From Sinorhizobium alkalisoli (GTDB lineage: Bacteria; Pseudomonadota; Alphaproteobacteria; Rhizobiales; Rhizobiaceae): a DNA stretch of 64,000 bases. The notes beneath the pieces are model-generated. The model saw nothing but the letters and a program-made list of their open reading frames with translations. It made no database searches and was not told the DNA's origin. Positions 1 through 64,000 of the stretch are shown piece by piece. Both the position numbers and the translations under genes were made by a program. The stretch is from NCBI RefSeq assembly GCF_008932245.1, contig NZ_CP034909.1, forward strand, positions 2,108,001 to 2,172,000, written 5' to 3'. Each line of letters begins with the position of its first letter. Position 1 is the stretch's first letter.

Positions 1-318
1 ATCGTCGTCCAGCACCAGTTCTGGGACCTCAAGGTTTCGGAGACCGGCTTCGAAATCGGTCTTTCCTTTTCCGACACGCCCGAGAAGCTGGTGATTCCCT
101 TCAACGCAATCCGCGGCTTCTATGACCCGTCGGTGAATTTCGAACTGGAGTTCGACGTCGCCGCCGGCGAGGAGGACGAGTCGGAACCGGCGGAGATCAC
201 TGCCTACCCGGTCGGCGAAACCGACGATGCCCCTGAGGCAAGCGCCGAAAAGACCGGCGAGGAGCAAAAGAGCGGCGGCTCTGTCGTGTCTCTCGATTCC
301 TTCCGCAAGAAGAATTGA
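1..318 (+). CDS. sspB: SspB, ClpXP specificity-enhancing factor (3' part only)
   Basis: The reading frame is open from the first base of the window, so the 5' part of the gene lies outside it; 105 codons are visible. The protein delivers ssrA-tagged and other substrates to the ClpXP protease in the cytoplasm. What is seen is the end of the SspB beta fold (VVQHQFWDLKVSETGFEIGL and a VIPFNAIRGFYDPSV stretch), then an acidic Glu/Ala/Thr-rich linker and the C-terminal tail VVSLDSFRKKN. In the SspB family a flexible acidic linker ends in a short motif that docks on the ClpX zinc-binding domain, and this tail fits that role. The DUF4169 gene starts 15 bases downstream in the same direction and is probably co-transcribed. 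Confidence 0.85.
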   Translation: MVVQHQFWDLKVSETGFEIGLSFSDTPEKLVIPFNAIRGFYDPSVNFELEFDVAAGEEDESEPAEITAYPVGETDDAPEASAEKTGEEQKSGGSVVSLDSFRKKN

Positions 319-333
319 GCTGGGGCGCGGGAA

Positions 334-564
334 ATGGCCGGTGACGTCGTCAACCTACGTCAGTTTCGCAAGCGCCAGGCCCGCGCCGCGAGCGAGAAGC
401 AAGCTGAACAGAACCGCATTTCCTTTGGCCGCACGAAGGCGGAAAAGTCCCTGACCAAAGCCCTGAACGAAAGGGCGTCGAAGTCGCTCGACCAGGGTCG
501 GCTGGAGCCCACCTCGTCCGAGACGTCCGGGAAAGACGAACCCGAAGGAAATGAGCGGACTTAG
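334..564 (+). CDS. DUF4169 family small basic protein
   Basis: A 76-residue, highly charged, Lys/Arg/Glu-rich protein without signal peptide or membrane segment. The N-terminus (GDVVNLRQFRKRQARA) is the recognisable part of the DUF4169 family of alphaproteobacteria, whose function is unknown. It follows sspB by 15 bases. The tail of SspB (VVSLDSFRKKN) and the start of this protein (VVNLRQFRKRQ) look alike; this may be chance or a shared docking motif. The stop codon sits directly at the edge of a RIME-like repeat. A role with SspB/ClpXP is only inferred from position. Confidence 0.7.
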   Translation: MAGDVVNLRQFRKRQARAASEKQAEQNRISFGRTKAEKSLTKALNERASKSLDQGRLEPTSSETSGKDEPEGNERT

Positions 565-662
565 TTTCAAAGAGATACAGCGACCTTGGCGCGTCTGACA
601 AGACGCGCGGCGCTGTGGCATCGGTCCGAAAATCGGACCCCATTTTCGGAAAGTACACGGCG
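565..662. repeat. RIME1-like palindromic repeat, copy 1
   Basis: Two palindromes lie side by side: ACAGCG...GCGCGTCT / AGACGCGC...CGCTGT at 577-616 and TCCGAAAAT / ATTTTCGGA at 625-650. The first palindrome and its flank TTTCAAAGAGATACAGCG recur at 28742-28798 and, inverted, at 58067-58120; the second recurs at 19740, 31355 and 58131. Two large palindromes in about 100 bp match the published description of rhizobial RIME1 mosaic elements. Here the order of the two halves differs from the 28.7 and 58.1 kb copies. Confidence 0.7.
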
Positions 663-767
663 CTCGCGTACAAGCCGATTCCCCCGGAATTTGATTCTGC
701 AGCAAGGACTTGGCTCGGCTTGCGGAATCGGATTGCGAAGGACTTGAATCAACCTGTGAGGCCACGA

Positions 768-1013
768 ATGATCGGCAAGCATTCGGCGACGCTGCACGGA
801 CATCGCACCAGCTTCACCCTTGAAGATCCCTTTTGGCAGGAGCTGAAATCGATCGCGAAGAGCCGCGGCATTCCGCTGGCGCGGCTGATCGCCGAGATCG
901 ATGACAATCGCGCACCGGAGGGCAACCTCTCCTCCGCGATCCGGCTCTACGTGCTTGCCTGGGTCAAGGCGCGCGCCGAAGCGGCGGGCGTATCACGAGT
1001 TATTGAACCGTGA
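768..1013 (+). CDS. Ribbon-helix-helix domain protein
   Basis: An 81-residue protein beginning MIGKHSATLHGHRTSFTLED. The frame is open further upstream (to 615), but that part runs through a RIME-like repeat, so the ATG at 768 is preferred. The segment HRTSFTLEDPFWQELKSIA followed by GIPLARLIAEID is a ribbon-helix-helix (RHH) DNA-binding pattern: a beta strand, then two helices. The family is common in rhizobia as short stand-alone proteins and is annotated as arylsulfate sulfotransferase-like or RHH; no target is known. Its last 14 bases overlap the 3' end of the convergent AsmA gene. Confidence 0.7.
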   Translation: MIGKHSATLHGHRTSFTLEDPFWQELKSIAKSRGIPLARLIAEIDDNRAPEGNLSSAIRLYVLAWVKARAEAAGVSRVIEP

Positions 1014-4000
1014 TGTCGGGCAGCATCTCGAAATTGAGCCCTTGCCCCGCGGGCGGGCCCGCATTCTCGCCTGCGCCCGGCGGCAGCAGCACGCCGCCCC
1101 GCTGCACATCCTCGGTCGGCGCAGCGCGCGGCGGCGATGACGGCAGTTGCCGCGTGCGCAGACGCTCTTCCTCCGCAGCACGCCGTTCTTCCGCCGCCCG
1201 CGCTTCCGCCTCGGCCTTCATCCGCGCCGCCTCAGCTGCGGCGGCCTCGCGCCGGCGCTCCTCGATAATCGCCCGCCGCTGCTCGATCTCCCGCTTCTCC
1301 GCCTGCGCCTTGTAAAGCTGGACCTCCCGGCGCAGGCGCTGCTTCTCGAGCACGTTCGCCTGCAGCATCTCCACGCGCCGCCGCTCCCGCTCGTAAGCCC
1401 GGAGCGACAGGAAGTTCGCCAGATCGGTGACATCGAAGGAGACGCCGGGCGACGCCAGCAGGCCGGCATAATCGATACGCACCCGCGGTTCGGCACCCGC
1501 AAGCGCCTCGTCGCCCGGCCGGAATCCGAGCTCGATCGCGGCATTTATACGCCCGGCCGAAAGATCGATCGACGCATCGCCGCTAAGCTCCGCATGGCTG
1601 TCTGCGGCGGTGACGTTCTGCATCCTGATGATGCCGCCAGCCATGCTGAACGGCACCTCGATGCTTTCGACCACCGACTGCCCGCTGAAGATCTCTTCCT
1701 CGGCGACCTTGCGGATGCTGTCGGCCGAGATCTCCGTCTTTGTCGCATCGGCCGCCGCGATCAGTTGCGGCAACGCCGCCGTATTGATCCCGTTGAGCGT
1801 CACACCGCTGAAAACCGCCATTCCCGAGCCGCTCGCCGATTGCGCCATTGCCTGCGGCGTCGCACCCGAGGCTTCCATGGCCACGGCGAGATCGAATCGG
1901 CCTGTTGCCGCCGGCCCGTCCCGCAGCATCCATCCCGCCGCGCCCAAATCGCCGCCCTTGAGGTCGAAACGCGAACGCAGGAAGCCCGAACCATTGGCAT
2001 TGCCGAGCTGCAGCCGCCCCGTAAGCTTGCCTCCCAGCCAGTCACCGATTGCCTCGCTGAGCGCCAGTTCCTCGCCTTTCCATTCGAGCTTTCCACTGAA
2101 GTCGGTCACGGCGTCGTAGACGCCTGGCCAGAAATGCTTCGCCTTGACGTTGACGTCAACGTCGAGGTTCGTCCAGTCCGGCTGCGCAACCGGGGCCGTC
2201 GACAATTCGCCCGTGGCGGCATCCTGCACCTGACCGAGGATCGCCTCGCCCATCCAGCCGAAATCGAGCGTATCGAGTGCGAGTTCGCCCTGCGCCTTGC
2301 CCGGCACCCTGCGGTCGATCGACAAGGCACCGGCAAAGCCGTTGCTGTCGGCCTTGCCCTTGATGTCCAAAAGCGTGACTCGCTCGGGGTCGGACGTGAT
2401 TTCCGCCGACAGGGTCATGGGAAGGCCGCTTCCCATCTGTGGCAGGGCAATCCCCTGAAGCAGGAGGTATGGCTCGAGATCCTGGGTCTGCAGCGTTAGC
2501 TTCCCCTGCCCTTCGAAGAAATGATCGCGGGAGAGATCGACGGTGCCCTTGGCGGCAAGCGACGTCCTTTCCGTGGTGAAGGTCAGCGTACCGTTAGCCT
2601 TGGTGTCGTCTCCGCCCTGCAGCTTCACCGAAAGGATGCCATTGGCGTCCGCGTCGAAGGGCAGCGGATCGAGACCCGCCTGACCGAGAAGGACCGGCGT
2701 CCTCGGATTTTCCAGCGTAGCCTCGAGCAGCATGTTCCTGCCGGCAAGCGCCTGGGCGACGTCCGGCGCCTGATAGCTCGCGGCGATCTTGCTGCCGTTC
2801 GCCGTGCCGATCACACCGAAGGTAACCGGCGCATCACCTTCCTTGCTCCCGGCGGTGAGTGTCACGTCGAGGGCCGCATCGGCGAAATAGGGGCCAGCCT
2901 CGATCAGCCGGCGCAACGCCGGATGGGCCGCCATATGCCGCCCGATCATTTGCAGGAAAGGCGTCATTTCCTCGGCAGCGAGCTTCATCTTTGCCGAAAT
3001 CACCGGCTTTTCGAGGCCGCCGCTCATCCGGCCGGAAAAGGCGAGTTTTGCACCGGAAAGCGCTCCGATCGCCACCCGCTCGGCCTGCAGCTGACCGTTT
3101 TTCAGCGTCAGGACCGCCTGGACATCCTCAGCCTCCTCCCCGAAAGCGGAAAACCTCTCGGCGGAGAATTCGGCGGCGATCGCATGCGTGAGCAGCGTTC
3201 CCGTCGACGCGTCGCCGGCGACGAGGCCAGCGAGCGCCTGCAGTGACTCCAGGTCTATTTGGTTGCCCTTGAGTTGCAGCGACAGCGACGGCTGCTGCTC
3301 AGGGAAGGACAGACGTTCGATCCTGCCCTTCAACGTCGCGGGACCCGCTGCCACCTCGAGGTTCTCGAACTGCTGAAGGGTATCCGTGAGATTCACGGTC
3401 GCTGCGAAGCCTGCCGTCTTCAGCTTGCGAATGGCGGGATCAACCGATCCCGCCAGCCAATTGGCGAGCCCCGACGGCTGGTTCGAAGCCATCACGATAT
3501 CGCCGCGGAAGGCGCGCTCATCCTGGAGGTTCAACCGCCCCTTCGCCTCCAGTTGCGTGCGACCCGGCAGAAGCGCCACGGCATTGTCGATGATCCATCC
3601 CGCGCCGTCCGGCTTGACGTCGAGACGCACGTCGCGAACGGTGGTGTCGCCGATGACGATCGCCGGGAGTCTGAGGCTGGCGCGGCCGGGCACCTGCGGG
3701 ATCGGAATATCGGCGGCGAACGCCATCATCGCTTCGATTCGCTGGCGGAGCGATACCGCCGGGTCGCGGTCGGTCTTGCCATTGCGCCCGGAACTGCCGA
3801 TCCGACTGACATCGATCTGCTGCCCGTCGGCGACGAGGAGGAATTTCTGCTCCTTGCCGGTATCGAGCGTCGCCTCGCCGGTGACGATATAAGGATCATC
3901 CGGCGGTCCTATCTCGAAACGGTATTCCGGCACCCGGATGCTTTCATTGGTCAGCTGAAAATCACCGTTGATCCGCAGCCCGCCACCCGCCTTGACCTCG

Positions 4001-4755
4001 GCCGCCTCGCCGGCTTGGCGGTTTTCCGTCAGCGTGAAACGGCCGGCATAGACCGGTTTGAGATCGACGATCTTGAGCTCGCCGTCGAGCTCGACCCCGA
4101 AGGGCCGTTCATCCGGCGTCAGCTTTGCCCTGAGGCTCAGCACGCCTCTCTCGTCCACTTCATTCGTCGAAAAGGAGAAGCTGCCCGCCTCGCCGTCGAG
4201 CACCGCTTCACCTTCTATCTTCCAGGGCCCTGCGAGCGTGCGCGCAGAAAGATCGGCCGAAAGGTCGGTCACCCGGCGCGTGCGTCCGGTTTGCTCGTCC
4301 ATGAACTCGATTTCGCCGTCGGCGATCTCGATCTTCTCCAGTATCACCGTCCTCGCCGGGATCTCCGACCGCAGGCCACGCGCCCAATCGAGCGTGCCGT
4401 CGGGCTGCAGGCGGATACGCGCCTTGGGCCGGTCGAGCCGCATGTCGTAAATCAACGCCTCACCGCTCAGGAAAGGCGCAAGCTCGGCGCTCATTGAGAA
4501 ATGTTCGACCCGGACCAGCGGCTCGCCGCCGTCCGTCGGCCCGACGCGCACGTCATTGAGCGTAACCGTGGGGAAGGGAATGAGCCGAGCGTCGACGCTG
4601 CCATGCACCACGACGGGCTTGCCCATGATTCGGCTTGCCTCGCGCTCGAAATCGGCGCGGAAATTGGTCCAGTCAATGAACAGGGGTGCGATCAGCGCCG
4701 CGAACAGCGCGACGACCAAAAGGCCGCCAATGATTACGAAAATGCGCGCCAGCAC
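1000..4755 (-). CDS. AsmA family protein, 1251 residues
   Basis: A very long envelope protein with one N-terminal membrane anchor (about residues 3-27, ARIFVIIGGLLVVALFAALI), a long beta-rich periplasmic part and an AsmA C-terminal domain (around FDVTDLANFLSLRAYERERR). The last 130 residues form a charged Arg/Glu/Ala-rich helix and a Pro-rich tail. AsmA-like proteins are linked to phospholipid transport and outer membrane homeostasis. The GTG at 4755 is chosen because the hydrophobic anchor follows at once and GGGA lies upstream; the frame is open 56 codons further but inside the preceding gene. The dehydrogenase gene ends 20 bases upstream, so the two form an operon. Its 3' end overlaps the convergent RHH gene by 14 bases. 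Confidence 0.85.
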   Translation of the reverse strand: MLARIFVIIGGLLVVALFAALIAPLFIDWTNFRADFEREASRIMGKPVVVHGSVDARLIPFPTVTLNDVRVGPTDGGEPLVRVEHFSMSAELAPFLSGEALIYDMRLDRPKARIRLQPDGTLDWARGLRSEIPARTVILEKIEIADGEIEFMDEQTGRTRRVTDLSADLSARTLAGPWKIEGEAVLDGEAGSFSFSTNEVDERGVLSLRAKLTPDERPFGVELDGELKIVDLKPVYAGRFTLTENRQAGEAAEVKAGGGLRINGDFQLTNESIRVPEYRFEIGPPDDPYIVTGEATLDTGKEQKFLLVADGQQIDVSRIGSSGRNGKTDRDPAVSLRQRIEAMMAFAADIPIPQVPGRASLRLPAIVIGDTTVRDVRLDVKPDGAGWIIDNAVALLPGRTQLEAKGRLNLQDERAFRGDIVMASNQPSGLANWLAGSVDPAIRKLKTAGFAATVNLTDTLQQFENLEVAAGPATLKGRIERLSFPEQQPSLSLQLKGNQIDLESLQALAGLVAGDASTGTLLTHAIAAEFSAERFSAFGEEAEDVQAVLTLKNGQLQAERVAIGALSGAKLAFSGRMSGGLEKPVISAKMKLAAEEMTPFLQMIGRHMAAHPALRRLIEAGPYFADAALDVTLTAGSKEGDAPVTFGVIGTANGSKIAASYQAPDVAQALAGRNMLLEATLENPRTPVLLGQAGLDPLPFDADANGILSVKLQGGDDTKANGTLTFTTERTSLAAKGTVDLSRDHFFEGQGKLTLQTQDLEPYLLLQGIALPQMGSGLPMTLSAEITSDPERVTLLDIKGKADSNGFAGALSIDRRVPGKAQGELALDTLDFGWMGEAILGQVQDAATGELSTAPVAQPDWTNLDVDVNVKAKHFWPGVYDAVTDFSGKLEWKGEELALSEAIGDWLGGKLTGRLQLGNANGSGFLRSRFDLKGGDLGAAGWMLRDGPAATGRFDLAVAMEASGATPQAMAQSASGSGMAVFSGVTLNGINTAALPQLIAAADATKTEISADSIRKVAEEEIFSGQSVVESIEVPFSMAGGIIRMQNVTAADSHAELSGDASIDLSAGRINAAIELGFRPGDEALAGAEPRVRIDYAGLLASPGVSFDVTDLANFLSLRAYERERRRVEMLQANVLEKQRLRREVQLYKAQAEKREIEQRRAIIEERRREAAAAEAARMKAEAEARAAEERRAAEEERLRTRQLPSSPPRAAPTEDVQRGGVLLPPGAGENAGPPAGQGLNFEMLPDITVQ

Positions 4756-4775
4756 CGTGTCATATTCCCATCTGC

Positions 4776-6188
4776 TCAGGCTCGGGCAAAAATCTTGCCC
4801 GGATTGAAGATATTGTCCGGATCCAGCGCATGCTTGATCTGCCTCATCAGATCCACCGCCTCGCCGAGCTCGGTCTCGAGGAACGGCATTTTGCCCTGGC
4901 CTATCCCGTGTTCCCCGGTACAAGTACCATCCATTGCCAGGGCGCGGCTATTCAGCCGTTCGATGAACGCCTCGACCCGCTCTACATCATCAGCGTCCTT
5001 ATCGTCGAAAACCACGCCCACGTGGAAATTACCGTCGCCGACATGGCCGACGATCGGTGCAATCAAGGCGTTCGCGGCAATATCCTCGTGCGTCGCCGCC
5101 ACGCAGTCGGCAAGACGCGAGATCGGCACGCAGACATCGGTCGCCAGGATGGCGGCGCCGGGCTTCAGGCTCTTCTGCGCCCAATAGGCATTGTGCCGCG
5201 CTTTCCAGAGCCGTGCCCGCTCCTCCGGTTTTGTCGTCCAGACGAAGCCCTTAGACCCGAATTCCGACGCTATTTCGGCGAAGTGGCGCGATTGCAGCGC
5301 GACGCTCTCGGCGCTGCCATGAAACTCGACGAAAAGCGTCGGTGTCTCCTCGTAGCTCAAGCCGGAATAGACATTGCAGGCCTTCATCTGCAGCGCGTCG
5401 AGCAGCTCGATCCGCGCCACGGGAATGCCGGACTGGATCGTCAGGATGACGGCATTGCAGGCATCCGCTACCGTCCGGAACGGGCACACGCCGCCGGAAA
5501 TCACCTCCGGAATGCCGTTGAGGCGCAGCGTGATCGAAGTGATGATGCCGAGCGTGCCTTCAGCCCCGACGAAAAGCCGCGTCAGATCGTAGCCGGACGA
5601 GGACTTGCGCGCGCGGTGTCCGGTTCGGATCTCGCGCCCGCCGGCAACCACGGCCGTCACCGCAAGCACATTTTCCCGCATCGTGCCATAACGTACCGCA
5701 TTGGTGCCTGAGGCACGCGTCGATGCCATGCCGCCGATCGAGGCATTCGCACCGGGATCGATCGGGAAGAAAAGCCCGGTGTCGCGCAGAAAGGTGTTCA
5801 GTTCCTCGCGCGTCACTCCCGGCTCGACCGTGCAGTCGAGATCCTCGGGATTGACCTCGATGACGCGATTCATGCGCGACATGTCGACCGATATGCCGCC
5901 ATGCGGGGCATTGATATGGCCCTCGAGCGAGGAACCGGCCCCGAAGGCGATGAGCGGCACGCGATGGGCCGAGGCGATCTTCACGATCTCGCTCACCTCG
6001 ACGGCATTTTCGGGAAAGACGACCGCATCCGGCAATTGCGCCGGAATATAGGTCGTCGTGTGAGCGTGCTGGGCGCGGACGGCGTCTCCTGTCTGGAACC
6101 GTTCACCGAAGCGGGCGCCGAGGAGCGTCTTGACGGCCGCGATCCCGATATCGTTTCTTGCGCCCTGCTTGATCGCCTTCAACGCCAC
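4776..6188 (-). CDS. FAD-linked oxidase, D-lactate dehydrogenase / GlcD type
   Basis: A 470-residue flavoprotein of the GlcD/Dld family, oxidising a 2-hydroxy acid (D-lactate or glycolate) and passing electrons to a quinone or cytochrome. The FAD-binding PCMH domain spans roughly residues 40-220 (AFGAGSSLEGHINAPHGGIS; DPGANASIGGMASTRASGTN) and the FAD-oxidase C-terminal domain follows with the motifs HVGDGNFH (about 382-389) and CTGEHGIG. The GTG at 6188 has an excellent AAGGAA six bases ahead; the frame also allows a TTG at 6224. No glcE/glcF subunits are adjacent, which favours a single-subunit D-lactate dehydrogenase over glycolate oxidase. Substrate is not decided by the sequence. Confidence 0.85.
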   Translation of the reverse strand: MALKAIKQGARNDIGIAAVKTLLGARFGERFQTGDAVRAQHAHTTTYIPAQLPDAVVFPENAVEVSEIVKIASAHRVPLIAFGAGSSLEGHINAPHGGISVDMSRMNRVIEVNPEDLDCTVEPGVTREELNTFLRDTGLFFPIDPGANASIGGMASTRASGTNAVRYGTMRENVLAVTAVVAGGREIRTGHRARKSSSGYDLTRLFVGAEGTLGIITSITLRLNGIPEVISGGVCPFRTVADACNAVILTIQSGIPVARIELLDALQMKACNVYSGLSYEETPTLFVEFHGSAESVALQSRHFAEIASEFGSKGFVWTTKPEERARLWKARHNAYWAQKSLKPGAAILATDVCVPISRLADCVAATHEDIAANALIAPIVGHVGDGNFHVGVVFDDKDADDVERVEAFIERLNSRALAMDGTCTGEHGIGQGKMPFLETELGEAVDLMRQIKHALDPDNIFNPGKIFARA

Positions 6189-6630
6189 GCGACTTTCCTT
6201 CCCACCAAACTCCGACAAACGCAAAAACGTCTGTGCGAGCGGCTTCGCAAAGTATCCTCAATTCGACGCGGAATTAAGGAGGCCGGACAATAAGTCTCCG
6301 CGCCGCTTCCGATTATCGCCGCCGCCATTTTCGACCGTTCCAGCCTTGTCGCCGCCACGCCGCATGGGCTGGAAGCGCTTTCATTTCAATGCGCTACTGT
6401 GCAAATCGGAATCGATTTGTCCAGAAGTTCAAGCCAATTCTCGCAATGCCGGCATCGAAATCGTCCGCGCTGATACCGGCTTGTCACAAGTTGCAGCGGA
6501 AGGACCGCCAGCGCTGCCCGCCCTGTGGCGCAAAATCGCGGTCCATCCCAGAAGACATGCGGTACGCCAAAGATGCAGCTTTTGTTTGCGGTTCCATGGG
6601 GTATCATGTCCGAAAACGGGAGACCTTACC
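6189..6630. other. Intergenic region between divergent genes
   Basis: No convincing gene. It must hold the promoters of the dehydrogenase/AsmA operon (leftward) and of the DUF1772 gene (rightward). The only structure noted is an 18-bp inverted repeat, CAAATC-N6-GATTTG, at 6402-6419. Frames open through the region lack ribosome binding sites and family resemblance. Confidence 0.4.
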
Positions 6631-7068
6631 ATGTTCGGCCTGCTCGCTTTGCTCACCGCTTCCGTCTTCTTCGGCGCCGCCATCTACATCAACATCGCCG
6701 AGCAACCGGCAAGGCTTCGCCTCGATCACCGGTCCGCGCTTGCCGAATGGGGCCCGGCCTATCGCCGGGGCTTCGAGATGCAGGCTTCACTTGCGATCCT
6801 GTCCGGCCTGCTGGGCGCCGCGGCCTGGTGGCAGACCGGCAACGCGCTCTGGGGTCTCGGTGCGGCCGTCATCATCATGAACTGGCCCTACACGCTTTAT
6901 TTCATCATGCCGATCAACAAGCGCCTGGAGACGACGCCGGCAGACCAGGCGAGCGGCGAAACCCGCGAACTGATCACCCGCTGGGGCAAGCTCCATGCCG
7001 GGCGCAGCACTCTCGGCGCCGTCGCTGCAGTCATTTACCTCGCCGCCGCCTATGCGATGACAGGCTGA
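6631..7068 (+). CDS. DUF1772 family membrane protein
   Basis: A 145-residue integral membrane protein with four hydrophobic segments (about residues 2-22, 52-70, 74-98 and 124-143) and the conserved polar stretch RRGFEMQASLAI and NWPYTLYFIMPINKRLE typical of DUF1772. The domain is also called anthrone oxygenase-like, but most bacterial members have no known reaction. The ATG at 6631 is used because the family starts here (MFGLLALLTASVFFGAA...); the frame is open upstream without similarity. It is convergent with the RND operon, whose stop codon is 10 bases away. Confidence 0.75.
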   Translation: MFGLLALLTASVFFGAAIYINIAEQPARLRLDHRSALAEWGPAYRRGFEMQASLAILSGLLGAAAWWQTGNALWGLGAAVIIMNWPYTLYFIMPINKRLETTPADQASGETRELITRWGKLHAGRSTLGAVAAVIYLAAAYAMTG

Positions 7069-7077
7069 AGCCACCGC

Positions 7078-10000
7078 TCAACCGGCCTTGGGTGCCTTTT
7101 CGAGCAGGGCCGCCGCATCCATCTCCTCGTGCAGTTTGCGCTCTTCATCCGCATGCGGTCTGGTGAAGCGGGCGATCACGAGATAGGCAACGGGTGTCAG
7201 ATAAAGCGTAACGACCGCCGCAAGACCCAGGCCGCCGACGAGGACCCAGCCGAGGGCCGTGCGGGCTTCCGCCCCGGCGCCGCTTGCGAGCACCAGCGGC
7301 ACGGCGCCGACGACGGTCGCGATCATGGTCATCATCACCGGCCTCAAACGAATATTGGCCGCATCCTCGATGGCGCTGCGCACGTCCTGTCCGCGGTCAC
7401 GCAGCTGATTGGCAAATTCGACGATCAGTATGCCGTTCTTCGCCATGATGCCGACGAGCATGACGAGCCCGATCTGGCTGTAGATGTTCAGCGTATTGCC
7501 GGTCATGATCATCGCGAAGACGGCGCAGGCAAGCCCGAGCGGCACCGTCGACATGATGATGATGCCGCTGACGAAGCTCTCGAATTGCGCCGCCAGCACC
7601 AGGAAGATGATCACGATCGCAAAGCCGAAGGTGATGAAGAGGCCGCTGGCGTTCTCGTCGAGCGTGGCCGCCTCCGCAAGCGGCATCAGCCGCGAGCCGG
7701 GCGGCATGAGCGGCTCGGCCATTTGCTCCACCATCGACAGGGCTTCCCCGAGCGCCAGGTCGTCTTTCAGCCCGGCCGAGAGCGAGACTGAACGCAGTTG
7801 GCTCTCGCGCGAGAGCTGCGGCGCCACGGCCTTCTCCTCGACCGTCGCGATCGTCGACATCGGGACGATCCGGCCGTCACCTGTCTTGACGAAGATGTTC
7901 TGCAGATCCGTCGGATCGTTGAGCGGCGCCGTCGAGGAGAGCAGCTTGACCGGATAGGACTCGCCCTCTACGAAGATGTCGACGACACTGCTGCCATCGA
8001 GCATGGCCTGCAGCGCCCAGGCCAGGCCGCCGATGTCGACGCCGAGGTCGGAGGCCCGCTCGCGATCGATCGTCACCGACAATTGCGCCTGGTTGGCCTC
8101 ATAGTTCAGCCGCACGTTCTCAAACCGGCCGCTATCCTCGATCGCGCGCACCAGTTTCGCCGCCGCGTCGCCGAGTTTCGTATAGTCATTGCCGACCAGC
8201 GCCACCTGAAGGCCGCTGCCGGCGCCGCGAATGCCGAGGCTGTTCGACTGGATCGTGAAGGCGCGGACGGATGGTATGGCGGCGGTCGCCTTGTTGATGT
8301 CGGCAACAATCTCCTGCTGCGTGCGCTCGCGACCCTCCCAGGGCGTCAGTCTCAGGACCATGAACCCGTTATTGGCTGAACCGCCCTGTCCGGAAATCGA
8401 GAATACATTGCTGACCTCGCCCGATTTCATCAGCGGCTGCAGCGCATCCTCGATCCGCCGCATCTGCGCCTGCGTGTATTCGAGCGACACCCCCTGGGGC
8501 GCATTGACCCTGAGCATCACCAGCGAGCGGTCCTCGTTCGGCGTCAGTTCCGATTTCAGTGTCAGGAAACCGGTGGCGCCCGCCGCGGTGAAGAAGGCGG
8601 CCACGACGAAGACGACGAGCGGCGCGTTGAGGCAGGACCGCAGCGTTGCCCGGTAGAAGGCGGAAGCGCGCGCGCCGAAGCGGCGCATGAAGCCGTGATG
8701 GGCATGCGCCTCGGTCGTCAGCATGCGCGAAGCCAGCATCGGGCAGAGCGTCAGCGAGACGAAGGACGACAGGAGCACGGCAAAGGCAAGCACGAAACCG
8801 AACTCGCGGAAAAGCCCGCCGGTCTGCCCCGGCAGGAAGGAGAGCGGCACGAAAACAGCCGCAAGCGTCGCGGTGGTCGCGAGAACCGCGAAGAAGACCT
8901 CGAGCGTGCCGTGCACGGCCGCCGCCCGCGGCCCAAGCCCGCCGGCCCTGCGGCGCACGATGTTCTCGAGCACGACGATGGCATCGTCGACCACAAGGCC
9001 GGTGGCGAGCACGATCGCAAGCAGCGTCAGGATATTAATCGAAAAGCCGGCGAGATAAATCGCCGCGAGCGTTCCGATCAGCGCGATCGGCATGGTGATG
9101 GTCGGGATCAGCGTCGCCCGCCAGTCGAGCAGGAAAAGATAGATGACGAGGGTGACGATGGAGACCGCAACCATGAGCGCGATCTCCACCTCGTGGATCG
9201 CACCATTGATGAAGACCGCGTCGTCACTCGTCACCTGCAACTCGGTTCCCTGCGGCAGAATATCCGAGGAGATCGTATCGACCACCTTGCGCACGCCTTC
9301 GGAAATGTCGACGGTGTTGGATTGCGCCTGGCGGATGATGCCGAGGCCGATGCCCTGGCGACCGTTGGAACGCAGGGCCGAGGTGCCCGTATCCGGACCC
9401 AGCGTTACCGTCGCCACGTCGCCGAGCCTGACATTGTTGCCAAGCATCAGGTTTTCGAATTGCGCAGGCGTCTGCACGTCGGCCGTTGCCCGGACCGAGA
9501 TGTCTTGGCTCGAACTCGTCAGCGACCCCGCCGGCACGTCATAGGAAGCGTTGGCGAGCGCCTCGCGCAGGTTGGCGACGGTGATGCCGCGCCCGGCGAG
9601 CTTGGCCTGATTCAGGTCGATGCGGAAGATCTTCTCCTGCTCGCCATAGACCGTGACATCGGCAACGCCCTCCACCGCCGCCAGCCGGTCGCTGATCTCG
9701 TTCTCGACCAGGAGCGTCATGTCTTCCATCGACATCGCGTCGGAGGTCAGCGCCAGGCGCATGATCGGCTGGCTGTCCGAATCCGCTTTCACGATCCGCG
9801 GCTCCTCCGCGTCGTCCGGCAGCCGGTTGGTGACGCGGCCCAGTGCGTCGCGCACGTCGTTGGCGGCCTGGCCGATATCGGTCGTGTCGGAGAAGTCGAG
9901 CGTGACGCGGCTGCGGCCGAAGGAAGACGTCGACGAAATGCCCTTGATGCCTTGAACGCGCGAAACGGCGCCTTCGACGACCGAGGTGACCTCTCGATCG

Positions 10001-10236
10001 ATCGTTTCGGGAGACGCTCCTTCGAATTCGGTCGTTACCGAAATGACGGGCTGGTCGACCTGGGGCAATTCGCGAATTTCGATGCCGTTCCAGGCGGCGA
10101 GACCTGCCACGACGATCAGCATGTTGACGACGAGCGCGAAAATCGGACGGCGGATGAAAAGCGCGGTGAAGCCGGTCTTGCCGCCCTCTCCCGCGGCTGG
10201 CAATCCTCCCCGATGACCGCCGAAGCCGATGTTCAT
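7078..10236 (-). CDS. RND efflux transporter permease (AcrB/MexB-like)
   Basis: A 1052-residue inner membrane pump subunit of the hydrophobe/amphiphile efflux (HAE1) group, driven by the proton gradient. It begins with FIRRPIFALVVNMLIVVAGL (first transmembrane helix), has the two large periplasmic loops, and shows the TM4 motif GLVVDDAIVVLENIVRR, containing the paired Asp residues of the proton relay. The matching internal repeat (GIMAKNGILIVEFANQLRD) marks the second half. The start ATG overlaps the stop of the adaptor gene by four bases (ATGA), so the two are translationally coupled. No outer membrane channel gene is adjacent; a TolC homologue elsewhere is expected. Substrate unknown. Confidence 0.93.
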   Translation of the reverse strand: MNIGFGGHRGGLPAAGEGGKTGFTALFIRRPIFALVVNMLIVVAGLAAWNGIEIRELPQVDQPVISVTTEFEGASPETIDREVTSVVEGAVSRVQGIKGISSTSSFGRSRVTLDFSDTTDIGQAANDVRDALGRVTNRLPDDAEEPRIVKADSDSQPIMRLALTSDAMSMEDMTLLVENEISDRLAAVEGVADVTVYGEQEKIFRIDLNQAKLAGRGITVANLREALANASYDVPAGSLTSSSQDISVRATADVQTPAQFENLMLGNNVRLGDVATVTLGPDTGTSALRSNGRQGIGLGIIRQAQSNTVDISEGVRKVVDTISSDILPQGTELQVTSDDAVFINGAIHEVEIALMVAVSIVTLVIYLFLLDWRATLIPTITMPIALIGTLAAIYLAGFSINILTLLAIVLATGLVVDDAIVVLENIVRRRAGGLGPRAAAVHGTLEVFFAVLATTATLAAVFVPLSFLPGQTGGLFREFGFVLAFAVLLSSFVSLTLCPMLASRMLTTEAHAHHGFMRRFGARASAFYRATLRSCLNAPLVVFVVAAFFTAAGATGFLTLKSELTPNEDRSLVMLRVNAPQGVSLEYTQAQMRRIEDALQPLMKSGEVSNVFSISGQGGSANNGFMVLRLTPWEGRERTQQEIVADINKATAAIPSVRAFTIQSNSLGIRGAGSGLQVALVGNDYTKLGDAAAKLVRAIEDSGRFENVRLNYEANQAQLSVTIDRERASDLGVDIGGLAWALQAMLDGSSVVDIFVEGESYPVKLLSSTAPLNDPTDLQNIFVKTGDGRIVPMSTIATVEEKAVAPQLSRESQLRSVSLSAGLKDDLALGEALSMVEQMAEPLMPPGSRLMPLAEAATLDENASGLFITFGFAIVIIFLVLAAQFESFVSGIIIMSTVPLGLACAVFAMIMTGNTLNIYSQIGLVMLVGIMAKNGILIVEFANQLRDRGQDVRSAIEDAANIRLRPVMMTMIATVVGAVPLVLASGAGAEARTALGWVLVGGLGLAAVVTLYLTPVAYLVIARFTRPHADEERKLHEEMDAAALLEKAPKAG

Positions 10237-11441
10237 TGCGCGTCTCCCGCCACCTTCTGCTCCGGCTCGGCACGCGGCTCCCCGGCGATGCGCACCGTGC
10301 CACCTTCGCGCAGCCGCTGCACGCCTTCCGTTACGACACGGTCGCCCTCGGAAATCCCGGCCTCGACAAGAACCGTGTCCGGATTGCGCTGGATGATCTT
10401 GATCGGCACGCGCTCGCTCTTGTCGCCTTGGATCCGCCAGACATAGGCTCCTTCCGAGCTCCATTGGATCGCCAGCGGGTCGACGGTCGGATAGCGATCG
10501 CCATCGAAAGCCATGGTGACCGAGAAGGACATTCCGGCGCGCAGCATGTCGTCGGGATTTTCGATCCGCGCCCGCACGCGAAGCGTGCGGCTCGTCTGGT
10601 CGAGGCGGTTGTCGATCGCATGAATGGCGCCGTCGAGCGAACGGCCGGGCTGGGCGATCGCGTTCGCGGTCACCGGCTGGCCGACGTAGATCCTGCTGGC
10701 GAAACGTTCCGGCACCCAGAAGTCAACGAGGATCTCGGAGCGGTCGTCGACGACGGCAATCGGCGTCGAAGTGGTGACGTAATCGCCAACATTGACCGTG
10801 ATGATACCGACTATCCCCTTCGACGGGGCAACGATGTCGCGCCGCTTGAGATCGAGTTCCGCCGTGTTCAGCGCCAGTTCGGCCGCCTGCAGCGCGATCT
10901 CCGCGTCGCGCACCTCGACCGCCGTGACGACACGGGCGCTGCCGAGATTGCGATAGCGCTCGACCTTTTCCTGGGCGCTGTCGCGGGCCAGCCGGGCCTG
11001 TTCGGCGGCGATCGTCTGATCGTCCCTGTCGAGCCGCGCGATCACCTGGCCAGCCTCGATCCGGTCGCCGGACCGGACGAGAATTTCTGTGAGGTTGCCC
11101 GTTGCCGTCGGCGTCACCGTGACGGATTGGATTGCTTCGCCGCTGCCTATGACGTTCAGCCTATTGTTGACGACTGCGGTCTCAGCGGGCTTGACCACCA
11201 CCAGCGCCGCCCCGCCCGCGCCACCGCGTCCGCCCTGGCCGCGCCCGCGATTGCCCTCGCCGCCCCTTCCCTCGCCGCCCCTTCCCTCGCCGCCTTGCGA
11301 GCGCGATAGCGCATCGAGGAGAGGATGTGAAACGCCGATCGCCGCCAGCGTTTCCCCGGCACCGGGGGCAAAGCGTATCCAGGCGGCGCCGCCGACGACG
11401 AGAACGACGAGGCTGACCGCCAGTTGCTTCCAAAAGCGCAT
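10233..11441 (-). CDS. RND efflux periplasmic adaptor (membrane fusion protein)
   Basis: A 402-residue adaptor that links the RND permease to an outer membrane channel. An N-terminal membrane segment (about residues 7-21) is followed by an unusual Gly/Arg/Glu-rich spacer (about 49-79, with GGEGRGGEGR repeats) before the biotinyl-lipoyl-like hairpin (TPTATGNLTEILVRSGDRIE; DIVAPSKGIVGIITVNVGDY) and beta-barrel. The ATG at 11441 has GGAG six bases upstream; a GTG 24 bases earlier is possible but has no such site. It is the first gene of the efflux operon and overlaps the permease start by four bases. Confidence 0.9.
   Translation of the reverse strand: MRFWKQLAVSLVVLVVGGAAWIRFAPGAGETLAAIGVSHPLLDALSRSQGGEGRGGEGRGGEGNRGRGQGGRGGAGGAALVVVKPAETAVVNNRLNVIGSGEAIQSVTVTPTATGNLTEILVRSGDRIEAGQVIARLDRDDQTIAAEQARLARDSAQEKVERYRNLGSARVVTAVEVRDAEIALQAAELALNTAELDLKRRDIVAPSKGIVGIITVNVGDYVTTSTPIAVVDDRSEILVDFWVPERFASRIYVGQPVTANAIAQPGRSLDGAIHAIDNRLDQTSRTLRVRARIENPDDMLRAGMSFSVTMAFDGDRYPTVDPLAIQWSSEGAYVWRIQGDKSERVPIKIIQRNPDTVLVEAGISEGDRVVTEGVQRLREGGTVRIAGEPRAEPEQKVAGDAQ
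11254..11294. repeat. 15-bp tandem repeat encoding the Gly-rich spacer
   Basis: The unit CCCTCGCCGCCCCTT occurs twice and then partially a third time, in frame inside the adaptor gene. It encodes GGEGR units. Copy number may vary between strains without breaking the frame, changing only spacer length. Confidence 0.75.
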
Positions 11442-11553
11442 CCATGTCTCCGATTTGAGGTGCACGCGGCGGCGCGGCGCGCACCGGGAGGAACGTTCCG
11501 AGTTGTCGCGAGTATGATTGTTCGCCCGCCCGCGGGCAATCTCGGAACGCCAT

Positions 11554-11571
11554 CATTACGCAATTGTAATG
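11554..11571. promoter_or_regulatory. Palindrome upstream of the RND operon, possible operator
   Basis: CATTAC-N6-GTAATG is a perfect inverted repeat in the 294-base gap between the efflux operon (leftward) and the cyclase-family gene (rightward). Size and symmetry suit a TetR- or MarR-type repressor site, but no regulator gene is adjacent and the assignment is inference. Confidence 0.3.
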
Positions 11572-11735
11572 AAAGCAGAATTTGTTGGCCGCATGATGGC
11601 GCTTTCCGCAACCGGAAAAGACATTGGCCACCCTGGAAAACCATTGTTTACAGCAGCCACGGCTTAGCTATCCTGCTGCTCGGACTGCGGCATCTTCAAT
11701 CAGGTTTTCAACGCTCAAACCGGGGAGCAGGGGCA

Positions 11736-12540
11736 ATGTGCGATGCATGCGTCATTCAATCGGTAAAGGAGCGGATGCTTTCGCGGCGAGACTTCTTCCG
11801 CGCGGCAGCGGTCGGCACGGCTGGGATTGCCGCCGCAAGCATTGGGGCCGCGCCGCCGGCGCTTGCCGAAGGCCACGCCAGCGTCACGGATCTTACGCAT
11901 GAGCTTCACGAGGAGTTCCCGACCTTTTTCGGTCAGCAGCAATTTTTCCGTCGCCGAACACAAATTCAACCTGTTCGAGCTGCGCGTCAACGAGCACACA
12001 GGAACCCATGTGGATGCGCCGCTGCATTTCTCGGCCGACGGGCTATCCGTTGCCGAACTGCCCGTCGAAAAGCTCGTTGTGCCGCTCTGCGTCGTCGACA
12101 TCCGAAACAAGGCCGCGGCGGATCCGGATGCCCAGGTGACACCGGAGGACATCAAGTCCTGGATCGCTGCCAATGGCGAGATCCCGGATAACGCCTGTGT
12201 AGCGATGCTGTCCGGCTGGGCCGATCATGTCGGCACGGACAAATTCCGCAATGCGGATTCCGCAGGTAAACTGCACTTCCCCGGATTCCACGTCGAGACC
12301 GCCAAATTCCTGCTGGAGGAAACGCAGGCCGCCGGCATCGCAGTCGACACGCTTTCGCTCGACCATGGGATTTCACCGGATTTTGCCACACACCACGCCT
12401 GGCTTCCCGAGGGCCGCTGGGGACTCGAGGCTGCCGCCAATCTCGACAAGATGCCGGCGAAGGGCGCCACCCTCGTCCTCGGCGCCCCGAAGCACCGCGG
12501 CGGCACCGGCGGTCCGGCACGCGTCTTCGCACTCGTCTGA
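11736..12540 (+). pseudogene. Cyclase-family hydrolase with Tat signal, frameshifted
   Basis: A PF04199 cyclase (kynurenine formamidase-like) gene read in two frames. The first frame starts at 11736 (MCDACVIQSVKERM, after GGGGAGCAGGGGCA) and contains a twin-arginine signal (SRRDFFRAAA, Ala-rich core, ALA cut site) and LTHELHEEFPTFFGQQQF. The second frame, from about 11941 on, continues with FSVAEHKFNLFELRVNEHTG and the metal-binding motif HTGTHVDAPLHF and runs to a normal end. The switch needs loss of one base and fits a T-run at 11943-11947, itself preceded by another T-run at 11924-11928. Either a real disruption or a base-calling error in a homopolymer; the downstream part remains well conserved, which favours a recent or artefactual event. 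Confidence 0.7.
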
Positions 12541-12555
12541 TCGGAGGATTACCGC

Positions 12556-12966
12556 ATGAGCACCGTCGCGCCGCCACCCGATCCCGAAGCCGATCCGCGC
12601 GTCAGGGCGGTATTCGACGACATCCGCGCAACGCGCAAATCGAATTTCATCAACAATATGTGGCACTGGCTTGCCTTCGACCCGGACTTGCTGGAGCGCA
12701 CCTGGGCAGAGGTGAAGGCGGTGATGGCGACGCCCTCGGCTCTCGACCTGCTGGTCAAGGAGATGCTTTACATCGCCGTTTCCGTCACCAATGGCTGCGG
12801 CTATTGCATCCATTCCCATACTGCGTCAGCCAAGGCGAAGGGCATGACGGACGCGCAGCACGCCGATCTTCTCATGGTGATCGCGCTTGCCGCCAAGACC
12901 AATCAGCTCGCGACCGCGCTGCAGGTGCCGGTCGATCCGGCCTTCGACGCCAGGGGCGAACAATGA
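12556..12966 (+). CDS. Carboxymuconolactone decarboxylase / AhpD-like protein
   Basis: A 136-residue all-helical cytoplasmic protein of the CMD/AhpD superfamily. The active-site signature is CGYCIHSHTASA (Cys81, Cys84, His88), as in peroxidase-related AhpD-like proteins that use a CXXC pair to reduce peroxides or act as disulfide reductases. It starts 15 bases after the cyclase-family gene with GGAGGA upstream, so the two are likely one transcript. The substrate is not visible from sequence. Confidence 0.8.
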   Translation: MSTVAPPPDPEADPRVRAVFDDIRATRKSNFINNMWHWLAFDPDLLERTWAEVKAVMATPSALDLLVKEMLYIAVSVTNGCGYCIHSHTASAKAKGMTDAQHADLLMVIALAAKTNQLATALQVPVDPAFDARGEQ

Positions 12967-13082
12967 TGCGCGCGGTGAAAAGGCTAGTCTTTCCACAGTC
13001 TTGCTGAGCCCGGCAGAGAACCCGGAATAAAAGAGGAACATCCTTTCTGGCCTTTCGGTCCCGAATCACTACATTGGGCCGC

Positions 13083-15653
13083 ATGAGCAAAGGTTTCGAC
13101 GACATCCCCTTCTTCGACGAGGAGCCGGCACCGCGCAAACCCGCCTCCGCCACGGGCGGGATCGCGGCGCGTGCCATGGCGGCCCGCGACAGGTCCAAGC
13201 GTCCGGATTATCTTTCCGGTCTCAATCCGGAGCAGGCGGACGCCGTCGAAACCCTCGAGGGGCCCGTATTGGTGCTCGCGGGTGCCGGCACCGGCAAGAC
13301 GCGCGTGCTGACGACCCGCATTGCCCATATCCTCTCCACCGGCCGCGCCTACCCATCGCAGATCCTCGCCGTCACCTTCACCAACAAGGCCGCGCGCGAG
13401 ATGAAGGAGAGGATCGGCGTGCTCGTCGGCCATGCGGTCGAGGGCATGCCCTGGCTCGGCACCTTCCACTCGATCGGCGTCAAGCTCCTGCGCCGCCATG
13501 CCGAACTGGTGGGCTTGAGATCCGATTTCACCATTCTTGACACCGACGACGTGGTGCGCCTCATCAAGCAGCTGATCCAGGCGGAAGGCCTCGACGACAA
13601 GCGCTGGCCGGCCAAGCAGTTCGCGGGCATGATCGACGGCTGGAAGAACAAGGGCCTCGACCCTTCGCATATCCCCGAGGGCGACGCCCGCGCCTTTGCC
13701 AACGGCAAGGGCCGCGAGCTCTACGCCGCCTACCAGAACCGGCTTCTGACGCTGAACGCTTGCGACTTCGGCGACCTGCTGCTGCATCCGATCCGGATGT
13801 TCCGCGCCAATCCGGATGTGCTCAAGGAGTATCACGACAGGTTCCGCTACATCCTCGTCGACGAGTACCAGGACACCAATACGGCGCAGTACATGTGGCT
13901 CAGGCTCCTGGCGCAGCGGCCCCGGTCTTCCGAGCGATCTGGCACCGGAAATCCGGGCGGAGCCCGGCAAGGCCAAGCGGCCGTCGCGCCTGATGGCGCG
14001 CCCCTGCGGAGCGAGCCGCGCAGCGGCGACAGCGTGAGCGCGAATAAACCCATACAACAAATCAATCTCTGCTGCGTCGGCGACGACGATCAGTCGATCT
14101 ATGGCTGGCGCGGGGCGGAGGTCGACAACATCCTGCGCTTCGAAAAGGACTTTCCCGGCGCCAAGGTCATCAAGCTGGAGCGCAATTACCGCTCGACCGA
14201 GCACATTCTCGGCGCCGCGTCGCATCTGATAGCCCACAATGAAGGCCGCCTGGGCAAGACGCTATTCACCGAGCGCAGCCATCCGGACGACGAGAAGGTG
14301 CATGTGCACGCCGCCTGGGACTCCGAGGAAGAGGCCCGCGCGGTCGGCGAGGAGATCGAGCAGCTCCAGCGGGGCAAGCACAATCTGAACGACATGGCGA
14401 TCCTGGTGCGCGCCTCGTTCCAGATGCGCGAGTTCGAAGACCGCTTCGTCACCCTCGGCCTCAACTATCGCGTCATCGGCGGCCCGCGCTTCTATGAGCG
14501 GCTCGAGATTCGCGATGCCATGGCCTATTTCCGCCTGGTCTGCCAGCCGGCCGACGACCTCGCCTTCGAACGCATCATCAACACGCCGAAGCGTGGGCTT
14601 GGCGAAACCACCGTGCGCACGCTGCACGACTATGCGCGCAGCCGCGACATTCCGATGCTCGCCGCCGCAAGCGAGATCATCGAGACGGACGAACTGAAGC
14701 CGAAGGCGCGCAAGGCCCTCTTCGACGTCGTCACCGATTTCCGCCGCTGGCAGACGCTGCTCGAGACGACCCTGCATACGGAGCTTGCCGAGAAAATCCT
14801 CGACGAGAGCGGCTATACGGCGATGTGGCAGGCGGACAAGTCGGCCGAAGCTCCCGGGCGCCTCGAAAACCTGAAGGAACTCATCCGCTCGATGGAGGCG
14901 TTCGAATCGATGCGCGGCTTTCTGGAGCATGTCGCGCTGGTGATGGATGCCGAGCAGAACGAGGACATGGATGCCGTCTCGATCATGACGCTGCATTCGG
15001 CCAAGGGCCTGGAATTCGACACGGTATTCCTGCCGGGTTGGGAGGAAGGGCTCTTTCCGCACCAGCGCGCGCTCGACGAGGGCGGCCGCGCCGGCCTCGA
15101 GGAGGAACGCCGCCTCGCCTATGTCGGCATCACCCGCGCCAAGCGCCGCTGCCATATCTGGTTCGTCTCGAACCGCCGCATCCATGGGCTCTGGCAATCC
15201 ACCATGCCGTCGCGCTTCCTCGACGAACTGCCGATCGACCATGTGGAAGTGGCCGAGCAGGAAGCTTCCTATGGTGGCTATGGCCGCGGTGGCTACGGCC
15301 AGTCGCGCTTCGACAAGGCCGATCCCTTCGAGAACAGCTACCAGACACCCGGCTGGAAGCGCGCCCAGCAGCACCGCTCGGATGCCACCCGCGACAATTG
15401 GGGCACCCGCTCCGGCCACGCCGTCGAGCGCATCGGCTACGGCGAATCCGGACCGCGCACCCGCACCATCGAGGGCGAGCTCGTCGCCAAGTCGACGACT
15501 GCGGAACCCTCCCGCTTCCAGGTCGGCGACCGCGTCTTCCACCTGAAATTCGGCAACGGCAACATCGCCGCCGTCGAAGGCAACAAGCTGACGATCGACT
15601 TCGACCGGGCGGGACAGAAACGGGTACTGGACGGATTTGTGGAAAGGGTGTGA
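13083..15653 (+). CDS. uvrD: UvrD/PcrA-type DNA helicase
   Basis: An 856-residue superfamily 1A helicase, acting in nucleotide excision and mismatch repair. Walker A is AGAGTGKTRVL (about 66-76), motif II VDEYQDTN (about 259-266), motif III GDDDQSIYGWRGA, motif IV ERNYRSTEHI, and motif V/VI MTLHSAKGLEFDTVFLPGWE and YVGITRAKRR. A C-terminal Gly/Tyr-rich linker leads to a Tudor-like end (GDRVFHLKFGNGNIAAVEGN) that contacts RNA polymerase in PcrA/UvrD. The ATG at 13083 is preferred to a TTG three codons upstream. Between motifs II and III there is a low-complexity insert of about 45 residues (280-325, RSSERSGTGNPGGARQGQAA...). Confidence 0.9.
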   Translation: MSKGFDDIPFFDEEPAPRKPASATGGIAARAMAARDRSKRPDYLSGLNPEQADAVETLEGPVLVLAGAGTGKTRVLTTRIAHILSTGRAYPSQILAVTFTNKAAREMKERIGVLVGHAVEGMPWLGTFHSIGVKLLRRHAELVGLRSDFTILDTDDVVRLIKQLIQAEGLDDKRWPAKQFAGMIDGWKNKGLDPSHIPEGDARAFANGKGRELYAAYQNRLLTLNACDFGDLLLHPIRMFRANPDVLKEYHDRFRYILVDEYQDTNTAQYMWLRLLAQRPRSSERSGTGNPGGARQGQAAVAPDGAPLRSEPRSGDSVSANKPIQQINLCCVGDDDQSIYGWRGAEVDNILRFEKDFPGAKVIKLERNYRSTEHILGAASHLIAHNEGRLGKTLFTERSHPDDEKVHVHAAWDSEEEARAVGEEIEQLQRGKHNLNDMAILVRASFQMREFEDRFVTLGLNYRVIGGPRFYERLEIRDAMAYFRLVCQPADDLAFERIINTPKRGLGETTVRTLHDYARSRDIPMLAAASEIIETDELKPKARKALFDVVTDFRRWQTLLETTLHTELAEKILDESGYTAMWQADKSAEAPGRLENLKELIRSMEAFESMRGFLEHVALVMDAEQNEDMDAVSIMTLHSAKGLEFDTVFLPGWEEGLFPHQRALDEGGRAGLEEERRLAYVGITRAKRRCHIWFVSNRRIHGLWQSTMPSRFLDELPIDHVEVAEQEASYGGYGRGGYGQSRFDKADPFENSYQTPGWKRAQQHRSDATRDNWGTRSGHAVERIGYGESGPRTRTIEGELVAKSTTAEPSRFQVGDRVFHLKFGNGNIAAVEGNKLTIDFDRAGQKRVLDGFVERV

Positions 15654-15660
15654 GCCCCGC

Positions 15661-16122
15661 TCAAATCACCATCCGGTACATCACGAATCCGGACTTCTCG
15701 GCGAGCTTGTCGTAAAGTTGCATCGCCGTGATGTTCGACTCGTGCGTAAGCCAATAGACGCGTGACGTGCCGGCGCGCCGCGCGGCGTCGAAGACGCCGT
15801 TGATCAGGGCCTGGCCGACCCCTTTCCCGTGGATGCCTTCTCTGATGAAGAGGTCCTGGAGATAGCAGTTCGGCTGGATCGCCGTGGTGCTGTGGTGGAA
15901 AATGTAATGGGTGAGCCCGACCAGCCGACCATTGTTTTCCGCGACAAGCGCATACATCGGTTCATAGGCATCGAAGAAACGCGACCAGGTCATGAGGGTA
16001 ATGTCGGCGTCGAGCGCCTTTTCACCCGAACGTCCGTTGGATGCGTTGTAGTGCTCCCAGAGGACCAGCCACTGATCGTAGTCGCTGCGAACGACCGGAC
16101 GGATGGAGACGTTCTCGCTCAT
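15661..16122 (-). CDS. GNAT family N-acetyltransferase
   Basis: A 153-residue cytoplasmic acetyl-CoA-dependent acetyltransferase. The fold is recognisable from the N-terminal IRPVVRSDYDQWLVLWEHY, the beta4 strand YLQDLFIREGIHGKGVGQAL (acetyl-CoA pyrophosphate loop variant RxxGxGxA), and the end RVYWLTHESNITAMQLYDKL. It resembles the AAC(3)-I/PA4866-like branch of small-molecule or polyamine acetyltransferases; substrate unknown. The ATG at 16122 (MSENVSIRP) is chosen; an upstream in-frame start would add 15 residues without similarity. It is convergent with the helicase gene, seven bases apart. Confidence 0.82.
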   Translation of the reverse strand: MSENVSIRPVVRSDYDQWLVLWEHYNASNGRSGEKALDADITLMTWSRFFDAYEPMYALVAENNGRLVGLTHYIFHHSTTAIQPNCYLQDLFIREGIHGKGVGQALINGVFDAARRAGTSRVYWLTHESNITAMQLYDKLAEKSGFVMYRMVI

Positions 16123-16419
16123 CGTCGAACCCACCGGAATGACCACCCTTTGCGGGGGCGACAGCATAACCTCTCGGATTGGCGCGGTCCATCAGCCGCT
16201 CATCACACATTGTCACCTTCGCGCATCATTCGCGCGTGGCGGATGGCCCTTGAAATTGTCGTGGTGCTCAAATCGCTTAATGCCTGCGCCCAAGTCGAAG
16301 ACCACTAAAATTGCAGTGAATTTCGCCGGGCTTCGTTAATACGGCAAAGGTACGAATCGGACTGCTTATCGGCTGGAACGCAAGCCACTTTTCATTTTTA
16401 GCACGACAGGCCGTTTCGA

Positions 16420-17646
16420 ATGAGCTTTCTCCCTGCCGTATCCGCCCTTGCCCTCTCGGCTATAGTGCCGCTCCTGTTGTCTCTTGGGCGCACTGCCGCC
16501 GGCAGCCGCGAGCTTTCGGCCGGTTGCGCCCTGGCCGCAGCTGCAAACGGGCTGATGGCCGTGGCGGCGCTGCTCGGGATGCCGCTTGCCGCAACGTTCG
16601 GCTTTTTGGCGCTGATAGCCGCCTTCGTTTTCATATTCCTCGCTTTTCGGCGTCTCCTCGCCCTGCCGGCACCTCCGGCCGTCTTCACGGCCGTCGCCCT
16701 TGCCGCCGGTACCGCCGGCCTCGTCATTGCGCTTGGCGGTCTCGGCGGTTCCACCACACGCGTTCTCGTCGGCAGCGGCCTTTGCGGCTGTCTGCTCCTC
16801 GTGATCGGTCTTCCGACCCTAGATCGCTGGGCTGCGGGGCGGCCGGCCATCCGCCTTGCCGCCGTGACAGCGCTGGCGATCGCCTGCATGTCCCTCATCC
16901 ACGCTCTCGGCCCGATGTCCGCGGTGGCGCTTCAGGCTGCACCCTCCCCCGGCTACGCTTTCTCGCTGGCAGTCCTGCAAACGCTCGGCCTGCCGTCCCT
17001 TTTCCTGGCGGCGAACCACACGCTGCGGAACCGCATCATCGGCGATCTCCGGACGGCGATCGCCCGCGACGAACTCACGGGCGTCCTGTCGCGCAGGGCG
17101 CTGATCGAGAAAGGCGAGGGGATTCTCGCCTTCTCTCTTTCGCGCCGTCGTCCGGCTTCTTTCCTGCTGCTCGATCTCGACTATTTCAAGCAGATCAATG
17201 ACCATTACGGCCACGCCTGCGGCGACATGGCCCTTGCCCATTTCGCCGAGACCGTCTCCGGCTTCCTCGGCGATCGCGGCGCCTTCGGGCGGATCGGCGG
17301 CGAGGAATTTGGCATCATCCTCCCCAACCACACGGAGGAACAGGCAGCCGCTCTCGCCGAGGCGATCTGCCGCCTCGTGCGCGAAACGCCGGCCGGCCGG
17401 GCACACCAGCGCATCCGACTGACGGTGAGCATCGGTATCGCCGGCGCCGAGCCCGGCGATTCGATCATGGACGTGATGATCCGCGCCGACATGGCGCTTT
17501 ACGACTCCAAGGCCGACGGCCGCGACCGCTGTTCGCTTGCGAGGCAGCGCCGTGCCGACCCCAGCGCCCGCGTGCTTGCAGCGGCCGCCGCGCAGTTGCG
17601 TCAGGCCGATATGTCCGATCAGGAGCGATTGCGCGAGAGCGCATAG
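16420..17646 (+). CDS. Membrane diguanylate cyclase (GGDEF)
   Basis: A 408-residue protein with six to seven predicted hydrophobic segments in the first 200 residues and a C-terminal GGDEF domain (about 205-375), so a membrane-anchored enzyme making cyclic di-GMP from two GTP. The domain has DELTGVLSRRAL, the Mg-binding DLDYFKQINDHYGHACGD and the active-site loop GRIGGEEF (GGEEF). No RxxD inhibitory site is evident upstream of the GGEEF loop (the residues there are GDRGAFGRIG). The N-terminal sensor region matches no named domain here. Cyclic di-GMP in rhizobia governs motility and surface polysaccharides. Confidence 0.88.
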   Translation: MSFLPAVSALALSAIVPLLLSLGRTAAGSRELSAGCALAAAANGLMAVAALLGMPLAATFGFLALIAAFVFIFLAFRRLLALPAPPAVFTAVALAAGTAGLVIALGGLGGSTTRVLVGSGLCGCLLLVIGLPTLDRWAAGRPAIRLAAVTALAIACMSLIHALGPMSAVALQAAPSPGYAFSLAVLQTLGLPSLFLAANHTLRNRIIGDLRTAIARDELTGVLSRRALIEKGEGILAFSLSRRRPASFLLLDLDYFKQINDHYGHACGDMALAHFAETVSGFLGDRGAFGRIGGEEFGIILPNHTEEQAAALAEAICRLVRETPAGRAHQRIRLTVSIGIAGAEPGDSIMDVMIRADMALYDSKADGRDRCSLARQRRADPSARVLAAAAAQLRQADMSDQERLRESA

Positions 17647-17690
17647 AAGGCTCCCCTATCGTAATCGATGCAGTTCCCACCTATGTGAAC

Positions 17691-17800
17691 GCTAATGCAT
17701 GTCGCCCAAAAGTGTGCAGCGGTTGGGCCAACGACGTGCATGAAAACAAGGAACTAAAGCGCGTTGCACGAATACCGTTAAACACGACGCGCTTTGGCGT
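17691..17800. repeat. Rhizobial intergenic palindromic repeat (second family)
   Basis: Two palindromes lie in tandem: TGCATGTCG / CGACGTGCA at 17697-17740 with inner CCCAAAAGTGTGCAGCGGTT, and AAAGCGCGT / ACGCGCTTT at 17756-17795. The inner wording is, from memory, one of the commonest intergenic repeats of Sinorhizobium and relatives. It lies between the GGDEF gene and creA. Confidence 0.6.
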
Positions 17801-17848
17801 ATCGGCCCGAAAATCGCGCGGCGCCGTATCGCCCATAGGAGGATAGTC

Positions 17849-18346
17849 ATGTTCCGCCGCATCCGTACCTTGACCCTCGCCGCCCTCGCGCTCACAGCCG
17901 CAGCGATCGCCCCCACCCGTGCCGAAACCGTCGGCGAAGTCGGGGTCGATTGGCTCGGCAACGACATCAAGATCGATGCCGTGCGCGATCCGAAGGTCAG
18001 CGGCGTGACCTGCCACGTCACCTATTTCGACCGCAGTGTCATCGATCGCCTCAAGAACGGCAATTGGTTCGAGGATCCTTCGAACAATTCGATCGCCTGC
18101 CGGCAAACGGGTCCGATCGCCATTGGGGACATCGAACTGTCGAATGAAGGCGAAGAGGTCTTTCGCTCCGGGCTGTCGCTGATCTGGAAGCACCTGCTCG
18201 TGACGCGCATCTACGACAAGGCCAACGACACGCTCATTTACCTGGCGCATTCACGCCAGGTGACGGATGGATCCGCCAAAATGTCGATCTCCACGGTTCC
18301 GCTTTTCGGCCAGTCCGTAACCTGGGAAAATGGGCGGCCCGACTGA
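17849..18346 (+). CDS. creA: CreA family periplasmic protein
   Basis: A 165-residue secreted protein: a Sec signal peptide (MFRRIRTLTLAALALTAAAI, cut after PTRA) then the CreA domain with VGVDWLGNDIKIDAVRDPKV, two cysteines (in VTCHVTYF and IACRQTG) that could form a disulfide, and a C-terminal ISTVPLFGQSVTW. The family is widespread in Gram-negative bacteria and has no established function. The ATG follows AGGAGG by seven bases. It stands alone; the downstream gene is convergent. Confidence 0.85.
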   Translation: MFRRIRTLTLAALALTAAAIAPTRAETVGEVGVDWLGNDIKIDAVRDPKVSGVTCHVTYFDRSVIDRLKNGNWFEDPSNNSIACRQTGPIAIGDIELSNEGEEVFRSGLSLIWKHLLVTRIYDKANDTLIYLAHSRQVTDGSAKMSISTVPLFGQSVTWENGRPD

Positions 18347-18369
18347 TGCGGTCTCTGGACACGAAGGAA

Positions 18370-18394
18370 CGGGACGGCAAATGAGGCCGTCCCG
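18370..18394. terminator. Inverted repeat between creA and a convergent gene
   Basis: CGGGACGGC / GCCGTCCCG with a seven-base loop, 24 bases after creA. The flank is T-containing only on the minus strand (TTCCTTCG), so it may serve both transcripts weakly. Confidence 0.35.
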
Positions 18395-18497
18395 CTCGCC
18401 TGCGCGGCGATGCGGGACAGCTATACCAAATCTCGATGATTAGGAACGAGACTTGGCATTAACAGTTTCAACGACCTTCAGTGCTGCCGGTGCTGAA

Positions 18498-18821
18498 TTA
18501 GCGCCTCGGGGGAACGATTCCCCGATAGTACTGACCCTCACCGGGCGTGTACTCCGGATAGGGATCGCGGTCGATTGTCCGCCCATCGTAGATGCTGCCC
18601 GTCGGCATCACGTCGATGCTGCCGGTCGGCATGCGGTCGACACGCTCATTCGGTGTCACGGTGACCGGCGGCAGCGACATCAGCGGCTGGCTCTGGGTCC
18701 CCGGAGGGTTGTGCGGATCGACGCCCTGGTAATAGCTGTCCGCCAAGGTTGGTGCGGCGCCTCCAAGGAACGCGGACGAGAGGACAAGTGCGGGAATCGA
18801 CGTCTTCAGAGATGGTCTCAT
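18498..18821 (-). CDS. Small secreted protein with PTGS motifs, paralogue A
   Basis: A 107-residue protein of no recognised family. It has a clear signal peptide (MRPSLKTSIPALVLSSAFLG, cleavage about TLA-DS) and a mature part rich in Pro, Gly and Tyr: SYYQGVDPHNPPGTQ, then VDRMPTGSIDVMPTGSIYDG and the tail GEGQYYRGIVPPRR. The start has AAGGAG ten bases upstream. A paralogue lies 330 bases upstream in the same direction at 19153-19539, with the same order of parts. Predicted to be periplasmic or surface exposed; there are no cysteines in the mature chain and no catalytic motif. Confidence 0.7.
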   Translation of the reverse strand: MRPSLKTSIPALVLSSAFLGGAAPTLADSYYQGVDPHNPPGTQSQPLMSLPPVTVTPNERVDRMPTGSIDVMPTGSIYDGRTIDRDPYPEYTPGEGQYYRGIVPPRR

Positions 18822-19152
18822 AGCGTTCACTCCTTTGTCCGTTCGGCATCCCGCCTCCGGCGAACGCCGAGCTTCACGACAGCCAGGCGCATCCATTCAT
18901 GCGCACAGGACGGCAGTCGTTCTTCGGGATTTCTGCGCATTCCGTCCTTAAATCGGAGGCGATTTAAAGAACACGCAACGAGTTAACGCCACACCGCGGC
19001 GGATGTTCGGCGTAAGCGTTGACGTTTGGTCACGTTTACTCATACGAGCGTGATGCCGGGCTGCACGGAATTTGACTTGACGCACATCTCAATGCACGCG
19101 CGGCCGGCGATCAGCCGGCCGAGCGCTCCAGTCAAGCAATCCGGCTGCTAAT
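18822..19152. other. Intergenic gap between the two secreted paralogues
   Basis: No gene seen. It carries an 8-bp hairpin (CGGCCGGC / GCCGGCCG at 19101-19121) soon after the upstream paralogue and the leader of the downstream one. A short palindromic stretch near 18950 (CTTAAATCGG...CGATTTAAAG) resembles another rhizobial repeat. Confidence 0.4.
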
Positions 19153-19539
19153 TCACGGAACTGGCGCCGGAGGGATGATGCCCTGGTAGTAATCTCCTTC
19201 GCCGCCCGCTTGATATTCATTCAGATGTCGCTCACGGATCTCCGAGGGCGACAGGTTGTAGATCGGCGCTGGACGGACATAGACCGGTCCCATAGGGCCC
19301 GGATCGACATAAATGCTGCCCGTCGGCATGGTGTCCACGTAGACGCTTCCGGTGGGCGCGGGATCGAAATAATACGGGCTCACTGTCCGCGGCACGACAA
19401 TGATCCTGTTCTGGGTTCCCGGCGGGTGATGCGGATCGATGCCCGGATAAAAACCGTTCGCAAGGGCCGGAGTCGCCGCGCCAGCAAGCGCCGAAGAAAG
19501 GGCGAAAGCCGCTAGTGACGTTTTGAGCAATGTTTTCAT
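19153..19539 (-). CDS. Small secreted protein with PTGS motifs, paralogue B
   Basis: A 128-residue protein related to its neighbour at 18498-18821. The signal peptide (MKTLLKTSLAAFALSSALAG, cut about ALA-NG) is followed by GFYPGIDPHHPPGTQ, a repeat block PAPTGSVYVDTMPTGSIYVD ending GPMGPVYV, and the tail GEGDYYQGIIPPAPVP. Both paralogues share the N-terminal YxGxDPHxPPGTQ motif, the (M/A)PTGS(I/V) repeat and the C-terminal GEGxYYxGIxPP box, which suggests a duplicated gene of one unnamed family. ACAGGAG lies upstream of the ATG. Function unknown; envelope location inferred. Confidence 0.7.
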   Translation of the reverse strand: MKTLLKTSLAAFALSSALAGAATPALANGFYPGIDPHHPPGTQNRIIVVPRTVSPYYFDPAPTGSVYVDTMPTGSIYVDPGPMGPVYVRPAPIYNLSPSEIRERHLNEYQAGGEGDYYQGIIPPAPVP

Positions 19540-19737
19540 GGCTGTGCTCCTGTTCCGATCAGTATCCGCATGCTTCGCGAAATACTGGAAGGTTCGCCAT
19601 GATAACTCGTTTCCCGCTCTAGGTGTTCCTGCCAGCAATCGGCATGGTCACTTCGCGCAGGCGGCCGCAGCGCGAGCGAGCGCCGCTGCCTGCGCCTACT
19701 GCATGTCGCGTGGCGTTGTAGGGCCCGCGCCTTCTGC

Positions 19738-19768
19738 TCTCCGAAAGTCGAATCCGAATTTCGGAAAA
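19738..19768. repeat. RIME1-like half element (second palindrome only)
   Basis: TCCGAAA / TTTCGGA (19740-19765) around GTCGAATCCGAA, the same half-palindrome as at 625, 31355 and 58131. It ends just before the cheW stop codon. Confidence 0.5.
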
Positions 19769-19772
19769 TTCT

Positions 19773-20237
19773 TCAGGCGGCCTGGGCTAGTTCGTCGGCG
19801 ATTACCGTATCCAGATTGAGGAAACAGACCATCGTCTTCTCGAGCGCGACGATGCCGCGGCAGAAGGCGCGCTGGGGTTCCGGTATGATTTCCGGCGCCG
19901 GTTGCAGGTCCTCGCCGCGGATGGTCATCATGTCCGAGACCTGCTCAACCAGCAGGCCGACGAGCTTGCCGTTGATGTCGGTGACGATAATGGCCGCGCG
20001 CTCCGACGGTTCGGTCATCTTCATGCCCAGCCGGCTCGCCATGTCGATGACCGGGATCACCGCGCCGCGCAGATTGATGAGGCCGAGCACGTAAGGCGGC
20101 GTGTGCGGCATCGGCGTCACCGGCGCCCAGCCGCGGATTTCACGGATGGCCATGATATCGATGCAGAATTCCTGGTCTCCGAGATGGAAGGAGACGATTT
20201 CGAGTTGGGCACCAGTCTGCTTGATTGCGTTGCTCAT
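19773..20237 (-). CDS. cheW: CheW chemotaxis coupling protein
   Basis: A 154-residue cytoplasmic CheW-domain protein that bridges chemoreceptors to the CheA kinase. Recognisable parts are EIVSFHLGDQEFCIDIMAIR near the N-terminus, VLGLINLRGAVIPVIDMASR, and GLLVEQVSDMMTI. It starts two bases after the stop of the chemoreceptor gene, with its ribosome binding site (GGAAGAA) inside the last codons of that gene, so the two are coupled. In S. meliloti a cheW2 gene is, from memory, paired in this way with mcpW; the main che operon is not in this window. Confidence 0.92.
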   Translation of the reverse strand: MSNAIKQTGAQLEIVSFHLGDQEFCIDIMAIREIRGWAPVTPMPHTPPYVLGLINLRGAVIPVIDMASRLGMKMTEPSERAAIIVTDINGKLVGLLVEQVSDMMTIRGEDLQPAPEIIPEPQRAFCRGIVALEKTMVCFLNLDTVIADELAQAA

Positions 20238-20239
20238 GA

Positions 20240-22318
20240 TCAGAATTCTTCCCAATTGTCACTGGACGGCGCGGCCGCCGATGTGTTGCCGAATGCGCCC
20301 GCCAGCTTGCCCATGAGCGCCTTGGCGGGGGATGGAGCGGGTCGGGTGGCTGCCTGCACCGAGGCGGGCTTTCGCAGCGGCGCCGGTCTTGCAGGGGCTG
20401 CCGTGGCCAGCACTTTCTCTGATCCGGCCCCGGCACTCCTCATGGCCGGTCGCACCGGGGCTGCCGTCGACGCCGATGTCGGGGCCGCAGCGCGCAGGGC
20501 GGTTTCTCGCATCTCGCCATTGCGGAACTGGCTGACGAGTGAGCTCAGCCTTTCGGCGTCCTGGGCAAGCGTGTGGCTCGCCGCATTGGTCTGCTCGACC
20601 ATCGCGGCGTTCTGCTGCGTCATCTGGTCGAGTTGGCCAACAGCCGTGTTGATTTCGTTCAGCCCGGTCGACTGCTCCCGCGCCGCTACCACGATCGAAC
20701 TCATATGTTCGTTGATGCGTGCAACATTGACGCCGATGCGACCGAGGGCGTCGCCCGTTGCCCGAACCAGCTTGACGCCGTTTTCGACTTCGTCGCCAGA
20801 GCGCGTGACCAGCGCCTTGATATCCTTCGCCGCGCCGGCGGCCCGCTGCGCAAGCTCGCGAACCTCCTGGGCGACGACGGCGAAGCCCTTGCCCGCCTCG
20901 CCCGCCCGGGCCGCCTCGACGCCGGCGTTGAGCGCCAGCAGATTGGTCTGGAAAGCAATCTCGTCGATGACGTTGATGATCTTGCCTATTTCGTTGGACG
21001 CGTCTTCGATTCGCGCCATGGCGGCGATCGCATCGCCGACGATGCGGCCGGATTCCTCGGCGTTGACGCGCGTCTCATCGACCATGCGGCTCGCCTCTTC
21101 GGCCCGCTCTGTCGCCGTTTTCACCGTTGCGGTGATCTCCTCCAGTGCGGCGGACGTCTGCTCCAGCGAGGCGGCCTGCTTTTCTGTCCGCCGCGCCAGA
21201 TCGTCGGCGGCGCTGCGCATCTGGCGGCCATTGCCCTCGATCGAAACAGTGTTCTCTTTCACATTGGCGAGTGCGTGGCTGAGCCGGTCGACCGCATTGT
21301 TGAAATCGCGCCGAAGCGCATCGAGGTCGCCGTCGAAAGGCTCGTGAATGGCAACGGCAAGGTTGCCCTCCGCGAGTTGATTGAGCGCGCGGCCCAGGGC
21401 ATCGACGGCGGATCCGATACGGGCAACCGCCTGCTCGCGCTCGGCCGCCTGGCGTTCCCGCGCCTGGTCCATTTCTTGCCGGTCGGCGGCGGAAGATTGT
21501 TCGAGCGCCCGCGCCTCGATGGCCGCGGTGCGGAACAACTCGACCGAGCGCGCCATCTCGCCGATCTCGTCGCCGCGCTCGAGCGTCGGCACGGCCGAGG
21601 AAAGATCGCCCGACTGGATCCGCCGCATGCTGTCGCGCAGGCCAAGCACGCCGCGGCGCAGCACGCCTCCGTGGAACCAGATCAGCGCAAGCATGCCGCC
21701 CATCGCCAGAACTCCGGCGAGCGCCTGGAAGAGCACCGCATTGCCGGACTCCACGCGCGCGTCGGCAATGCGGTCTGCGGCGAGAGTGGCGGCAGCTTCG
21801 GCCATTTCGGTCAGCGCCGCGCCCATACGCTCGCCGGCACGGTCGATCACGTCGTCGACGCGCGCGAAATCCGCCGCGGGCGCGCCGGCTTCCACCATCT
21901 GTTTCAGGTCCACCTCTACAGCTTTGCGCAATGCGGCAAGATCGTCCTCGTAGGTGGAAAGAACCGGCTCCTTGCCAACAAGGCGCGCCAGTCCCTTGAG
22001 ATCTTTCGTCTTCGCGTCCAGCAAGTCGAGCGAGGCCTCAATCCCGCGCAGGCGCTCCGGCTGAATCTTGCGCTCCTCACGATCGATGATCGTATCCATC
22101 GCGATCAGCACGAGTTCGATGCCGGCGAAGCGCATTTCCTGCGCCGTTCTCATACCCTGCTCCGCCACCGCTGCCTTCTCGAGAGCCGCCTCCGACCGGC
22201 TGTTCTGATACCAGCCGACCGCCAGGACGGAGCCGAAACCGAGCAAGGCGGCACCTGCAAGTGTTGCCAACCTCTGGCTGACCGAAAGGTGGCGCTTGGC
22301 GGTGGAATGTTCGTTCAT
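20240..22318 (-). CDS. Methyl-accepting chemotaxis protein with NWEEF tail
   Basis: A 692-residue transmembrane chemoreceptor. TM1 is about residues 16-36, a periplasmic four-helix-type sensor of about 160 residues follows, TM2 is at about 200-222 (LAGVLAMGGMLALIWFHGGV), then HAMP and the long cytoplasmic coiled coil with the hairpin tip EIAFQTNLLALNAGVEAARA. The C-terminus has a 90-residue Ala/Pro-rich linker and ends in NWEEF, matching the xWxxF pentapeptide that tethers CheR and CheB to major receptors. It is the first gene of an mcp-cheW operon. The ligand is not known; it may be the S. meliloti McpW orthologue. Confidence 0.93.
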   Translation of the reverse strand: MNEHSTAKRHLSVSQRLATLAGAALLGFGSVLAVGWYQNSRSEAALEKAAVAEQGMRTAQEMRFAGIELVLIAMDTIIDREERKIQPERLRGIEASLDLLDAKTKDLKGLARLVGKEPVLSTYEDDLAALRKAVEVDLKQMVEAGAPAADFARVDDVIDRAGERMGAALTEMAEAAATLAADRIADARVESGNAVLFQALAGVLAMGGMLALIWFHGGVLRRGVLGLRDSMRRIQSGDLSSAVPTLERGDEIGEMARSVELFRTAAIEARALEQSSAADRQEMDQARERQAAEREQAVARIGSAVDALGRALNQLAEGNLAVAIHEPFDGDLDALRRDFNNAVDRLSHALANVKENTVSIEGNGRQMRSAADDLARRTEKQAASLEQTSAALEEITATVKTATERAEEASRMVDETRVNAEESGRIVGDAIAAMARIEDASNEIGKIINVIDEIAFQTNLLALNAGVEAARAGEAGKGFAVVAQEVRELAQRAAGAAKDIKALVTRSGDEVENGVKLVRATGDALGRIGVNVARINEHMSSIVVAAREQSTGLNEINTAVGQLDQMTQQNAAMVEQTNAASHTLAQDAERLSSLVSQFRNGEMRETALRAAAPTSASTAAPVRPAMRSAGAGSEKVLATAAPARPAPLRKPASVQAATRPAPSPAKALMGKLAGAFGNTSAAAPSSDNWEEF

Positions 22319-22563
22319 GATGGACAGCCCGTGACACGGACCTGCCTCCGCCGGCATGGTCCTTCGTTGCGGTGAATGCGGAAGCCGGACCTGATCGAAC
22401 CGGATGACGTCATGTCAGAGGGAAGCGGTGCACTTCTCCGCATTGACGGACTTTGGCAAACAGACCTTAACCATTCGCTAAAATACAATCACCGATCGTC
22501 GGCGATAGCCGCAATTTGCCGGCGCCCCTTCCCTCGCCGTACGACGATGTTATGATCCGCCCC

Positions 22564-22722
22564 ATGCGCATGGAAACGAGGAAAGCAATCTCTCCCCTCG
22601 TCCTCGCCTTCGCCGCGGCGGTGCTCGCGCTCGTCTCCCTGTTCGCGTTCCAGGGCTGGATCGCGCACAGCGCGGATATCTTCCTGTCGCTTGGTCAGGC
22701 GGGCCTTGCCTGGTGCCTCTGA
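22564..22722 (+). CDS. Short single-span membrane protein, hypothetical
   Basis: A 52-residue reading frame (MRMETRKAISPLVLAF...) with a single hydrophobic helix (about residues 9-27) and a polar end. An in-frame ATG at 22552 would add four residues. No family is recognised and the ribosome binding site is weak, so it may not be expressed; the hydrophobic pattern and the stop before the next gene support it modestly. Confidence 0.4.
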   Translation: MRMETRKAISPLVLAFAAAVLALVSLFAFQGWIAHSADIFLSLGQAGLAWCL

Positions 22723-22866
22723 GCCGGGGAGGCTCAATACTTGCCATGCAGTAGCTTGCGCCGATACGGTAGCGCCTCGTTCCGGCTCATGCCTGCGGCA
22801 ATTGTGTCTTTGCGCCGCCCTCAGCGACGCGGTATCAAGGCATTGCGCGTTTTTTGATGGCGGACG

Positions 22867-23493
22867 ATGAGCCGCAACGGACCGGTGGCAATGATGAAAT
22901 CCATACGTATCGTTCTCTGGGCAGCCATCCTCGTCATGGTGGCCGTGCTCGGCTGGCTAACCTACGATATGACGCAGTCCAGTCAGCAGGCATCCGCCGG
23001 CCCCTTCGGCGTGCCCTTCACACTGGTGGCCCAGAACGGCCAGCCAATCACCGAAAAGGCGTTCACAGGCAAGCCGACTGCGCTTTTCTTCGGCTTCACC
23101 CACTGCCCCGAAGTCTGCCCGACGACGCTCTTCGAGTTGAATGGATGGCTCGAAAAGGTCGATCCGAAGGGCGACCGGCTGCAAGCCTATTTCATCACCG
23201 TCGACCCGGAGCGCGACACGCCGGACGTTCTCGGCCAGTACGTGTCGAACGTCTCCAAGCGCATTACGGGCATTTCCGGTCCTTCCGACGACGTCCTGGA
23301 AATGGTCAAGGGTTACCGCGTCTATTACAAGAAAGTGCCGACCGACGAGGCAACCCCCGGCGGCGACTACACGATGGACCATACCGCGTCGGTATTCCTG
23401 CTCGACGCCAACCGAGAGTTCCGGGGCACGATCGCCTATGGCGAGAACCCGGACACGGCGGTCAGGAAGCTTGAAAACCTGATCAAGGGCTGA
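22867..23493 (+). CDS. SCO1/SenC family copper chaperone
   Basis: A 208-residue thioredoxin-fold protein anchored by one N-terminal helix (about 12-34) with the domain in the periplasm. It helps load the Cu-A centre of cytochrome c oxidase. The metal site is complete: the CXXXC motif in FTHCPEVCPTTLFELN and the later His in DYTMDHTASVFLLD; VDPERDTPDVLG is also diagnostic. A start at 22891 or 22894 is possible and has GGTGG upstream. It precedes prmA by 138 bases on the same strand. Confidence 0.9.
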   Translation: MSRNGPVAMMKSIRIVLWAAILVMVAVLGWLTYDMTQSSQQASAGPFGVPFTLVAQNGQPITEKAFTGKPTALFFGFTHCPEVCPTTLFELNGWLEKVDPKGDRLQAYFITVDPERDTPDVLGQYVSNVSKRITGISGPSDDVLEMVKGYRVYYKKVPTDEATPGGDYTMDHTASVFLLDANREFRGTIAYGENPDTAVRKLENLIKG

Positions 23494-23631
23494 TTTCGCC
23501 CCGTTCCATTCCGCGCAAGCCGATGCTTTACCTTTACGCCGCATTCATGATAGCGGCGGATCGACTTCACAGCGTCTCGCGCGCCGGTTCGCACGACGAA
23601 AGGGCGCTGGCCGCAGCCGAAGGAAAGACCA

Positions 23632-24507
23632 TTGAGCGAGATACGCCTTTTTGTCAGCACCACCGAGAAGCAGGCCGAAGCCGTTCTCGACCTCATGACC
23701 GCAGTTTTCGGCGAGGAGGACTTTGCGATCGCGACGATGGAGATCGACGAGAAACGCGACCTCTGGGAAGCCTCGGTCTATATGATGGCGGATGAGGAAG
23801 CTGAGGTGAAGGCGCGGCTCGAAGAGGCGCTGCAGGCCGGCTTCTCCCATCTTCCGATCGAACGCGAGGTGTTGCCGGACATCGACTGGATCGCCAAATC
23901 GCTCGAAGGGCTTGCTCCCGTGCGCGCCGGCAGCTTCGTCGTGCATGGTTCCCATGATCGCGACAAGGTGAAGACCGGCGAGATCGCCATTGAAATCGAC
24001 GCCGGTCAGGCCTTCGGCACCGGCCATCACGGAACGACCGCCGGCTGTCTGGAAATGCTCGCATCCGTCGCGCGGGCGCGGCGCATCCGAAACGTGCTCG
24101 ATCTCGGCACCGGCAGCGGCGTCCTGGCGATCGCCGCCTGGAAGCTCCTGCACGTGCCGGTGCTCGCGACCGATATCGATCCGGTCGCAACCCGCGTGGC
24201 GACCGAGAACGCTCGCCGCAACGGCGTCGTCAGCGGCCTTGCCTTCGCGACCGCGCCGGGCTTCCACTCCACCACCTTCAGCGCCAACGGCCCGTTCGAT
24301 CTGATCATCGCCAATATTCTGGCGCGGCCGCTGATGAAAATGGCGCCAGAACTCGTCCTCAATCTCGCTCCCGGCGGCTCGGTCATCCTCTCGGGCATCC
24401 TCGCCGAGCAGCGCTGGAAGGTCCTCGCCGCCTATAACGGCCAGCACCTCAAACATATGCGCACGATCTGGCGCAATGGCTGGGTGACGATCTATCTGGC
24501 CAAGTAG
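23632..24507 (+). CDS. prmA: Ribosomal protein L11 methyltransferase
   Basis: A 291-residue S-adenosylmethionine-dependent enzyme that trimethylates ribosomal protein L11 in the cytoplasm. The N-terminal substrate-binding domain (residues 1-60) is followed by the Rossmann core: EIDAGQAFGTGHHGTT, motif I LDLGTGSGVLAIAA, TDIDPVA, and the substrate motif NILARPL (N-I-L-x-x-P-L). Translation starts at a TTG preceded by AAGGAAAG seven bases upstream; this gives MSEIRLFVST, the usual family start. Confidence 0.93.
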   Translation: MSEIRLFVSTTEKQAEAVLDLMTAVFGEEDFAIATMEIDEKRDLWEASVYMMADEEAEVKARLEEALQAGFSHLPIEREVLPDIDWIAKSLEGLAPVRAGSFVVHGSHDRDKVKTGEIAIEIDAGQAFGTGHHGTTAGCLEMLASVARARRIRNVLDLGTGSGVLAIAAWKLLHVPVLATDIDPVATRVATENARRNGVVSGLAFATAPGFHSTTFSANGPFDLIIANILARPLMKMAPELVLNLAPGGSVILSGILAEQRWKVLAAYNGQHLKHMRTIWRNGWVTIYLAK

Positions 24508-24614
24508 CGATGATCGCAGGGGCCGAGGCTTGCGGCCAATCTTTCCGCTCTCGTTCCTAGCTGTGCTTGTACACGGAGCCCGACTAGGCTCGGCGCCCGG
24601 CCCGAGCCTCGGCC

Positions 24615-24860
24615 CGAAAAACGAAGAGGCCACCCGTTCGATCATGAACGGGTGGCCCCTTCGAAAGAAAGGCGATGCCGAAGCATCGCCATGGCCGATC
24701 GAAACCGACCATTCGCCCGCGAGCCTGAGGAGGAGGAGCGCTCGAGCGGGCTCTACCGTTCCGAAGTTGACCACCCTGAGGGAGGAGGAGAACAGATGAC
24801 CAACTATTCTCGGAACTGCAGCTTCTTGAACCGGGAACGGTTGCCCATGTTCGTTGGCCG
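24615..24860 (-). ncRNA. Candidate trans-acting sRNA with two anti-SD hairpins (alpha-r14/cuckoo-like)
   Basis: Read on the minus strand, four stem-loops follow each other. Hairpin 1 (24805-24765) pairs AGTTGGTCAT with GTGGTCAACT, allowing G-U pairs, and its loop carries CTCCTCCTCCCTC. Hairpin 2 (24751-24715) pairs GCCCGC..GAGC with GCTC..GCGGGC and its loop carries CTCCTCCTCCTC. Hairpin 3 (24690-24671) is an 8-bp stem with a TTCG tetraloop. An intrinsic terminator follows at 24657-24628. Loops with CCUCCUCC complementary to Shine-Dalgarno sequences are the hallmark of the alpha-r14/cuckoo sRNAs of alphaproteobacteria, which bind mRNA translation starts. The 5' end is not certain; a TTATAA box at 24864-24869 could set it near 24857. 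No protein gene is visible on this strand. Confidence 0.55.
24628..24657 (-). terminator. Intrinsic terminator of the sRNA candidate
   Basis: A perfect 12-bp stem (GGCCACCCGTTC / GAACGGGTGGCC, loop of six). On the minus strand it is followed by TCTTCGTTTTTCGG, a T-rich tail; on the plus strand the tail is CCTTTCG-like and poorer. It would also stop leftward read-through into prmA. Confidence 0.75.
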
Positions 24861-25065
24861 CGCTTATAACCCATAAATTCTGTAGGGAAAGATGTTTTTC
24901 CCGCATGGGAGCCATGCACCCGGCGCATAAATATGACAAATGGGCTTCGATCAAGAAATGCGAGGCGAAAGCACGGCAGGATATCGCCTCTTTCCCCTGA
25001 AGCAGGCTTTCCGCTAACATGGCGAACTCACCTGCGGTCTTCGCAAAGTTTTACCGGACGTATCC

Positions 25066-26901
25066 ATGTTTCAATCCTTCGAAGTCACTTCCACGCCCCA
25101 GTTCGGCAGGGAGCGTGTCGCCGCCTTGCGCGCCGCTTTCGCGCCGCTTGGTATCGACGGCTTTCTCGTGCCGCGGGCCGATGAATTTCAGGGCGAATAC
25201 GTACCAGCCTGCTCCGAGCGGCTCTCCTGGCTGACCGGCTTTACCGGCTCGGCCGGCGTCGCGCTTGTCACGGAACGCGACGCGATCGTCTTCGTCGACG
25301 GACGCTATGTAACCCAGCTCAAGGAGCAGGTCGACGCGAGCGTCTTCACCGGCGGCGACCTCGTCGGCGAGCCGCCGCATGTCTGGCTGGAGCGCCACGG
25401 GCCGAAGGGATGCCGCCTCGGCATAGATCCCTGGCTGCATACCGCGGCCGAAGTCCGCCGCCTGGAAAAAGCGCTTGCGACGATCGACGGCAGGCTGGTC
25501 TTGCTAGGGGACAATCCGCTCGACCGCATCTGGACCGACCGACCCGCCGCCCCGGTCGGCCGCGTAACGATCCAGCCGCTCGAGCATGCCGGTCGGCTGG
25601 CGAAGGACAAGCTCGCCGAGATTGCCGCGGCCGTCGAGAAGGCGACGGCGGCGGCCGTCGTGCTGGCAGATCCCTCCTCCATCGCCTGGACCTTCAATGT
25701 CCGCGGCAGCGATGTCCCGCATACGCCGCATCCGCTGGCACGCGCCATCATCCATGCAAATGGACGTGCCGAAATCTTCATCGACAAGCGCAAGACCGGG
25801 ATCGAACAGGAGGCCTACATCACACAGCTCGCCGACATCCTGCCGCCGGCCAGTTTCGAGGATCGCCTCGCCACGCTTTCTTCGAGCGGTGCAGCGATCA
25901 TGATCGATCCGGATCTCTCCTCCTTTGCGATCGGCGAACTTATCCGCAGCAAGGGTGGCGTGGTGATCGAGGCAACCGATCCCGCCCGCTTGCCGCGCGC
26001 CTGCAAGAATGCGCAGGAGATCGCCGGATCGGTCCGTGCCCACCTCCAGGACGGGGCCGCAATGGTTGAATTCCTCGCCTGGCTCGACAAGGCCGACCCC
26101 GGCAGCATCACGGAAATCGGCGCGACGAAGCGACTTGAAGCCCTGCGCACCGCCGTCGGCGAACGCATGCAGAATCCGTTGAAGGACATCTCCTTCGATA
26201 CTATCGCCGGCGCTGGCGCGCATGCGGCGATCATGCATTACCGGGTGACGACGGACACCGACCAGGCAATCGAAGCCGGAACCGTGTTCCTGATCGATTC
26301 CGGAGCGCAATATGTCAATGGCACCACGGACATCACCCGCACGGTGGCTATCGGTTCCGTACCGCAAGAGCAGAAACGATTCTTCACCCTGGTCCTGAAA
26401 GGCATGATCGCCATCAGCACGGCGCGCTTCCCCAAGGGCACGCGCGGCGTCGACCTCGACCCCCTCGCCCGCATAGCGTTGTGGAAGGCAGGTGCCGATT
26501 ATGCCCACGGCACGGGCCATGGCGTCGGCTCCTATCTGTCCGTGCATGAGGGGCCGCAGCGTATCGCCCGCCTTGCGACGCAGGAGTTGCTGCCGGGCAT
26601 GATCCTCTCGAACGAGCCGGGCTACTACCGCCCTGGCGCCTTCGGCATCCGCATAGAGAACCTTGTCGTCGTCCGGCAAGCGGCCGACATCGAAGGCGGC
26701 GACCTGCCCATGCTCGGTTTCGACACCCTGACCTACTGCCCGATCGACCACCGGCTCGTGCTGCCGGCATTGCTGACGGACGAGGAGCTGGCCTGGCTCA
26801 ACGATTATCACGCCGAGACGCGCGAGAAGCTGATGCCCTTGATTGCCGACGAGGAGACCCGTCGGTGGCTGGCGGCTGCCACGGAAGCGATCCGTCGCTG
26901 A
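25066..26901 (+). CDS. Aminopeptidase P family (M24B) metallopeptidase
   Basis: A 611-residue cytosolic Xaa-Pro aminopeptidase, splitting the N-terminal residue from peptides with proline in second position. Two creatinase-like N-terminal domains (1-160 and 160-320) precede the pita-bread catalytic domain. The dinuclear metal ligands are all visible: Asp in LIDSGAQY, Asp in TTDITRT, His in HGTGHGVG, Glu in SNEPGYY and Glu in IRIENLVV. The 600-residue form matches the eukaryote-like APP1 type rather than the 440-residue E. coli PepP. The start is at an ATG after a spaced GGACG; no operon partner is seen. Confidence 0.92.
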   Translation: MFQSFEVTSTPQFGRERVAALRAAFAPLGIDGFLVPRADEFQGEYVPACSERLSWLTGFTGSAGVALVTERDAIVFVDGRYVTQLKEQVDASVFTGGDLVGEPPHVWLERHGPKGCRLGIDPWLHTAAEVRRLEKALATIDGRLVLLGDNPLDRIWTDRPAAPVGRVTIQPLEHAGRLAKDKLAEIAAAVEKATAAAVVLADPSSIAWTFNVRGSDVPHTPHPLARAIIHANGRAEIFIDKRKTGIEQEAYITQLADILPPASFEDRLATLSSSGAAIMIDPDLSSFAIGELIRSKGGVVIEATDPARLPRACKNAQEIAGSVRAHLQDGAAMVEFLAWLDKADPGSITEIGATKRLEALRTAVGERMQNPLKDISFDTIAGAGAHAAIMHYRVTTDTDQAIEAGTVFLIDSGAQYVNGTTDITRTVAIGSVPQEQKRFFTLVLKGMIAISTARFPKGTRGVDLDPLARIALWKAGADYAHGTGHGVGSYLSVHEGPQRIARLATQELLPGMILSNEPGYYRPGAFGIRIENLVVVRQAADIEGGDLPMLGFDTLTYCPIDHRLVLPALLTDEELAWLNDYHAETREKLMPLIADEETRRWLAAATEAIRR

Positions 26902-26927
26902 GTGAGGCAAACCGGAAGAAGAGAAAG

Positions 26928-26973
26928 GGAGGCCCGGCGGCGTGGGTGGGGCTACAGGGGCAACCGGGCCTCC
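26928..26973 (+). terminator. Inverted repeat after the aminopeptidase gene
   Basis: GGAGGCCCGG (26928-26937) pairs with CCGGGCCTCC (26964-26973) over a 26-base loop, 27 bases after the stop codon. No T-run follows, so it is a weak terminator candidate or a processing structure. Confidence 0.35.
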
Positions 26974-27140
26974 GTTGGGAGGTTCGATGTCTCAACCAAC
27001 GCCACCGTCATATTTCACGCAGAGGCTTCGCGTAACCCGGGAATTCTACGGGTTCTGCAGGATTTTCAGACGGAAATCGCGATTGGTCGTCCGCTATCCT
27101 TCCAGGAAAGTGGAGAACGCGACGATGCCCGCTGGCCGAT

Positions 27141-27380
27141 TCAGATTCCAAGCAAACGCTTCGCCTCGCCGAGCGCTGCCTCCGAACCGGGATGATCACC
27201 GGCATTGTGCAGGTCTTCTCCCTGCTGGCGCAATTGCTTGACCTTATTCATGTCGGCCTCGGAAAGGGAAGCCGTCTGCAGGGCCGCATCAATCGCCGCC
27301 ATTTGGCTCGGGCAGGAATTCGCAAAGGCAGTCACAGGCGCGAGCGCCAGAAAAAGGGCAATCGAGATCCTGGTCAACAT
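27141..27380 (-). CDS. Small secreted hypothetical protein
   Basis: A 79-residue protein with a clear signal peptide (MLTRISIALFLALAPVTAFA, cut before NSCPSQ). The mature 59 residues are helical and contain one Cys near the N-terminus and the pattern LSEADMNKVKQLRQQGEDLH..AGDHPGSEAALGEAKRLLGI, a helix pair resembling a single tetratricopeptide-like unit. Many rhizobia encode proteins of this build with unknown function. GGAGGA lies seven bases before the ATG. Confidence 0.7.
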   Translation of the reverse strand: MLTRISIALFLALAPVTAFANSCPSQMAAIDAALQTASLSEADMNKVKQLRQQGEDLHNAGDHPGSEAALGEAKRLLGI

Positions 27381-27488
27381 GGTTGCTTCCTCCACGACCG
27401 GCGGCCTGTTCCGCCCGCCGATAACGGGAGCATCATAAACCGCGGCCGGTCCGCCGCCAAATCCCGACACTGTGATGCGCGGCAAAGG

Positions 27489-27800
27489 CTATAGGATGCC
27501 GTGCCGAATCGCCATCACGACAGCCCAGCCGACAACCAGCATACGGAGCGTCGAGAAGCGGAGCCCGACCGCGAAGGCGACCAACATCGATGCCGCTACC
27601 TCGATTCCGCCACTGACGAAGGCGGGGGCCACAAGCGTCGTCAGCACCGCCGCCGGCACGGCGTTGAGCGCCGCTTCGAGGCGCGGCGGAATGTGCTTCA
27701 ACTGGGTGATCAGCACATAGCCGCCGACCCGGGTCGCGAAGGTGGCGACCGCCGCGGCGAGGATGACAAAGAGCAGGTCGAAATGCTGGACCGTGTCCAT
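27489..27800 (-). CDS. azlD: AzlD family branched-chain amino acid export subunit
   Basis: A 103-residue membrane protein with three to four hydrophobic helices (about 8-30, 42-60, 64-80, 84-100). It is the small partner of AzlC in a LIV-E type exporter for branched-chain amino acids or their analogues. The motif ATRVGGYVLI near the N-terminus and PAAVLTTLVAPAF are family features. It begins three bases after azlC and is the last gene of the pair. Confidence 0.88.
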   Translation of the reverse strand: MDTVQHFDLLFVILAAAVATFATRVGGYVLITQLKHIPPRLEAALNAVPAAVLTTLVAPAFVSGGIEVAASMLVAFAVGLRFSTLRMLVVGWAVVMAIRHGIL

Positions 27801-27803
27801 GGC

Positions 27804-28520
27804 TCAGTTCCCCTGCTCCAACGGATCGCATTGCCGCTCCGCCCGGCTGTTGGGCAGGCAGGCGGCCAGAACGATACCGGCGAGCGCGCCGATGCTGACA
27901 TGCCAGGGCGAGCCGACGAAATGCATGGCTGCAATGGAGGCGACCGCGCTGGTCGCCACGATCGGCAGGAACCGGTCTCGCTTGCGGAAGCCGAGCACGA
28001 GCCCTAGAAAATAGATCGGGAGGAGCACGTCGAGCCCGATCGCCTTCGGATCGCCGATCATCTGCCCGAAGACCGCGCCCACCACCGTGGTGACGAGCCA
28101 AAGGACATAGATGATCAGGGCGAAGCCGAGATACCAGGAGAAGGTCACCGGAAGATCGCGCTCCGCCCGCCTTTCGCTCTCGGCATATTGAGGATCGACC
28201 AGCAGGAAGAAAGCGAAGAACTTCTGAATTGGCGTGTAGTGTTTGATGTGCCTCGTAAGCGAGGCCGAATAAAGCACGTGGCGGAAGTTGACCGCGAAGA
28301 TCGAAAGCACGATCAGCCACGGCTGGACATGGTTGCCGAAGAGCTCGATGCCGACCATCTGGCTGGCGCCCGCATAGACGGTTGCGCTCATCAACACCGC
28401 GTCTGCTATCGAAAAGCCGTTATCGATTGCCAGCGCGCCGAACAATGCGCCAAACGGCGATGCCGCGACGATGACCGGGAAGCCCTCGCGCAGGCCCTCG
28501 CGAAATTCAGCTCTGTTCAT
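27804..28520 (-). CDS. azlC: AzlC family branched-chain amino acid permease
   Basis: A 238-residue inner membrane protein with about seven helices, the large subunit of the AzlCD exporter. The N-terminus REGLREGFPVIVAASPFGAL and the stretch ATVYAGASQMVGIELF are characteristic. The ATG at 28520 has GGAGGA seven bases upstream; the frame is open 31 codons further without a ribosome binding site. It is in an operon with azlD (three-base gap). Substrate range is inferred from the family. Confidence 0.9.
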   Translation of the reverse strand: MNRAEFREGLREGFPVIVAASPFGALFGALAIDNGFSIADAVLMSATVYAGASQMVGIELFGNHVQPWLIVLSIFAVNFRHVLYSASLTRHIKHYTPIQKFFAFFLLVDPQYAESERRAERDLPVTFSWYLGFALIIYVLWLVTTVVGAVFGQMIGDPKAIGLDVLLPIYFLGLVLGFRKRDRFLPIVATSAVASIAAMHFVGSPWHVSIGALAGIVLAACLPNSRAERQCDPLEQGN

Positions 28521-28698
28521 GAGAATCCTCCGGCGGACACCCAAGCGCAAGGACGCATCGGCCGCCGCTTTTCCTTGGAGAAATAGGAGTTGCGGCAGGA
28601 AACGACAATTCAATTAGGCTGATGCAATGATTGAATCTTCTGATGCTTGAAAAGTCCGACCACTCACCGACGACTGATTGCGCCCCTGTCGCGCCTAT

Positions 28699-28798
28699 CG
28701 AAGCGCCCCGGGAATCGGAACCGATATTTGGAACCCCGATGCGCAGATTCGAAGCGTTACAGCGATCTTTGCGCGTCTGAAAAGACGCGCGGCGCTGT
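28699..28798. repeat. RIME1-like palindromic repeat, copy 2
   Basis: The element contains TCGGAACCGATATTTGG (second palindrome, degenerate), the linker GATGCGCAGATTC and the first palindrome ACAGCG...GCGCGTCT / AGACGCGC...CGCTGT. It is the reverse complement, over its whole length, of the copy at 58067-58168. It abuts the panB stop codon, so its hairpin may serve as the end of the panCB transcript. Confidence 0.75.
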
Positions 28799-28801
28799 CG
28801 C

Positions 28802-29623
28802 TCAGCGCTTCACCTGAAACGTATGCTCGATCCCGGGGAACGTACGGGCCTTCACCTCGTTGGCATAGTCTTCGACCGCCTTGGAAATCGCCGGCGCGAG
28901 CTCGGCGAAGTGTTTGACGAAGCGCGGTTTGAAATCGTTGAACAGACCGAGCATGTCGTCCGAGACGAGGATCTGGCCGTCACAGGCGGGCGACGCGCCG
29001 ATGCCGATCGTCGGCGACCGGAGCATTGCGGTGATCTCGCGGGCAACCGGCTCGACCGTGCCCTCGATGACGATCGCGAAGGCGCCGGCATCGTCGATCG
29101 CCTGGGCATCGCGTCGGATCTTCGCCACTTCCTTGTCGTTGCGCCCGACCGAACGATAGCCGCCGGTGGTGTTCACGAGCTGAGGCATCAGCCCGACGTG
29201 GCCGAGCACCGGAATGCCGCGGGAGACGAGGAAGTCGACCGTCTCGGCCATCTCCGCCCCACCCTCAAGCTTGACCGCGCTGCACCCGGTTTCCTTCAGG
29301 ACACGCGCGGCGCTTCGGAAGGCCTGTTCCTTCGATTCCTGATAGGAGCCGAAGGGCAGGTCGACGACCACGCAGGCGCGCTCCGCACCGCGCATCACCG
29401 CCTGGCCATGTGCGATCATCATGTCGAGCGTCACGCCGACCGTGGTGTCGAGGCCGTAGAGTACCATGCCGAGCGAATCGCCGACGAGCAGGAAATCGAC
29501 ATGCGGATCGAGGAGCCGCGCGATCGGCGTCGTATAGGCCGTGAGGCTGACGATCGGTCGCTCACCCTTCAGAGCCTCGATATTGGCGGGGCTGAGCCGC
29601 CGCTTCGTATTCTGAACGCTCAT
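28802..29623 (-). CDS. panB: 3-methyl-2-oxobutanoate hydroxymethyltransferase
   Basis: A 273-residue TIM-barrel enzyme adding a hydroxymethyl group from methylene-tetrahydrofolate to ketoisovalerate to give ketopantoate, the first step of pantothenate synthesis. Diagnostic parts are [20 protein letters not shown], the metal-binding [26 protein letters not shown], and GHVGLMPQ. Length is normal for the family. It starts two bases after panC ends, so panC-panB is one operon. Confidence 0.95.
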
Positions 29624-29625
29624 TC

Positions 29626-30501
29626 TCAGGCTACCTTTGCATAACTGGCGGAATTCGGTGCGATGACGCGATTGTCGAGCAGCTTCGTCGTCCCGAAGCG
29701 GACGAAGAGGAGGAGCAGCACCGGCTTGTCGCCGATCTTTCCGATCGGTTCGAGTGTATCCGGATCGCGCAGCGCCACCACTTCGGGGCGGGCGAGCGGC
29801 TCGGATGAAAGAAACTCTGTGACACCTTTCTCGACGGCGCCGGGATCGCTCTCACCGCTTGCAATCAGACGCTCGGCCTCGTCCAGGGCCTTTGGCACGA
29901 TCGCAGCGGCACGGCGCTCCTCGGCCGTGAGATAGATATTGCGCGACGAACAGGCGAGCCCGTCGTCCTCCCGCACTGTCGGCACGCCGACGACCGCCAC
30001 GGGCTGCGCCAGATCCTCCACCATGCGGCGGATGATCTGCAACTGCTGGAAGTCCTTCTCGCCGAAATAGGCGCGGTCGGGCTGGGCGATGTTGAACAGC
30101 TTGCTGACGACGGTCGCGACCCCGGCAAAATGCCCAGGCCTTACCGCGCCCTCGAGTTCGGAGCCCAGCTTGGGCAGGTCGACGACGGTTTCCATCGGCC
30201 GCGGATACATGTCGGCAACGCTCGGCGCGAAGAGGAAGTCGACGCCGCCCTCCTCCAGCATCCTCTCGTCGCGGGCGAGGTCGCGTGGATATTTGGCGAG
30301 ATCCTCGCTTGGCCCGAACTGCAGAGGATTGACGAAGATGCTGGCAACGACCACGTGGTTTTCGCTGCGGGCGCGGCGAACGAGCTCCATGTGACCGACA
30401 TGGAGATAGCCCATGGTGGGCACAAGCCCGATCGACTTCCCAGCGCGCCGGTGCTCGGCAAGGGCCGCACGCAGCGCGGCGATGGTGGTGATGGTCTTCA
30501 T
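29626..30501 (-). CDS. panC: Pantothenate synthetase
   Basis: A 291-residue enzyme condensing pantoate and beta-alanine with ATP to pantothenate, the last step before coenzyme A synthesis. It shows [18 protein letters not shown] (HIGH-type nucleotide-binding motif), [29 protein letters not shown] and SSRNIYL (KMSKS-like loop). The ATG at 30501 ([10 protein letters not shown]) is chosen over one five codons upstream because family members begin here. First gene of the panC-panB operon. Confidence 0.95.
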
Positions 30502-30852
30502 CTCCGGACCCTCCAATCCGCCGGGGCAGGAAAGACGCGCCCCGTTTCGCTGATATGGCTAGCCGCCGGCCCCGCGAAAAGGCAATTGCACAAATTTTGG
30601 CGGCAAAGCTCTATCTTGTGCGGCGCAAAAACACAAATGGAAATGGCGGAAGCGTGGCGACATCAAGGCAGCGATAATCGAGAGACGGTGGCTCGAAACA
30701 CTGCGAGACCGGCATTTCCTGCGCACTACATGGACAACGAGAGAGACCTTGAAAGCCGTTGCCTCCGCGCCAGATATTTTTCTCGCCCCCTGTCGGCAAG
30801 CGGCCCAAGCCGGCGTCCTTTGCCGGTCACACCACATCACGAGGAAAAATCC
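30502..30852. other. Intergenic region between divergent panC and VOC genes
   Basis: No gene is supported. The panCB promoter must lie here on the minus strand and the promoter of the VOC gene on the plus strand. A reading frame runs through from the left, but it is the antisense shadow of panC. Confidence 0.4.
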
Positions 30853-31254
30853 ATGCGCATGATCTTCGTCAATCTGCCGGTCAAGGACCTCGAGGCCTCC
30901 CGCGCCTTCTTCTCCGCGCTCGGCTTCACCTTCAATGAGCAGTTCTCCGACGACACCGCCGCCTGTACGGTCATCGACGAAAACGTCTTCGTCATGCTTC
31001 TGACCGAGCCGAAGTTCCGCGACTTCATCACCGGCGAGATCAGCGACACCGCCAAGGGCACGGAGGTCATCACCGCCCTCTCCGCTGCGAGCCGGCAGGA
31101 ATGCGACGACATGCTGGAGAAGGCGCTTGCGGCAGGCGGCAAGCCCTGGAAGCCGGCCATCGACTACGGCTTCATGTACGGCGTCAGCTTCCAGGACCCC
31201 GACGGCCACGTCTGGGAATTCATGTGGATGGACATGTCCGCGCAGCAGGCGTGA
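30853..31254 (+). CDS. VOC family protein (glyoxalase/bleomycin resistance fold)
   Basis: A 133-residue vicinal-oxygen-chelate protein. The pattern FVNLPVKDLEASRAFFSALG at the start, YGFMYGVSFQDPDGHVWEFM at the end and the tail MDMSAQQA match the group often annotated as extradiol dioxygenase or glyoxalase-like, conserved in rhizobia. A classical His metal ligand at the N-terminal strand is replaced by Asn (FVNLP), while the C-terminal HVWEF keeps His and Glu, so catalysis is uncertain. GAGGAAAAA precedes the ATG. Confidence 0.85.
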   Translation: MRMIFVNLPVKDLEASRAFFSALGFTFNEQFSDDTAACTVIDENVFVMLLTEPKFRDFITGEISDTAKGTEVITALSAASRQECDDMLEKALAAGGKPWKPAIDYGFMYGVSFQDPDGHVWEFMWMDMSAQQA

Positions 31255-31562
31255 GCGACGGGCGAGATTTCCGTGAAGTCTCTGCGCCGCCGACGCGGCG
31301 TGGAAGCCTCCCACGGAGCGACGCCGTAAGCCTCTGTATCCACGCATCGTACTCTCCGAAAATCGGGTCCGATGTTCGGGTCGATGAGCCAGGCATCGTT
31401 CGGACCATTGACGCGCGCCGCACCGGACCGTATTCGCGTGACGCGCTTCTCCATGCGGAGCCGATTCCGCCAGGCGGAAGATGCGCCACCGGAAGGACCT
31501 TCCGGGCTTCTCGATTGACAGAGTGCCCGTAAACGGACACGGTGGCGCCGCCGAGGGAGACG
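31255..31562. other. Intergenic region with a RIME half element
   Basis: No gene seen. It contains a RIME1-like half element at about 31341-31389 (TCCGAAAATCGGGTCCGATG and flank CACGCATCGTACTC) and ends with GAGGGAGACG, the ribosome binding site of the broken helicase gene. Confidence 0.45.
31341..31389. repeat. RIME1-like half element
   Basis: Same wording and orientation as the second palindrome with left flank of the 58.1 kb copy (GCGCATCGAGCTTTCCGAAA there, ACGCATCGTACTCTCCGAAA here). Confidence 0.55.
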
Positions 31563-34500
31563 ATGCAGACGGACACGTGGTACGCTGATCGGGAGCGGCT
31601 TCTGGCCATCCTCGATTTCTGGCACAAGATCGAGTTCTTCATTCCCTATGACCTTTCCTCCCGCGCCGTTCAGCGCGAAGGCAGGAGTGTCTTCTGGCTG
31701 CATGCGCAGACATTGGAGGATGACGCCGCCGCGCTGAGACGCCCCTCGATCCCGCAGGAGAAGGAGATCGCCGGCATTACCCTGTTTCTCGGCGTCTTCC
31801 ACAAGTCGGAGATAGCGGGAGCAGGCCGGTTCTTCGGCGACGGGCCGGCTGAATACGAAGACGCCGAGCGCGGCGACCTCGACGGCGACAGCTGTTTTGC
31901 CAGCCTGCAACTCGACGCCTCGGGCAACCCGCTCTTCGAGACTTTCGCAATCTCGACGCTTCCCTGGGCGCTCGGCCGCAGCCGTGAACTCGGCCTCTCC
32001 GCGCTCGATTTCGGCGCATTCAGCGAAAGCAGACGAGAGCTCTCGGAACTGCTTCAGAACGTGGATGCGCAGCGGCGTCTCGATCAGCCGCCCGCGGATA
32101 ACGGCGACCGGCCGCTGATGCCCCACGAAATTCTTGGGCTTCACGAACTGCTTTGCGATTGGGCAGGATTCGTCCCTGCGCACGAAACGCCCGTAGCCCT
32201 GGTCGAAATCCGGTTCCGGGATCGGCGGGCAAGGCCGGTCCGGCCGGCATTGCCGCCGCCGGAAGGCGAGACGACGACGGATGATGACGACGGCGTCGTC
32301 GCCGAAAAGGACATCGGCATCCTGAACAGCTTCTTCATCGAAGACATAGAGCAGGCGATGGCGCAGGTACGGGCGGGGACGGTTCCGGAAGCGCTCAGGC
32401 GATACCTGATGCCTCGCACCACAGAGGCGCGAATCGACCTCTATTCGGACGAGGGCCGCCATGCGCTGCTCGACATCCTCAACCCGCGGAACCTCAATCG
32501 CGGGCGATGGCCGAGCGAGCCGCATCAGGCGATGAGCCTGATGCAGCAATTCGCGATCAATTCGGCAACGCCCGCCCTGGCCGAATCCGGACTCTATTCC
32601 GTCAACGGGCCGCCCGGCACCGGCAAGACGACGCTCCTGCGGGAGATGATCGCCGACAAGGTCGTCAAACGCGCCAGGGTCCTTGCCGCCCTGGAGGCGC
32701 CACGCGACGCATTCGACGGTCGGCCGCGCAGCATCGCCTTTGCTGATGGCACTACGGCATCGCTGTCGGTGCCGAAACCCGAACTTGCCGGCTTCGAAAT
32801 GGTGGTCGCCTCCTCGAACAACACGGCGGTCGAGAATATTTCCCATGACCTGCCGAAACGGCGCTCGATCGCCGAAGTCTCCGGCCGCGGATATCTGCAG
32901 ACGGTCGCCCATAAGATCGCCGCCCAAAAGGATAACTGACAACTTCTCGACCTCTCGGATGATGACCGTCCGTGGGGCGATCGCCTGTGCGCTCGGAAAG
33001 GCGGGAAACCGCCGGGCGTTCAAAGAGCGTTTCGCCTTCATGCCCGTCGACGAAGAGGCAAGACCCACCTGGTCCGGACACGAAAGGCCGCAGACGATCT
33101 GGCAATGGCTGAAGAGCTACGAGGGACCCACTTTCACCGAAGCGGCCCAGCGGTTTCGTGCCGCCGACGATGCCGTGAGCGAGAGCATCCGGCGCTTTGT
33201 CCGTTACGCCGATCTCCACCGCGAGGTCGGCCTCGTTCCCCTGGAAGAATATTGCCGCGAGCTTCGCGAGCGGACCGAGGCTGCGGCCGACGACCATCGG
33301 CGGGCGCGGGAAAAACGTGACGCAGCCTTCGCGGAAGTGACAGCCCTCAAGGAGCGGCTTTCGCATCTGCAGGAGGAAGAGCATCTGCTCGACCGCTCCG
33401 CGCCGGGCTGGTGGCAAAGCGTGCTGCCGACGGCGGCCGGCCGCGAACACAGGAACAGCCGGGCGGCGAACCTGGAGCAACAGCTCTCGCTCGGACGGCT
33501 GAGAGAGGCCGAGCGTCGTCTCGCGGAACAGCAGGCGCGCGCGAAAAAGGCCGGCCGGCAGTACGAAGACTCCCGGCAGCGCCTGTCCATGCACGGGGAA
33601 GCCTGGTCGGAAAAACGCGATGAATTCGAGAATCTGGCAATGGCACTCGGCCATCGGGCCGTGCCGCTTCGCCTGGAGGAGCTCGAAAGCGTTCGGTTCC
33701 AGATCGACGGGCTGTGGCACTCGGACGAGTTGGCACGGCTGCGCACGGACCTGTTCGAAGCCGCGCTGGCTTTGCATGAGGCATGGCTGGCGGATGTCGG
33801 CAGCAAGGGTGGAGGGTTTGGGGGCAACATCGTCGCCACTGTCAAACTGCTGTCCGGCAATGAACCGTTGAAGCGCGACCATCTCCCAACGATCTGGCAA
33901 AGCCTGTTCATGATCGTCGCGGTCGTTTCCACGACCTTCGCCTCCTTCGCGCGTCAATTTGGCGGTCTGGGCCCGGGTTCAATCGGCTGGCTCTTCGTCG
34001 ACGAAGCGGGCCAGGCCGTGCCGCAAGCGGCCGTCGGCGCTCTCCTGCGGTCAAAGCGCGCGATGATGATCGGCGATCCGCTGCAGATCGAGCCGGTCTT
34101 CAGCCTGCCAAGCGCCTTGATCGGCGCTCTCGCCGCCCTTTCGCCCCATACGTCGGAATGGCATCACGCACCGAACCGGGTTTCGGCGCAGATCCTTGCC
34201 GACGCCGGCAACCGTTTTGGCACGACGGTCCCCGCCGACGGTGGAGACGGCCTATGGATCGGCAGCCCCCTCAGGGTGCATCGCCGTTGCATCGAGCCGA
34301 TGTTCAGCCTTGCCAATCGGATCGCCTATCGGAACAAGATGGTCTTTGCGGCGGGCGCAGGCCCCGCCGACGAAGAGGCGGCACCGTTCCGCAACGACAG
34401 CAGCTGGATCGACATCAAAGGCAGGGTTTCCGGCAAGCAGACCGTAGTCGGGCAGGTCGACTTCATCGTCGATGTCCTCGTCACCCTCTACCGCCGCGAC

Positions 34501-34896
34501 GGGATCCTGCCAGCGAGCTACATCATCTCGCCCTTCAAGGAGACGAAAAATGCGCTGAAGCAGGCTTTGCTGCAGGCGAGGTGGAGTGACGCCGACAGAT
34601 ATTCCTCCCCGCCGAAACTGCACAGATGGCTGCAAGACAGAATCGGCACCGTGCACACCTTCCAGGGCAAGGAGGAGAGCGCTGTTTTCATGGTGCTGGG
34701 CACCGACGCCGATCACGTCGGAGCCGCCATCTGGGCATCGTCGAAGCCGAACCTGCTGAACGTAGCCGCCACGCGCGCCAGGCGCCGTTTCTACATCGTC
34801 GCCGACCGCGACCTCTGGCAAGGCATGCCCCACTTCCGGGAAGCCGCGAAGGCCTTGCAAACGGTGCGCGCGGCGGAATTCCTAGCCCGGCTCTAG
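31563..34896 (+). pseudogene. UPF1/DNA2-like superfamily 1 helicase, two lesions
   Basis: A gene for about 1110 residues that cannot be read through. Frame 1 (31563-32939, MQTDTWYADRERL) has Walker A NGPPGTGKTTLLREM and motif Ia ASSNNTAVENISHDLP, then TGA at 32937-32939. The same frame continues in sense after that stop as QLLDLSDDDRPWG to about 32978, where a second lesion shifts it to the next frame (AIACALGKAGNRRAF). The rest, to 34896, has a long coiled coil (about 33240-33620), motif II LFVDEAGQAVPQA, motif III MIGDPLQIEPVF, motif V VHTFQGKEESAVFM and motif VI NVAATRARRRFYIV. The family (COG1112-like) is RNA/DNA helicase-like; function unknown. Either part alone lacks half of the ATPase site. 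Confidence 0.8.
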
Positions 34897-35019
34897 ATCT
34901 AAAGGATCAAAGCGGCCGCCTTGGGCGCGAGGCGCGTCGTTGCCCCTCGAAACAGGTTGAATTTCGCCTGTGTCGACTCCCCGCAACCGGTCAGGCGACC
35001 TGAGCCCAACCCATTGCCG

Positions 35020-35457
35020 CTATGCGACCTCAATGTCGGTTTGCGAAAAATCGTCGCCCTTGAACAGAAGGGGAAGGCGGTATGCCTTGGCGCAAGCATA
35101 GGAGAAACAGTCCCCGAAATTGAGCCGGGCGGGATGGGCGACGACGCCCCCATAGGTTCGGCAGGCTTCGATTGCCAGCTTGTGCATATTGCCGGCGATC
35201 GCCATTTCCTTCGCACCGATCGTCTCTATGAAGGCGTCGATGTGTTGTTGCGCGAGATCGATCAGATGCTGCGGGATCGGAACCTGATCGCCGAAAGCCT
35301 CGTCCCGCTTTTTCCGGGCCAGGCCAATGACGGCCTCATAGATCGAAAGAGAGGAATAGTAGATGGTCTTTTTCGACATCTCGATTTTGGCGATAAGGTC
35401 CCCGGCGTCTTTTTCGTCGCTCACAATCGCAACAATGGCGGAGGCATCCAGAAACAT
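35020..35457 (-). CDS. vapC: VapC family PIN-domain toxin
   Basis: A 145-residue PIN-domain ribonuclease, the toxin of a type II toxin-antitoxin pair that cleaves RNA (tRNA or rRNA in studied VapC). The acidic metal site is seen as Asp in MFLDASAIVAI, Glu in SIYEAVIGL, Asp in NFGDCFSYACAKA and Asp in FKGDDFSQTD. It starts on the overlap TGATG with the antitoxin stop codon, giving coupled translation. It ends close to a region without genes. Confidence 0.88.
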   Translation of the reverse strand: MFLDASAIVAIVSDEKDAGDLIAKIEMSKKTIYYSSLSIYEAVIGLARKKRDEAFGDQVPIPQHLIDLAQQHIDAFIETIGAKEMAIAGNMHKLAIEACRTYGGVVAHPARLNFGDCFSYACAKAYRLPLLFKGDDFSQTDIEVA

Positions 35458-35702
35458 CAGATGCCGCCCCATTGCTCGTCCATGAATTTCTTCATGTCAA
35501 AATTGGGATCGTCCGGCCCCATCGCGCGGACATCATCCTGAATTTTTTTTATCCGGCCCCTTAGTGGTATAGCTTGCTTCGCGCGTTCCAGTTCATGTTG
35601 CAACGCGGTGCGAACTGCCTCTGTCTTGTTGGGCGCTTTGATGACCTCCTGGACCTGCTTCGCCAGCGCATCAACGGCATTGTCTCGGATGTAGAGAGAC
35701 AT
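35457..35702 (-). CDS. vapB: VapB family antitoxin (PSK/Rv0623-like)
   Basis: An 81-residue antitoxin. The N-terminal half (MSLYIRDNAVDALAKQVQEV, NKTEAVRTALQHELER) is a DNA-binding ribbon-helix-helix/PSK-type domain of the Rv0623 class; the C-terminal half (DPNFDMKKFMDEQWGGI) would wrap the VapC active site. It is the first gene of the operon, overlapping vapC by one base, with AGGAG nine bases upstream of its ATG. It is expected to bind the palindromes directly upstream and repress the operon. Confidence 0.87.
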   Translation of the reverse strand: MSLYIRDNAVDALAKQVQEVIKAPNKTEAVRTALQHELERAKQAIPLRGRIKKIQDDVRAMGPDDPNFDMKKFMDEQWGGI

Positions 35703-35716
35703 GGGTTTTCTCCTGT

Positions 35717-35766
35717 GGCGTATATTCCACGAGGAATATACAGATATTCTTACTGGAATATACGCC
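35717..35766 (-). promoter_or_regulatory. vapBC operator with three half-sites
   Basis: GTATATTCC (35720-35728) and GGAATATAC (35733-35741) form a perfect palindrome with a four-base centre; a third copy, GGAATATACGCC (35755-35766), mirrors GGCGTATATTCC at 35717-35728 exactly over 12 bp. The AT-rich half-sites sit 15-64 bases upstream of the vapB ATG and stand out from the GC-rich surroundings. VapB-VapC complexes generally bind such repeats. Confidence 0.7.
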
Positions 35767-35835
35767 GGAGATCAAGCGGATTTGGGCGCCAGCGTTGCTT
35801 GTCGCAGTGCCACGCCGCCATTTCGGCGTTGCAGC

Positions 35836-38061
<2,226 letters not shown>

Positions 38062-38084
38062 TCAACGCCTTTGCGTCCGAAAGA

Positions 38085-39758
38085 TCAGCCATTGCCCGCC
38101 AGCAATCTTGCCGCGGCCGCTCTCGCCTCCTCGGTGATCGAAGCGCCGGCCAGCATGCGGGCGATCTCCTCGGTGCGCGCGTCGTCGTCCATGCGGGCGA
38201 CGCGGGTGGCGATCGTCTCCGCCTTTTCCGCCGACGGCCCCTTGGAGATCAGGAGATGTGTTGCCGCGCGCGCGGCGACCTGCGGCGCATGCGTCACGGA
38301 AAGCACCTGGACGGTCTTCGAGAGCCGCTTCAGCCGCTGACCGATGGCATCGGCCACCGCGCCGCCGACGCCGGTGTCGATCTCGTCGAAGACGAGCGTC
38401 GGCGCCGAGCCGCGATCGGCCAGCGCCACCTTGAGCGCCAGCAGGAAGCGCGAAAGCTCGCCGCCCGAGGCAACCTTCATAATCGGCCCCGGCCGGGTGC
38501 CGGGATTGGTCTGCACATGGAACTCGACGACGTCGATACCATCGGCCGTCGGCAGGGCCGGATCCGTCGCAACCTCGACCATGAATCGCGCGCGCTCGAG
38601 CTTCAGGGCCGGCAGTTCTTCCATCACCGCGGCCGAGAGCGCCGCCGCCGTGTTGCGGCGCTTATCGGAAAGCGCACGCGCTGCTCCGTCGAAGGCGGCT
38701 CGTGCCTCCGCGACCTGCGCTTCGATCTGCTTCAGCTTCTCTTCGCCCGCATCGAGATCGGCGAGGTCGGAAATCATCCGCACGGCGAGGGCCGGCAGCT
38801 CGACGACGGGCACGGAATATTTGCGGCCTGCGGCTCGCAGCGCAAACAGCCGCTCCTCGACGCGCTCCAGTTCCTTCGGGTCGAACTCGGTATTGCGCAG
38901 CGCCCGTTCCACCGCCATCTGCGCGTCGGAAAGCTGATTGAGCGCGCCGTCCAGAAGCTCGACGGTTTCCTCGAGCAGGCCCGGCGCCTCGTGGCTCTTG
39001 CGCTCGAGCCGCCGAACGAGCGAGGCGATCAGCGGCACGGGCGACGCGTTGCCGTTCAGGAAGTCGGACGCCTCGCTGATGTCGCCGGCGATGCGCTCGA
39101 CCTTCATCATCCGCGCCCGCGCTTCTGCCAGTTCGTCCTCCTCGCCATCGCGCGGCGACAGCGCTTCCAGTTCCTCGACGGACGAGCGCAGGTAATCCGC
39201 CTCCCGCGCCGCCGCCTCCACCTTTTCGCGGTGCTTCTTGAGGCCGCGCTCCGCATCCTTCCAGGCGCGGTAGAGCGTTGCAACCTCGTCGGCCGCCTCG
39301 ACGGTACCGCCGAAGGCGTCGAGCAGTGCGCGATGGGCGTCGACGTCGACAAGCGCTCGGTCATCATGCTGGCCGTGAATCTCGACGAGCGTCTGTCCCG
39401 CCTGGCGCAGCAACTGCACGCTCACCGGCTGGTCGTTGATGAAGGCCTTCGTGCGGCCGTCCGCCGATTGTACGCGGCGGAAGATGAGATCGCCGTCGTC
39501 GTCTATGCCGTTTTCGCGCAGGAAGAGCCGCGCCGCATGTGCCACCGGCACGTCGAAGACGGCCGTCACCTGGCCCCTGTCCTCGCCGTGACGGACGAGT
39601 GAGCCGTCGCCGCGGCCGCCGAGTGCCAGCGACAGGCTGTCGAGAAGGATAGATTTGCCGGCGCCCGTTTCGCCGGTCAGCACCGAGAGCCCGGCGTCGA
39701 AGCTGAGGTCAAGCCGTTCGATCAGGACGATATCGCGGATCGAGAGCTGCGCGAGCAT
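38085..39758 (-). CDS. recN: DNA repair protein RecN
   Basis: A 557-residue SMC-like ATPase of double-strand break repair. Head domain with Walker A GETGAGKSILLDSL (about 29-42), two long coiled-coil arms (about 160-370), the ABC signature VASGGELSRFLLALKVAL, Walker B TLVFDEIDTGVGG and the late VLSVTHAPQVAA. Length is normal. It lies 87 bases after bamD, with a rhizobial repeat in the gap, and before ligA. Confidence 0.96.
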   Translation of the reverse strand: MLAQLSIRDIVLIERLDLSFDAGLSVLTGETGAGKSILLDSLSLALGGRGDGSLVRHGEDRGQVTAVFDVPVAHAARLFLRENGIDDDGDLIFRRVQSADGRTKAFINDQPVSVQLLRQAGQTLVEIHGQHDDRALVDVDAHRALLDAFGGTVEAADEVATLYRAWKDAERGLKKHREKVEAAAREADYLRSSVEELEALSPRDGEEDELAEARARMMKVERIAGDISEASDFLNGNASPVPLIASLVRRLERKSHEAPGLLEETVELLDGALNQLSDAQMAVERALRNTEFDPKELERVEERLFALRAAGRKYSVPVVELPALAVRMISDLADLDAGEEKLKQIEAQVAEARAAFDGAARALSDKRRNTAAALSAAVMEELPALKLERARFMVEVATDPALPTADGIDVVEFHVQTNPGTRPGPIMKVASGGELSRFLLALKVALADRGSAPTLVFDEIDTGVGGAVADAIGQRLKRLSKTVQVLSVTHAPQVAARAATHLLISKGPSAEKAETIATRVARMDDDARTEEIARMLAGASITEEARAAAARLLAGNG

Positions 39759-39775
39759 CCGATTTCAGATCTTCC

Positions 39776-39836
39776 TAGAGCAGTTCCAGCAAAACTGCGT
39801 CGCGGTTTTGCGTTCGGAATTGCGTGAAAACAAAAG
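39776..39836. repeat. Rhizobial intergenic repeat (AGAGCA-TTCCAG family)
   Basis: TAGAGCAGTTCCAGCAAAAC, then GCGGTTTTGCGTTCGGAATT and GCGTGAAAACAAA. From memory this wording belongs to a very abundant rhizobial repeat (AGAGCATTTCCAGG...GCGGTTTTCC...GGAATTGCGT). The arms TTCCAGCAAAAC and GTTTTGCG..GGAA are partly complementary, so it can fold. It fills the bamD-recN gap. Confidence 0.55.
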
Positions 39837-39845
39837 GCGAGGCAA

Positions 39846-40712
39846 TCAGGCGCCGATGAGCTTCTTGCCGGCGCGCGCGATCCAGGACGTGCCGCTTTCG
39901 CGCGGTTCGAGACCGCCCGACTGCAGCAGCTTATAGGAATCGGCGTACCACTTGCTGTCCGGGTAGTTGTGACCGAGAACCGCCGCCGCCGTCTGGGCCT
40001 CCGCCGTCACGCCCATGGCGTAATAGGCCTCGACGAGACGTGCCAGCGCTTCCTCGACCTGGTTGGTATTGGAATATTGCTCGACGACGACGCGGAAGCG
40101 CGAAATGGCGGCAAGATATTCCTTGCGCTCGAGATAGTAGCGGCCGACCTGCATCTCCTTGCCGGCCAACTGATCGCGGGCAAAACGGATCTTTGCCTGC
40201 GCATCGTCGACATATTCGGACTCGGGATATTTATCCACGACCGCCTGCATCGCGTCGATCGCTTTCATCGCCGGCTTCTGGTCCTGCGTCACCGCCGGAA
40301 TCTGCTTTGTATAGGCGAGGCCCTGGATATATTGCGCATAGGCCGCGTCTTCCGACTGCGGATAAAGATTCAGATAGCGACTGCTGGAGTTGATCGCCTC
40401 CTGATACTGACCATTGCGGTAGGCGACGAAGGCATTCATCACCAGCGCCTTGCGGGCGTATTCGGAGAAGGGATGCTGGCGGTCGATCGCCTCGAACTTG
40501 CGCGCCGCTTCGGTGGTCTTGCCGGCGTTGAGATTGGCGAGACCCTGATTATAGAGCACTTCCGGCGGATCCGTCTCGGCGGCAAGCTTGGTGATATCGA
40601 TGTCGGGATCGTTCTGGCAGGCAGTGATCAGGCTGCTGCCGGCAAAGATCGCAAGGACGATCGTGGCAACGCGCGCCGCTTTTCTCATCTCAACAGAAAC
40701 TGCAAGAACCAT
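39846..40712 (-). CDS. bamD: BamD, outer membrane assembly lipoprotein (ComL)
   Basis: A 288-residue lipoprotein of the BAM complex, which inserts beta-barrel proteins into the outer membrane. A lipoprotein signal (lipobox SLITAC, Cys32) is followed by tetratricopeptide repeats ([71 protein letters not shown]). The ATG at 40712 has GGGA ahead; a GTG at 40730 and an ATG at 40688 are alternatives, the latter giving a more compact signal. It lies between lpxC and recN, a grouping conserved in alphaproteobacteria. Confidence 0.93.
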
Positions 40713-40787
40713 CGGATATTCCCGTTTCACCTACAACGCCGCGCATCTAAATAGAGGCGCAAAGATGCTGTAGCACTTCAAGTTACT

Positions 40788-40817
40788 GCATGATTCTTTC
40801 GATCTCAGGAATCATGC
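40788..40817. repeat. Palindrome GCATGATTC...GAATCATGC
   Basis: A perfect 9-bp inverted repeat with a 12-base loop. It resembles rhizobial intergenic palindromes of the form CATGATTC-N-GAATCATG. Confidence 0.4.
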
Positions 40818-41034
40818 GGTCGCGGTCGGCTCCAGACTTGCGCGTTTTAGAGCAAGTTGCCTCAAGACCGCAACGTCATGATCGGCAATTCATGCAAATT
40901 TGTGGCACTGATACCGACCTGCATCGATATCGACCGATTGTGTGGAACCAGCTGCGGATCTGAGGAATGCGTCATTTCAGACGCAGAGGTCGGCGCTGAA
41001 GCCGAATGACTGCCGAATTCGTCTGAAAGAAAAT

Positions 41035-41054
41035 GCCGGCCCCTGAGGGCCGGC
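41035..41054 (-). terminator. Terminator after lpxC
   Basis: GCCGGCCC / GGGCCGGC with a four-base loop, followed on the minus strand by ATTTTCTTTC. Placed 27 bases after the lpxC stop codon. Confidence 0.75.
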
Positions 41055-41080
41055 GACTGGAGAAACGATGAACTTGGTTG

Positions 41081-42034
41081 CTATGCCGACCAGGGCGAAT
41101 GGCCGGTGGCCGCAACCGCGACCATGTCGCGCAAGCGCGTGCGCTGGCGCTGTGTCGCAGTTTCCACCACCTCGTAGGCGCTCGGATCGCTAAGCAAGGC
41201 CTTCAGCGCATTGGCGTTCATCCTGTGGCCGCCGCGATAGGAACGGTAGCAGCCGAGAAACGGCGCGCCTGCGAGCGAAAGATCGCCGACGGCGTCGAGC
41301 GTCTTGTGGCGCACGAACTCGTCGGCATAGCGCAGCCCCTCAACATTGATGACCGTGTTGTCGTCCGAAATCACCACCGAGTTCTCGAGGGACGAGCCGA
41401 GCGCGAAACCGCCCGCCCACAGCCGCTCGACGTCGCGCATGAAACCGAAGGTGCGCGCCCGCGACATTTCCCGCTTGAAGACCGCGGGAGTCAGATCGCC
41501 CTTCCAGGACTGGCGGCCGATCAGCGGACAATCGAAGTCGATCTCGACCTCGAAGCGCATGCCGTCATACGGCGTGAACTCCGACCAGGAGGCGCCGGAT
41601 TCGACGCGCACCGGCTTCAGCACGCGGATATAGCGGCGCTTCACGGCAAGCGCGCGGATGCCAGCCTGCTCGATGGCTTCGATGAAAGGCTCCGAACTGC
41701 CGTCCATGATCGGCATTTCCGCGCCATGCACCTCGATCAACAGGTTGTCGAGGCCGAGCGCGTAGATCGCCGCCATGACGTGTTCGATGGTCGCGATGGA
41801 GGTCGCCGGCGAGAAGCCGAGAACCGTGCAAAGATCCGTATTGCCCACCTGCGACGACACGGCCCTGAATTCGCTGATCCGCCCGTCCGCGAGCACCCGC
41901 TGGAACACGATGCCGGCCTCGGCCTCGGCCGGATGGAAAGTGATCTCCACCTCCGAGCCCGAGTGAACGCCAATTCCCTTGAGGGTCACCGGGTTTGCAA
42001 TCGTCGTCTGAAACCCGAGCAATTCAATTCCCAT
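41081..42034 (-). CDS. lpxC: UDP-3-O-acyl-N-acetylglucosamine deacetylase
   Basis: A 317-residue zinc enzyme catalysing the committed step of lipid A synthesis in the cytoplasm. It shows TLKGIGVHSGSEVEITFHPA, the zinc ligand His in ATIEHVMAAIYALG, the motif VRHKTLDAVGDLSL (second His and Asp), and the catalytic His in RSYRGGHRMNA. The ATG at 42034 is preferred; a TTG six codons upstream is possible. Downstream of ftsZ with its own leader, as in other alphaproteobacteria, linking division and outer membrane supply. Confidence 0.96.
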   Translation of the reverse strand: MGIELLGFQTTIANPVTLKGIGVHSGSEVEITFHPAEAEAGIVFQRVLADGRISEFRAVSSQVGNTDLCTVLGFSPATSIATIEHVMAAIYALGLDNLLIEVHGAEMPIMDGSSEPFIEAIEQAGIRALAVKRRYIRVLKPVRVESGASWSEFTPYDGMRFEVEIDFDCPLIGRQSWKGDLTPAVFKREMSRARTFGFMRDVERLWAGGFALGSSLENSVVISDDNTVINVEGLRYADEFVRHKTLDAVGDLSLAGAPFLGCYRSYRGGHRMNANALKALLSDPSAYEVVETATQRQRTRLRDMVAVAATGHSPWSA

Positions 42035-42351
42035 TCTCGTCGTCACTTTCAATCAACGGCCGAAGGCCAATCTGCTAACGGGCGAGCGACGTTCGACACC
42101 AACGGCCGAGATCTCGATACTGCGGCTCGAATTCCCTTTCGAACCAACAGCGTCCAATCGAATCGCATGCGCCCCCATTCCGATCGTGAAAATAAGAGTT
42201 CGGAGGCACCATTCCAAATCACTGTTCGTTTCGTTTTGTTACGCAATTCAAACGCACACAACAGAACAGGCAACCCATTGAAAGATTAATCAATAATGGA
42301 AAATGCCCGGGCGTGAGCCCGGGCACCGGCAAGGGAAGGAACGACCGCGGA
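42035..42351. other. ftsZ-lpxC intergenic region
   Basis: It contains the ftsZ terminator (42304-42325) and then about 250 bases of relatively AT-rich leader (GTTTCGTTTTGTTACG on the plus strand) where an lpxC promoter is expected. No gene seen. Confidence 0.45.
42304..42325 (-). terminator. Terminator after ftsZ
   Basis: TGCCCGGGC / GCCCGGGCA, loop GTGA read on the plus strand, followed on the minus strand by TTTTCCATTATTG. It closes the main dcw transcript. Confidence 0.8.
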
Positions 42352-44106
42352 TCAGCTCGACTGGCGGCGCAGGAAGGCCGGAATTTCGAGCTGATCGTCG
42401 TCATGCGTCCGCATCTGCGGCGTGACGCGGCCCTGGTCGTCGAGTTGGCCGCGACGCGGCGCGTATAGGCTCGCCTCCGGCGAAAGGGGGCGACGCTGCT
42501 GCGACGCGGCGCTGGGCGCAGGTGCGGTCATGTCGGAAGAGACGCTCTGGGTGTCCCTTTCGCGCAGTCCGAGCGAGCTCGTGATCCGGTTGAGGAGGCC
42601 CATCGGACCACGCTCTTCCTGCAGCGACGGGGCCGCCGGCTGTGCGCGGCGCTCCATCTCGGCCTTCACGACCGGCGGAAAGTCCTCGACCTTCGGCATG
42701 CGGACCGCCTCGGCATGCTGCCGCACGACCGGGGCCGGCTCCTGGCGAAGCGGTTGCGGTTGCGGCTGAGCCTGCAGCGGCGTTTCGGCGGGCCGCTGTA
42801 CCGGCTGGGCCTGGGGCGCTACGGGAGCGGCTTCCACCGGTGCAACTCCGGCAAAGAGCTTGCTCTGCGGACGAAAGGCCTCGTCCTGGGCTGGCTGGGC
42901 CGGGCTCAAGACCTGGGCGCGGGTGGCGATATCCAGTTCGCGTTCCATCTCGGCCTCACGGATCGCCACAGCGACGTGGTCGACCGGCTGCGGCGCCTGC
43001 TGGACCGGCTGCTGCGGCTGGGGCGCCGGCTGCTGTTGCATGGCCGGTTGCGGCTGGGCCGGAACCGCAGCGGACGGGCGAACGATCGGCTTCGGCGCTA
43101 CCGGGCGAAAGTCGGCCGAACGGCCGGAACCTTCCGCGATCGCGCGATCGATGCCGGTTGCGACGACCGAGACGCGGATCAGGCCCTCGAGCTCTTCGTC
43201 GAAGGTCGCGCCGAGGATGATGTTGGCGTCCGGGTCCACTTCCTCGCGGATGCGCGTCGCGGCTTCGTCGACCTCGAAGAGGGTGAGGTCGCGGCCGCCG
43301 GTGATGGAAATGAGCAGTCCTTGCGCGCCCTTCATCGAGGTCTCGTCGAGGAGCGGGTTGGCGATCGCGGCTTCGGCAGCGGCCATGGCGCGGCCCTCGC
43401 CGGAGGCTTCGCCCGTGCCCATCATGGCCCGGCCCATCTCGCGCATCACCGAGCGGACGTCGGCGAAGTCGAGATTGATGAGGCCTTCCTTGACCATCAG
43501 GTCGGTGATGCAGGCGACGCCCGAATAGAGCACCTGGTCGGCCATGGCAAAGGCGTCCGCGAAGGTCGTCTTGTCATTGGCGATCCGGAAGAGGTTCTGG
43601 TTCGGGATGACGATCAGCGTGTCGACCGACTTCTGCAGGTCGGCGATGCCCTGGTCGGCGATGCGCATGCGGCGACCGCCTTCGAACTGGAAGGGCTTGG
43701 TAACGACGCCGACGGTGAGAATGCCCTTGTTGCGAGCGGCTTGCGCGACGATCGGGGCCGCGCCCGTGCCGGTGCCGCCGCCCATGCCGGCGGTGACGAA
43801 GCACATATGAGTGCCGTTCAGATGATCGATGATTTCATCGATGCACTCCTCGGCGGCTGCCCGGCCCACCTCCGGCTGCGAGCCGGCGCCAAGACCTTCG
43901 GTGACGGCGACACCCATCTGGATGATCCGTTCCGCCTTGGTCATGGTGAGCGCCTGCGCATCCGTGTTGGCGACGACGAAATCGACGCCCTGGAGGCCTG
44001 CGGTTATCATGTTGTTGACGGCGTTGCCGCCGCCGCCGCCGACGCCGAAGACCGTGATGCGGGGCTTCAGCTCGGTAATGTCCGGCTTCTGCAAGTTGAT
44101 GGCCAT
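42352..44106 (-). CDS. ftsZ: Cell division protein FtsZ
   Basis: A 584-residue tubulin-like GTPase that forms the division ring. The GTPase core (1-320) has [13 protein letters not shown], the signature [12 protein letters not shown] (about 107-118) and the T7 loop [12 protein letters not shown] 240-residue Gln/Pro/Ala-rich linker follows, much longer than in E. coli, then the C-terminal peptide [10 protein letters not shown] that binds FtsA and other partners. AAGGAACGG precedes the ATG. Many rhizobia have a second, shorter FtsZ; this is the dcw-encoded full-length one. Confidence 0.97.
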
Positions 44107-44204
44107 TTTACCGTTCCTTCTCTTACTCTGGCCGCCTTGCCGAGCCGGCCAAATCCTTGAAAACTCAAACACCTGGTCTCGCCGGCACTGGTGCCCGGCA
44201 AAAC

Positions 44205-45533
44205 CTAGAAGCTTTCCTTCAGCCATTGCCCCATGCGGGCAATGCGGCTGTTGCCGCCAAAGGCCGAGAACACGCTGCCGTCGCCGGCATGGGTCTCGAG
44301 ATCGGCGACCTGCGGGTAGATCATCAGTCCGACCGCCGTGGAAAATGCCGGCCCCTTCGCCGCGGCGGGCAGACCGGAGACCCCGAGCGGCCGGCCGATG
44401 CGGACATTGCGCGCCAGGATGCGCCGAGCTGCCTCCGGCAGGCCGGTCAGCTGGCTGGCACCGCCCGTCAGCACGATCCGCTTGCCGACGACCGGGCTGA
44501 AGCCGGAGCGCTGGATGCGGTCGCGGATAAGCTCCAGCGTCTCCTCGATGCGAGCGCGCACGATGCGGGAAACGAGCGCGCGGGGAACATGGGTCGGCTG
44601 GTCCCGCTCGTCCTCGCCGATCGGCGGAACCGAGACGATGTCGCGCTCGTCGGCGCTGTTGGCGAGCGCCGAGCCGTGTACGACCTTGAGCCGTTCCGCA
44701 TCCTCGATGCGGGTCGAAAGACCGCGCGCGAGGTCGGTGGTTACGTGATGACCGCCGAGGCTGACGGCATCGGCATGGACAAGCTTGCCTTCGGCGAAGA
44801 CGGATATCGTGGTCGTGCCGCCGCCCATGTCGATCGCGGCGCAACCAAGCTCGACCTCGTCGTCGACAAGTGCCGATAGGCCGCTGGCATAGGGGGTGGC
44901 GACCATGCCCTCGACCGAGAGATGCGCGCGATTGACGCAGAGCTCGAGGTTCTTCAGCGCTGAGCGCTCCGCCGTCAGCATATGCATGTCGACGCCGAGC
45001 ACGTCCCCGAACATCGCCAGCGGATCACGGATGCCGCGTTCGCCGTCGAGCGAGAAGCCGGTCGGCAGCGAATGCAGGATCGCCCGGTCTGTGCGCTGGG
45101 ATTGCTGGCCCGCGGCGGCGAGCACCTTCCTCAAGTCATTAGCATCGACCTCCTGGCCGCCGAGATCGATCGTCGCGGTATAGACGTCGCTCTGCAGGCG
45201 CCCGGCCGAAACGTTGACGATCAGGCTGTCGATCGTCAGGCCCGCCATGCGCTCGGCGGCATCGACCGCAAGCCGCACGACACCTTCGGCCGCATCGAGA
45301 TCGGCAATCACGCCGTTCTTGACGCCGCGCGACTTCTGGTGGCCGATGCCGATGATTTCGATGTTGTGGGTACGGCCGGGGAGAATCTGGCTTTCGGCGC
45401 GCGGCGTCAGCCGGCCGATCATGCAGACGATCTTGGTCGAGCCGATATCGAGCACGGAGACGACATGAGACCGTTTCGACGAAAGCGGCTTCAGGCGCGG
45501 AAGGCCGAAACTGGAGGAACCGAACAGATTCAT
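44205..45533 (-). CDS. ftsA: Cell division protein FtsA
   Basis: A 442-residue actin-like ATPase that tethers FtsZ to the membrane. Phosphate-1 loop [15 protein letters not shown], the 1C/SHS2 domain, the phosphate-2 region [16 protein letters not shown], adenosine loop [12 protein letters not shown], and a C-terminal amphipathic helix ([12 protein letters not shown]) for membrane binding. The ATG overlaps the ftsQ stop by four bases (ATGA); ftsZ follows after 98 bases. Confidence 0.97.
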
Positions 45534-46489
45534 ATCCGCTTCTCCTGCTTCTCCAGTTCCTTCAGCATCTTCTCCCTCGCCTTGAGCGCGACCTCCCGGC
45601 GCGCCACGGCATCCGGGGTCAATTGAACGGTCGTGCGATCGTCGAGCCTCAGATCGACGGCGGCAATGTCGCGCTCGAGAAGCCGATGCCCTTCTTCCAT
45701 TTCGGCGAGCACCTTCATCGCCCGAGCGACGTCCCGTTCGGGAAGCTTGACGACGATGCCGTTCCTGAGGACCAGATCCCAGCGCCGCCCCGCCACACGC
45801 ACGAAGGCCTTCACGCGCGAGCGGAATTCCGGCCAACGGGAGAATTCGTCGTAGAAGTCGGCGGCCGCCGTCTCGGCATCGCGGCCGACAAAGAGCGGCA
45901 GCGTGGCGAACTTGTTGTCGCGCAACGACGCGATGACGCTGCCGCTGCGTTCGATGAGCGACAGGTCCGATCCGTGCTGCCAGATGCCGAAGGCCTTGCG
46001 CTCGGTGAGGTCCACCTCGATCGTGCCGGGATAGACCTTGCGCACGGTGACGCTCTCCACCCATGGCAGCTCGCCGATCAGCCGACGCGCTTCGGCGATG
46101 TCGAGTGCGACCAGCGAGGTTGCCCCGTCGAGTCCGAGCTGCTGGAGGATATCGATCTCAGAAGTCTGCTCATTGCCGGAAACACGCACATCCTCGATCG
46201 CAAAGCCTGCAGCGGTCGTCGAGGCCTGCGCAAAGTTCTGCGTGTGGCCGCCCAGTGACATCCCGTAGAGGCCGGTCGCCAGCAGGAAGACGGCGGTCGA
46301 GAAGGTCCCCGTATGCGCAGGAAATCGGACGCGCCCCGTCCCGAGGCCGACGAGCAAGCGTGCGCTCTTGCGCAGCGGACGCGGCAATACGAGAGCGCCG
46401 TCCGCCTCGGCCGAACCGCCGAGCGGGTGACGAACCCTTTTGCCCCTTTTGCCCCTCAACGCAAGCACGATGCGTCCTCCACCATCCAC
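45530..46489 (-). CDS. ftsQ: Cell division protein FtsQ
   Basis: A 319-residue bitopic divisome protein. A basic cytoplasmic tail of about 60 residues leads to one membrane helix (about 63-80), then the POTRA domain ([20 protein letters not shown] to [18 protein letters not shown]) and the FtsQ beta domain, ending in a charged helix. It starts at a GTG 34 bases inside ddlB; a GTG seven codons later is an alternative. It overlaps ftsA by four bases. Confidence 0.93.
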
Positions 46490-47382
46490 CTGAGAAATTC
46501 ACCAAACCGAAGGCCCGCATGCTGTGCCATTTCAGGAACAAGAGAGGTCGGGGTCATGCCGGGCTGGGTGTTGATCTCCAGCCAGATAACCTCGCCCTCG
46601 CCCTCGCCGCGATCATCGAAACGGAAGTCGGAACGACTGACGCCGCGGCAGCCGATAGCCTCATGCGCCTTCAATGCGAGTGTTTGTATTTTTTGGTAAA
46701 TATTTGGTGAAATCTCAGCGGGAATGACGTGTCTTGAACCACCTTTTACGTATTTGGAATCATAGTCGTAGAAGGCATGGCCCTGGGGAATGATTTCGGT
46801 GACGCCGAGAGCCATGTCACCCATCACGCCGCAGGTGAGTTCGCGCCCGGCGACATAGCGCTCGACCATGACCCGGTCGCCGTAGCGCCACTCGCTCGAC
46901 GTGATGACCTGCGGCGGATGCGACTGATCCTCCTTGACGATGACGACGCCGAAGCTCGAGCCTTCGCACACCGGCTTGACCACATAGGGCGGCTTCATCG
47001 GATGTTTGCTGTCGAAAGCATGGCGATCCATCACCAAGGCTTCGGCGACCGGTATGCCGGCAGCCTTGGCGACATGTTTTGCCTGCGCCTTGTCCATGGC
47101 GAGCGCGGAGGCAAGCACGCCGGAATGCGTATAGGGAATTTCCAGATATTCCAGGATGCCCTGGATCGTCCCGTCCTCGCCGAAGGGGCCGTGGAGCGCG
47201 TTGAAGACGACATCAGGACGCAGTTCCGCCAGTACCGCCGCAACATCGCGCCCGACATCCACGCGCGTGACGCGATAACCCTCGGCTTCCAGAGCATCCG
47301 CGCAAGCTGCCCCGGAGGACAGGCTCACCGGCCGCTCCGAGGAAAATCCACCCATCAGGACAGCAACGTGCTTGCCGCTCAT
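46456..47382 (-). CDS. ddlB: D-alanine--D-alanine ligase
   Basis: A 308-residue ATP-grasp enzyme making D-Ala-D-Ala for MurF. Features: [17 protein letters not shown] at the start, [17 protein letters not shown], the Tyr in [28 protein letters not shown] and the Mg-binding ending [20 protein letters not shown]. It begins after a 325-base gap from murB, unlike most dcw neighbours, so it probably has its own promoter. Confidence 0.96.
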
Positions 47383-47707
47383 TCAAACCCCCAAACAATA
47401 CGCCACTATCGCGAAGCTTGCTTGCGCCTGGCTGATTCAGCCCTTGAGTCGCGAGATCGCCGCGTAGGGCCACTACAACGACATTATGGTTAATGAACCG
47501 TTTACTTTGGTTAACTCTTGTTGTGGTGCCACTGCGCTTCCGCCGGGCAGAATCAACCAATAACAGCCGTCACGGCTGAATCGGGACTTTTAAAGGCGGA
47601 GGCGGGAAATGCCGCGCGGGGCCGGATCCATCGGCGCGCCGGCGGATATGCGGATGGGCCGCAGCGGTTTCCGCCGCGGGCCGTTTTCATCTCAACAGGT
47701 CGCCGCC
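47383..47707. other. murB-ddlB intergenic region, likely internal dcw promoter
   Basis: No gene seen. On the minus strand it has a hairpin just after murB (GTCGCC..GGCGAC, about 47697-47716) and an AT-rich stretch at 47480-47520 with TTAA motifs. It is the largest gap within the dcw cluster and should carry a promoter for ddlB-ftsQAZ. Confidence 0.5.
47486..47504 (-). promoter_or_regulatory. Candidate CtrA site upstream of ddlB-ftsQAZ
   Basis: On the minus strand ATTAACCATAA contains TTAACCAT, the half-motif reported for S. meliloti CtrA, and the plus strand reads TTAA-N7-TTTA (47490-47504), one mismatch from TTAA-N7-TTAA. A further TTAA is at 47511-47514. CtrA control of division genes is known in alphaproteobacteria; binding here is inferred. 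Confidence 0.4.
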
Positions 47708-48682
47708 TCAGGCGACGGCGCGGCCGAGAAATTCCTTGATCTCGTGGCCCGGCATGAAATTGCCGACGCGCTTGATCTCCCATTCGAGCTTCACGCCGGA
47801 ATGCTCCATCACGCGGGCGCGTACGGTCTCACCGAGATATTCGAGTTCGTAGCCGCTCGCCTGGCCGGTGTTGATCATGAAGTTGCAATGGAGCGGCGAC
47901 ATCTGGGCGTTGCCGACCATCAGCCCCCGACAGCCGGCTTCGTCGATCAGCTTCCAGGCGGAATGCCCCTCCGGATTCTTGAAGGTCGAACCGCCGGTCT
48001 TTTCCCGGATCGGCTGTACCGTCTCGCGGTGCTGGCGTACCGCGTCCATGTCGATGCGGATCTTCGCCTTGTCCTCCTGATAGCCTTCGAAGACCGCATG
48101 CGTGAAGATCAGATCCTTGGCCGCGTCGGAGTGGCGATAGGAATATCCCATGTCCGCATTGGTAAGCACATGCCTGTTGCCCTGGCGGTCGACCGCATGG
48201 ACCTCGACCAGCCGCTCGCTCGTTTCGCCGCCATTGGCGCCAGCATTCATGCGCAGCGCGCCGCCGATCGACCCGGGAATGCCGTAGTAGAAGTAGAAGC
48301 CGCCGATGCCGTGGTCGAGCGCCATGGCGGCGATGTTCTTGTCCGGGCAGATCGCGCCGGCCTTGATACGGTTTTCGCCGACCATTTCGAGATCGCCGAA
48401 GCCCTTTGCCGAAAGCCGGATGACAACGCCAGGAATGCCGCCGTCACGCACGAGCAGGTTCGAGCCGACGCCGATCACCATCACCGGCACATCTCTCGGC
48501 ACGAGCTTCAGGAAGGCGATGAGATCGTCCGTGTCGTGCGGCTGGAACATGAGTTCGGCAAGGCCGCCCGCGCGAAACCAGGTTACACGGTCCATCGGCG
48601 CGTCGGGCGTGATGCGGCCGCGAATTGCATCGACGCCACTTCCGAGCGCCTCAAGGAGTTTCTGACCGTTAACCTGCTTCAT
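47708..48682 (-). CDS. murB: UDP-N-acetylenolpyruvoylglucosamine reductase
   Basis: A 324-residue flavoprotein reducing the enolpyruvyl group with NADPH to form UDP-MurNAc. It has the FAD-binding [40 protein letters not shown], the catalytic Ser in [12 protein letters not shown] and the late Glu in [15 protein letters not shown]. The ATG at 48682 lies 14 bases inside murC. Length is that of the shorter type I/II alphaproteobacterial enzyme. Confidence 0.96.
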
Positions 48683-50093
48683 GCTCGATTTCCTGAAATT
48701 CCGCGAGGTCCCTGGGCAGGGTCGCGGCCCAATAGGTAATGCTGCCAGCCCCCAAGAGAACCACAAAGTCGCCCGGCTGCGCAATCTTGGAGACGATCGG
48801 CGCGAGCGCTTCCTGGCCGGAAAGATGGCGGGCATCGCGATGGCCGGCCGCCTTGATGCTGCTGACGAGCGCTTCGGAACTCACGCCGTCGATCGTGTCC
48901 TCGCCCGCCGCATAGACGGGCGCGATCAGGATCGTGTCGGCGTCGTTGAAGCAGGAGGAGAAATCCTCGAACAGGCTCGACAGCCGCGAATAGCGGTGCG
49001 GCTGGTGAATGGCAATGACGCGGCCGCCGCAAGACTCGCGCGCCGCCTTGAGGACGGCTTTGATCTCCACGGGATGGTGGCCGTAATCGTCGAAGATGCG
49101 CGCCCCGTTCCATTCGCCGACAAGTGTGAAGCGACGCTTGACGCCACCGAAGGAGGCAAGCCCGCGGGCGATATCCTCCGGCTTCATTCCGAGCCGCTGG
49201 GCCACGGCGACGGCCGCCGTGGCGTTCGAGACATTGTGCCGGCCCGGCATGGGCAGGCGCAGGTCTTTGAGTTCGATCACCTGGCCGGTGCGACGACGGC
49301 GAATCACGACATCGAAAACGGAGGTCGCACCGTCCATGCGGATATTGTGGTAGCGCACGTCGGCCTGCGGGTTCTCGCCATAAGTGACGATCTTGCGGTC
49401 CTCGATCTTGCCGACCATGCTCTGGACCTCGGGGTGATCGAGACAGAGCACACCGAAGCCGTAAAACGGCACGTTCTCGACGAACTGCCGAAACGCCGCG
49501 CGCACCGCATCGAAACTGCCGTAGTGGTCGAGATGCTCGGGATCAATATTGGTGACGACGGCGATGTCGGCGGGAAGCTTCAGGAATGTGCCGTCCGACT
49601 CATCCGCTTCGACCACCATCCAGTCGCCCGCGCCCATGCGCGCATTGGTGCCGTAGGCATTGATGATGCCGCCATTGATCACCGTCGGATCGAGACCGCC
49701 GGCATCGAGCAGCGCCGCGACCATGGAGGTCGTCGTCGTCTTGCCATGTGTGCCGCCGATCGCGATCGCATTGCGGAAGCGCATCAGTTCCGCCAGCATC
49801 TCGGCACGACGCACGACCGGCAAGAACTTCTCGCGCGCGGCGATGAGTTCCGGATTGTCCTTACGGATCGCAGTCGAAACGACCACGACTTCGGCATCGC
49901 CGAGGTTCTCGGCCCGATGGCCGACCGAGATCTCGATACCCTTCTGCCGCAGGCGCTGGACATTGGCATTGTCGGCCTGGTCCGAACCCTGAACGCGATG
50001 ACCGAGATTGTGCAACACCTCGGCAATGCCGCTCATGCCGATACCGCCGATACCGATGAAATGTACGAGCCCGATCGTCGTCGGCATTTTCAT
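48669..50093 (-). CDS. murC: UDP-N-acetylmuramate--L-alanine ligase
   Basis: A 474-residue Mur ligase adding L-Ala to UDP-MurNAc. N-terminal Rossmann motif [17 protein letters not shown], central ATP loop [26 protein letters not shown], and [14 protein letters not shown] plus HQPHRYSRL in the C-terminal domain. The ATG overlaps the murG stop by four bases (ATGA) and murB starts within its last 14 bases. Confidence 0.97.
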
Positions 50094-51223
50094 GAGCGTG
50101 TTTCCTTGAATTTCGCCACTGTCGAACCGCTGGCAATAGCCTCTACCAGGGACGCAAGCAAGCGCGCCGCCTCCGGCTTGCCGGTTTGGCGGGCCTTGGC
50201 CGCCATGTCGGCCAGGCCCTCTGGATTGTTCATGGCATCCGATAGAAGCGTCCCGAGGCGGTCGGCACTGAGTCCGGCCTGCGCGATCACCTGCGCCCCG
50301 CCCTTGGCGGCAAGGGCCGCAGCATTCGCCGCCTGGTCGTGATCGAGCGCATAGGGATAGGGCACGAGGATCGATGGCCGGCCGATGGCGGAAAGTTCGG
50401 AAACGGTCGAGGCGCCGGAGCGGCAGATGACGAGATGCGCCGAAGCGAGCCGCGCGGCCATGTCCGAAAAGAAGGGGGAGACTTCGGCCCGGATGCCGAG
50501 CTTCTCATAGGCCGCGATCACCCCTTCGCGGTCCTCCGGACGCGCCTGCTGCGTCACCTTGAGCCGCTGGCGCTGCCCGTCGTCGAGGCGGCAGATCGCC
50601 TGCGGCACCGCCTTGGAGAAGAATTGCGCTCCCTGGCTGCCGCCGAAAACGACAAGATGGAACATCCCGTCGCCTGCGGAGGCGTAGGGGTGGGCAGCCG
50701 CCTCGAGCACGGCCGGACGAACCGGGTTCCCCGTCGTCACGGTCTTTGCGGAGAAGGCTCCGGCGCCTTCGGGGAGGAACCCGCCCGCAATCGCCTGCAC
50801 CCGCGAAGCCAGCATTCGGTTGGCGCGGCCCATGACAGCGTTCTGCTCGTGGATCAGCGAGGGAACCCCCATCTGGGTCGCCGCGAGCAGCGGCGGCACC
50901 GTCGGATAGCCGCCGAAGCCCACCACGGCACGGGGTTTCAGCCGCGCGATCAGCCGCCGCGCGGCCCTGAGCCCCGTCCAGAGCTTCCACGTCGACCGCG
51001 CCAGTTTGATCGGATTTTTCGAGCCGATCGTCGCCGACGGCACCACATGGACCTCGTCCGCCGGAAACTTGCCGGCAAAGCGCTCGGCACGACTCTCGGT
51101 CACCAGATGCACGCAATAGCCGCCGGCCTTCAGTTCATGCGCCAGTGCTTCCGCAGGAAAGAGATGTCCGCCGGTGCCGCCGGCGGCCAGAAGAACAATG
51201 CCTTTATTGTTACCCATATCCAT
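50090..51223 (-). CDS. murG: Lipid II synthase (GlcNAc transferase) MurG
   Basis: A 377-residue GT28 glycosyltransferase, peripheral on the inner membrane, converting lipid I to lipid [17 protein letters not shown] at the N-terminus, [14 protein letters not shown], the donor-binding [15 protein letters not shown] and [20 protein letters not shown]. In-frame ATGs at 51223 and 51217 are both possible. It follows ftsW by three bases and overlaps murC by four. Confidence 0.96.
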
Positions 51224-51226
51224 GTC

Positions 51227-52381
51227 CTACTCCGCCGGGATCCCGACGCCGGAGCGGAAGAGGCTGCGCTCGACCGCGCGCTTTTCCGGTCGATGCCGAG
51301 TCAAAGCGAGGATGAAGCCCGCCGTTACGCAGATCGCCACCATCGACGAACCACCATAGGAAATCAGCGGCAGGGTCATGCCTTTTGCCGGCAGCAGTTC
51401 GAGATTGACGCCGATATTGATCAGCGACTGGACGCCGATCTGCAGCACCAGGCCGGCGACGGCAAACCTGTTGAAGTCGTTGCGTTCGCGGAATGCATGG
51501 TTGAGACCGCGCATCACCAGGAAGGCAAAGATCATCACGATGACCATGCAGAAGAGAATGCCGAACTCTTCAGCCGCCACGGAAAAGACGAAGTCGGTGT
51601 GACTGTCGGGAATGATGCGCTTGACCACGCCCTCGCCCGGACCGCGACCGAGCCAGTCGCCGCGGATGATCGCCTCGCGCGCCGTATCCACCTGGAAGGT
51701 ATCGCCCTCGCCGGTCAGGAACCGGTCGATACGGCCGGCGACGTGCGGCAGCACGGTGTAGGCTGCGAAGAAGCCACCCATCGCCAAAGCCGCAAGCACG
51801 ATAATCCAAAGCCACGGCATGCCGGCCATGAAGAACATGCCGCCCCAGACCGTTGCGGTCAGCACCGTCTGGCCGAGGTCCGGCTGGGCGACGAGCAGCG
51901 CGCCTACGATGCCGAAAAGGAGGATGGATAAAAGATTTCCGGGAATTTCCGGCTGCTTCGCGTGCTCGGCAAAGAGCCAGGCGCAGACGACAACGAAGGC
52001 GGGCTTCATGAACTCGGAGGGCTGGATGGAGATGCCGGCGATGGAAATCCAGCGCATCGAACCCTTCACCTCCTGTCCGATAAAGAGGACGAGGACCATC
52101 ATTCCGAGCGAAGCGCCGAGCAGGATGATCGCCGCTCGCCTCACCTGTCGCGGCGAGAGGAACGAAATGCCGATCATTACCGAGAGCGAGGGAAACAGGA
52201 ACAGCGCGTGGCGCTTCACGAAGTGAAAACTGTCGAGGCCGAGCCTCTCGGCAACCGGGGGGCTTGCCGCGAAAGACAGCATGAAACCGACCCCCATCAA
52301 CAGGATGAAAGTCGCCAGAAAGAGCCTGTCTATCGTCCAGAACCAGTCGGCCACGGGGCCACGTTCGGCTCGGCTTACCAT
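51227..52381 (-). CDS. ftsW: Septal peptidoglycan polymerase FtsW
   Basis: A 384-residue SEDS-family membrane protein with about ten helices, the glycosyltransferase of septal wall synthesis working with FtsI. It shows SIQPSEFMKPAFVVVCAWLF, the catalytic Asp in AQPDLGQTVL, and PLISYGGSSMVA. Placed between murD and murG with short gaps. Confidence 0.96.
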   Translation of the reverse strand: MVSRAERGPVADWFWTIDRLFLATFILLMGVGFMLSFAASPPVAERLGLDSFHFVKRHALFLFPSLSVMIGISFLSPRQVRRAAIILLGASLGMMVLVLFIGQEVKGSMRWISIAGISIQPSEFMKPAFVVVCAWLFAEHAKQPEIPGNLLSILLFGIVGALLVAQPDLGQTVLTATVWGGMFFMAGMPWLWIIVLAALAMGGFFAAYTVLPHVAGRIDRFLTGEGDTFQVDTAREAIIRGDWLGRGPGEGVVKRIIPDSHTDFVFSVAAEEFGILFCMVIVMIFAFLVMRGLNHAFRERNDFNRFAVAGLVLQIGVQSLINIGVNLELLPAKGMTLPLISYGGSSMVAICVTAGFILALTRHRPEKRAVERSLFRSGVGIPAE

Positions 52382-52456
52382 CTGTCTGTCCCCTTTTCGG
52401 CGCCTTTGCGCCCGTCCTTGAAACCGGCCCGACTGCCGCGCCCCTTCTCGCGGCCG

Positions 52457-53848
52457 TCAGATGAGCATGGTCACGCCTTCGAGCGCCGCCACATGGCCGA
52501 CGAAGGCATCTCCGCGCAATTCGAAGTTCTTGTACTGGTCGAAGCTTGCGCAAGCCGGGGAAAGCATCACCGCCGCAGGGCCTTGCGGGTCCCGCGCCGC
52601 ATCCGCCGCCGCATGCGCCACCGCTTTCTCGAGCGTCCCGGAAATCTCGTAGGGTACCGCCTCGCCCAGCGTCGCGGCAAAGGCCGGCGCCGCCTCGCCG
52701 ATCAGGTAGGCCTTGGCAATCTTCGGGAAGAACGGCGCAAGCGAGGTGATGCCGCCCTCCTTCGGCAGCCCCCCGGCGATCCAATAGATCCGCTCATAGC
52801 TCGAAAGCGCGGGCGCGGCCGCATCGGCATTCGTCGCCTTGCTGTCGTTGACGAAGACGACTTCGCCTATTTTTGCGACCGGCTGCATCCGGTGCTTCAG
52901 GCCCGGGAAGCTCTTCAGCCCGTTGGCGATATCCTTCTCGTCGACCCCGACGGCGAGGCACGCGGCAACGGCCGCGGCAGCGTTCTGGGCATTGTGCCCG
53001 CCGCGCAGGGTCTCGATGCCGGAAAGGTCAAAGAAGAGCGCGGACGTGCCGCCATGAGCGCGCATCAATTGCGCGCCCTCGGCATAAATGCCCTCGGCAA
53101 GCACGTGACGGCGTGAGATGCGCACGACCTTCGTGCCGGCTCGCTCGACCCGGTCGGCGATCAGGCTCGAGAAACTGTCGTCGACGCCGACAATCGCGGT
53201 ACCGCTGCCCGCCACCAGCCGTTCCTTGATATCGGCATAGTGCTGCATGGTGCCGTGTCGATCCAGGTGGTCGGGTGTCAGGTTGAGCAGGATGCCGGCC
53301 GTCGCGTCAAGCGTCGGCGCGAGATCGACCTGATAGGAAGAGCACTCGACGACATAGAAGCGTCCGGCCTGTGGCCGATCGAGCGTCAGCACCGCCGTGC
53401 CGATATTGCCGCCAAGCTGGGTGTCGCGCCCGCTCGTCTTCAGGATATGCGCAATCAGCGCCGTCGTGGTCGATTTGCCGTTTGTGCCGGTGATCGCGAC
53501 GAAAGGGCAATCGGGCGCATGTGCCCGGCGCTCGCGCACGAAGAGTTCGACATCACCGATGATCTCCACGCCCGCATGATGGGCAAGATCAACGCTCCAA
53601 TGCGGCTTCGGATGCGTCAACGGTACGCCGGGCGAAAGCACGAGGGCGGTCATGGCCTGCCAGTCGGCCCCACGCAGGTCCATCGTCGCAATCCCGGCTG
53701 CGGCGGCTTTGGTGACGCTCTCCGGATTGTCGTCCCAGGCGGTGACCTCCGCCCCGCCGGCGACAAGCGCCTGGGCCGTCGCCAGTCCCGAACCGCCCAG
53801 ACCAAAGAGGGCAACCTTCCTGCCGGCGAACGTAGTGACCGGTATCAT
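52457..53848 (-). CDS. murD: UDP-N-acetylmuramoylalanine--D-glutamate ligase
   Basis: A 463-residue Mur ligase adding D-Glu. N-terminal [18 protein letters not shown], the ATP loop [33 protein letters not shown], the [11 protein letters not shown] motif and the late [19 protein letters not shown], which is diagnostic for MurD. Begins six bases after mraY. Confidence 0.97.
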
Positions 53849-53854
53849 CGCGGC

Positions 53855-54955
53855 TCACCGAAGCTTCAGGGTGGAAAGGCCGACCATGGCCAGGATGACG
53901 GCAATGATCCAGAAACGGATCACCACCTGGCTCTCCGTCCAGCCCATCTTTTCGAAATGATGATGGATCGGGGCCATCAGGAACACGCGCCGGCCGGTGC
54001 GCTTGAACCAGAAGACCTGGATGATGACCGACAGCGTCTCGATGACGAAGAGGCCGCCGATGATGATCATGACGATCTCGTGCTTGGTGGCGACGGCGAC
54101 GGTGCCGATCAGTCCGCCGAGCGCGAGCGAGCCGGTATCGCCCATGAAAATCGCCGCCGGCGGCGCATTGAACCAGAGAAAGCCGAGACCCGCGCCGATG
54201 ACCGCGCCGAGGATGACGGCCAGTTCGCCCGTGCCCGGCACGAAATGGATCTGCAGATAGTTCGCGAAGACGGCATTGCCGGCGAGATAAGCGATCAGGC
54301 CGAAGGCCGCCGAGGCGATCATGACCGGAACGATGGCAAGCCCGTCGAGACCATCCGTCAGATTCACGGCATTGCCCGCGCCGACGATGACGAAACCACC
54401 GAACAGCACGAAGAAATAACCGAGATTGAGCATCAGGTCCTTGAAGAACGGAAAGGTGAGCGACGACCCGAAGGTCGAGCCCGCGGCGCCCGCGGAAAGC
54501 GCCGCCTGCATCATGAAGAAGACCGCGATGGATGCGATGACGAATTCGATGCCAAGCCGGGCCTTGCCGGAAAATCCCTTGTCCGATTGCTTCGTGACCT
54601 TGAGATAGTCGTCATAGAAGCCGATTGCGCCGAAGCCGAGCGTCACCAGGAGTGTGGAGACGACGTAGATGCTGGAAAGATCGGCCCAGAGCAGGGACGA
54701 GCCGACGATGCCGGCGAGAATCATCAGCCCGCCCATGGTCGGCGTGCCGGCCTTCTTGAAGTGCGTCTGCGGTCCGTCGGCGCGGATCGGCTGCCCCTTG
54801 CCCTGGCGGATGCGCAAGGAAGCGATCATCGCCGGGCCGAACAGGAACACGATCAGGGCCGATGTGAAGAGAGCTGCGCCCGTGCGGAAGGTGATGTAGC
54901 GAAAGAGATTGAAGAATTGAAAGTGGTCCGCCAGTTCCACGAGCCAGATCAGCAT
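53855..54955 (-). CDS. mraY: Phospho-MurNAc-pentapeptide transferase MraY
   Basis: A 366-residue polytopic membrane enzyme forming lipid I from UDP-MurNAc-pentapeptide and undecaprenyl phosphate. About ten helices; the family motifs [32 protein letters not shown] and [12 protein letters not shown] include the catalytic Asp residues, and [10 protein letters not shown] lies near the end. There is a 148-base gap to murF upstream, the second largest in the upper part of the cluster. Confidence 0.97.
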
Positions 54956-55103
54956 AAGGGACTTTCCCCAAAAGTTTGTAGTCGGACACCGTCCGACAGA
55001 ATCACCTGACAGACGATACCCGCTTGCGTTCGACTATGTTAAGGCCATTTCCCTTGTCCATGGCCTCTATCCACCAGTGCGAAGGCAGCGGTAAGGCCCG
55101 TTT

Positions 55104-56531
55104 TTAAGCTTCCCCCGCCGTCCGTTCCGGATAGGTGCCACGAAGCGCTTCGACGATCTGCCCGCAGCCGGTGCCCTTCGAGGACTTGACCATCACGACG
55201 TCGCCGGCAGCGACCGCGCCAACCGCATAGGATGAGAGATCTCCGACCGATTCGCGGTAGATCACGGAAATTTCCGGCGGCAGGGCATCGCGCAGATGCG
55301 CCATGGCCGGTCCGGCGAGCCAGACGTCGGCAATGCCCGCCTCGACGATCGGTGTCGCGAGACCCGCATGCACTTCGGCCGCATGCTCGCCCATTTCCAG
55401 CATGTCGCCGAGGATCGCGATGCGGCGCCCGCCCGGCGCCGGTTCTGCATCGCGCAGGAGCGCGATCGCCGCCCGCATCGATGCCGGATTGGCGTTGTAG
55501 CTTTCGTCGATCAGCGCCATATGGCCGGTGCCGATCTCCAGATGGTGCCGCAGGCCCCTGCCCTTTTCCGGCTGTATCGTCGCAAGCGCAGCGACGACGC
55601 GGTCGAGGTCCGCTCCGGCGCACTCGGCCGCAGCGATCACCGCCAGTGCATTCTCGGCGATGTGGCGGCCGGGCGCACCGATTGCGACCTCCAGCGTCCT
55701 ACCCCCTATACCGGCCCAGAGCACGGAGCCCTCGGCACCGCCGGCAAACTCGACCAGACGATAGTCGGCCTTCGGATTGGCTCCGAAGGAGTGGATGTGA
55801 CGGACACCCGCCGCCTGGGCCGCCTTTTCGAGCAGCTCATATTGCGGGGTGTCGCGGTTGATGACGGCATGGCCGCCTGCGACGACGCCCTCGAAAATCT
55901 CCGCCTTCGCCGCGGCGATCTCGTCGAGGCTAGAGAAATTGCCGACATGGGCAGCGGCAATGCTGGTGACGAGCGCCACATGCGGGCGCACCATCCGCGT
56001 CAGCGGACGGATCTCGCCCGGATGATTCATGCCGATCTCGAAGATGCCGAAGTCGGTCGCCTCCGGCATACGGGCAAGCGTCAGCGGCACGCCCCAGTGA
56101 TTGTTGAAGGAGGCGACCGAGGCATGCACGCGCCCAAGAGGCGCGAGCACGTGCCGGAGCATTTCCTTTGTCGTGGTCTTGCCGACGGAGCCAGTGACGG
56201 CGATGATCTTCGCGGCACTGCGGTCGCGTGCCGCGCAGCCGAGCCGGATCATCGCCTCGAGCACGTCGTCGACGACGATCATCGGCGCGATCAGCCGTCC
56301 GAGCGCCGGGATTTTGGCTTCACTGACGACCAGCAGCGCGGCGCCGTTGGCAAGCGCAATGCCGGCATAGTCGTGGCCGTCGACGCGATCGCCCCTGATC
56401 GCGAAAAAGGCTTCGCCCTTGCCGATCGTGCGGCTGTCGATCGATATCCCGACGATGCCTTCCGGGAGGGTACCGACCGGCCGGCCGTTCATCGCCGCCA
56501 GAAGATCGCTGCTTGTCCAGAGCCAATTCAA
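55104..56531 (-). CDS. murF: UDP-MurNAc-tripeptide--D-Ala-D-Ala ligase
   Basis: A 475-residue Mur ligase adding D-Ala-D-Ala made by DdlB. It has [20 protein letters not shown], the ATP loop [35 protein letters not shown], and [15 protein letters not shown]. Translation starts at a TTG that overlaps the murE stop by four bases (TTGA), a strongly coupled but unusual start. Confidence 0.96.
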
Positions 56532-57991
56532 GTCACAGCCCTCCCGAGCGCCTTCAGCAGTTCCGCATGGTCCGAGAACGGCAGCGTTAGCGAACCGATC
56601 GTCTGCCCCTCCTCATGCCCTTTGCCGGCAACGATCAGCGTATCGCCGGTCGTCAGCATGCCGACTGCGGCGCCGATCGCCTCAGCGCGGTCGGCGATTT
56701 CGATCGCGTCCTTGGCGCCAGCCATGATCTCGGCGCGGATCGCCTCCGGAACCTCCGAGCGGGGGTTGTCGTCGGTGACGATCACGACATCCGCAAGCCG
56801 GCTGGCGATTTCGCCCATGATCGGCCGCTTGCCCTTGTCGCGGTCGCCGCCGCAGCCGAAGACGAGAATCACCCGCCCGGTCGTGAATGGGCGCACCGAA
56901 TCGAGCACGTTCTTAAGCGCATCCGGCTTATGGGCATAATCCACATAGGCCAGGGCGCCGTCCCGCGTCTGCCCGACGAGTTCCAGCCGTCCGGAGGCGC
57001 CCTGCAGCTTTTCGAGCGCGGCAAATGCCGCCGCGGCGGAAATGCCCGTCGACATGGCGAGACCGGCGGCGACAAGTGCGTTGGCCACCTGGAAATCACC
57101 GGCCAGAGGCACGTGGATTTCGAAGATATCGTCGCCAACATGCACCTCCGCCGACTGCTTGTGGCGGAAGTGCTCGACGCGCTTCAAGGCGATATATTCG
57201 CCCTCGCGGCCAACGGTGCGCACATCATGACCCGCCCTGCGGGCGGCGGCGATCGCCTCCGCCGACCACTGGTCGTCGGCGAAGATCACCGCGGGCGAAC
57301 CCTTCGGCAGGAGCGTTTCGAAGAGGCGCATCTTCGAAGCCATGTAGTGCTCGACTGTCGGATGGTAGTCCATATGATCGCGGCCGAGATTGGTGAAGGC
57401 GGCGGCCGCGAGCCTGACCCCATCCAGGCGGTTCTGGTCAAGCCCGTGACTGGAGGCTTCCATGGCCGCATGGGTGACGCCGGCATCGGCGAGTTCGGCA
57501 AGCAGCCTGTGCAGCGAAACCGGGTCCGGCGTGGTGAGCGAACCGTACTCGTTGCGACCCGGCGCCGTGACCCCGGTCGTCCCGATCATCGCCGCCGGAA
57601 GACCGGAATGAGCCCAAATCTGGCGGGTGAAGGATGCAACCGAGGTCTTGCCGGCGGTTCCCGTCACCGCCACCATGGTCTCGGGTTGGCGATGGTAGAA
57701 GGCGGCGGCGCCTTGCGCCAGAAAGCGGCGCGGTTCCGCAAGCGTGAAGACCGGGACACCCGCCTCCGCATGGGAATCGGCAGCGACGATCGCCGCCGCG
57801 CCGCGCGAAATGGCGTCGGCGATATAGGCGGCACCGTTCGCCTTCGTCCCGGCGACGGCGACGAACAGATCGCCCGGCTTCACCTGCCGGCTGTCGGCCG
57901 AGAGGCCGGATATCTCGACATTTGCCGAATCATCCTTCAGTTGCGCCGAAAGTTCCGGGAAGTTTGGCCCCGCCAGGTCCCTGATCTTCAT
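56528..57991 (-). CDS. murE: UDP-MurNAc-dipeptide--meso-diaminopimelate ligase
   Basis: A 487-residue Mur ligase. [21 protein letters not shown] loop [19 protein letters not shown] (the usual Asn is Ala here), [11 protein letters not shown], and [13 protein letters not shown], where the DNPR motif marks a meso-diaminopimelate-adding enzyme. The ATG at 57991 follows a 263-base gap from ftsI that contains a RIME element. Overlaps murF by four bases. Confidence 0.97.
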
Positions 57992-58066
57992 GAACCGCCT
58001 GTCTCACATCGATATCGGCCCACCGCGCGCAGTTCCTGCAGCCGCGACGGGTCGCTTTAACACCTT

Positions 58067-58168
58067 ACAGTGCCGCGCGTTTTTCAGACGCGCAAGGTCG
58101 CTGTAACTCTTTGAATCTGCGCATCGAGCTTTCCGAAAATCGGGTACGGTTTTCGGGCCGAAGCGCTA
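58067..58168. repeat. RIME1-like palindromic repeat, copy 3 (inside dcw cluster)
   Basis: Full-length copy: first palindrome at 58067-58104 (ACAGTGCCGCGCGT / ACGCGCAAGGTCGCTGT), linker with GAATCTGCGCATC, second palindrome TCCGAAAATCGGG / CGGTTTTCGGG at 58131-58157. It is the inverted equivalent of the element at 28699-28798. It occupies the ftsI-murE gap. Confidence 0.75.
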
Positions 58169-58254
58169 GAATCGCCGCTTGATTGATCCCGGATCGGCTC
58201 CGACTTCAGGAACCAGGCAGCGGATGACGAATCGTCCGCATTCTCATTTCACGG

Positions 58255-60003
58255 TCAATAAGACACAAGCAAGGCAGAACCGTCTTCTCCGAATTTCGGC
58301 TCGACGCCGAGAAGCGGTGCGGTTCGACTGATGATGTCGCGCACCATGGGTGCGGCGTTCGACCCGGCGGTCCGACCCCCACCTTCGCCGGTCTTCGGGG
58401 CATCGATGAAGGTCAGCACGATATATTGCGGATCATCGATTGGAAACGCCGCAAGGAAGGCGTTGAAGTTCTGATCGTGGGCATAGCGGCCGTTGACCAC
58501 CTTGTCGGCCGTTCCGGTCTTGCCGCCGACATTGAAGCCGGGGACGAGCGCCCGTTTGCCCGAGCCGGCAATGCCGTTCCAGCGCAGGAGATACCGCATG
58601 CTGTCGCTGGTGCTCTTCTTGACCACTACGCTTGCGAGATTGTTCGCCTCCTCTTCCGTGCGCGGCAGGAAGGTCGGCGGGATGAGCTTGCCGCCATTGA
58701 CAAGGGCGGCGCCCGCGACGGCCGTCTGCAGCGGCGTGGTCGAGACGCCGTGGCCGAAGGAGATGGTGATCGAATTGATCTTTTTCCATTCGCGCGGCTG
58801 CGTCGGCGCCTTCACCTCCGGAAGCTCCGTCGGAAGCTTCGTCAGCAGGCCCAGGCGCGTAAGGAATTCCCGCTGGCCGGGAATGCCGACGAGGTCCGCG
58901 ATCTTGGCCGTGCCGATGTTCGACGAGTACTGGAAGATTTCCGGCACGGTCAGTACGCGGCGCTTGCCGTGGAAATCCTTGATGGTGAAGCCGCCGATGC
59001 GGATCGGCGCCGACGCGTCGAAACTGTCGTTGAGCGTCACCTTGCCGGAATCGAGGCCCATGGCGATGGTGAAGGTCTTGAAAGTGGAGCCCATTTCGAA
59101 CGTGCCGTTCGACATGCGGTTCATCCAGCCCTCTTCGGCACCCTCGGCCGGATTGTTCGGGTCGTAATCCGGCACGGACGCCATCGCCAGCACTTCGCCG
59201 GTACGAACGTTGAGCACGACGGCGCCGGCCGCGATCGCCTCGTAGTTCTTCATGCCTGCCGCGATAACGTCGCGCACGATATTCTGGACGCGCAGGTCGA
59301 TCGACAGCCTGACCGGCTCAAGCTTGGCGTCGCTGGTCATGCCGATGGCCGCCAGATCGGCAAGACCCTCGTTGTCGATATAGCGTTCCATGCCGGCGAT
59401 GCCGCGATTGTCGATATTGACGTGACCGACGATGTGGGCGGCGGTCGGGCCGCCGGGATAGAAGCGGCGCTTTTCCGGGCGGAAGCCTATCCCCGGAATG
59501 CCGAGCGCCAGGATCTCGCTCTGCTGCTTCGGCGTCAATTGGCGGCGCAGCCACTGGAATCGCGAGCTGGACTTCAGCTTGTTGTAGATCTCGCGCGCAT
59601 TGAGATCGGGAAGGACGGTGGCCAGACGCTCCACAGCCTCGTCGGCATCGACGATCTTGTGCGGCTCGGCATAGAGCGAAACCGTGCGGATGTCGGTCGC
59701 CAGGATTTCTCCGTTGCGGTCGAGGAGATCGGGGCGCGAGGCCATCAGGCTGTCGGCGCGGCCTATCGAAGAAACCGTCTCGGGGCTGGCCATGCCATAT
59801 TGCACCAGGCGCCCGCCGATCACCACATAGACGATCCCGAAACTGGCAATGAGGATCGCCAGGCGACTCTTCGCCTGGCTGGCGCTCTTCTTGCGCGTCC
59901 CCTGGAATGTGACGTTGAGACCCGTCTCGGGGGCGCGATTGTTGCCCCCGGCGGAGAAGTGCGCCTTGCTTTTCAAGAGCATGATGCGGGAAAGAAAGGA
60001 CAT
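58255..60003 (-). CDS. ftsI: Penicillin-binding protein 3 (FtsI), septal transpeptidase
   Basis: A 582-residue class B penicillin-binding protein cross-linking septal peptidoglycan. One N-terminal helix (AILIASFGIVYVVIGGRLVQ, about 48-67), the pedestal domain, and the transpeptidase with SxxK as GSTFKTFT (near residue 305), SxN as YSSNIGTAK and KTG as GGKTGTADK (near residue 494). Its ATG shares one base with the ftsL stop (TGATG). The stop is followed by the RIME-bearing gap before murE. Confidence 0.96.
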   Translation of the reverse strand: MSFLSRIMLLKSKAHFSAGGNNRAPETGLNVTFQGTRKKSASQAKSRLAILIASFGIVYVVIGGRLVQYGMASPETVSSIGRADSLMASRPDLLDRNGEILATDIRTVSLYAEPHKIVDADEAVERLATVLPDLNAREIYNKLKSSSRFQWLRRQLTPKQQSEILALGIPGIGFRPEKRRFYPGGPTAAHIVGHVNIDNRGIAGMERYIDNEGLADLAAIGMTSDAKLEPVRLSIDLRVQNIVRDVIAAGMKNYEAIAAGAVVLNVRTGEVLAMASVPDYDPNNPAEGAEEGWMNRMSNGTFEMGSTFKTFTIAMGLDSGKVTLNDSFDASAPIRIGGFTIKDFHGKRRVLTVPEIFQYSSNIGTAKIADLVGIPGQREFLTRLGLLTKLPTELPEVKAPTQPREWKKINSITISFGHGVSTTPLQTAVAGAALVNGGKLIPPTFLPRTEEEANNLASVVVKKSTSDSMRYLLRWNGIAGSGKRALVPGFNVGGKTGTADKVVNGRYAHDQNFNAFLAAFPIDDPQYIVLTFIDAPKTGEGGGRTAGSNAAPMVRDIISRTAPLLGVEPKFGEDGSALLVSY

Positions 60004-60386
60004 CAGTGCGCCACCGAGCCTGTGTTGATATTATCGGCCTGAATGACCGCGGCGATCCCGTCTTCCGGCGCCGCCTCGCCTTCCGGCCGAGGCAGATCGG
60101 CCCGCAACATCGGCAACTCCTCGGGACGAGCCAGTTGCGTGGGCGGCGTCGGCGCCAGCTGCAGATCGGCGTCAAAGGCCGCGACGAGCCGTTCGAGACG
60201 GTTCGGCTGAGTCAAGAGCGCCCAATCGGCCCTGAGCAGGTCGATCGTATCCTCCTCGAGCTTGATCGCCGCATCCAGTTTGCGGACTTCTTCGCGTTTG
60301 TTCTCGGCCTGATGCTTGATCGTGTAGGTGACCGCGGCGGCGGCCGTCATGATGACGATCAGGACGATATCGAGCGTTCTCAGCAT
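60003..60386 (-). CDS. ftsL: Cell division protein FtsL
   Basis: A 127-residue bitopic protein of the FtsQLB complex: a short cytoplasmic start, one membrane helix (about 5-22, LDIVLIVIMTAAAAVTYTI) and a coiled coil (about 25-70, with LDAAIKLEEDTIDLLRADWA), then an extended Pro/Ala-rich tail. Identified by size, topology and its position between rsmH and ftsI. It starts six bases after rsmH ends. Confidence 0.88.
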   Translation of the reverse strand: MLRTLDIVLIVIMTAAAAVTYTIKHQAENKREEVRKLDAAIKLEEDTIDLLRADWALLTQPNRLERLVAAFDADLQLAPTPPTQLARPEELPMLRADLPRPEGEAAPEDGIAAVIQADNINTGSVAH

Positions 60387-60392
60387 CGTTGC

Positions 60393-61418
60393 TTAGCCCC
60401 CTAGCCTTGCAAGGCTCGCCAGTTCCGGAAGATTGAAAATGGACAGATCGCTCCCCGGCGACGGCGCCTCCGTGCGGATGCCGGCCCTGAGCTTGGCAGA
60501 TCGGGCACGCGGATTGCGGGAGGCTTCGTCATCGCTCGCCGCGATCATAGGCTTGCCGACTGGCGCGAAGGTTGCGGCACGCGCCGCCACCATTGGCAGA
60601 TGCCGCGAGCCGCCCGCCTTGCCTGCGCGATCCTGAAAGAAGGCCTTGACGATCCTGTCTTCCAGCGAATGGAAAGTGACGACGACGAGACGTCCGCCGG
60701 GTTTCAGCACACGCTCGGCGGCAAAGAGTGCGCTGGCAAGTTCACCGAGTTCGTCGTTGACGAAGATGCGTAGCGCCTGGAAGACCCGTGTCGCGGGATG
60801 AATCTTGTCCTTGGCCTTGCGCGGCACCACCGTTTCGATCAGGCCCGCAAGGTCGCGCGTCGTCTCGAAAGGCTGTTCGGCGCGGCGCTTCTCGATCGCC
60901 CGGGCGATGCGCCCGGCCTGCTTTTCTTCACCGAGGAAGCCGAAGATGCGGATGAGATCGGAAACCTTGCCGCGATTGACGACGTCGGCGGCAGTCACCC
61001 CGCTCGCCGACATACGCATGTCGAGCGGCCCTTTTTTCTGGAAGGAGAAGCCGCGCTCGGCCTCGTCGATCTGCATGGACGAGACGCCGATGTCGAGCAC
61101 AACGCCGTCGAGCCCCCCTTCCGGGGCATGCTCCGCGAGCACGGAAAACCGCGACTGCACAAGCTTGAGCCGTCCGCCGGCGGCCGCGACCAGCGCCTGT
61201 CCCGCGGCGATCGCGGTCGGATCGCGGTCGAGCGCAATCACATCCGCACCCGCATCGAGGATCGCAGAGGTGTAGCCGCCCGCGCCGAAGGTGCCGTCGA
61301 GAATGACCTTGCCGGGCGCCGCATGGAGCGCTGTCAGCACCTCGGGAAGCATGACGGGAATGTGACGAGCCGGTCCGCCATCGGCTTCAGAAGTCCTGTC
61401 GCCTAGATCCGCCACCAT
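60393..61418 (-). CDS. rsmH: 16S rRNA m4C1402 methyltransferase RsmH (MraW)
   Basis: A 341-residue S-adenosylmethionine-dependent enzyme methylating N4 of C1402 in 16S rRNA. It shows [13 protein letters not shown], the SAM-binding [41 protein letters not shown], the insertion [17 protein letters not shown] and [15 protein letters not shown]. The ATG at 61418 has GGAGAGGCGGA upstream. Second gene of the cluster, 14 bases after mraZ. Confidence 0.96.
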
Positions 61419-61432
61419 TCCGCCTCTCCACA

Positions 61433-61873
61433 TTAACTGGGCCGCAACCCCCGTTGCGTGCGCCCTTCCCGGGCCTCCGCCTGCGCCCTCGCAAACGCCT
61501 GCGGCTCCCAGAGCTGAAAATGATCGCCCCGTCCGACGAAAGCCACCTCCGTCGCGATGCCGGTGAAGTCGCGGATGAAATCCGTGATCATCAGCCGGCC
61601 CTCCGGGTCGAGCTTCAAGAAGATGCCACCCCCGTGAACGAGCAGCGACATCTGGTTGGCCGCATCCGAAAACGGATCCTCGGCCGCCATCTGCCTCTCG
61701 AACCGCTCCAGAAGCTCCGGCCCGCCGACGCTGATCGCCGGGAAGACGAAATCCTGGAAACAATATAACTCCCGCACGCCCGCCTCCGAAAGCACGGCGC
61801 GGAAGGCCGAAGGCACGGAGACCCGCCCCTTGGCATCGATCCGGTTCGTAGCATGTGACAAGAAGCGGTTCAT
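61433..61873 (-). CDS. mraZ: Transcriptional regulator MraZ
   Basis: A 146-residue protein with two SpoVT/AbrB-like DNA-binding repeats ([17 protein letters not shown] near 13-29 and [19 protein letters not shown] near 86-104). MraZ forms rings and controls its own dcw operon. First gene of the cluster; four TGGGN repeats lie 177-211 bases upstream of its start. The C-terminus is a short Ala/Glu/Arg-rich tail. Confidence 0.95.
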
Positions 61874-62049
61874 GACGCGAAACGGCCGCCTCCGGTTGAC
61901 GGGCCATCGTCATCGGCCCGCACGAACACACGTCTGCGCGCGCGAAAAACCCCCGCCGGACGCTTACGCATCTGCCTGAACCCTCCGAAGAAGGAGACTT
62001 CGAATTTCGCGATGGCGGGCCACGACGCGGCCCTTGCGCAGTACCATTA

Positions 62050-62084
62050 TGGGATAACATGGGACCATATGGGCGTCAATGGGA
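62050..62084 (-). promoter_or_regulatory. MraZ operator: four TGGGN repeats with 10-bp period
   Basis: Read on the plus strand: TGGGA (62050), TGGGA (62060), TGGGC (62070) and TGGGA (62080), each separated by exactly five bases. Published MraZ sites are tandem TGGGN repeats with this period. On the mraZ coding strand the units read NCCCA. Confidence 0.75.
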
Positions 62085-62129
62085 GAAGGCCGAATTCAGC
62101 CTCCTGAATGATCAAATATTGATAGGTTG

Positions 62130-62150
62130 TTAAGTTTAACAAAGGGTTAC
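62130..62150 (-). promoter_or_regulatory. Candidate dcw promoter region with TTAA motifs
   Basis: The plus strand has TTAA at 62130 and 62136 and TTAA-N7-TTAC (62136-62150), near the CtrA consensus. The minus strand reads TTGTTA-N17-ATATTT here, a passable sigma-70 promoter lying just upstream of the MraZ repeats. Low certainty. Confidence 0.35.
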
Positions 62151-62299
62151 GACGACACCCCTAGTCCATTGGAGTCCCGAGCAAATGCGGGTGCCGACAA
62201 GCACAGGAACGTGGTCGGAATCGGCTTGCGCCGCGGGCGACCCGAGGCGGGCGCCACGAGTTCCGCGGGCTCTGCGCCCGAAATGACATGGAAGAGAAA

Positions 62300-62706
62300 A
62301 TCGCCAGTTGGCCTGTAAGCCGGGTTCTGTATGGCCCCGTCTCCCGCAGGAAACGGAACGTGGCAGCCATTCATCTGGGACTGCGCTTGCGCGCAGCCTC
62401 GTGCAACCCACCCGGATGACGGGCCTGGAAACCGGCTGGGCGCTTGCGCGCCCGTGTCATCCCTATTCGGTCTTGCTCCCGGTGGGGTTTGCCGTGCCGT
62501 CCATGTCGCCATGTCCGCGGTGGGCTCTTACCCCACCCTTTCACCCTTACTCCGCGAAGCGGAGCGGTTTGCTTTCTGTGGCACTTTCCCTGGGGTCGCC
62601 CCCGCCGGACGTTATCCGGCACCGTGTTCCCGTGGAGCCCGGACTTTCCTCACCCCGCGGCCTTTCGGCGCTTGCGGGGCGCGGCTGCCCGGCCAACTGG
62701 CAGAGG
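62300..62706 (-). ncRNA. rnpB: RNase P RNA, bacterial class A
   Basis: The catalytic RNA of RNase P, which matures tRNA 5' ends. On the minus strand the 5' part has GCCAGTTGGCC (P1) and the universally conserved GAGGAAAGTCCGGGCTCC; the middle has GGGTAAGAGCCCACCGC and AAACCCCACCGGGAGCAAGA; the 3' part has ATACAGAACCCGGCTTACAG and closes P1 with GGCCAACTGGC (62313-62303). P1 pairs perfectly over 11 bp. Length about 405 bases is normal. Confidence 0.95.
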
Positions 62707-62771
62707 CTCATTAACCGAGCAAGCCGGCAAGCGCCAGAAAAATCGCGCCTCTCTGCCGCTCGATCGCCGGC

Positions 62772-63959
62772 TCACTGAAATGCGACGGCGAAATCGGTCT
62801 CGTACTCGCTTGCATTCAGACGGCCTTCCATGGCGAGCATTGCGCCAAGCCTGCCGATCTCGTCGGAGCTCTTGGCGGCCTGACCATTGCCGCCCGTCAG
62901 AACGGCGACGCGTTCGCTGGCAAAGCCGATATAGGGGTAGCCGTGTCGGGTGAACGACGTGACGCAAGGAGAAAAATGCGTTGAAACCGGCTTGAACCTC
63001 GGCATCACTTCGCTGAGCAGCCCGTCCATATGGGAGGCCGCTTCGGCGCTGCCTCCGCTGCGGAACCAGTCCCGGACCGCCGGCTCGCCCGCAAGCACCC
63101 GATCGGTCGGGTCGCCGCCGATCTTGATGTAGTGTTTGCCGTCGGCATAGGCAACGGGCGGCAGCAGGTAATAGCTTTTCTCCTGCTCCGGCGCCGCGAC
63201 GATCAGCGACGGCATGCCTTCGAAACCAGGAAGATCATCTTCGCCGACCTCGGCGAACAAGACGCTGCGCGCCTTGACGTCAAGATCGATCGGCCTCGCC
63301 AGCAAGGCCGTCGAAAGCGAAAATCCGCCGGCGGCGACGAGTACGCGCCCCGCCCGGATAGCCCGCCCATCGGCGGTGGCCACGACCACCTGCTCCACCT
63401 CTTCCGAGACCGAAACCACTTCGGAGCGGATGATCCGGGCACCCTGTCTTTCCGCTGCCTTGGTCTGGGCGCGAACCAGTGCACGCGGATTGATATATCC
63501 TGCGCCGCTTGCCTCGTGGACGCCCGCATGGCCGGCCGCGAAACGGAACCAGGGAAAGCGCTTCGCGAGTGCGCCGCCGCCGATCAGGGGCGCTTCCACG
63601 CCCAGCCTGTCGCGGGCGCGCTCGACCTTCTCGAGATAATCGAAATCGCCGCCGGGAGCCGGCGCCGCGATCAAGCAACCGCTCTCGAAATAGAAATCCA
63701 TCCCGCTCGCATCCGCGATTTCCGGATAACGATCGATCGAGCGGCGGGCAAGACGCGCCCAGACCGGGTCCGCATCGATCGTGCGGGTGATGCGGGCATT
63801 GTCGTAGTGGCTGGCGAATACGCCGCCGTGACTTGCCCAGTCCTCGGGCTCGTCAGGTCCGACGAGCGCAACGCTCGCGCCGGCGAGGCTGAGGTGACGC
63901 GCCGCCGCCGCTCCCATCATGCCTTTGCCGACCACAACGAAATCAAAGCTTTCCGACAT
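62772..63959 (-). CDS. FAD-dependent oxidoreductase (DAO family)
   Basis: A 395-residue flavoprotein of the D-amino acid/sarcosine oxidase family. N-terminal FAD fold FVVVGKGMMGAAAARHLS (GxGxxG), the DAO-type GRVLVAAGGFSLSTALL, and the C-terminal GYPYIGFASERVAVLTGGNG that closes around the flavin. The late motif RHGYPYIG replaces the usual TPDxxP(L/I)IG of relatives. Substrate (a secondary or tertiary amine or D-amino acid) is not decided. The ATG at 63959 has GGGGAA upstream; an extension of 12 codons is possible and would reach the window edge region. Confidence 0.85.
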   Translation of the reverse strand: MSESFDFVVVGKGMMGAAAARHLSLAGASVALVGPDEPEDWASHGGVFASHYDNARITRTIDADPVWARLARRSIDRYPEIADASGMDFYFESGCLIAAPAPGGDFDYLEKVERARDRLGVEAPLIGGGALAKRFPWFRFAAGHAGVHEASGAGYINPRALVRAQTKAAERQGARIIRSEVVSVSEEVEQVVVATADGRAIRAGRVLVAAGGFSLSTALLARPIDLDVKARSVLFAEVGEDDLPGFEGMPSLIVAAPEQEKSYYLLPPVAYADGKHYIKIGGDPTDRVLAGEPAVRDWFRSGGSAEAASHMDGLLSEVMPRFKPVSTHFSPCVTSFTRHGYPYIGFASERVAVLTGGNGQAAKSSDEIGRLGAMLAMEGRLNASEYETDFAVAFQ

Positions 63960-64000
63960 GCATTTCCCCGATCTGCTTGCCTGCGGGAATAGCACGTGGA

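Follow-up and report, generated by a model that had tools for sequence, protein, structure and literature searches.

A cuckoo RNA consists of two to four adjacent hairpins, each of which carries CCUCCUCCC in its loop. Cuckoo RNAs and the CIN1 locus were reportedly described by Reinkensmeier and Giegerich in 2015.

NfeR1, of the alpha-r14 type, is reported to have three hairpins with an identical CCUCCUCCC in each; its loops silence ntrB by pairing at the start region of this gene, and its LsrB site, TGCA-N6-GCAT, is located at -72 to -60 (PMC10746234). The pairing of DUF1127 with CcsR-like RNAs is also already known, as CIN1 (PMC10253847). In Brucella, the regulator VtlR upholds three DUF1127 genes and AbcR2 (PMC12595884), and LsrB is reported not to regulate the abcR sRNAs of S. 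meliloti in the conditions of that study (PMC7486931). Two further reports concern S. meliloti: Sm26 gave a Northern doublet of about 135 and about 200 nt in 2008, with relatives reported for R. etli and R. leguminosarum (PMC2573895), and SmelC531, seen by 454 sequencing in 2010, is equated with Sm26, stands in class 2 of the published table and occupies 2321050-2321287 on the minus strand of strain 1021 (238 nt; PMC2873474). No function, target or family was found for Sm26/SmelC531 in the literature searched, in which these two papers alone mention the RNA.

The window analysed here is a stretch of 64,000 nucleotides of the Sinorhizobium alkalisoli genome, and positions below are window positions unless stated otherwise. 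The gap between prmA and pepP holds, on the minus strand, a small RNA of the cuckoo type whose hairpins present CCUCCUCC loops; this reading, already made in the first-pass annotation from the letters of the sequence, is well supported. Since prmA and pepP both lie on the plus strand, the sRNA is convergent with the former and divergent from the latter. The parts of the locus are the following.

23632..24507, plus strand: prmA, convergent neighbour, placed by the ORF list and tblastn, its name taken from the sequence-only annotation
25066..26901, plus strand: pepP-like aminopeptidase P gene, divergent neighbour, placed and named in the same way
24904..24927, minus strand: LsrB/VtlR-like activator box, TGCG-N6-GCAT (24927-24914) overlapping CATGGCTCCCATG (24916-24904)
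24863..24891, minus strand: probable sigma-70 core promoter read from the sequence, CTTTCC (24891-24886), 17 nt, TATAAG (24868-24863)
24855, minus strand: transcription start, estimated from the -10 element and the 5' end of S. meliloti SmelC531
24855-24617, minus strand: whole sRNA unit, with two loop hairpins, the variable stem with its UUCG cap, and a pair of terminator-like stems
24822..24855, minus strand: leader; in ORF-bearing relatives a DUF1127-like ORF separates the promoter from hairpin 1
24753..24821, minus strand: hairpin 1, loop CUCCUCCUCCCUC at 24790-24778 (helices 1-3 of alignment A4)
24715..24751, minus strand: hairpin 2, loop CUCCUCCUCCUC at 24738-24727 (helix 4 of A4)
24691..24712, minus strand: variable hairpin, UUCG-capped in this genome (helix 5 of A4)
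24664..24690, minus strand: terminator 1, 8-bp UUCG-capped stem and UUUCUUU, predicted RNA about 191 nt (helix 6 of A4)
24617..24663, minus strand: terminator 2, 18-bp stem and UUUUU, predicted RNA about 239 nt

The motif CTCCTCCTCC occurs exactly twice on the two strands of the 64-kb window, at 24790 and 24738 of the minus strand, where 0.17 occurrences are expected from first-order composition. The minus strand from 24860 to 24615 folds with an energy of -117.4 kcal/mol and none of 200 shuffles was as stable (shuffle mean -86.8, sd 4.8; z = -6.34); in the predicted ensemble both loop motifs are open, with a mean unpaired probability of 0.84 for loop 1 and 0.93 for loop 2. The pair of hairpins with anti-Shine-Dalgarno (anti-SD) loops proposed on first inspection is thus present. 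Loop 1 contains CCUCCUCCC and loop 2 contains CCUCCUCCU, the window having two such hairpins; measured against the cuckoo motif, loop 1 is exact and loop 2 is one letter off here and exact in some relatives.

Downstream stand two UUCG-capped stems (24712-24691 and 24690-24671), where only one had been described. The second is directly followed by UUUCUUU and, on the predicted fold, is a terminator and not an additional domain. The last stem is also a terminator, as previously proposed, and has 18 bp in place of the 12 bp given; the T-runs of both serve the minus strand. At least four T are found among the final seven bases of the model match at 84 of the 87 related loci defined below (exceptions: L101, L102 and L107). 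A counterpart of the terminator 2 stem is present in the Sinorhizobium/Ensifer alignment and in L071, and the 18-bp stem was not found in the three Shinella loci inspected, one of which (L055) has an unrelated inverted repeat in its place. The variable hairpin is missing from several Sinorhizobium/Ensifer sequences. The Shine-Dalgarno sequence with ATG on the opposite strand, earlier called false-looking, indeed leads to no conserved gene among 34 distinct Sinorhizobium/Ensifer sequences: the ATG is lost in four of the 34 (one of which has GTG) and the frames behind it vary, with unlike stop positions. A short plus-strand gene was ruled out on these grounds.

Searching 40 genomes at the DNA level detected the sRNA stretch in 23 of the 24 genomes of the same genus, the one miss being 70% complete (G009), and in none of the 16 outside it. 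A scan of named genomes for the hairpin 2 pattern returned 28 contigs in all: three of Shinella, one of a Rhizobiales bacterium and the others of Sinorhizobium/Ensifer. Covariance model R1, built from 15 Sinorhizobium/Ensifer sequences, matches 26 of 151 genomes of the family, once in each and over the full model length; in the window's own genome it matches this locus only, even at E 10. According to tblastn all 26 loci adjoin prmA and/or pepP (21 both, one prmA only, four pepP only), prmA being found at 22 and pepP at 25. Model R2, built from 42 sequences, has matches at E <= 0.001 in 108 of 394 genomes, which represent 30 of 109 genera; a second, weaker match occurs in six genomes, and the weaker R2 matches, these included, are perhaps other anti-SD RNAs. 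From 92 R2 matches of at least 46 bits (hand count), 87 loci were studied, those of G418, G390, G339, G201 and G331 being left out. Within the stretches taken, tblastn finds both neighbours at 70 of the 87 loci, prmA only at 11, pepP only at five and neither at one; this corresponds to prmA at 81, pepP at 75 and either or both at 86. The sole locus with neither of them in its 1401 nt, L170, has pepP about 600 nt away.

Some rearrangements were seen around the gap. At the g100 loci L162 and L165-L167, prmA is adjacent and pepP is not in the stretch taken; in G122 (L180), of the same genus, the RNA is still beside prmA, with pepP at least 5 kb away. At L181 (G056, of carrier genus g34) just 94 nt separate prmA from pepP, with no R2 match, and the RNA has probably been lost from this genome. 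A survey of the gap covered 28 of 30 pepP loci (L207 and L208 left out): three carriers and 25 genomes without R2 match, 15 of this family and ten of other families outside the R2 search. CCTCCTCC occurs within 1500 nt upstream of pepP in one of the 25 non-carriers (L192, beyond the gap) and in one of the three carriers (L179). The remaining two carriers have none there; they are G122, with its distant pepP, and G199, where pepP lies about 600 nt from the RNA and the exact 8-mer is absent.

Alignment A4 (42 sequences, 41 distinct) was fitted to R1 and is hence biased towards the structure; in it 96.7% of cells are paired and 44 of 51 pairs show changes on both sides, the compensatory changes that the first-pass annotation had proposed to seek. 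Its covariation score of 0.561 compares with 0.198 (sd 0.008) for shuffles, and sliding the partner gives no more than 0.105. Both-side changes affect 23 of 23 pairs in hairpin 1 and 7 of 10 in hairpin 2, where 100% of cells are paired; in terminator 1 the paired cells amount to 99%. The loop motifs stay constant across A4 while the hairpin 1 stem is wholly altered, and the hairpin 2 stem (24751-24715) is near-invariant in sequence in most rows, L108 and L109 excepted. A MAFFT alignment of Shinella and Sinorhizobium (A2), in which hairpin 1 is misaligned, was excluded from these counts. As far as sequence comparison can tell, the minus-strand RNA is a conserved gene that forms its own syntenic and structural family.

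A search of the window at Rfam gathering thresholds reported RNase P alone (class A RNA, window 62300-62700, 300.7 bits), which served as a landmark. The first-pass annotation had suggested a divergent alpha-r14 and a covariance search for it: at a loose threshold RF02344 gives 16.6 bits at this locus, against a gathering cut-off of 58.8, and the genome has four copies over the cut-off and two below it elsewhere. Membership was ruled out on this score, and the RNA belongs to a syntenic family of its own. Among the 20 of 26 R1 loci scanned, the best relative reaches 53.1 bits with RF02344; L106, L108 and L109 score 39-53 bits, and in all three the loop of terminator 1 holds a third CCTCCTCCC-like motif (CTCCTCCC or ACCTCCTCCC), as in alpha-r14. 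The CcsR1 model (RF02791, cut-off 65.3) gives no match in the window at E <= 10, and 22-24 bits only, on two relatives. SmelC549, described as genus-wide with four stem loops (PMC3927594), was suspected as the orthologue and then ruled out because in strain 1021 it lies on the plus strand (2371597-2371855), on the other side of rnpB. PmaR, known from Agrobacterium and one Rhizobium strain and with a pairing region reported not to be anti-SD, was set aside.

The control region is conserved as well. At least one TGC-N7-GCA is found within 420 nt upstream of hairpin 1 at 84 of the 87 loci, whereas base shuffling yields one at about 10 of them; at L152 it stands at a different place. The box together with the following context [TC][GA] is present at 79 loci and absent from eight. 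In an alignment of 85 of the 87 loci (L155 and L156 left out), the box starts 57 or 58 nt from the -10 at all 60 loci with [CT]TATA, the other 25 being without this sequence. The -10 part is conserved among the relatives, and a scan with consensus promoters found no promoter at the locus. Relative to the estimated start, the window box spans -72 to -59; on this estimate, TGCG-N6-GCAT has the same spacing as the TGCA-N6-GCAT of NfeR1 and one different letter. The reverse complement of the Brucella VtlR motif (PMC12595884) and the window have the same letter at 12 of 15 positions by hand count, the centre being TC here and TG in the published box. Control of the sRNA by LsrB is likely, judging from this box. 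Beside it, at 24904-24916, there is an inverted repeat, CATGG-CTC-CCATG, similar in most relatives, which may form the other half of a LysR-type site. Elsewhere, the stretch G000:C1:1289542-1290918 carries two alpha-r14 RNAs and two DUF1127 genes (L001, L002, L172 and L173) one after another, all with the same orientation; a TGC[AG]-N6-GCAT box was found by eye at three of the four, both alpha-r14 RNAs and one DUF1127 gene.

The relatives differ in what lies between promoter and hairpins. An ORF of 46-57 aa separates the promoter from hairpin 1 at 26 of the 87 loci, in 9 of 22 genera (sorted by eye), and its stop lies shortly before hairpin 1 or within it; no such ORF was seen by eye at 60 loci of 13 genera, the window's locus among them, and L171, where it is uncertain, was counted with neither group. 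Measured from the promoter box to hairpin 1, the distances fall into two classes that match the ORF state, about 97-167 nt and about 269-340 nt. In ten 57-aa members, dN/dS is below 0.36 in 45 of 45 pairs. Pfam (10 sequences) and NCBIfam (six) gave no DUF1127 (PF06568) match for the ORF; one hhalign comparison with four DUF1127 proteins of this genome, which has seven DUF1127 genes, gave a probability of 87.7% and E 3.5e-6. Among the 120 homologues listed (128 found), three bear the DUF1127 name and most others are hypothetical or unnamed. When one ORF was used to search 19 genomes, it turned up at the locus in 6 of 6 carriers tested, and nowhere in the window genome or in ten other ORF-less genomes; the same search showed distant relatives, away from the locus, in two ORF-less genomes. 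Because the conserved promoter box stands upstream of the ORF, we infer that in these relatives ORF and RNA are carried on one transcript.

A comparison of L090, which has the ORF, with L113, which lacks it, shows the promoter, leader and start-codon surroundings aligned, and then the 3' junction (score 194, against 39.6, sd 7.7, in shuffles); we read this as the trace of an ORF deletion. Where L113 was compared by eye with Shinella locus L044, the letters are identical. Within the leader of the window locus the promoter and the ends alone align (69.6 against 24.2, sd 7.0, in shuffles), and this alignment revealed no recognisable ORF remnant.

The S. meliloti RNA is made, according to the two published studies (PMC2573895, PMC2873474). 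In S. meliloti 4H41 the orthologous stretch is 84% identical to the window and ends about 35,780 nt from the covariance-model end of rnpB; in strain 1021 the 3' end of SmelC531 is 35,743 nt from the listed start of rnpB, by the coordinates of PMC2873474. From the CAACG start to the second T-run, 4H41 has 230-239 nt, depending on the last T chosen, and the RNAs predicted in the window have 191 and 239 nt, against 238 nt for SmelC531. Place, strand and length agree between the 4H41 orthologue and Sm26/SmelC531, and from these coordinates we infer that the window RNA is the orthologue of the latter. The word "uncharacterised" in the first-pass annotation therefore holds for function and not for detection, since Sm26 dates from 2008 and SmelC531 from 2010. 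The left neighbour published for Sm26, SMc04453 (<) across a 1270-nt gap, has no match to prmA of 4H41 (+, 994 nt); SMc01885 (>) could be pepP. The Sm26 microarray probe (2321429-2321478) and predicted start (2321447, with a predicted size of about 390 nt) given in PMC2573895 lie upstream of the SmelC531 5' end, 2321287, and the band of about 135 nt matches neither of the lengths predicted here, 191 or 239 nt. Compared with the window, 4H41 has several hundred extra bases between prmA and the RNA (L040:3204-3683); these perhaps hold a small minus-strand ORF and may bear on the unmatched SMc04453 label.

Against four model SD sequences, the predicted pairing energies of the loops range from -7.5 to -17.5 kcal/mol. 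The perfect 11-mer GGGAGGAGGAG, complement of loop 1, occurs nine times in the genome, against 13 for the reversed control; seven of the nine sites stand opposite anti-SD RNA loops and two elsewhere. Being so rare and mostly opposite such loops, it implies that any pairing must use shorter stretches, and sequence alone singles out no target; a full-length 11-mer target was rejected, with just those two sites (viewed as flanking letters) to choose from.

Several other explanations of the locus have to be weighed. It might be a mere terminator region by prmA, or belong to the 3' end of a small gene that has escaped notice, as two terminator-like stems together near prmA and, in nine genera, an ORF directly upstream could suggest; however, the two T-runs are oriented for the minus strand, the promoter upstream is conserved, the estimated start is 34 nt before hairpin 1 with no conserved frame seen between, and the S. 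meliloti RNA has been detected (PMC2573895, PMC2873474), which leaves very little in favour of this view. The common loop motif and box spacing, the 53 bits of L108 and L109 and the third CCTCCTCCC-like motif of L106, L108 and L109 would also suit a merely diverged alpha-r14 (NfeR1) copy with redundant function. We consider such a copy unlikely in view of the 16.6 bits in the window, the two loops against three, the syntenic locus of its own, and R1, which matches nothing else in this genome even at E 10. A third possibility is that the hairpins are a decoy for a protein (an RNase, an RNA chaperone or a DUF1127-type protein) or for the ribosome, with no mRNA pairing at all. The near-invariance of the hairpin 2 stem in most A4 rows goes beyond what loop pairing demands, this genome has seven DUF1127 genes, and CcaF1, a DUF1127 protein, is reported to bind RNA and to aid the maturation of the CcsR RNAs that share its transcript (PMC10253847, PMC8625941). 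Nevertheless, the loop sequence stays constant while the hairpin 1 stem is wholly altered, and NfeR1 is reported to silence an mRNA through its anti-SD loops (PMC10746234), so that a decoy is given only a small chance; since loop pairing leaves the near-invariance of the hairpin 2 stem unexplained, there is room for a bound protein besides pairing.

A further question is the direction in which the ORF state changed. In a tree of prmA and pepP, several nodes of which are weak, the ORF is present in g97 and g77, the carriers that branch off first. Fitch parsimony over 28 carrier tips (12 with ORF) gives seven changes with the ORF at the root, and Dollo parsimony 11 losses after a single gain; seven or fewer changes were obtained in 78 of 1000 label shuffles, the ORF states not being strongly clustered. 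Weak tree support and the shuffles that need as few changes speak for repeated gain of the ORF by insertion between promoter and hairpins. This scenario appears quite improbable to us, however, as the ORF is alignable across carriers and under purifying selection in the ten tested, the earliest-branching carriers have it, and the leader of ORF-less L113 still aligns with the start-codon surroundings of L090. We lean instead towards repeated loss: a DUF1127-like mRNA with an anti-SD hairpin 3' end would have lost its ORF several times in Rhizobiaceae, with the hairpins and, at constant spacing, the LsrB-type promoter kept, the durable part being the 3' UTR and not the protein.

Overall, we think it likely that the locus encodes an LsrB-controlled trans-acting sRNA which masks ribosome-binding sites and has survived the loss of its ORF. 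The model starts from what the genomes display directly (a conserved gene, its structure, synteny and promoter box, and the presence or absence of the ORF) and predicts the start site, the regulator, the target pairing and the direction of ORF change. A LysR-type activator (LsrB/VtlR) would probably turn the sRNA on, and transcription would run leftwards out of the gap common with the divergent pepP, giving a stand-alone sRNA of about 191 nt when it ends at terminator 1 and about 239 nt when it reads through to terminator 2. The two stiff hairpins would keep the CCUCCUCC loops open, and these would bind purine-rich Shine-Dalgarno sequences by base pairing and keep ribosomes from loading, as has been reported for NfeR1. 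As to descent, the sRNA probably comes from a DUF1127-like mRNA that carried the hairpins at its 3' end, as in the CIN1/CcsR arrangement; here and in several other lineages the ORF was presumably lost and the promoter and hairpins were retained.

The S. meliloti RNA was already known, and what is added here is that the sRNA appears to be the remnant of a DUF1127-like mRNA. The origin of new bacterial sRNA genes is an open question. One syntenic locus shows, across 22 genera, both an ORF with a hairpin tail and the RNA alone, with promoter and structure near constant, and the change is therefore datable and testable. For Sm26/SmelC531 the results supply a structure and a family, together with a likely regulator and a mode of action that can be tested; they also point to an RNA family not reported by an Rfam 15 search of the window.

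With alpha-r14/NfeR1 the sRNA has in common the CCUCCUCC loops, an LsrB-like box at equal spacing from its estimated start and its occurrence in Rhizobiaceae; it differs in having two anti-SD hairpins and not three, separate terminators, a loop 2 ending in CCU, a score under the Rfam cut-off and its own syntenic locus. With the cuckoo RNAs it shares adjoining motif hairpins. A CIN1-like arrangement, with a DUF1127-like ORF upstream, is found in 26 of 87 relatives, whereas this genome is without the ORF. The CcaF1-CcsR1-4 locus of Rhodobacter sphaeroides likewise has a small ORF of the DUF1127 type with CCUCCUCC hairpin RNAs behind it, but there the RNAs are four, the promoter is of the RpoH type and the protein has 71 aa. 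Finally, an LsrB/VtlR-type box upstream is a feature that the sRNA shares with VrsA, AbcR1/2 and the DUF1127 genes controlled by VtlR/LsrB, as reported in PMC7486931 and PMC12595884.
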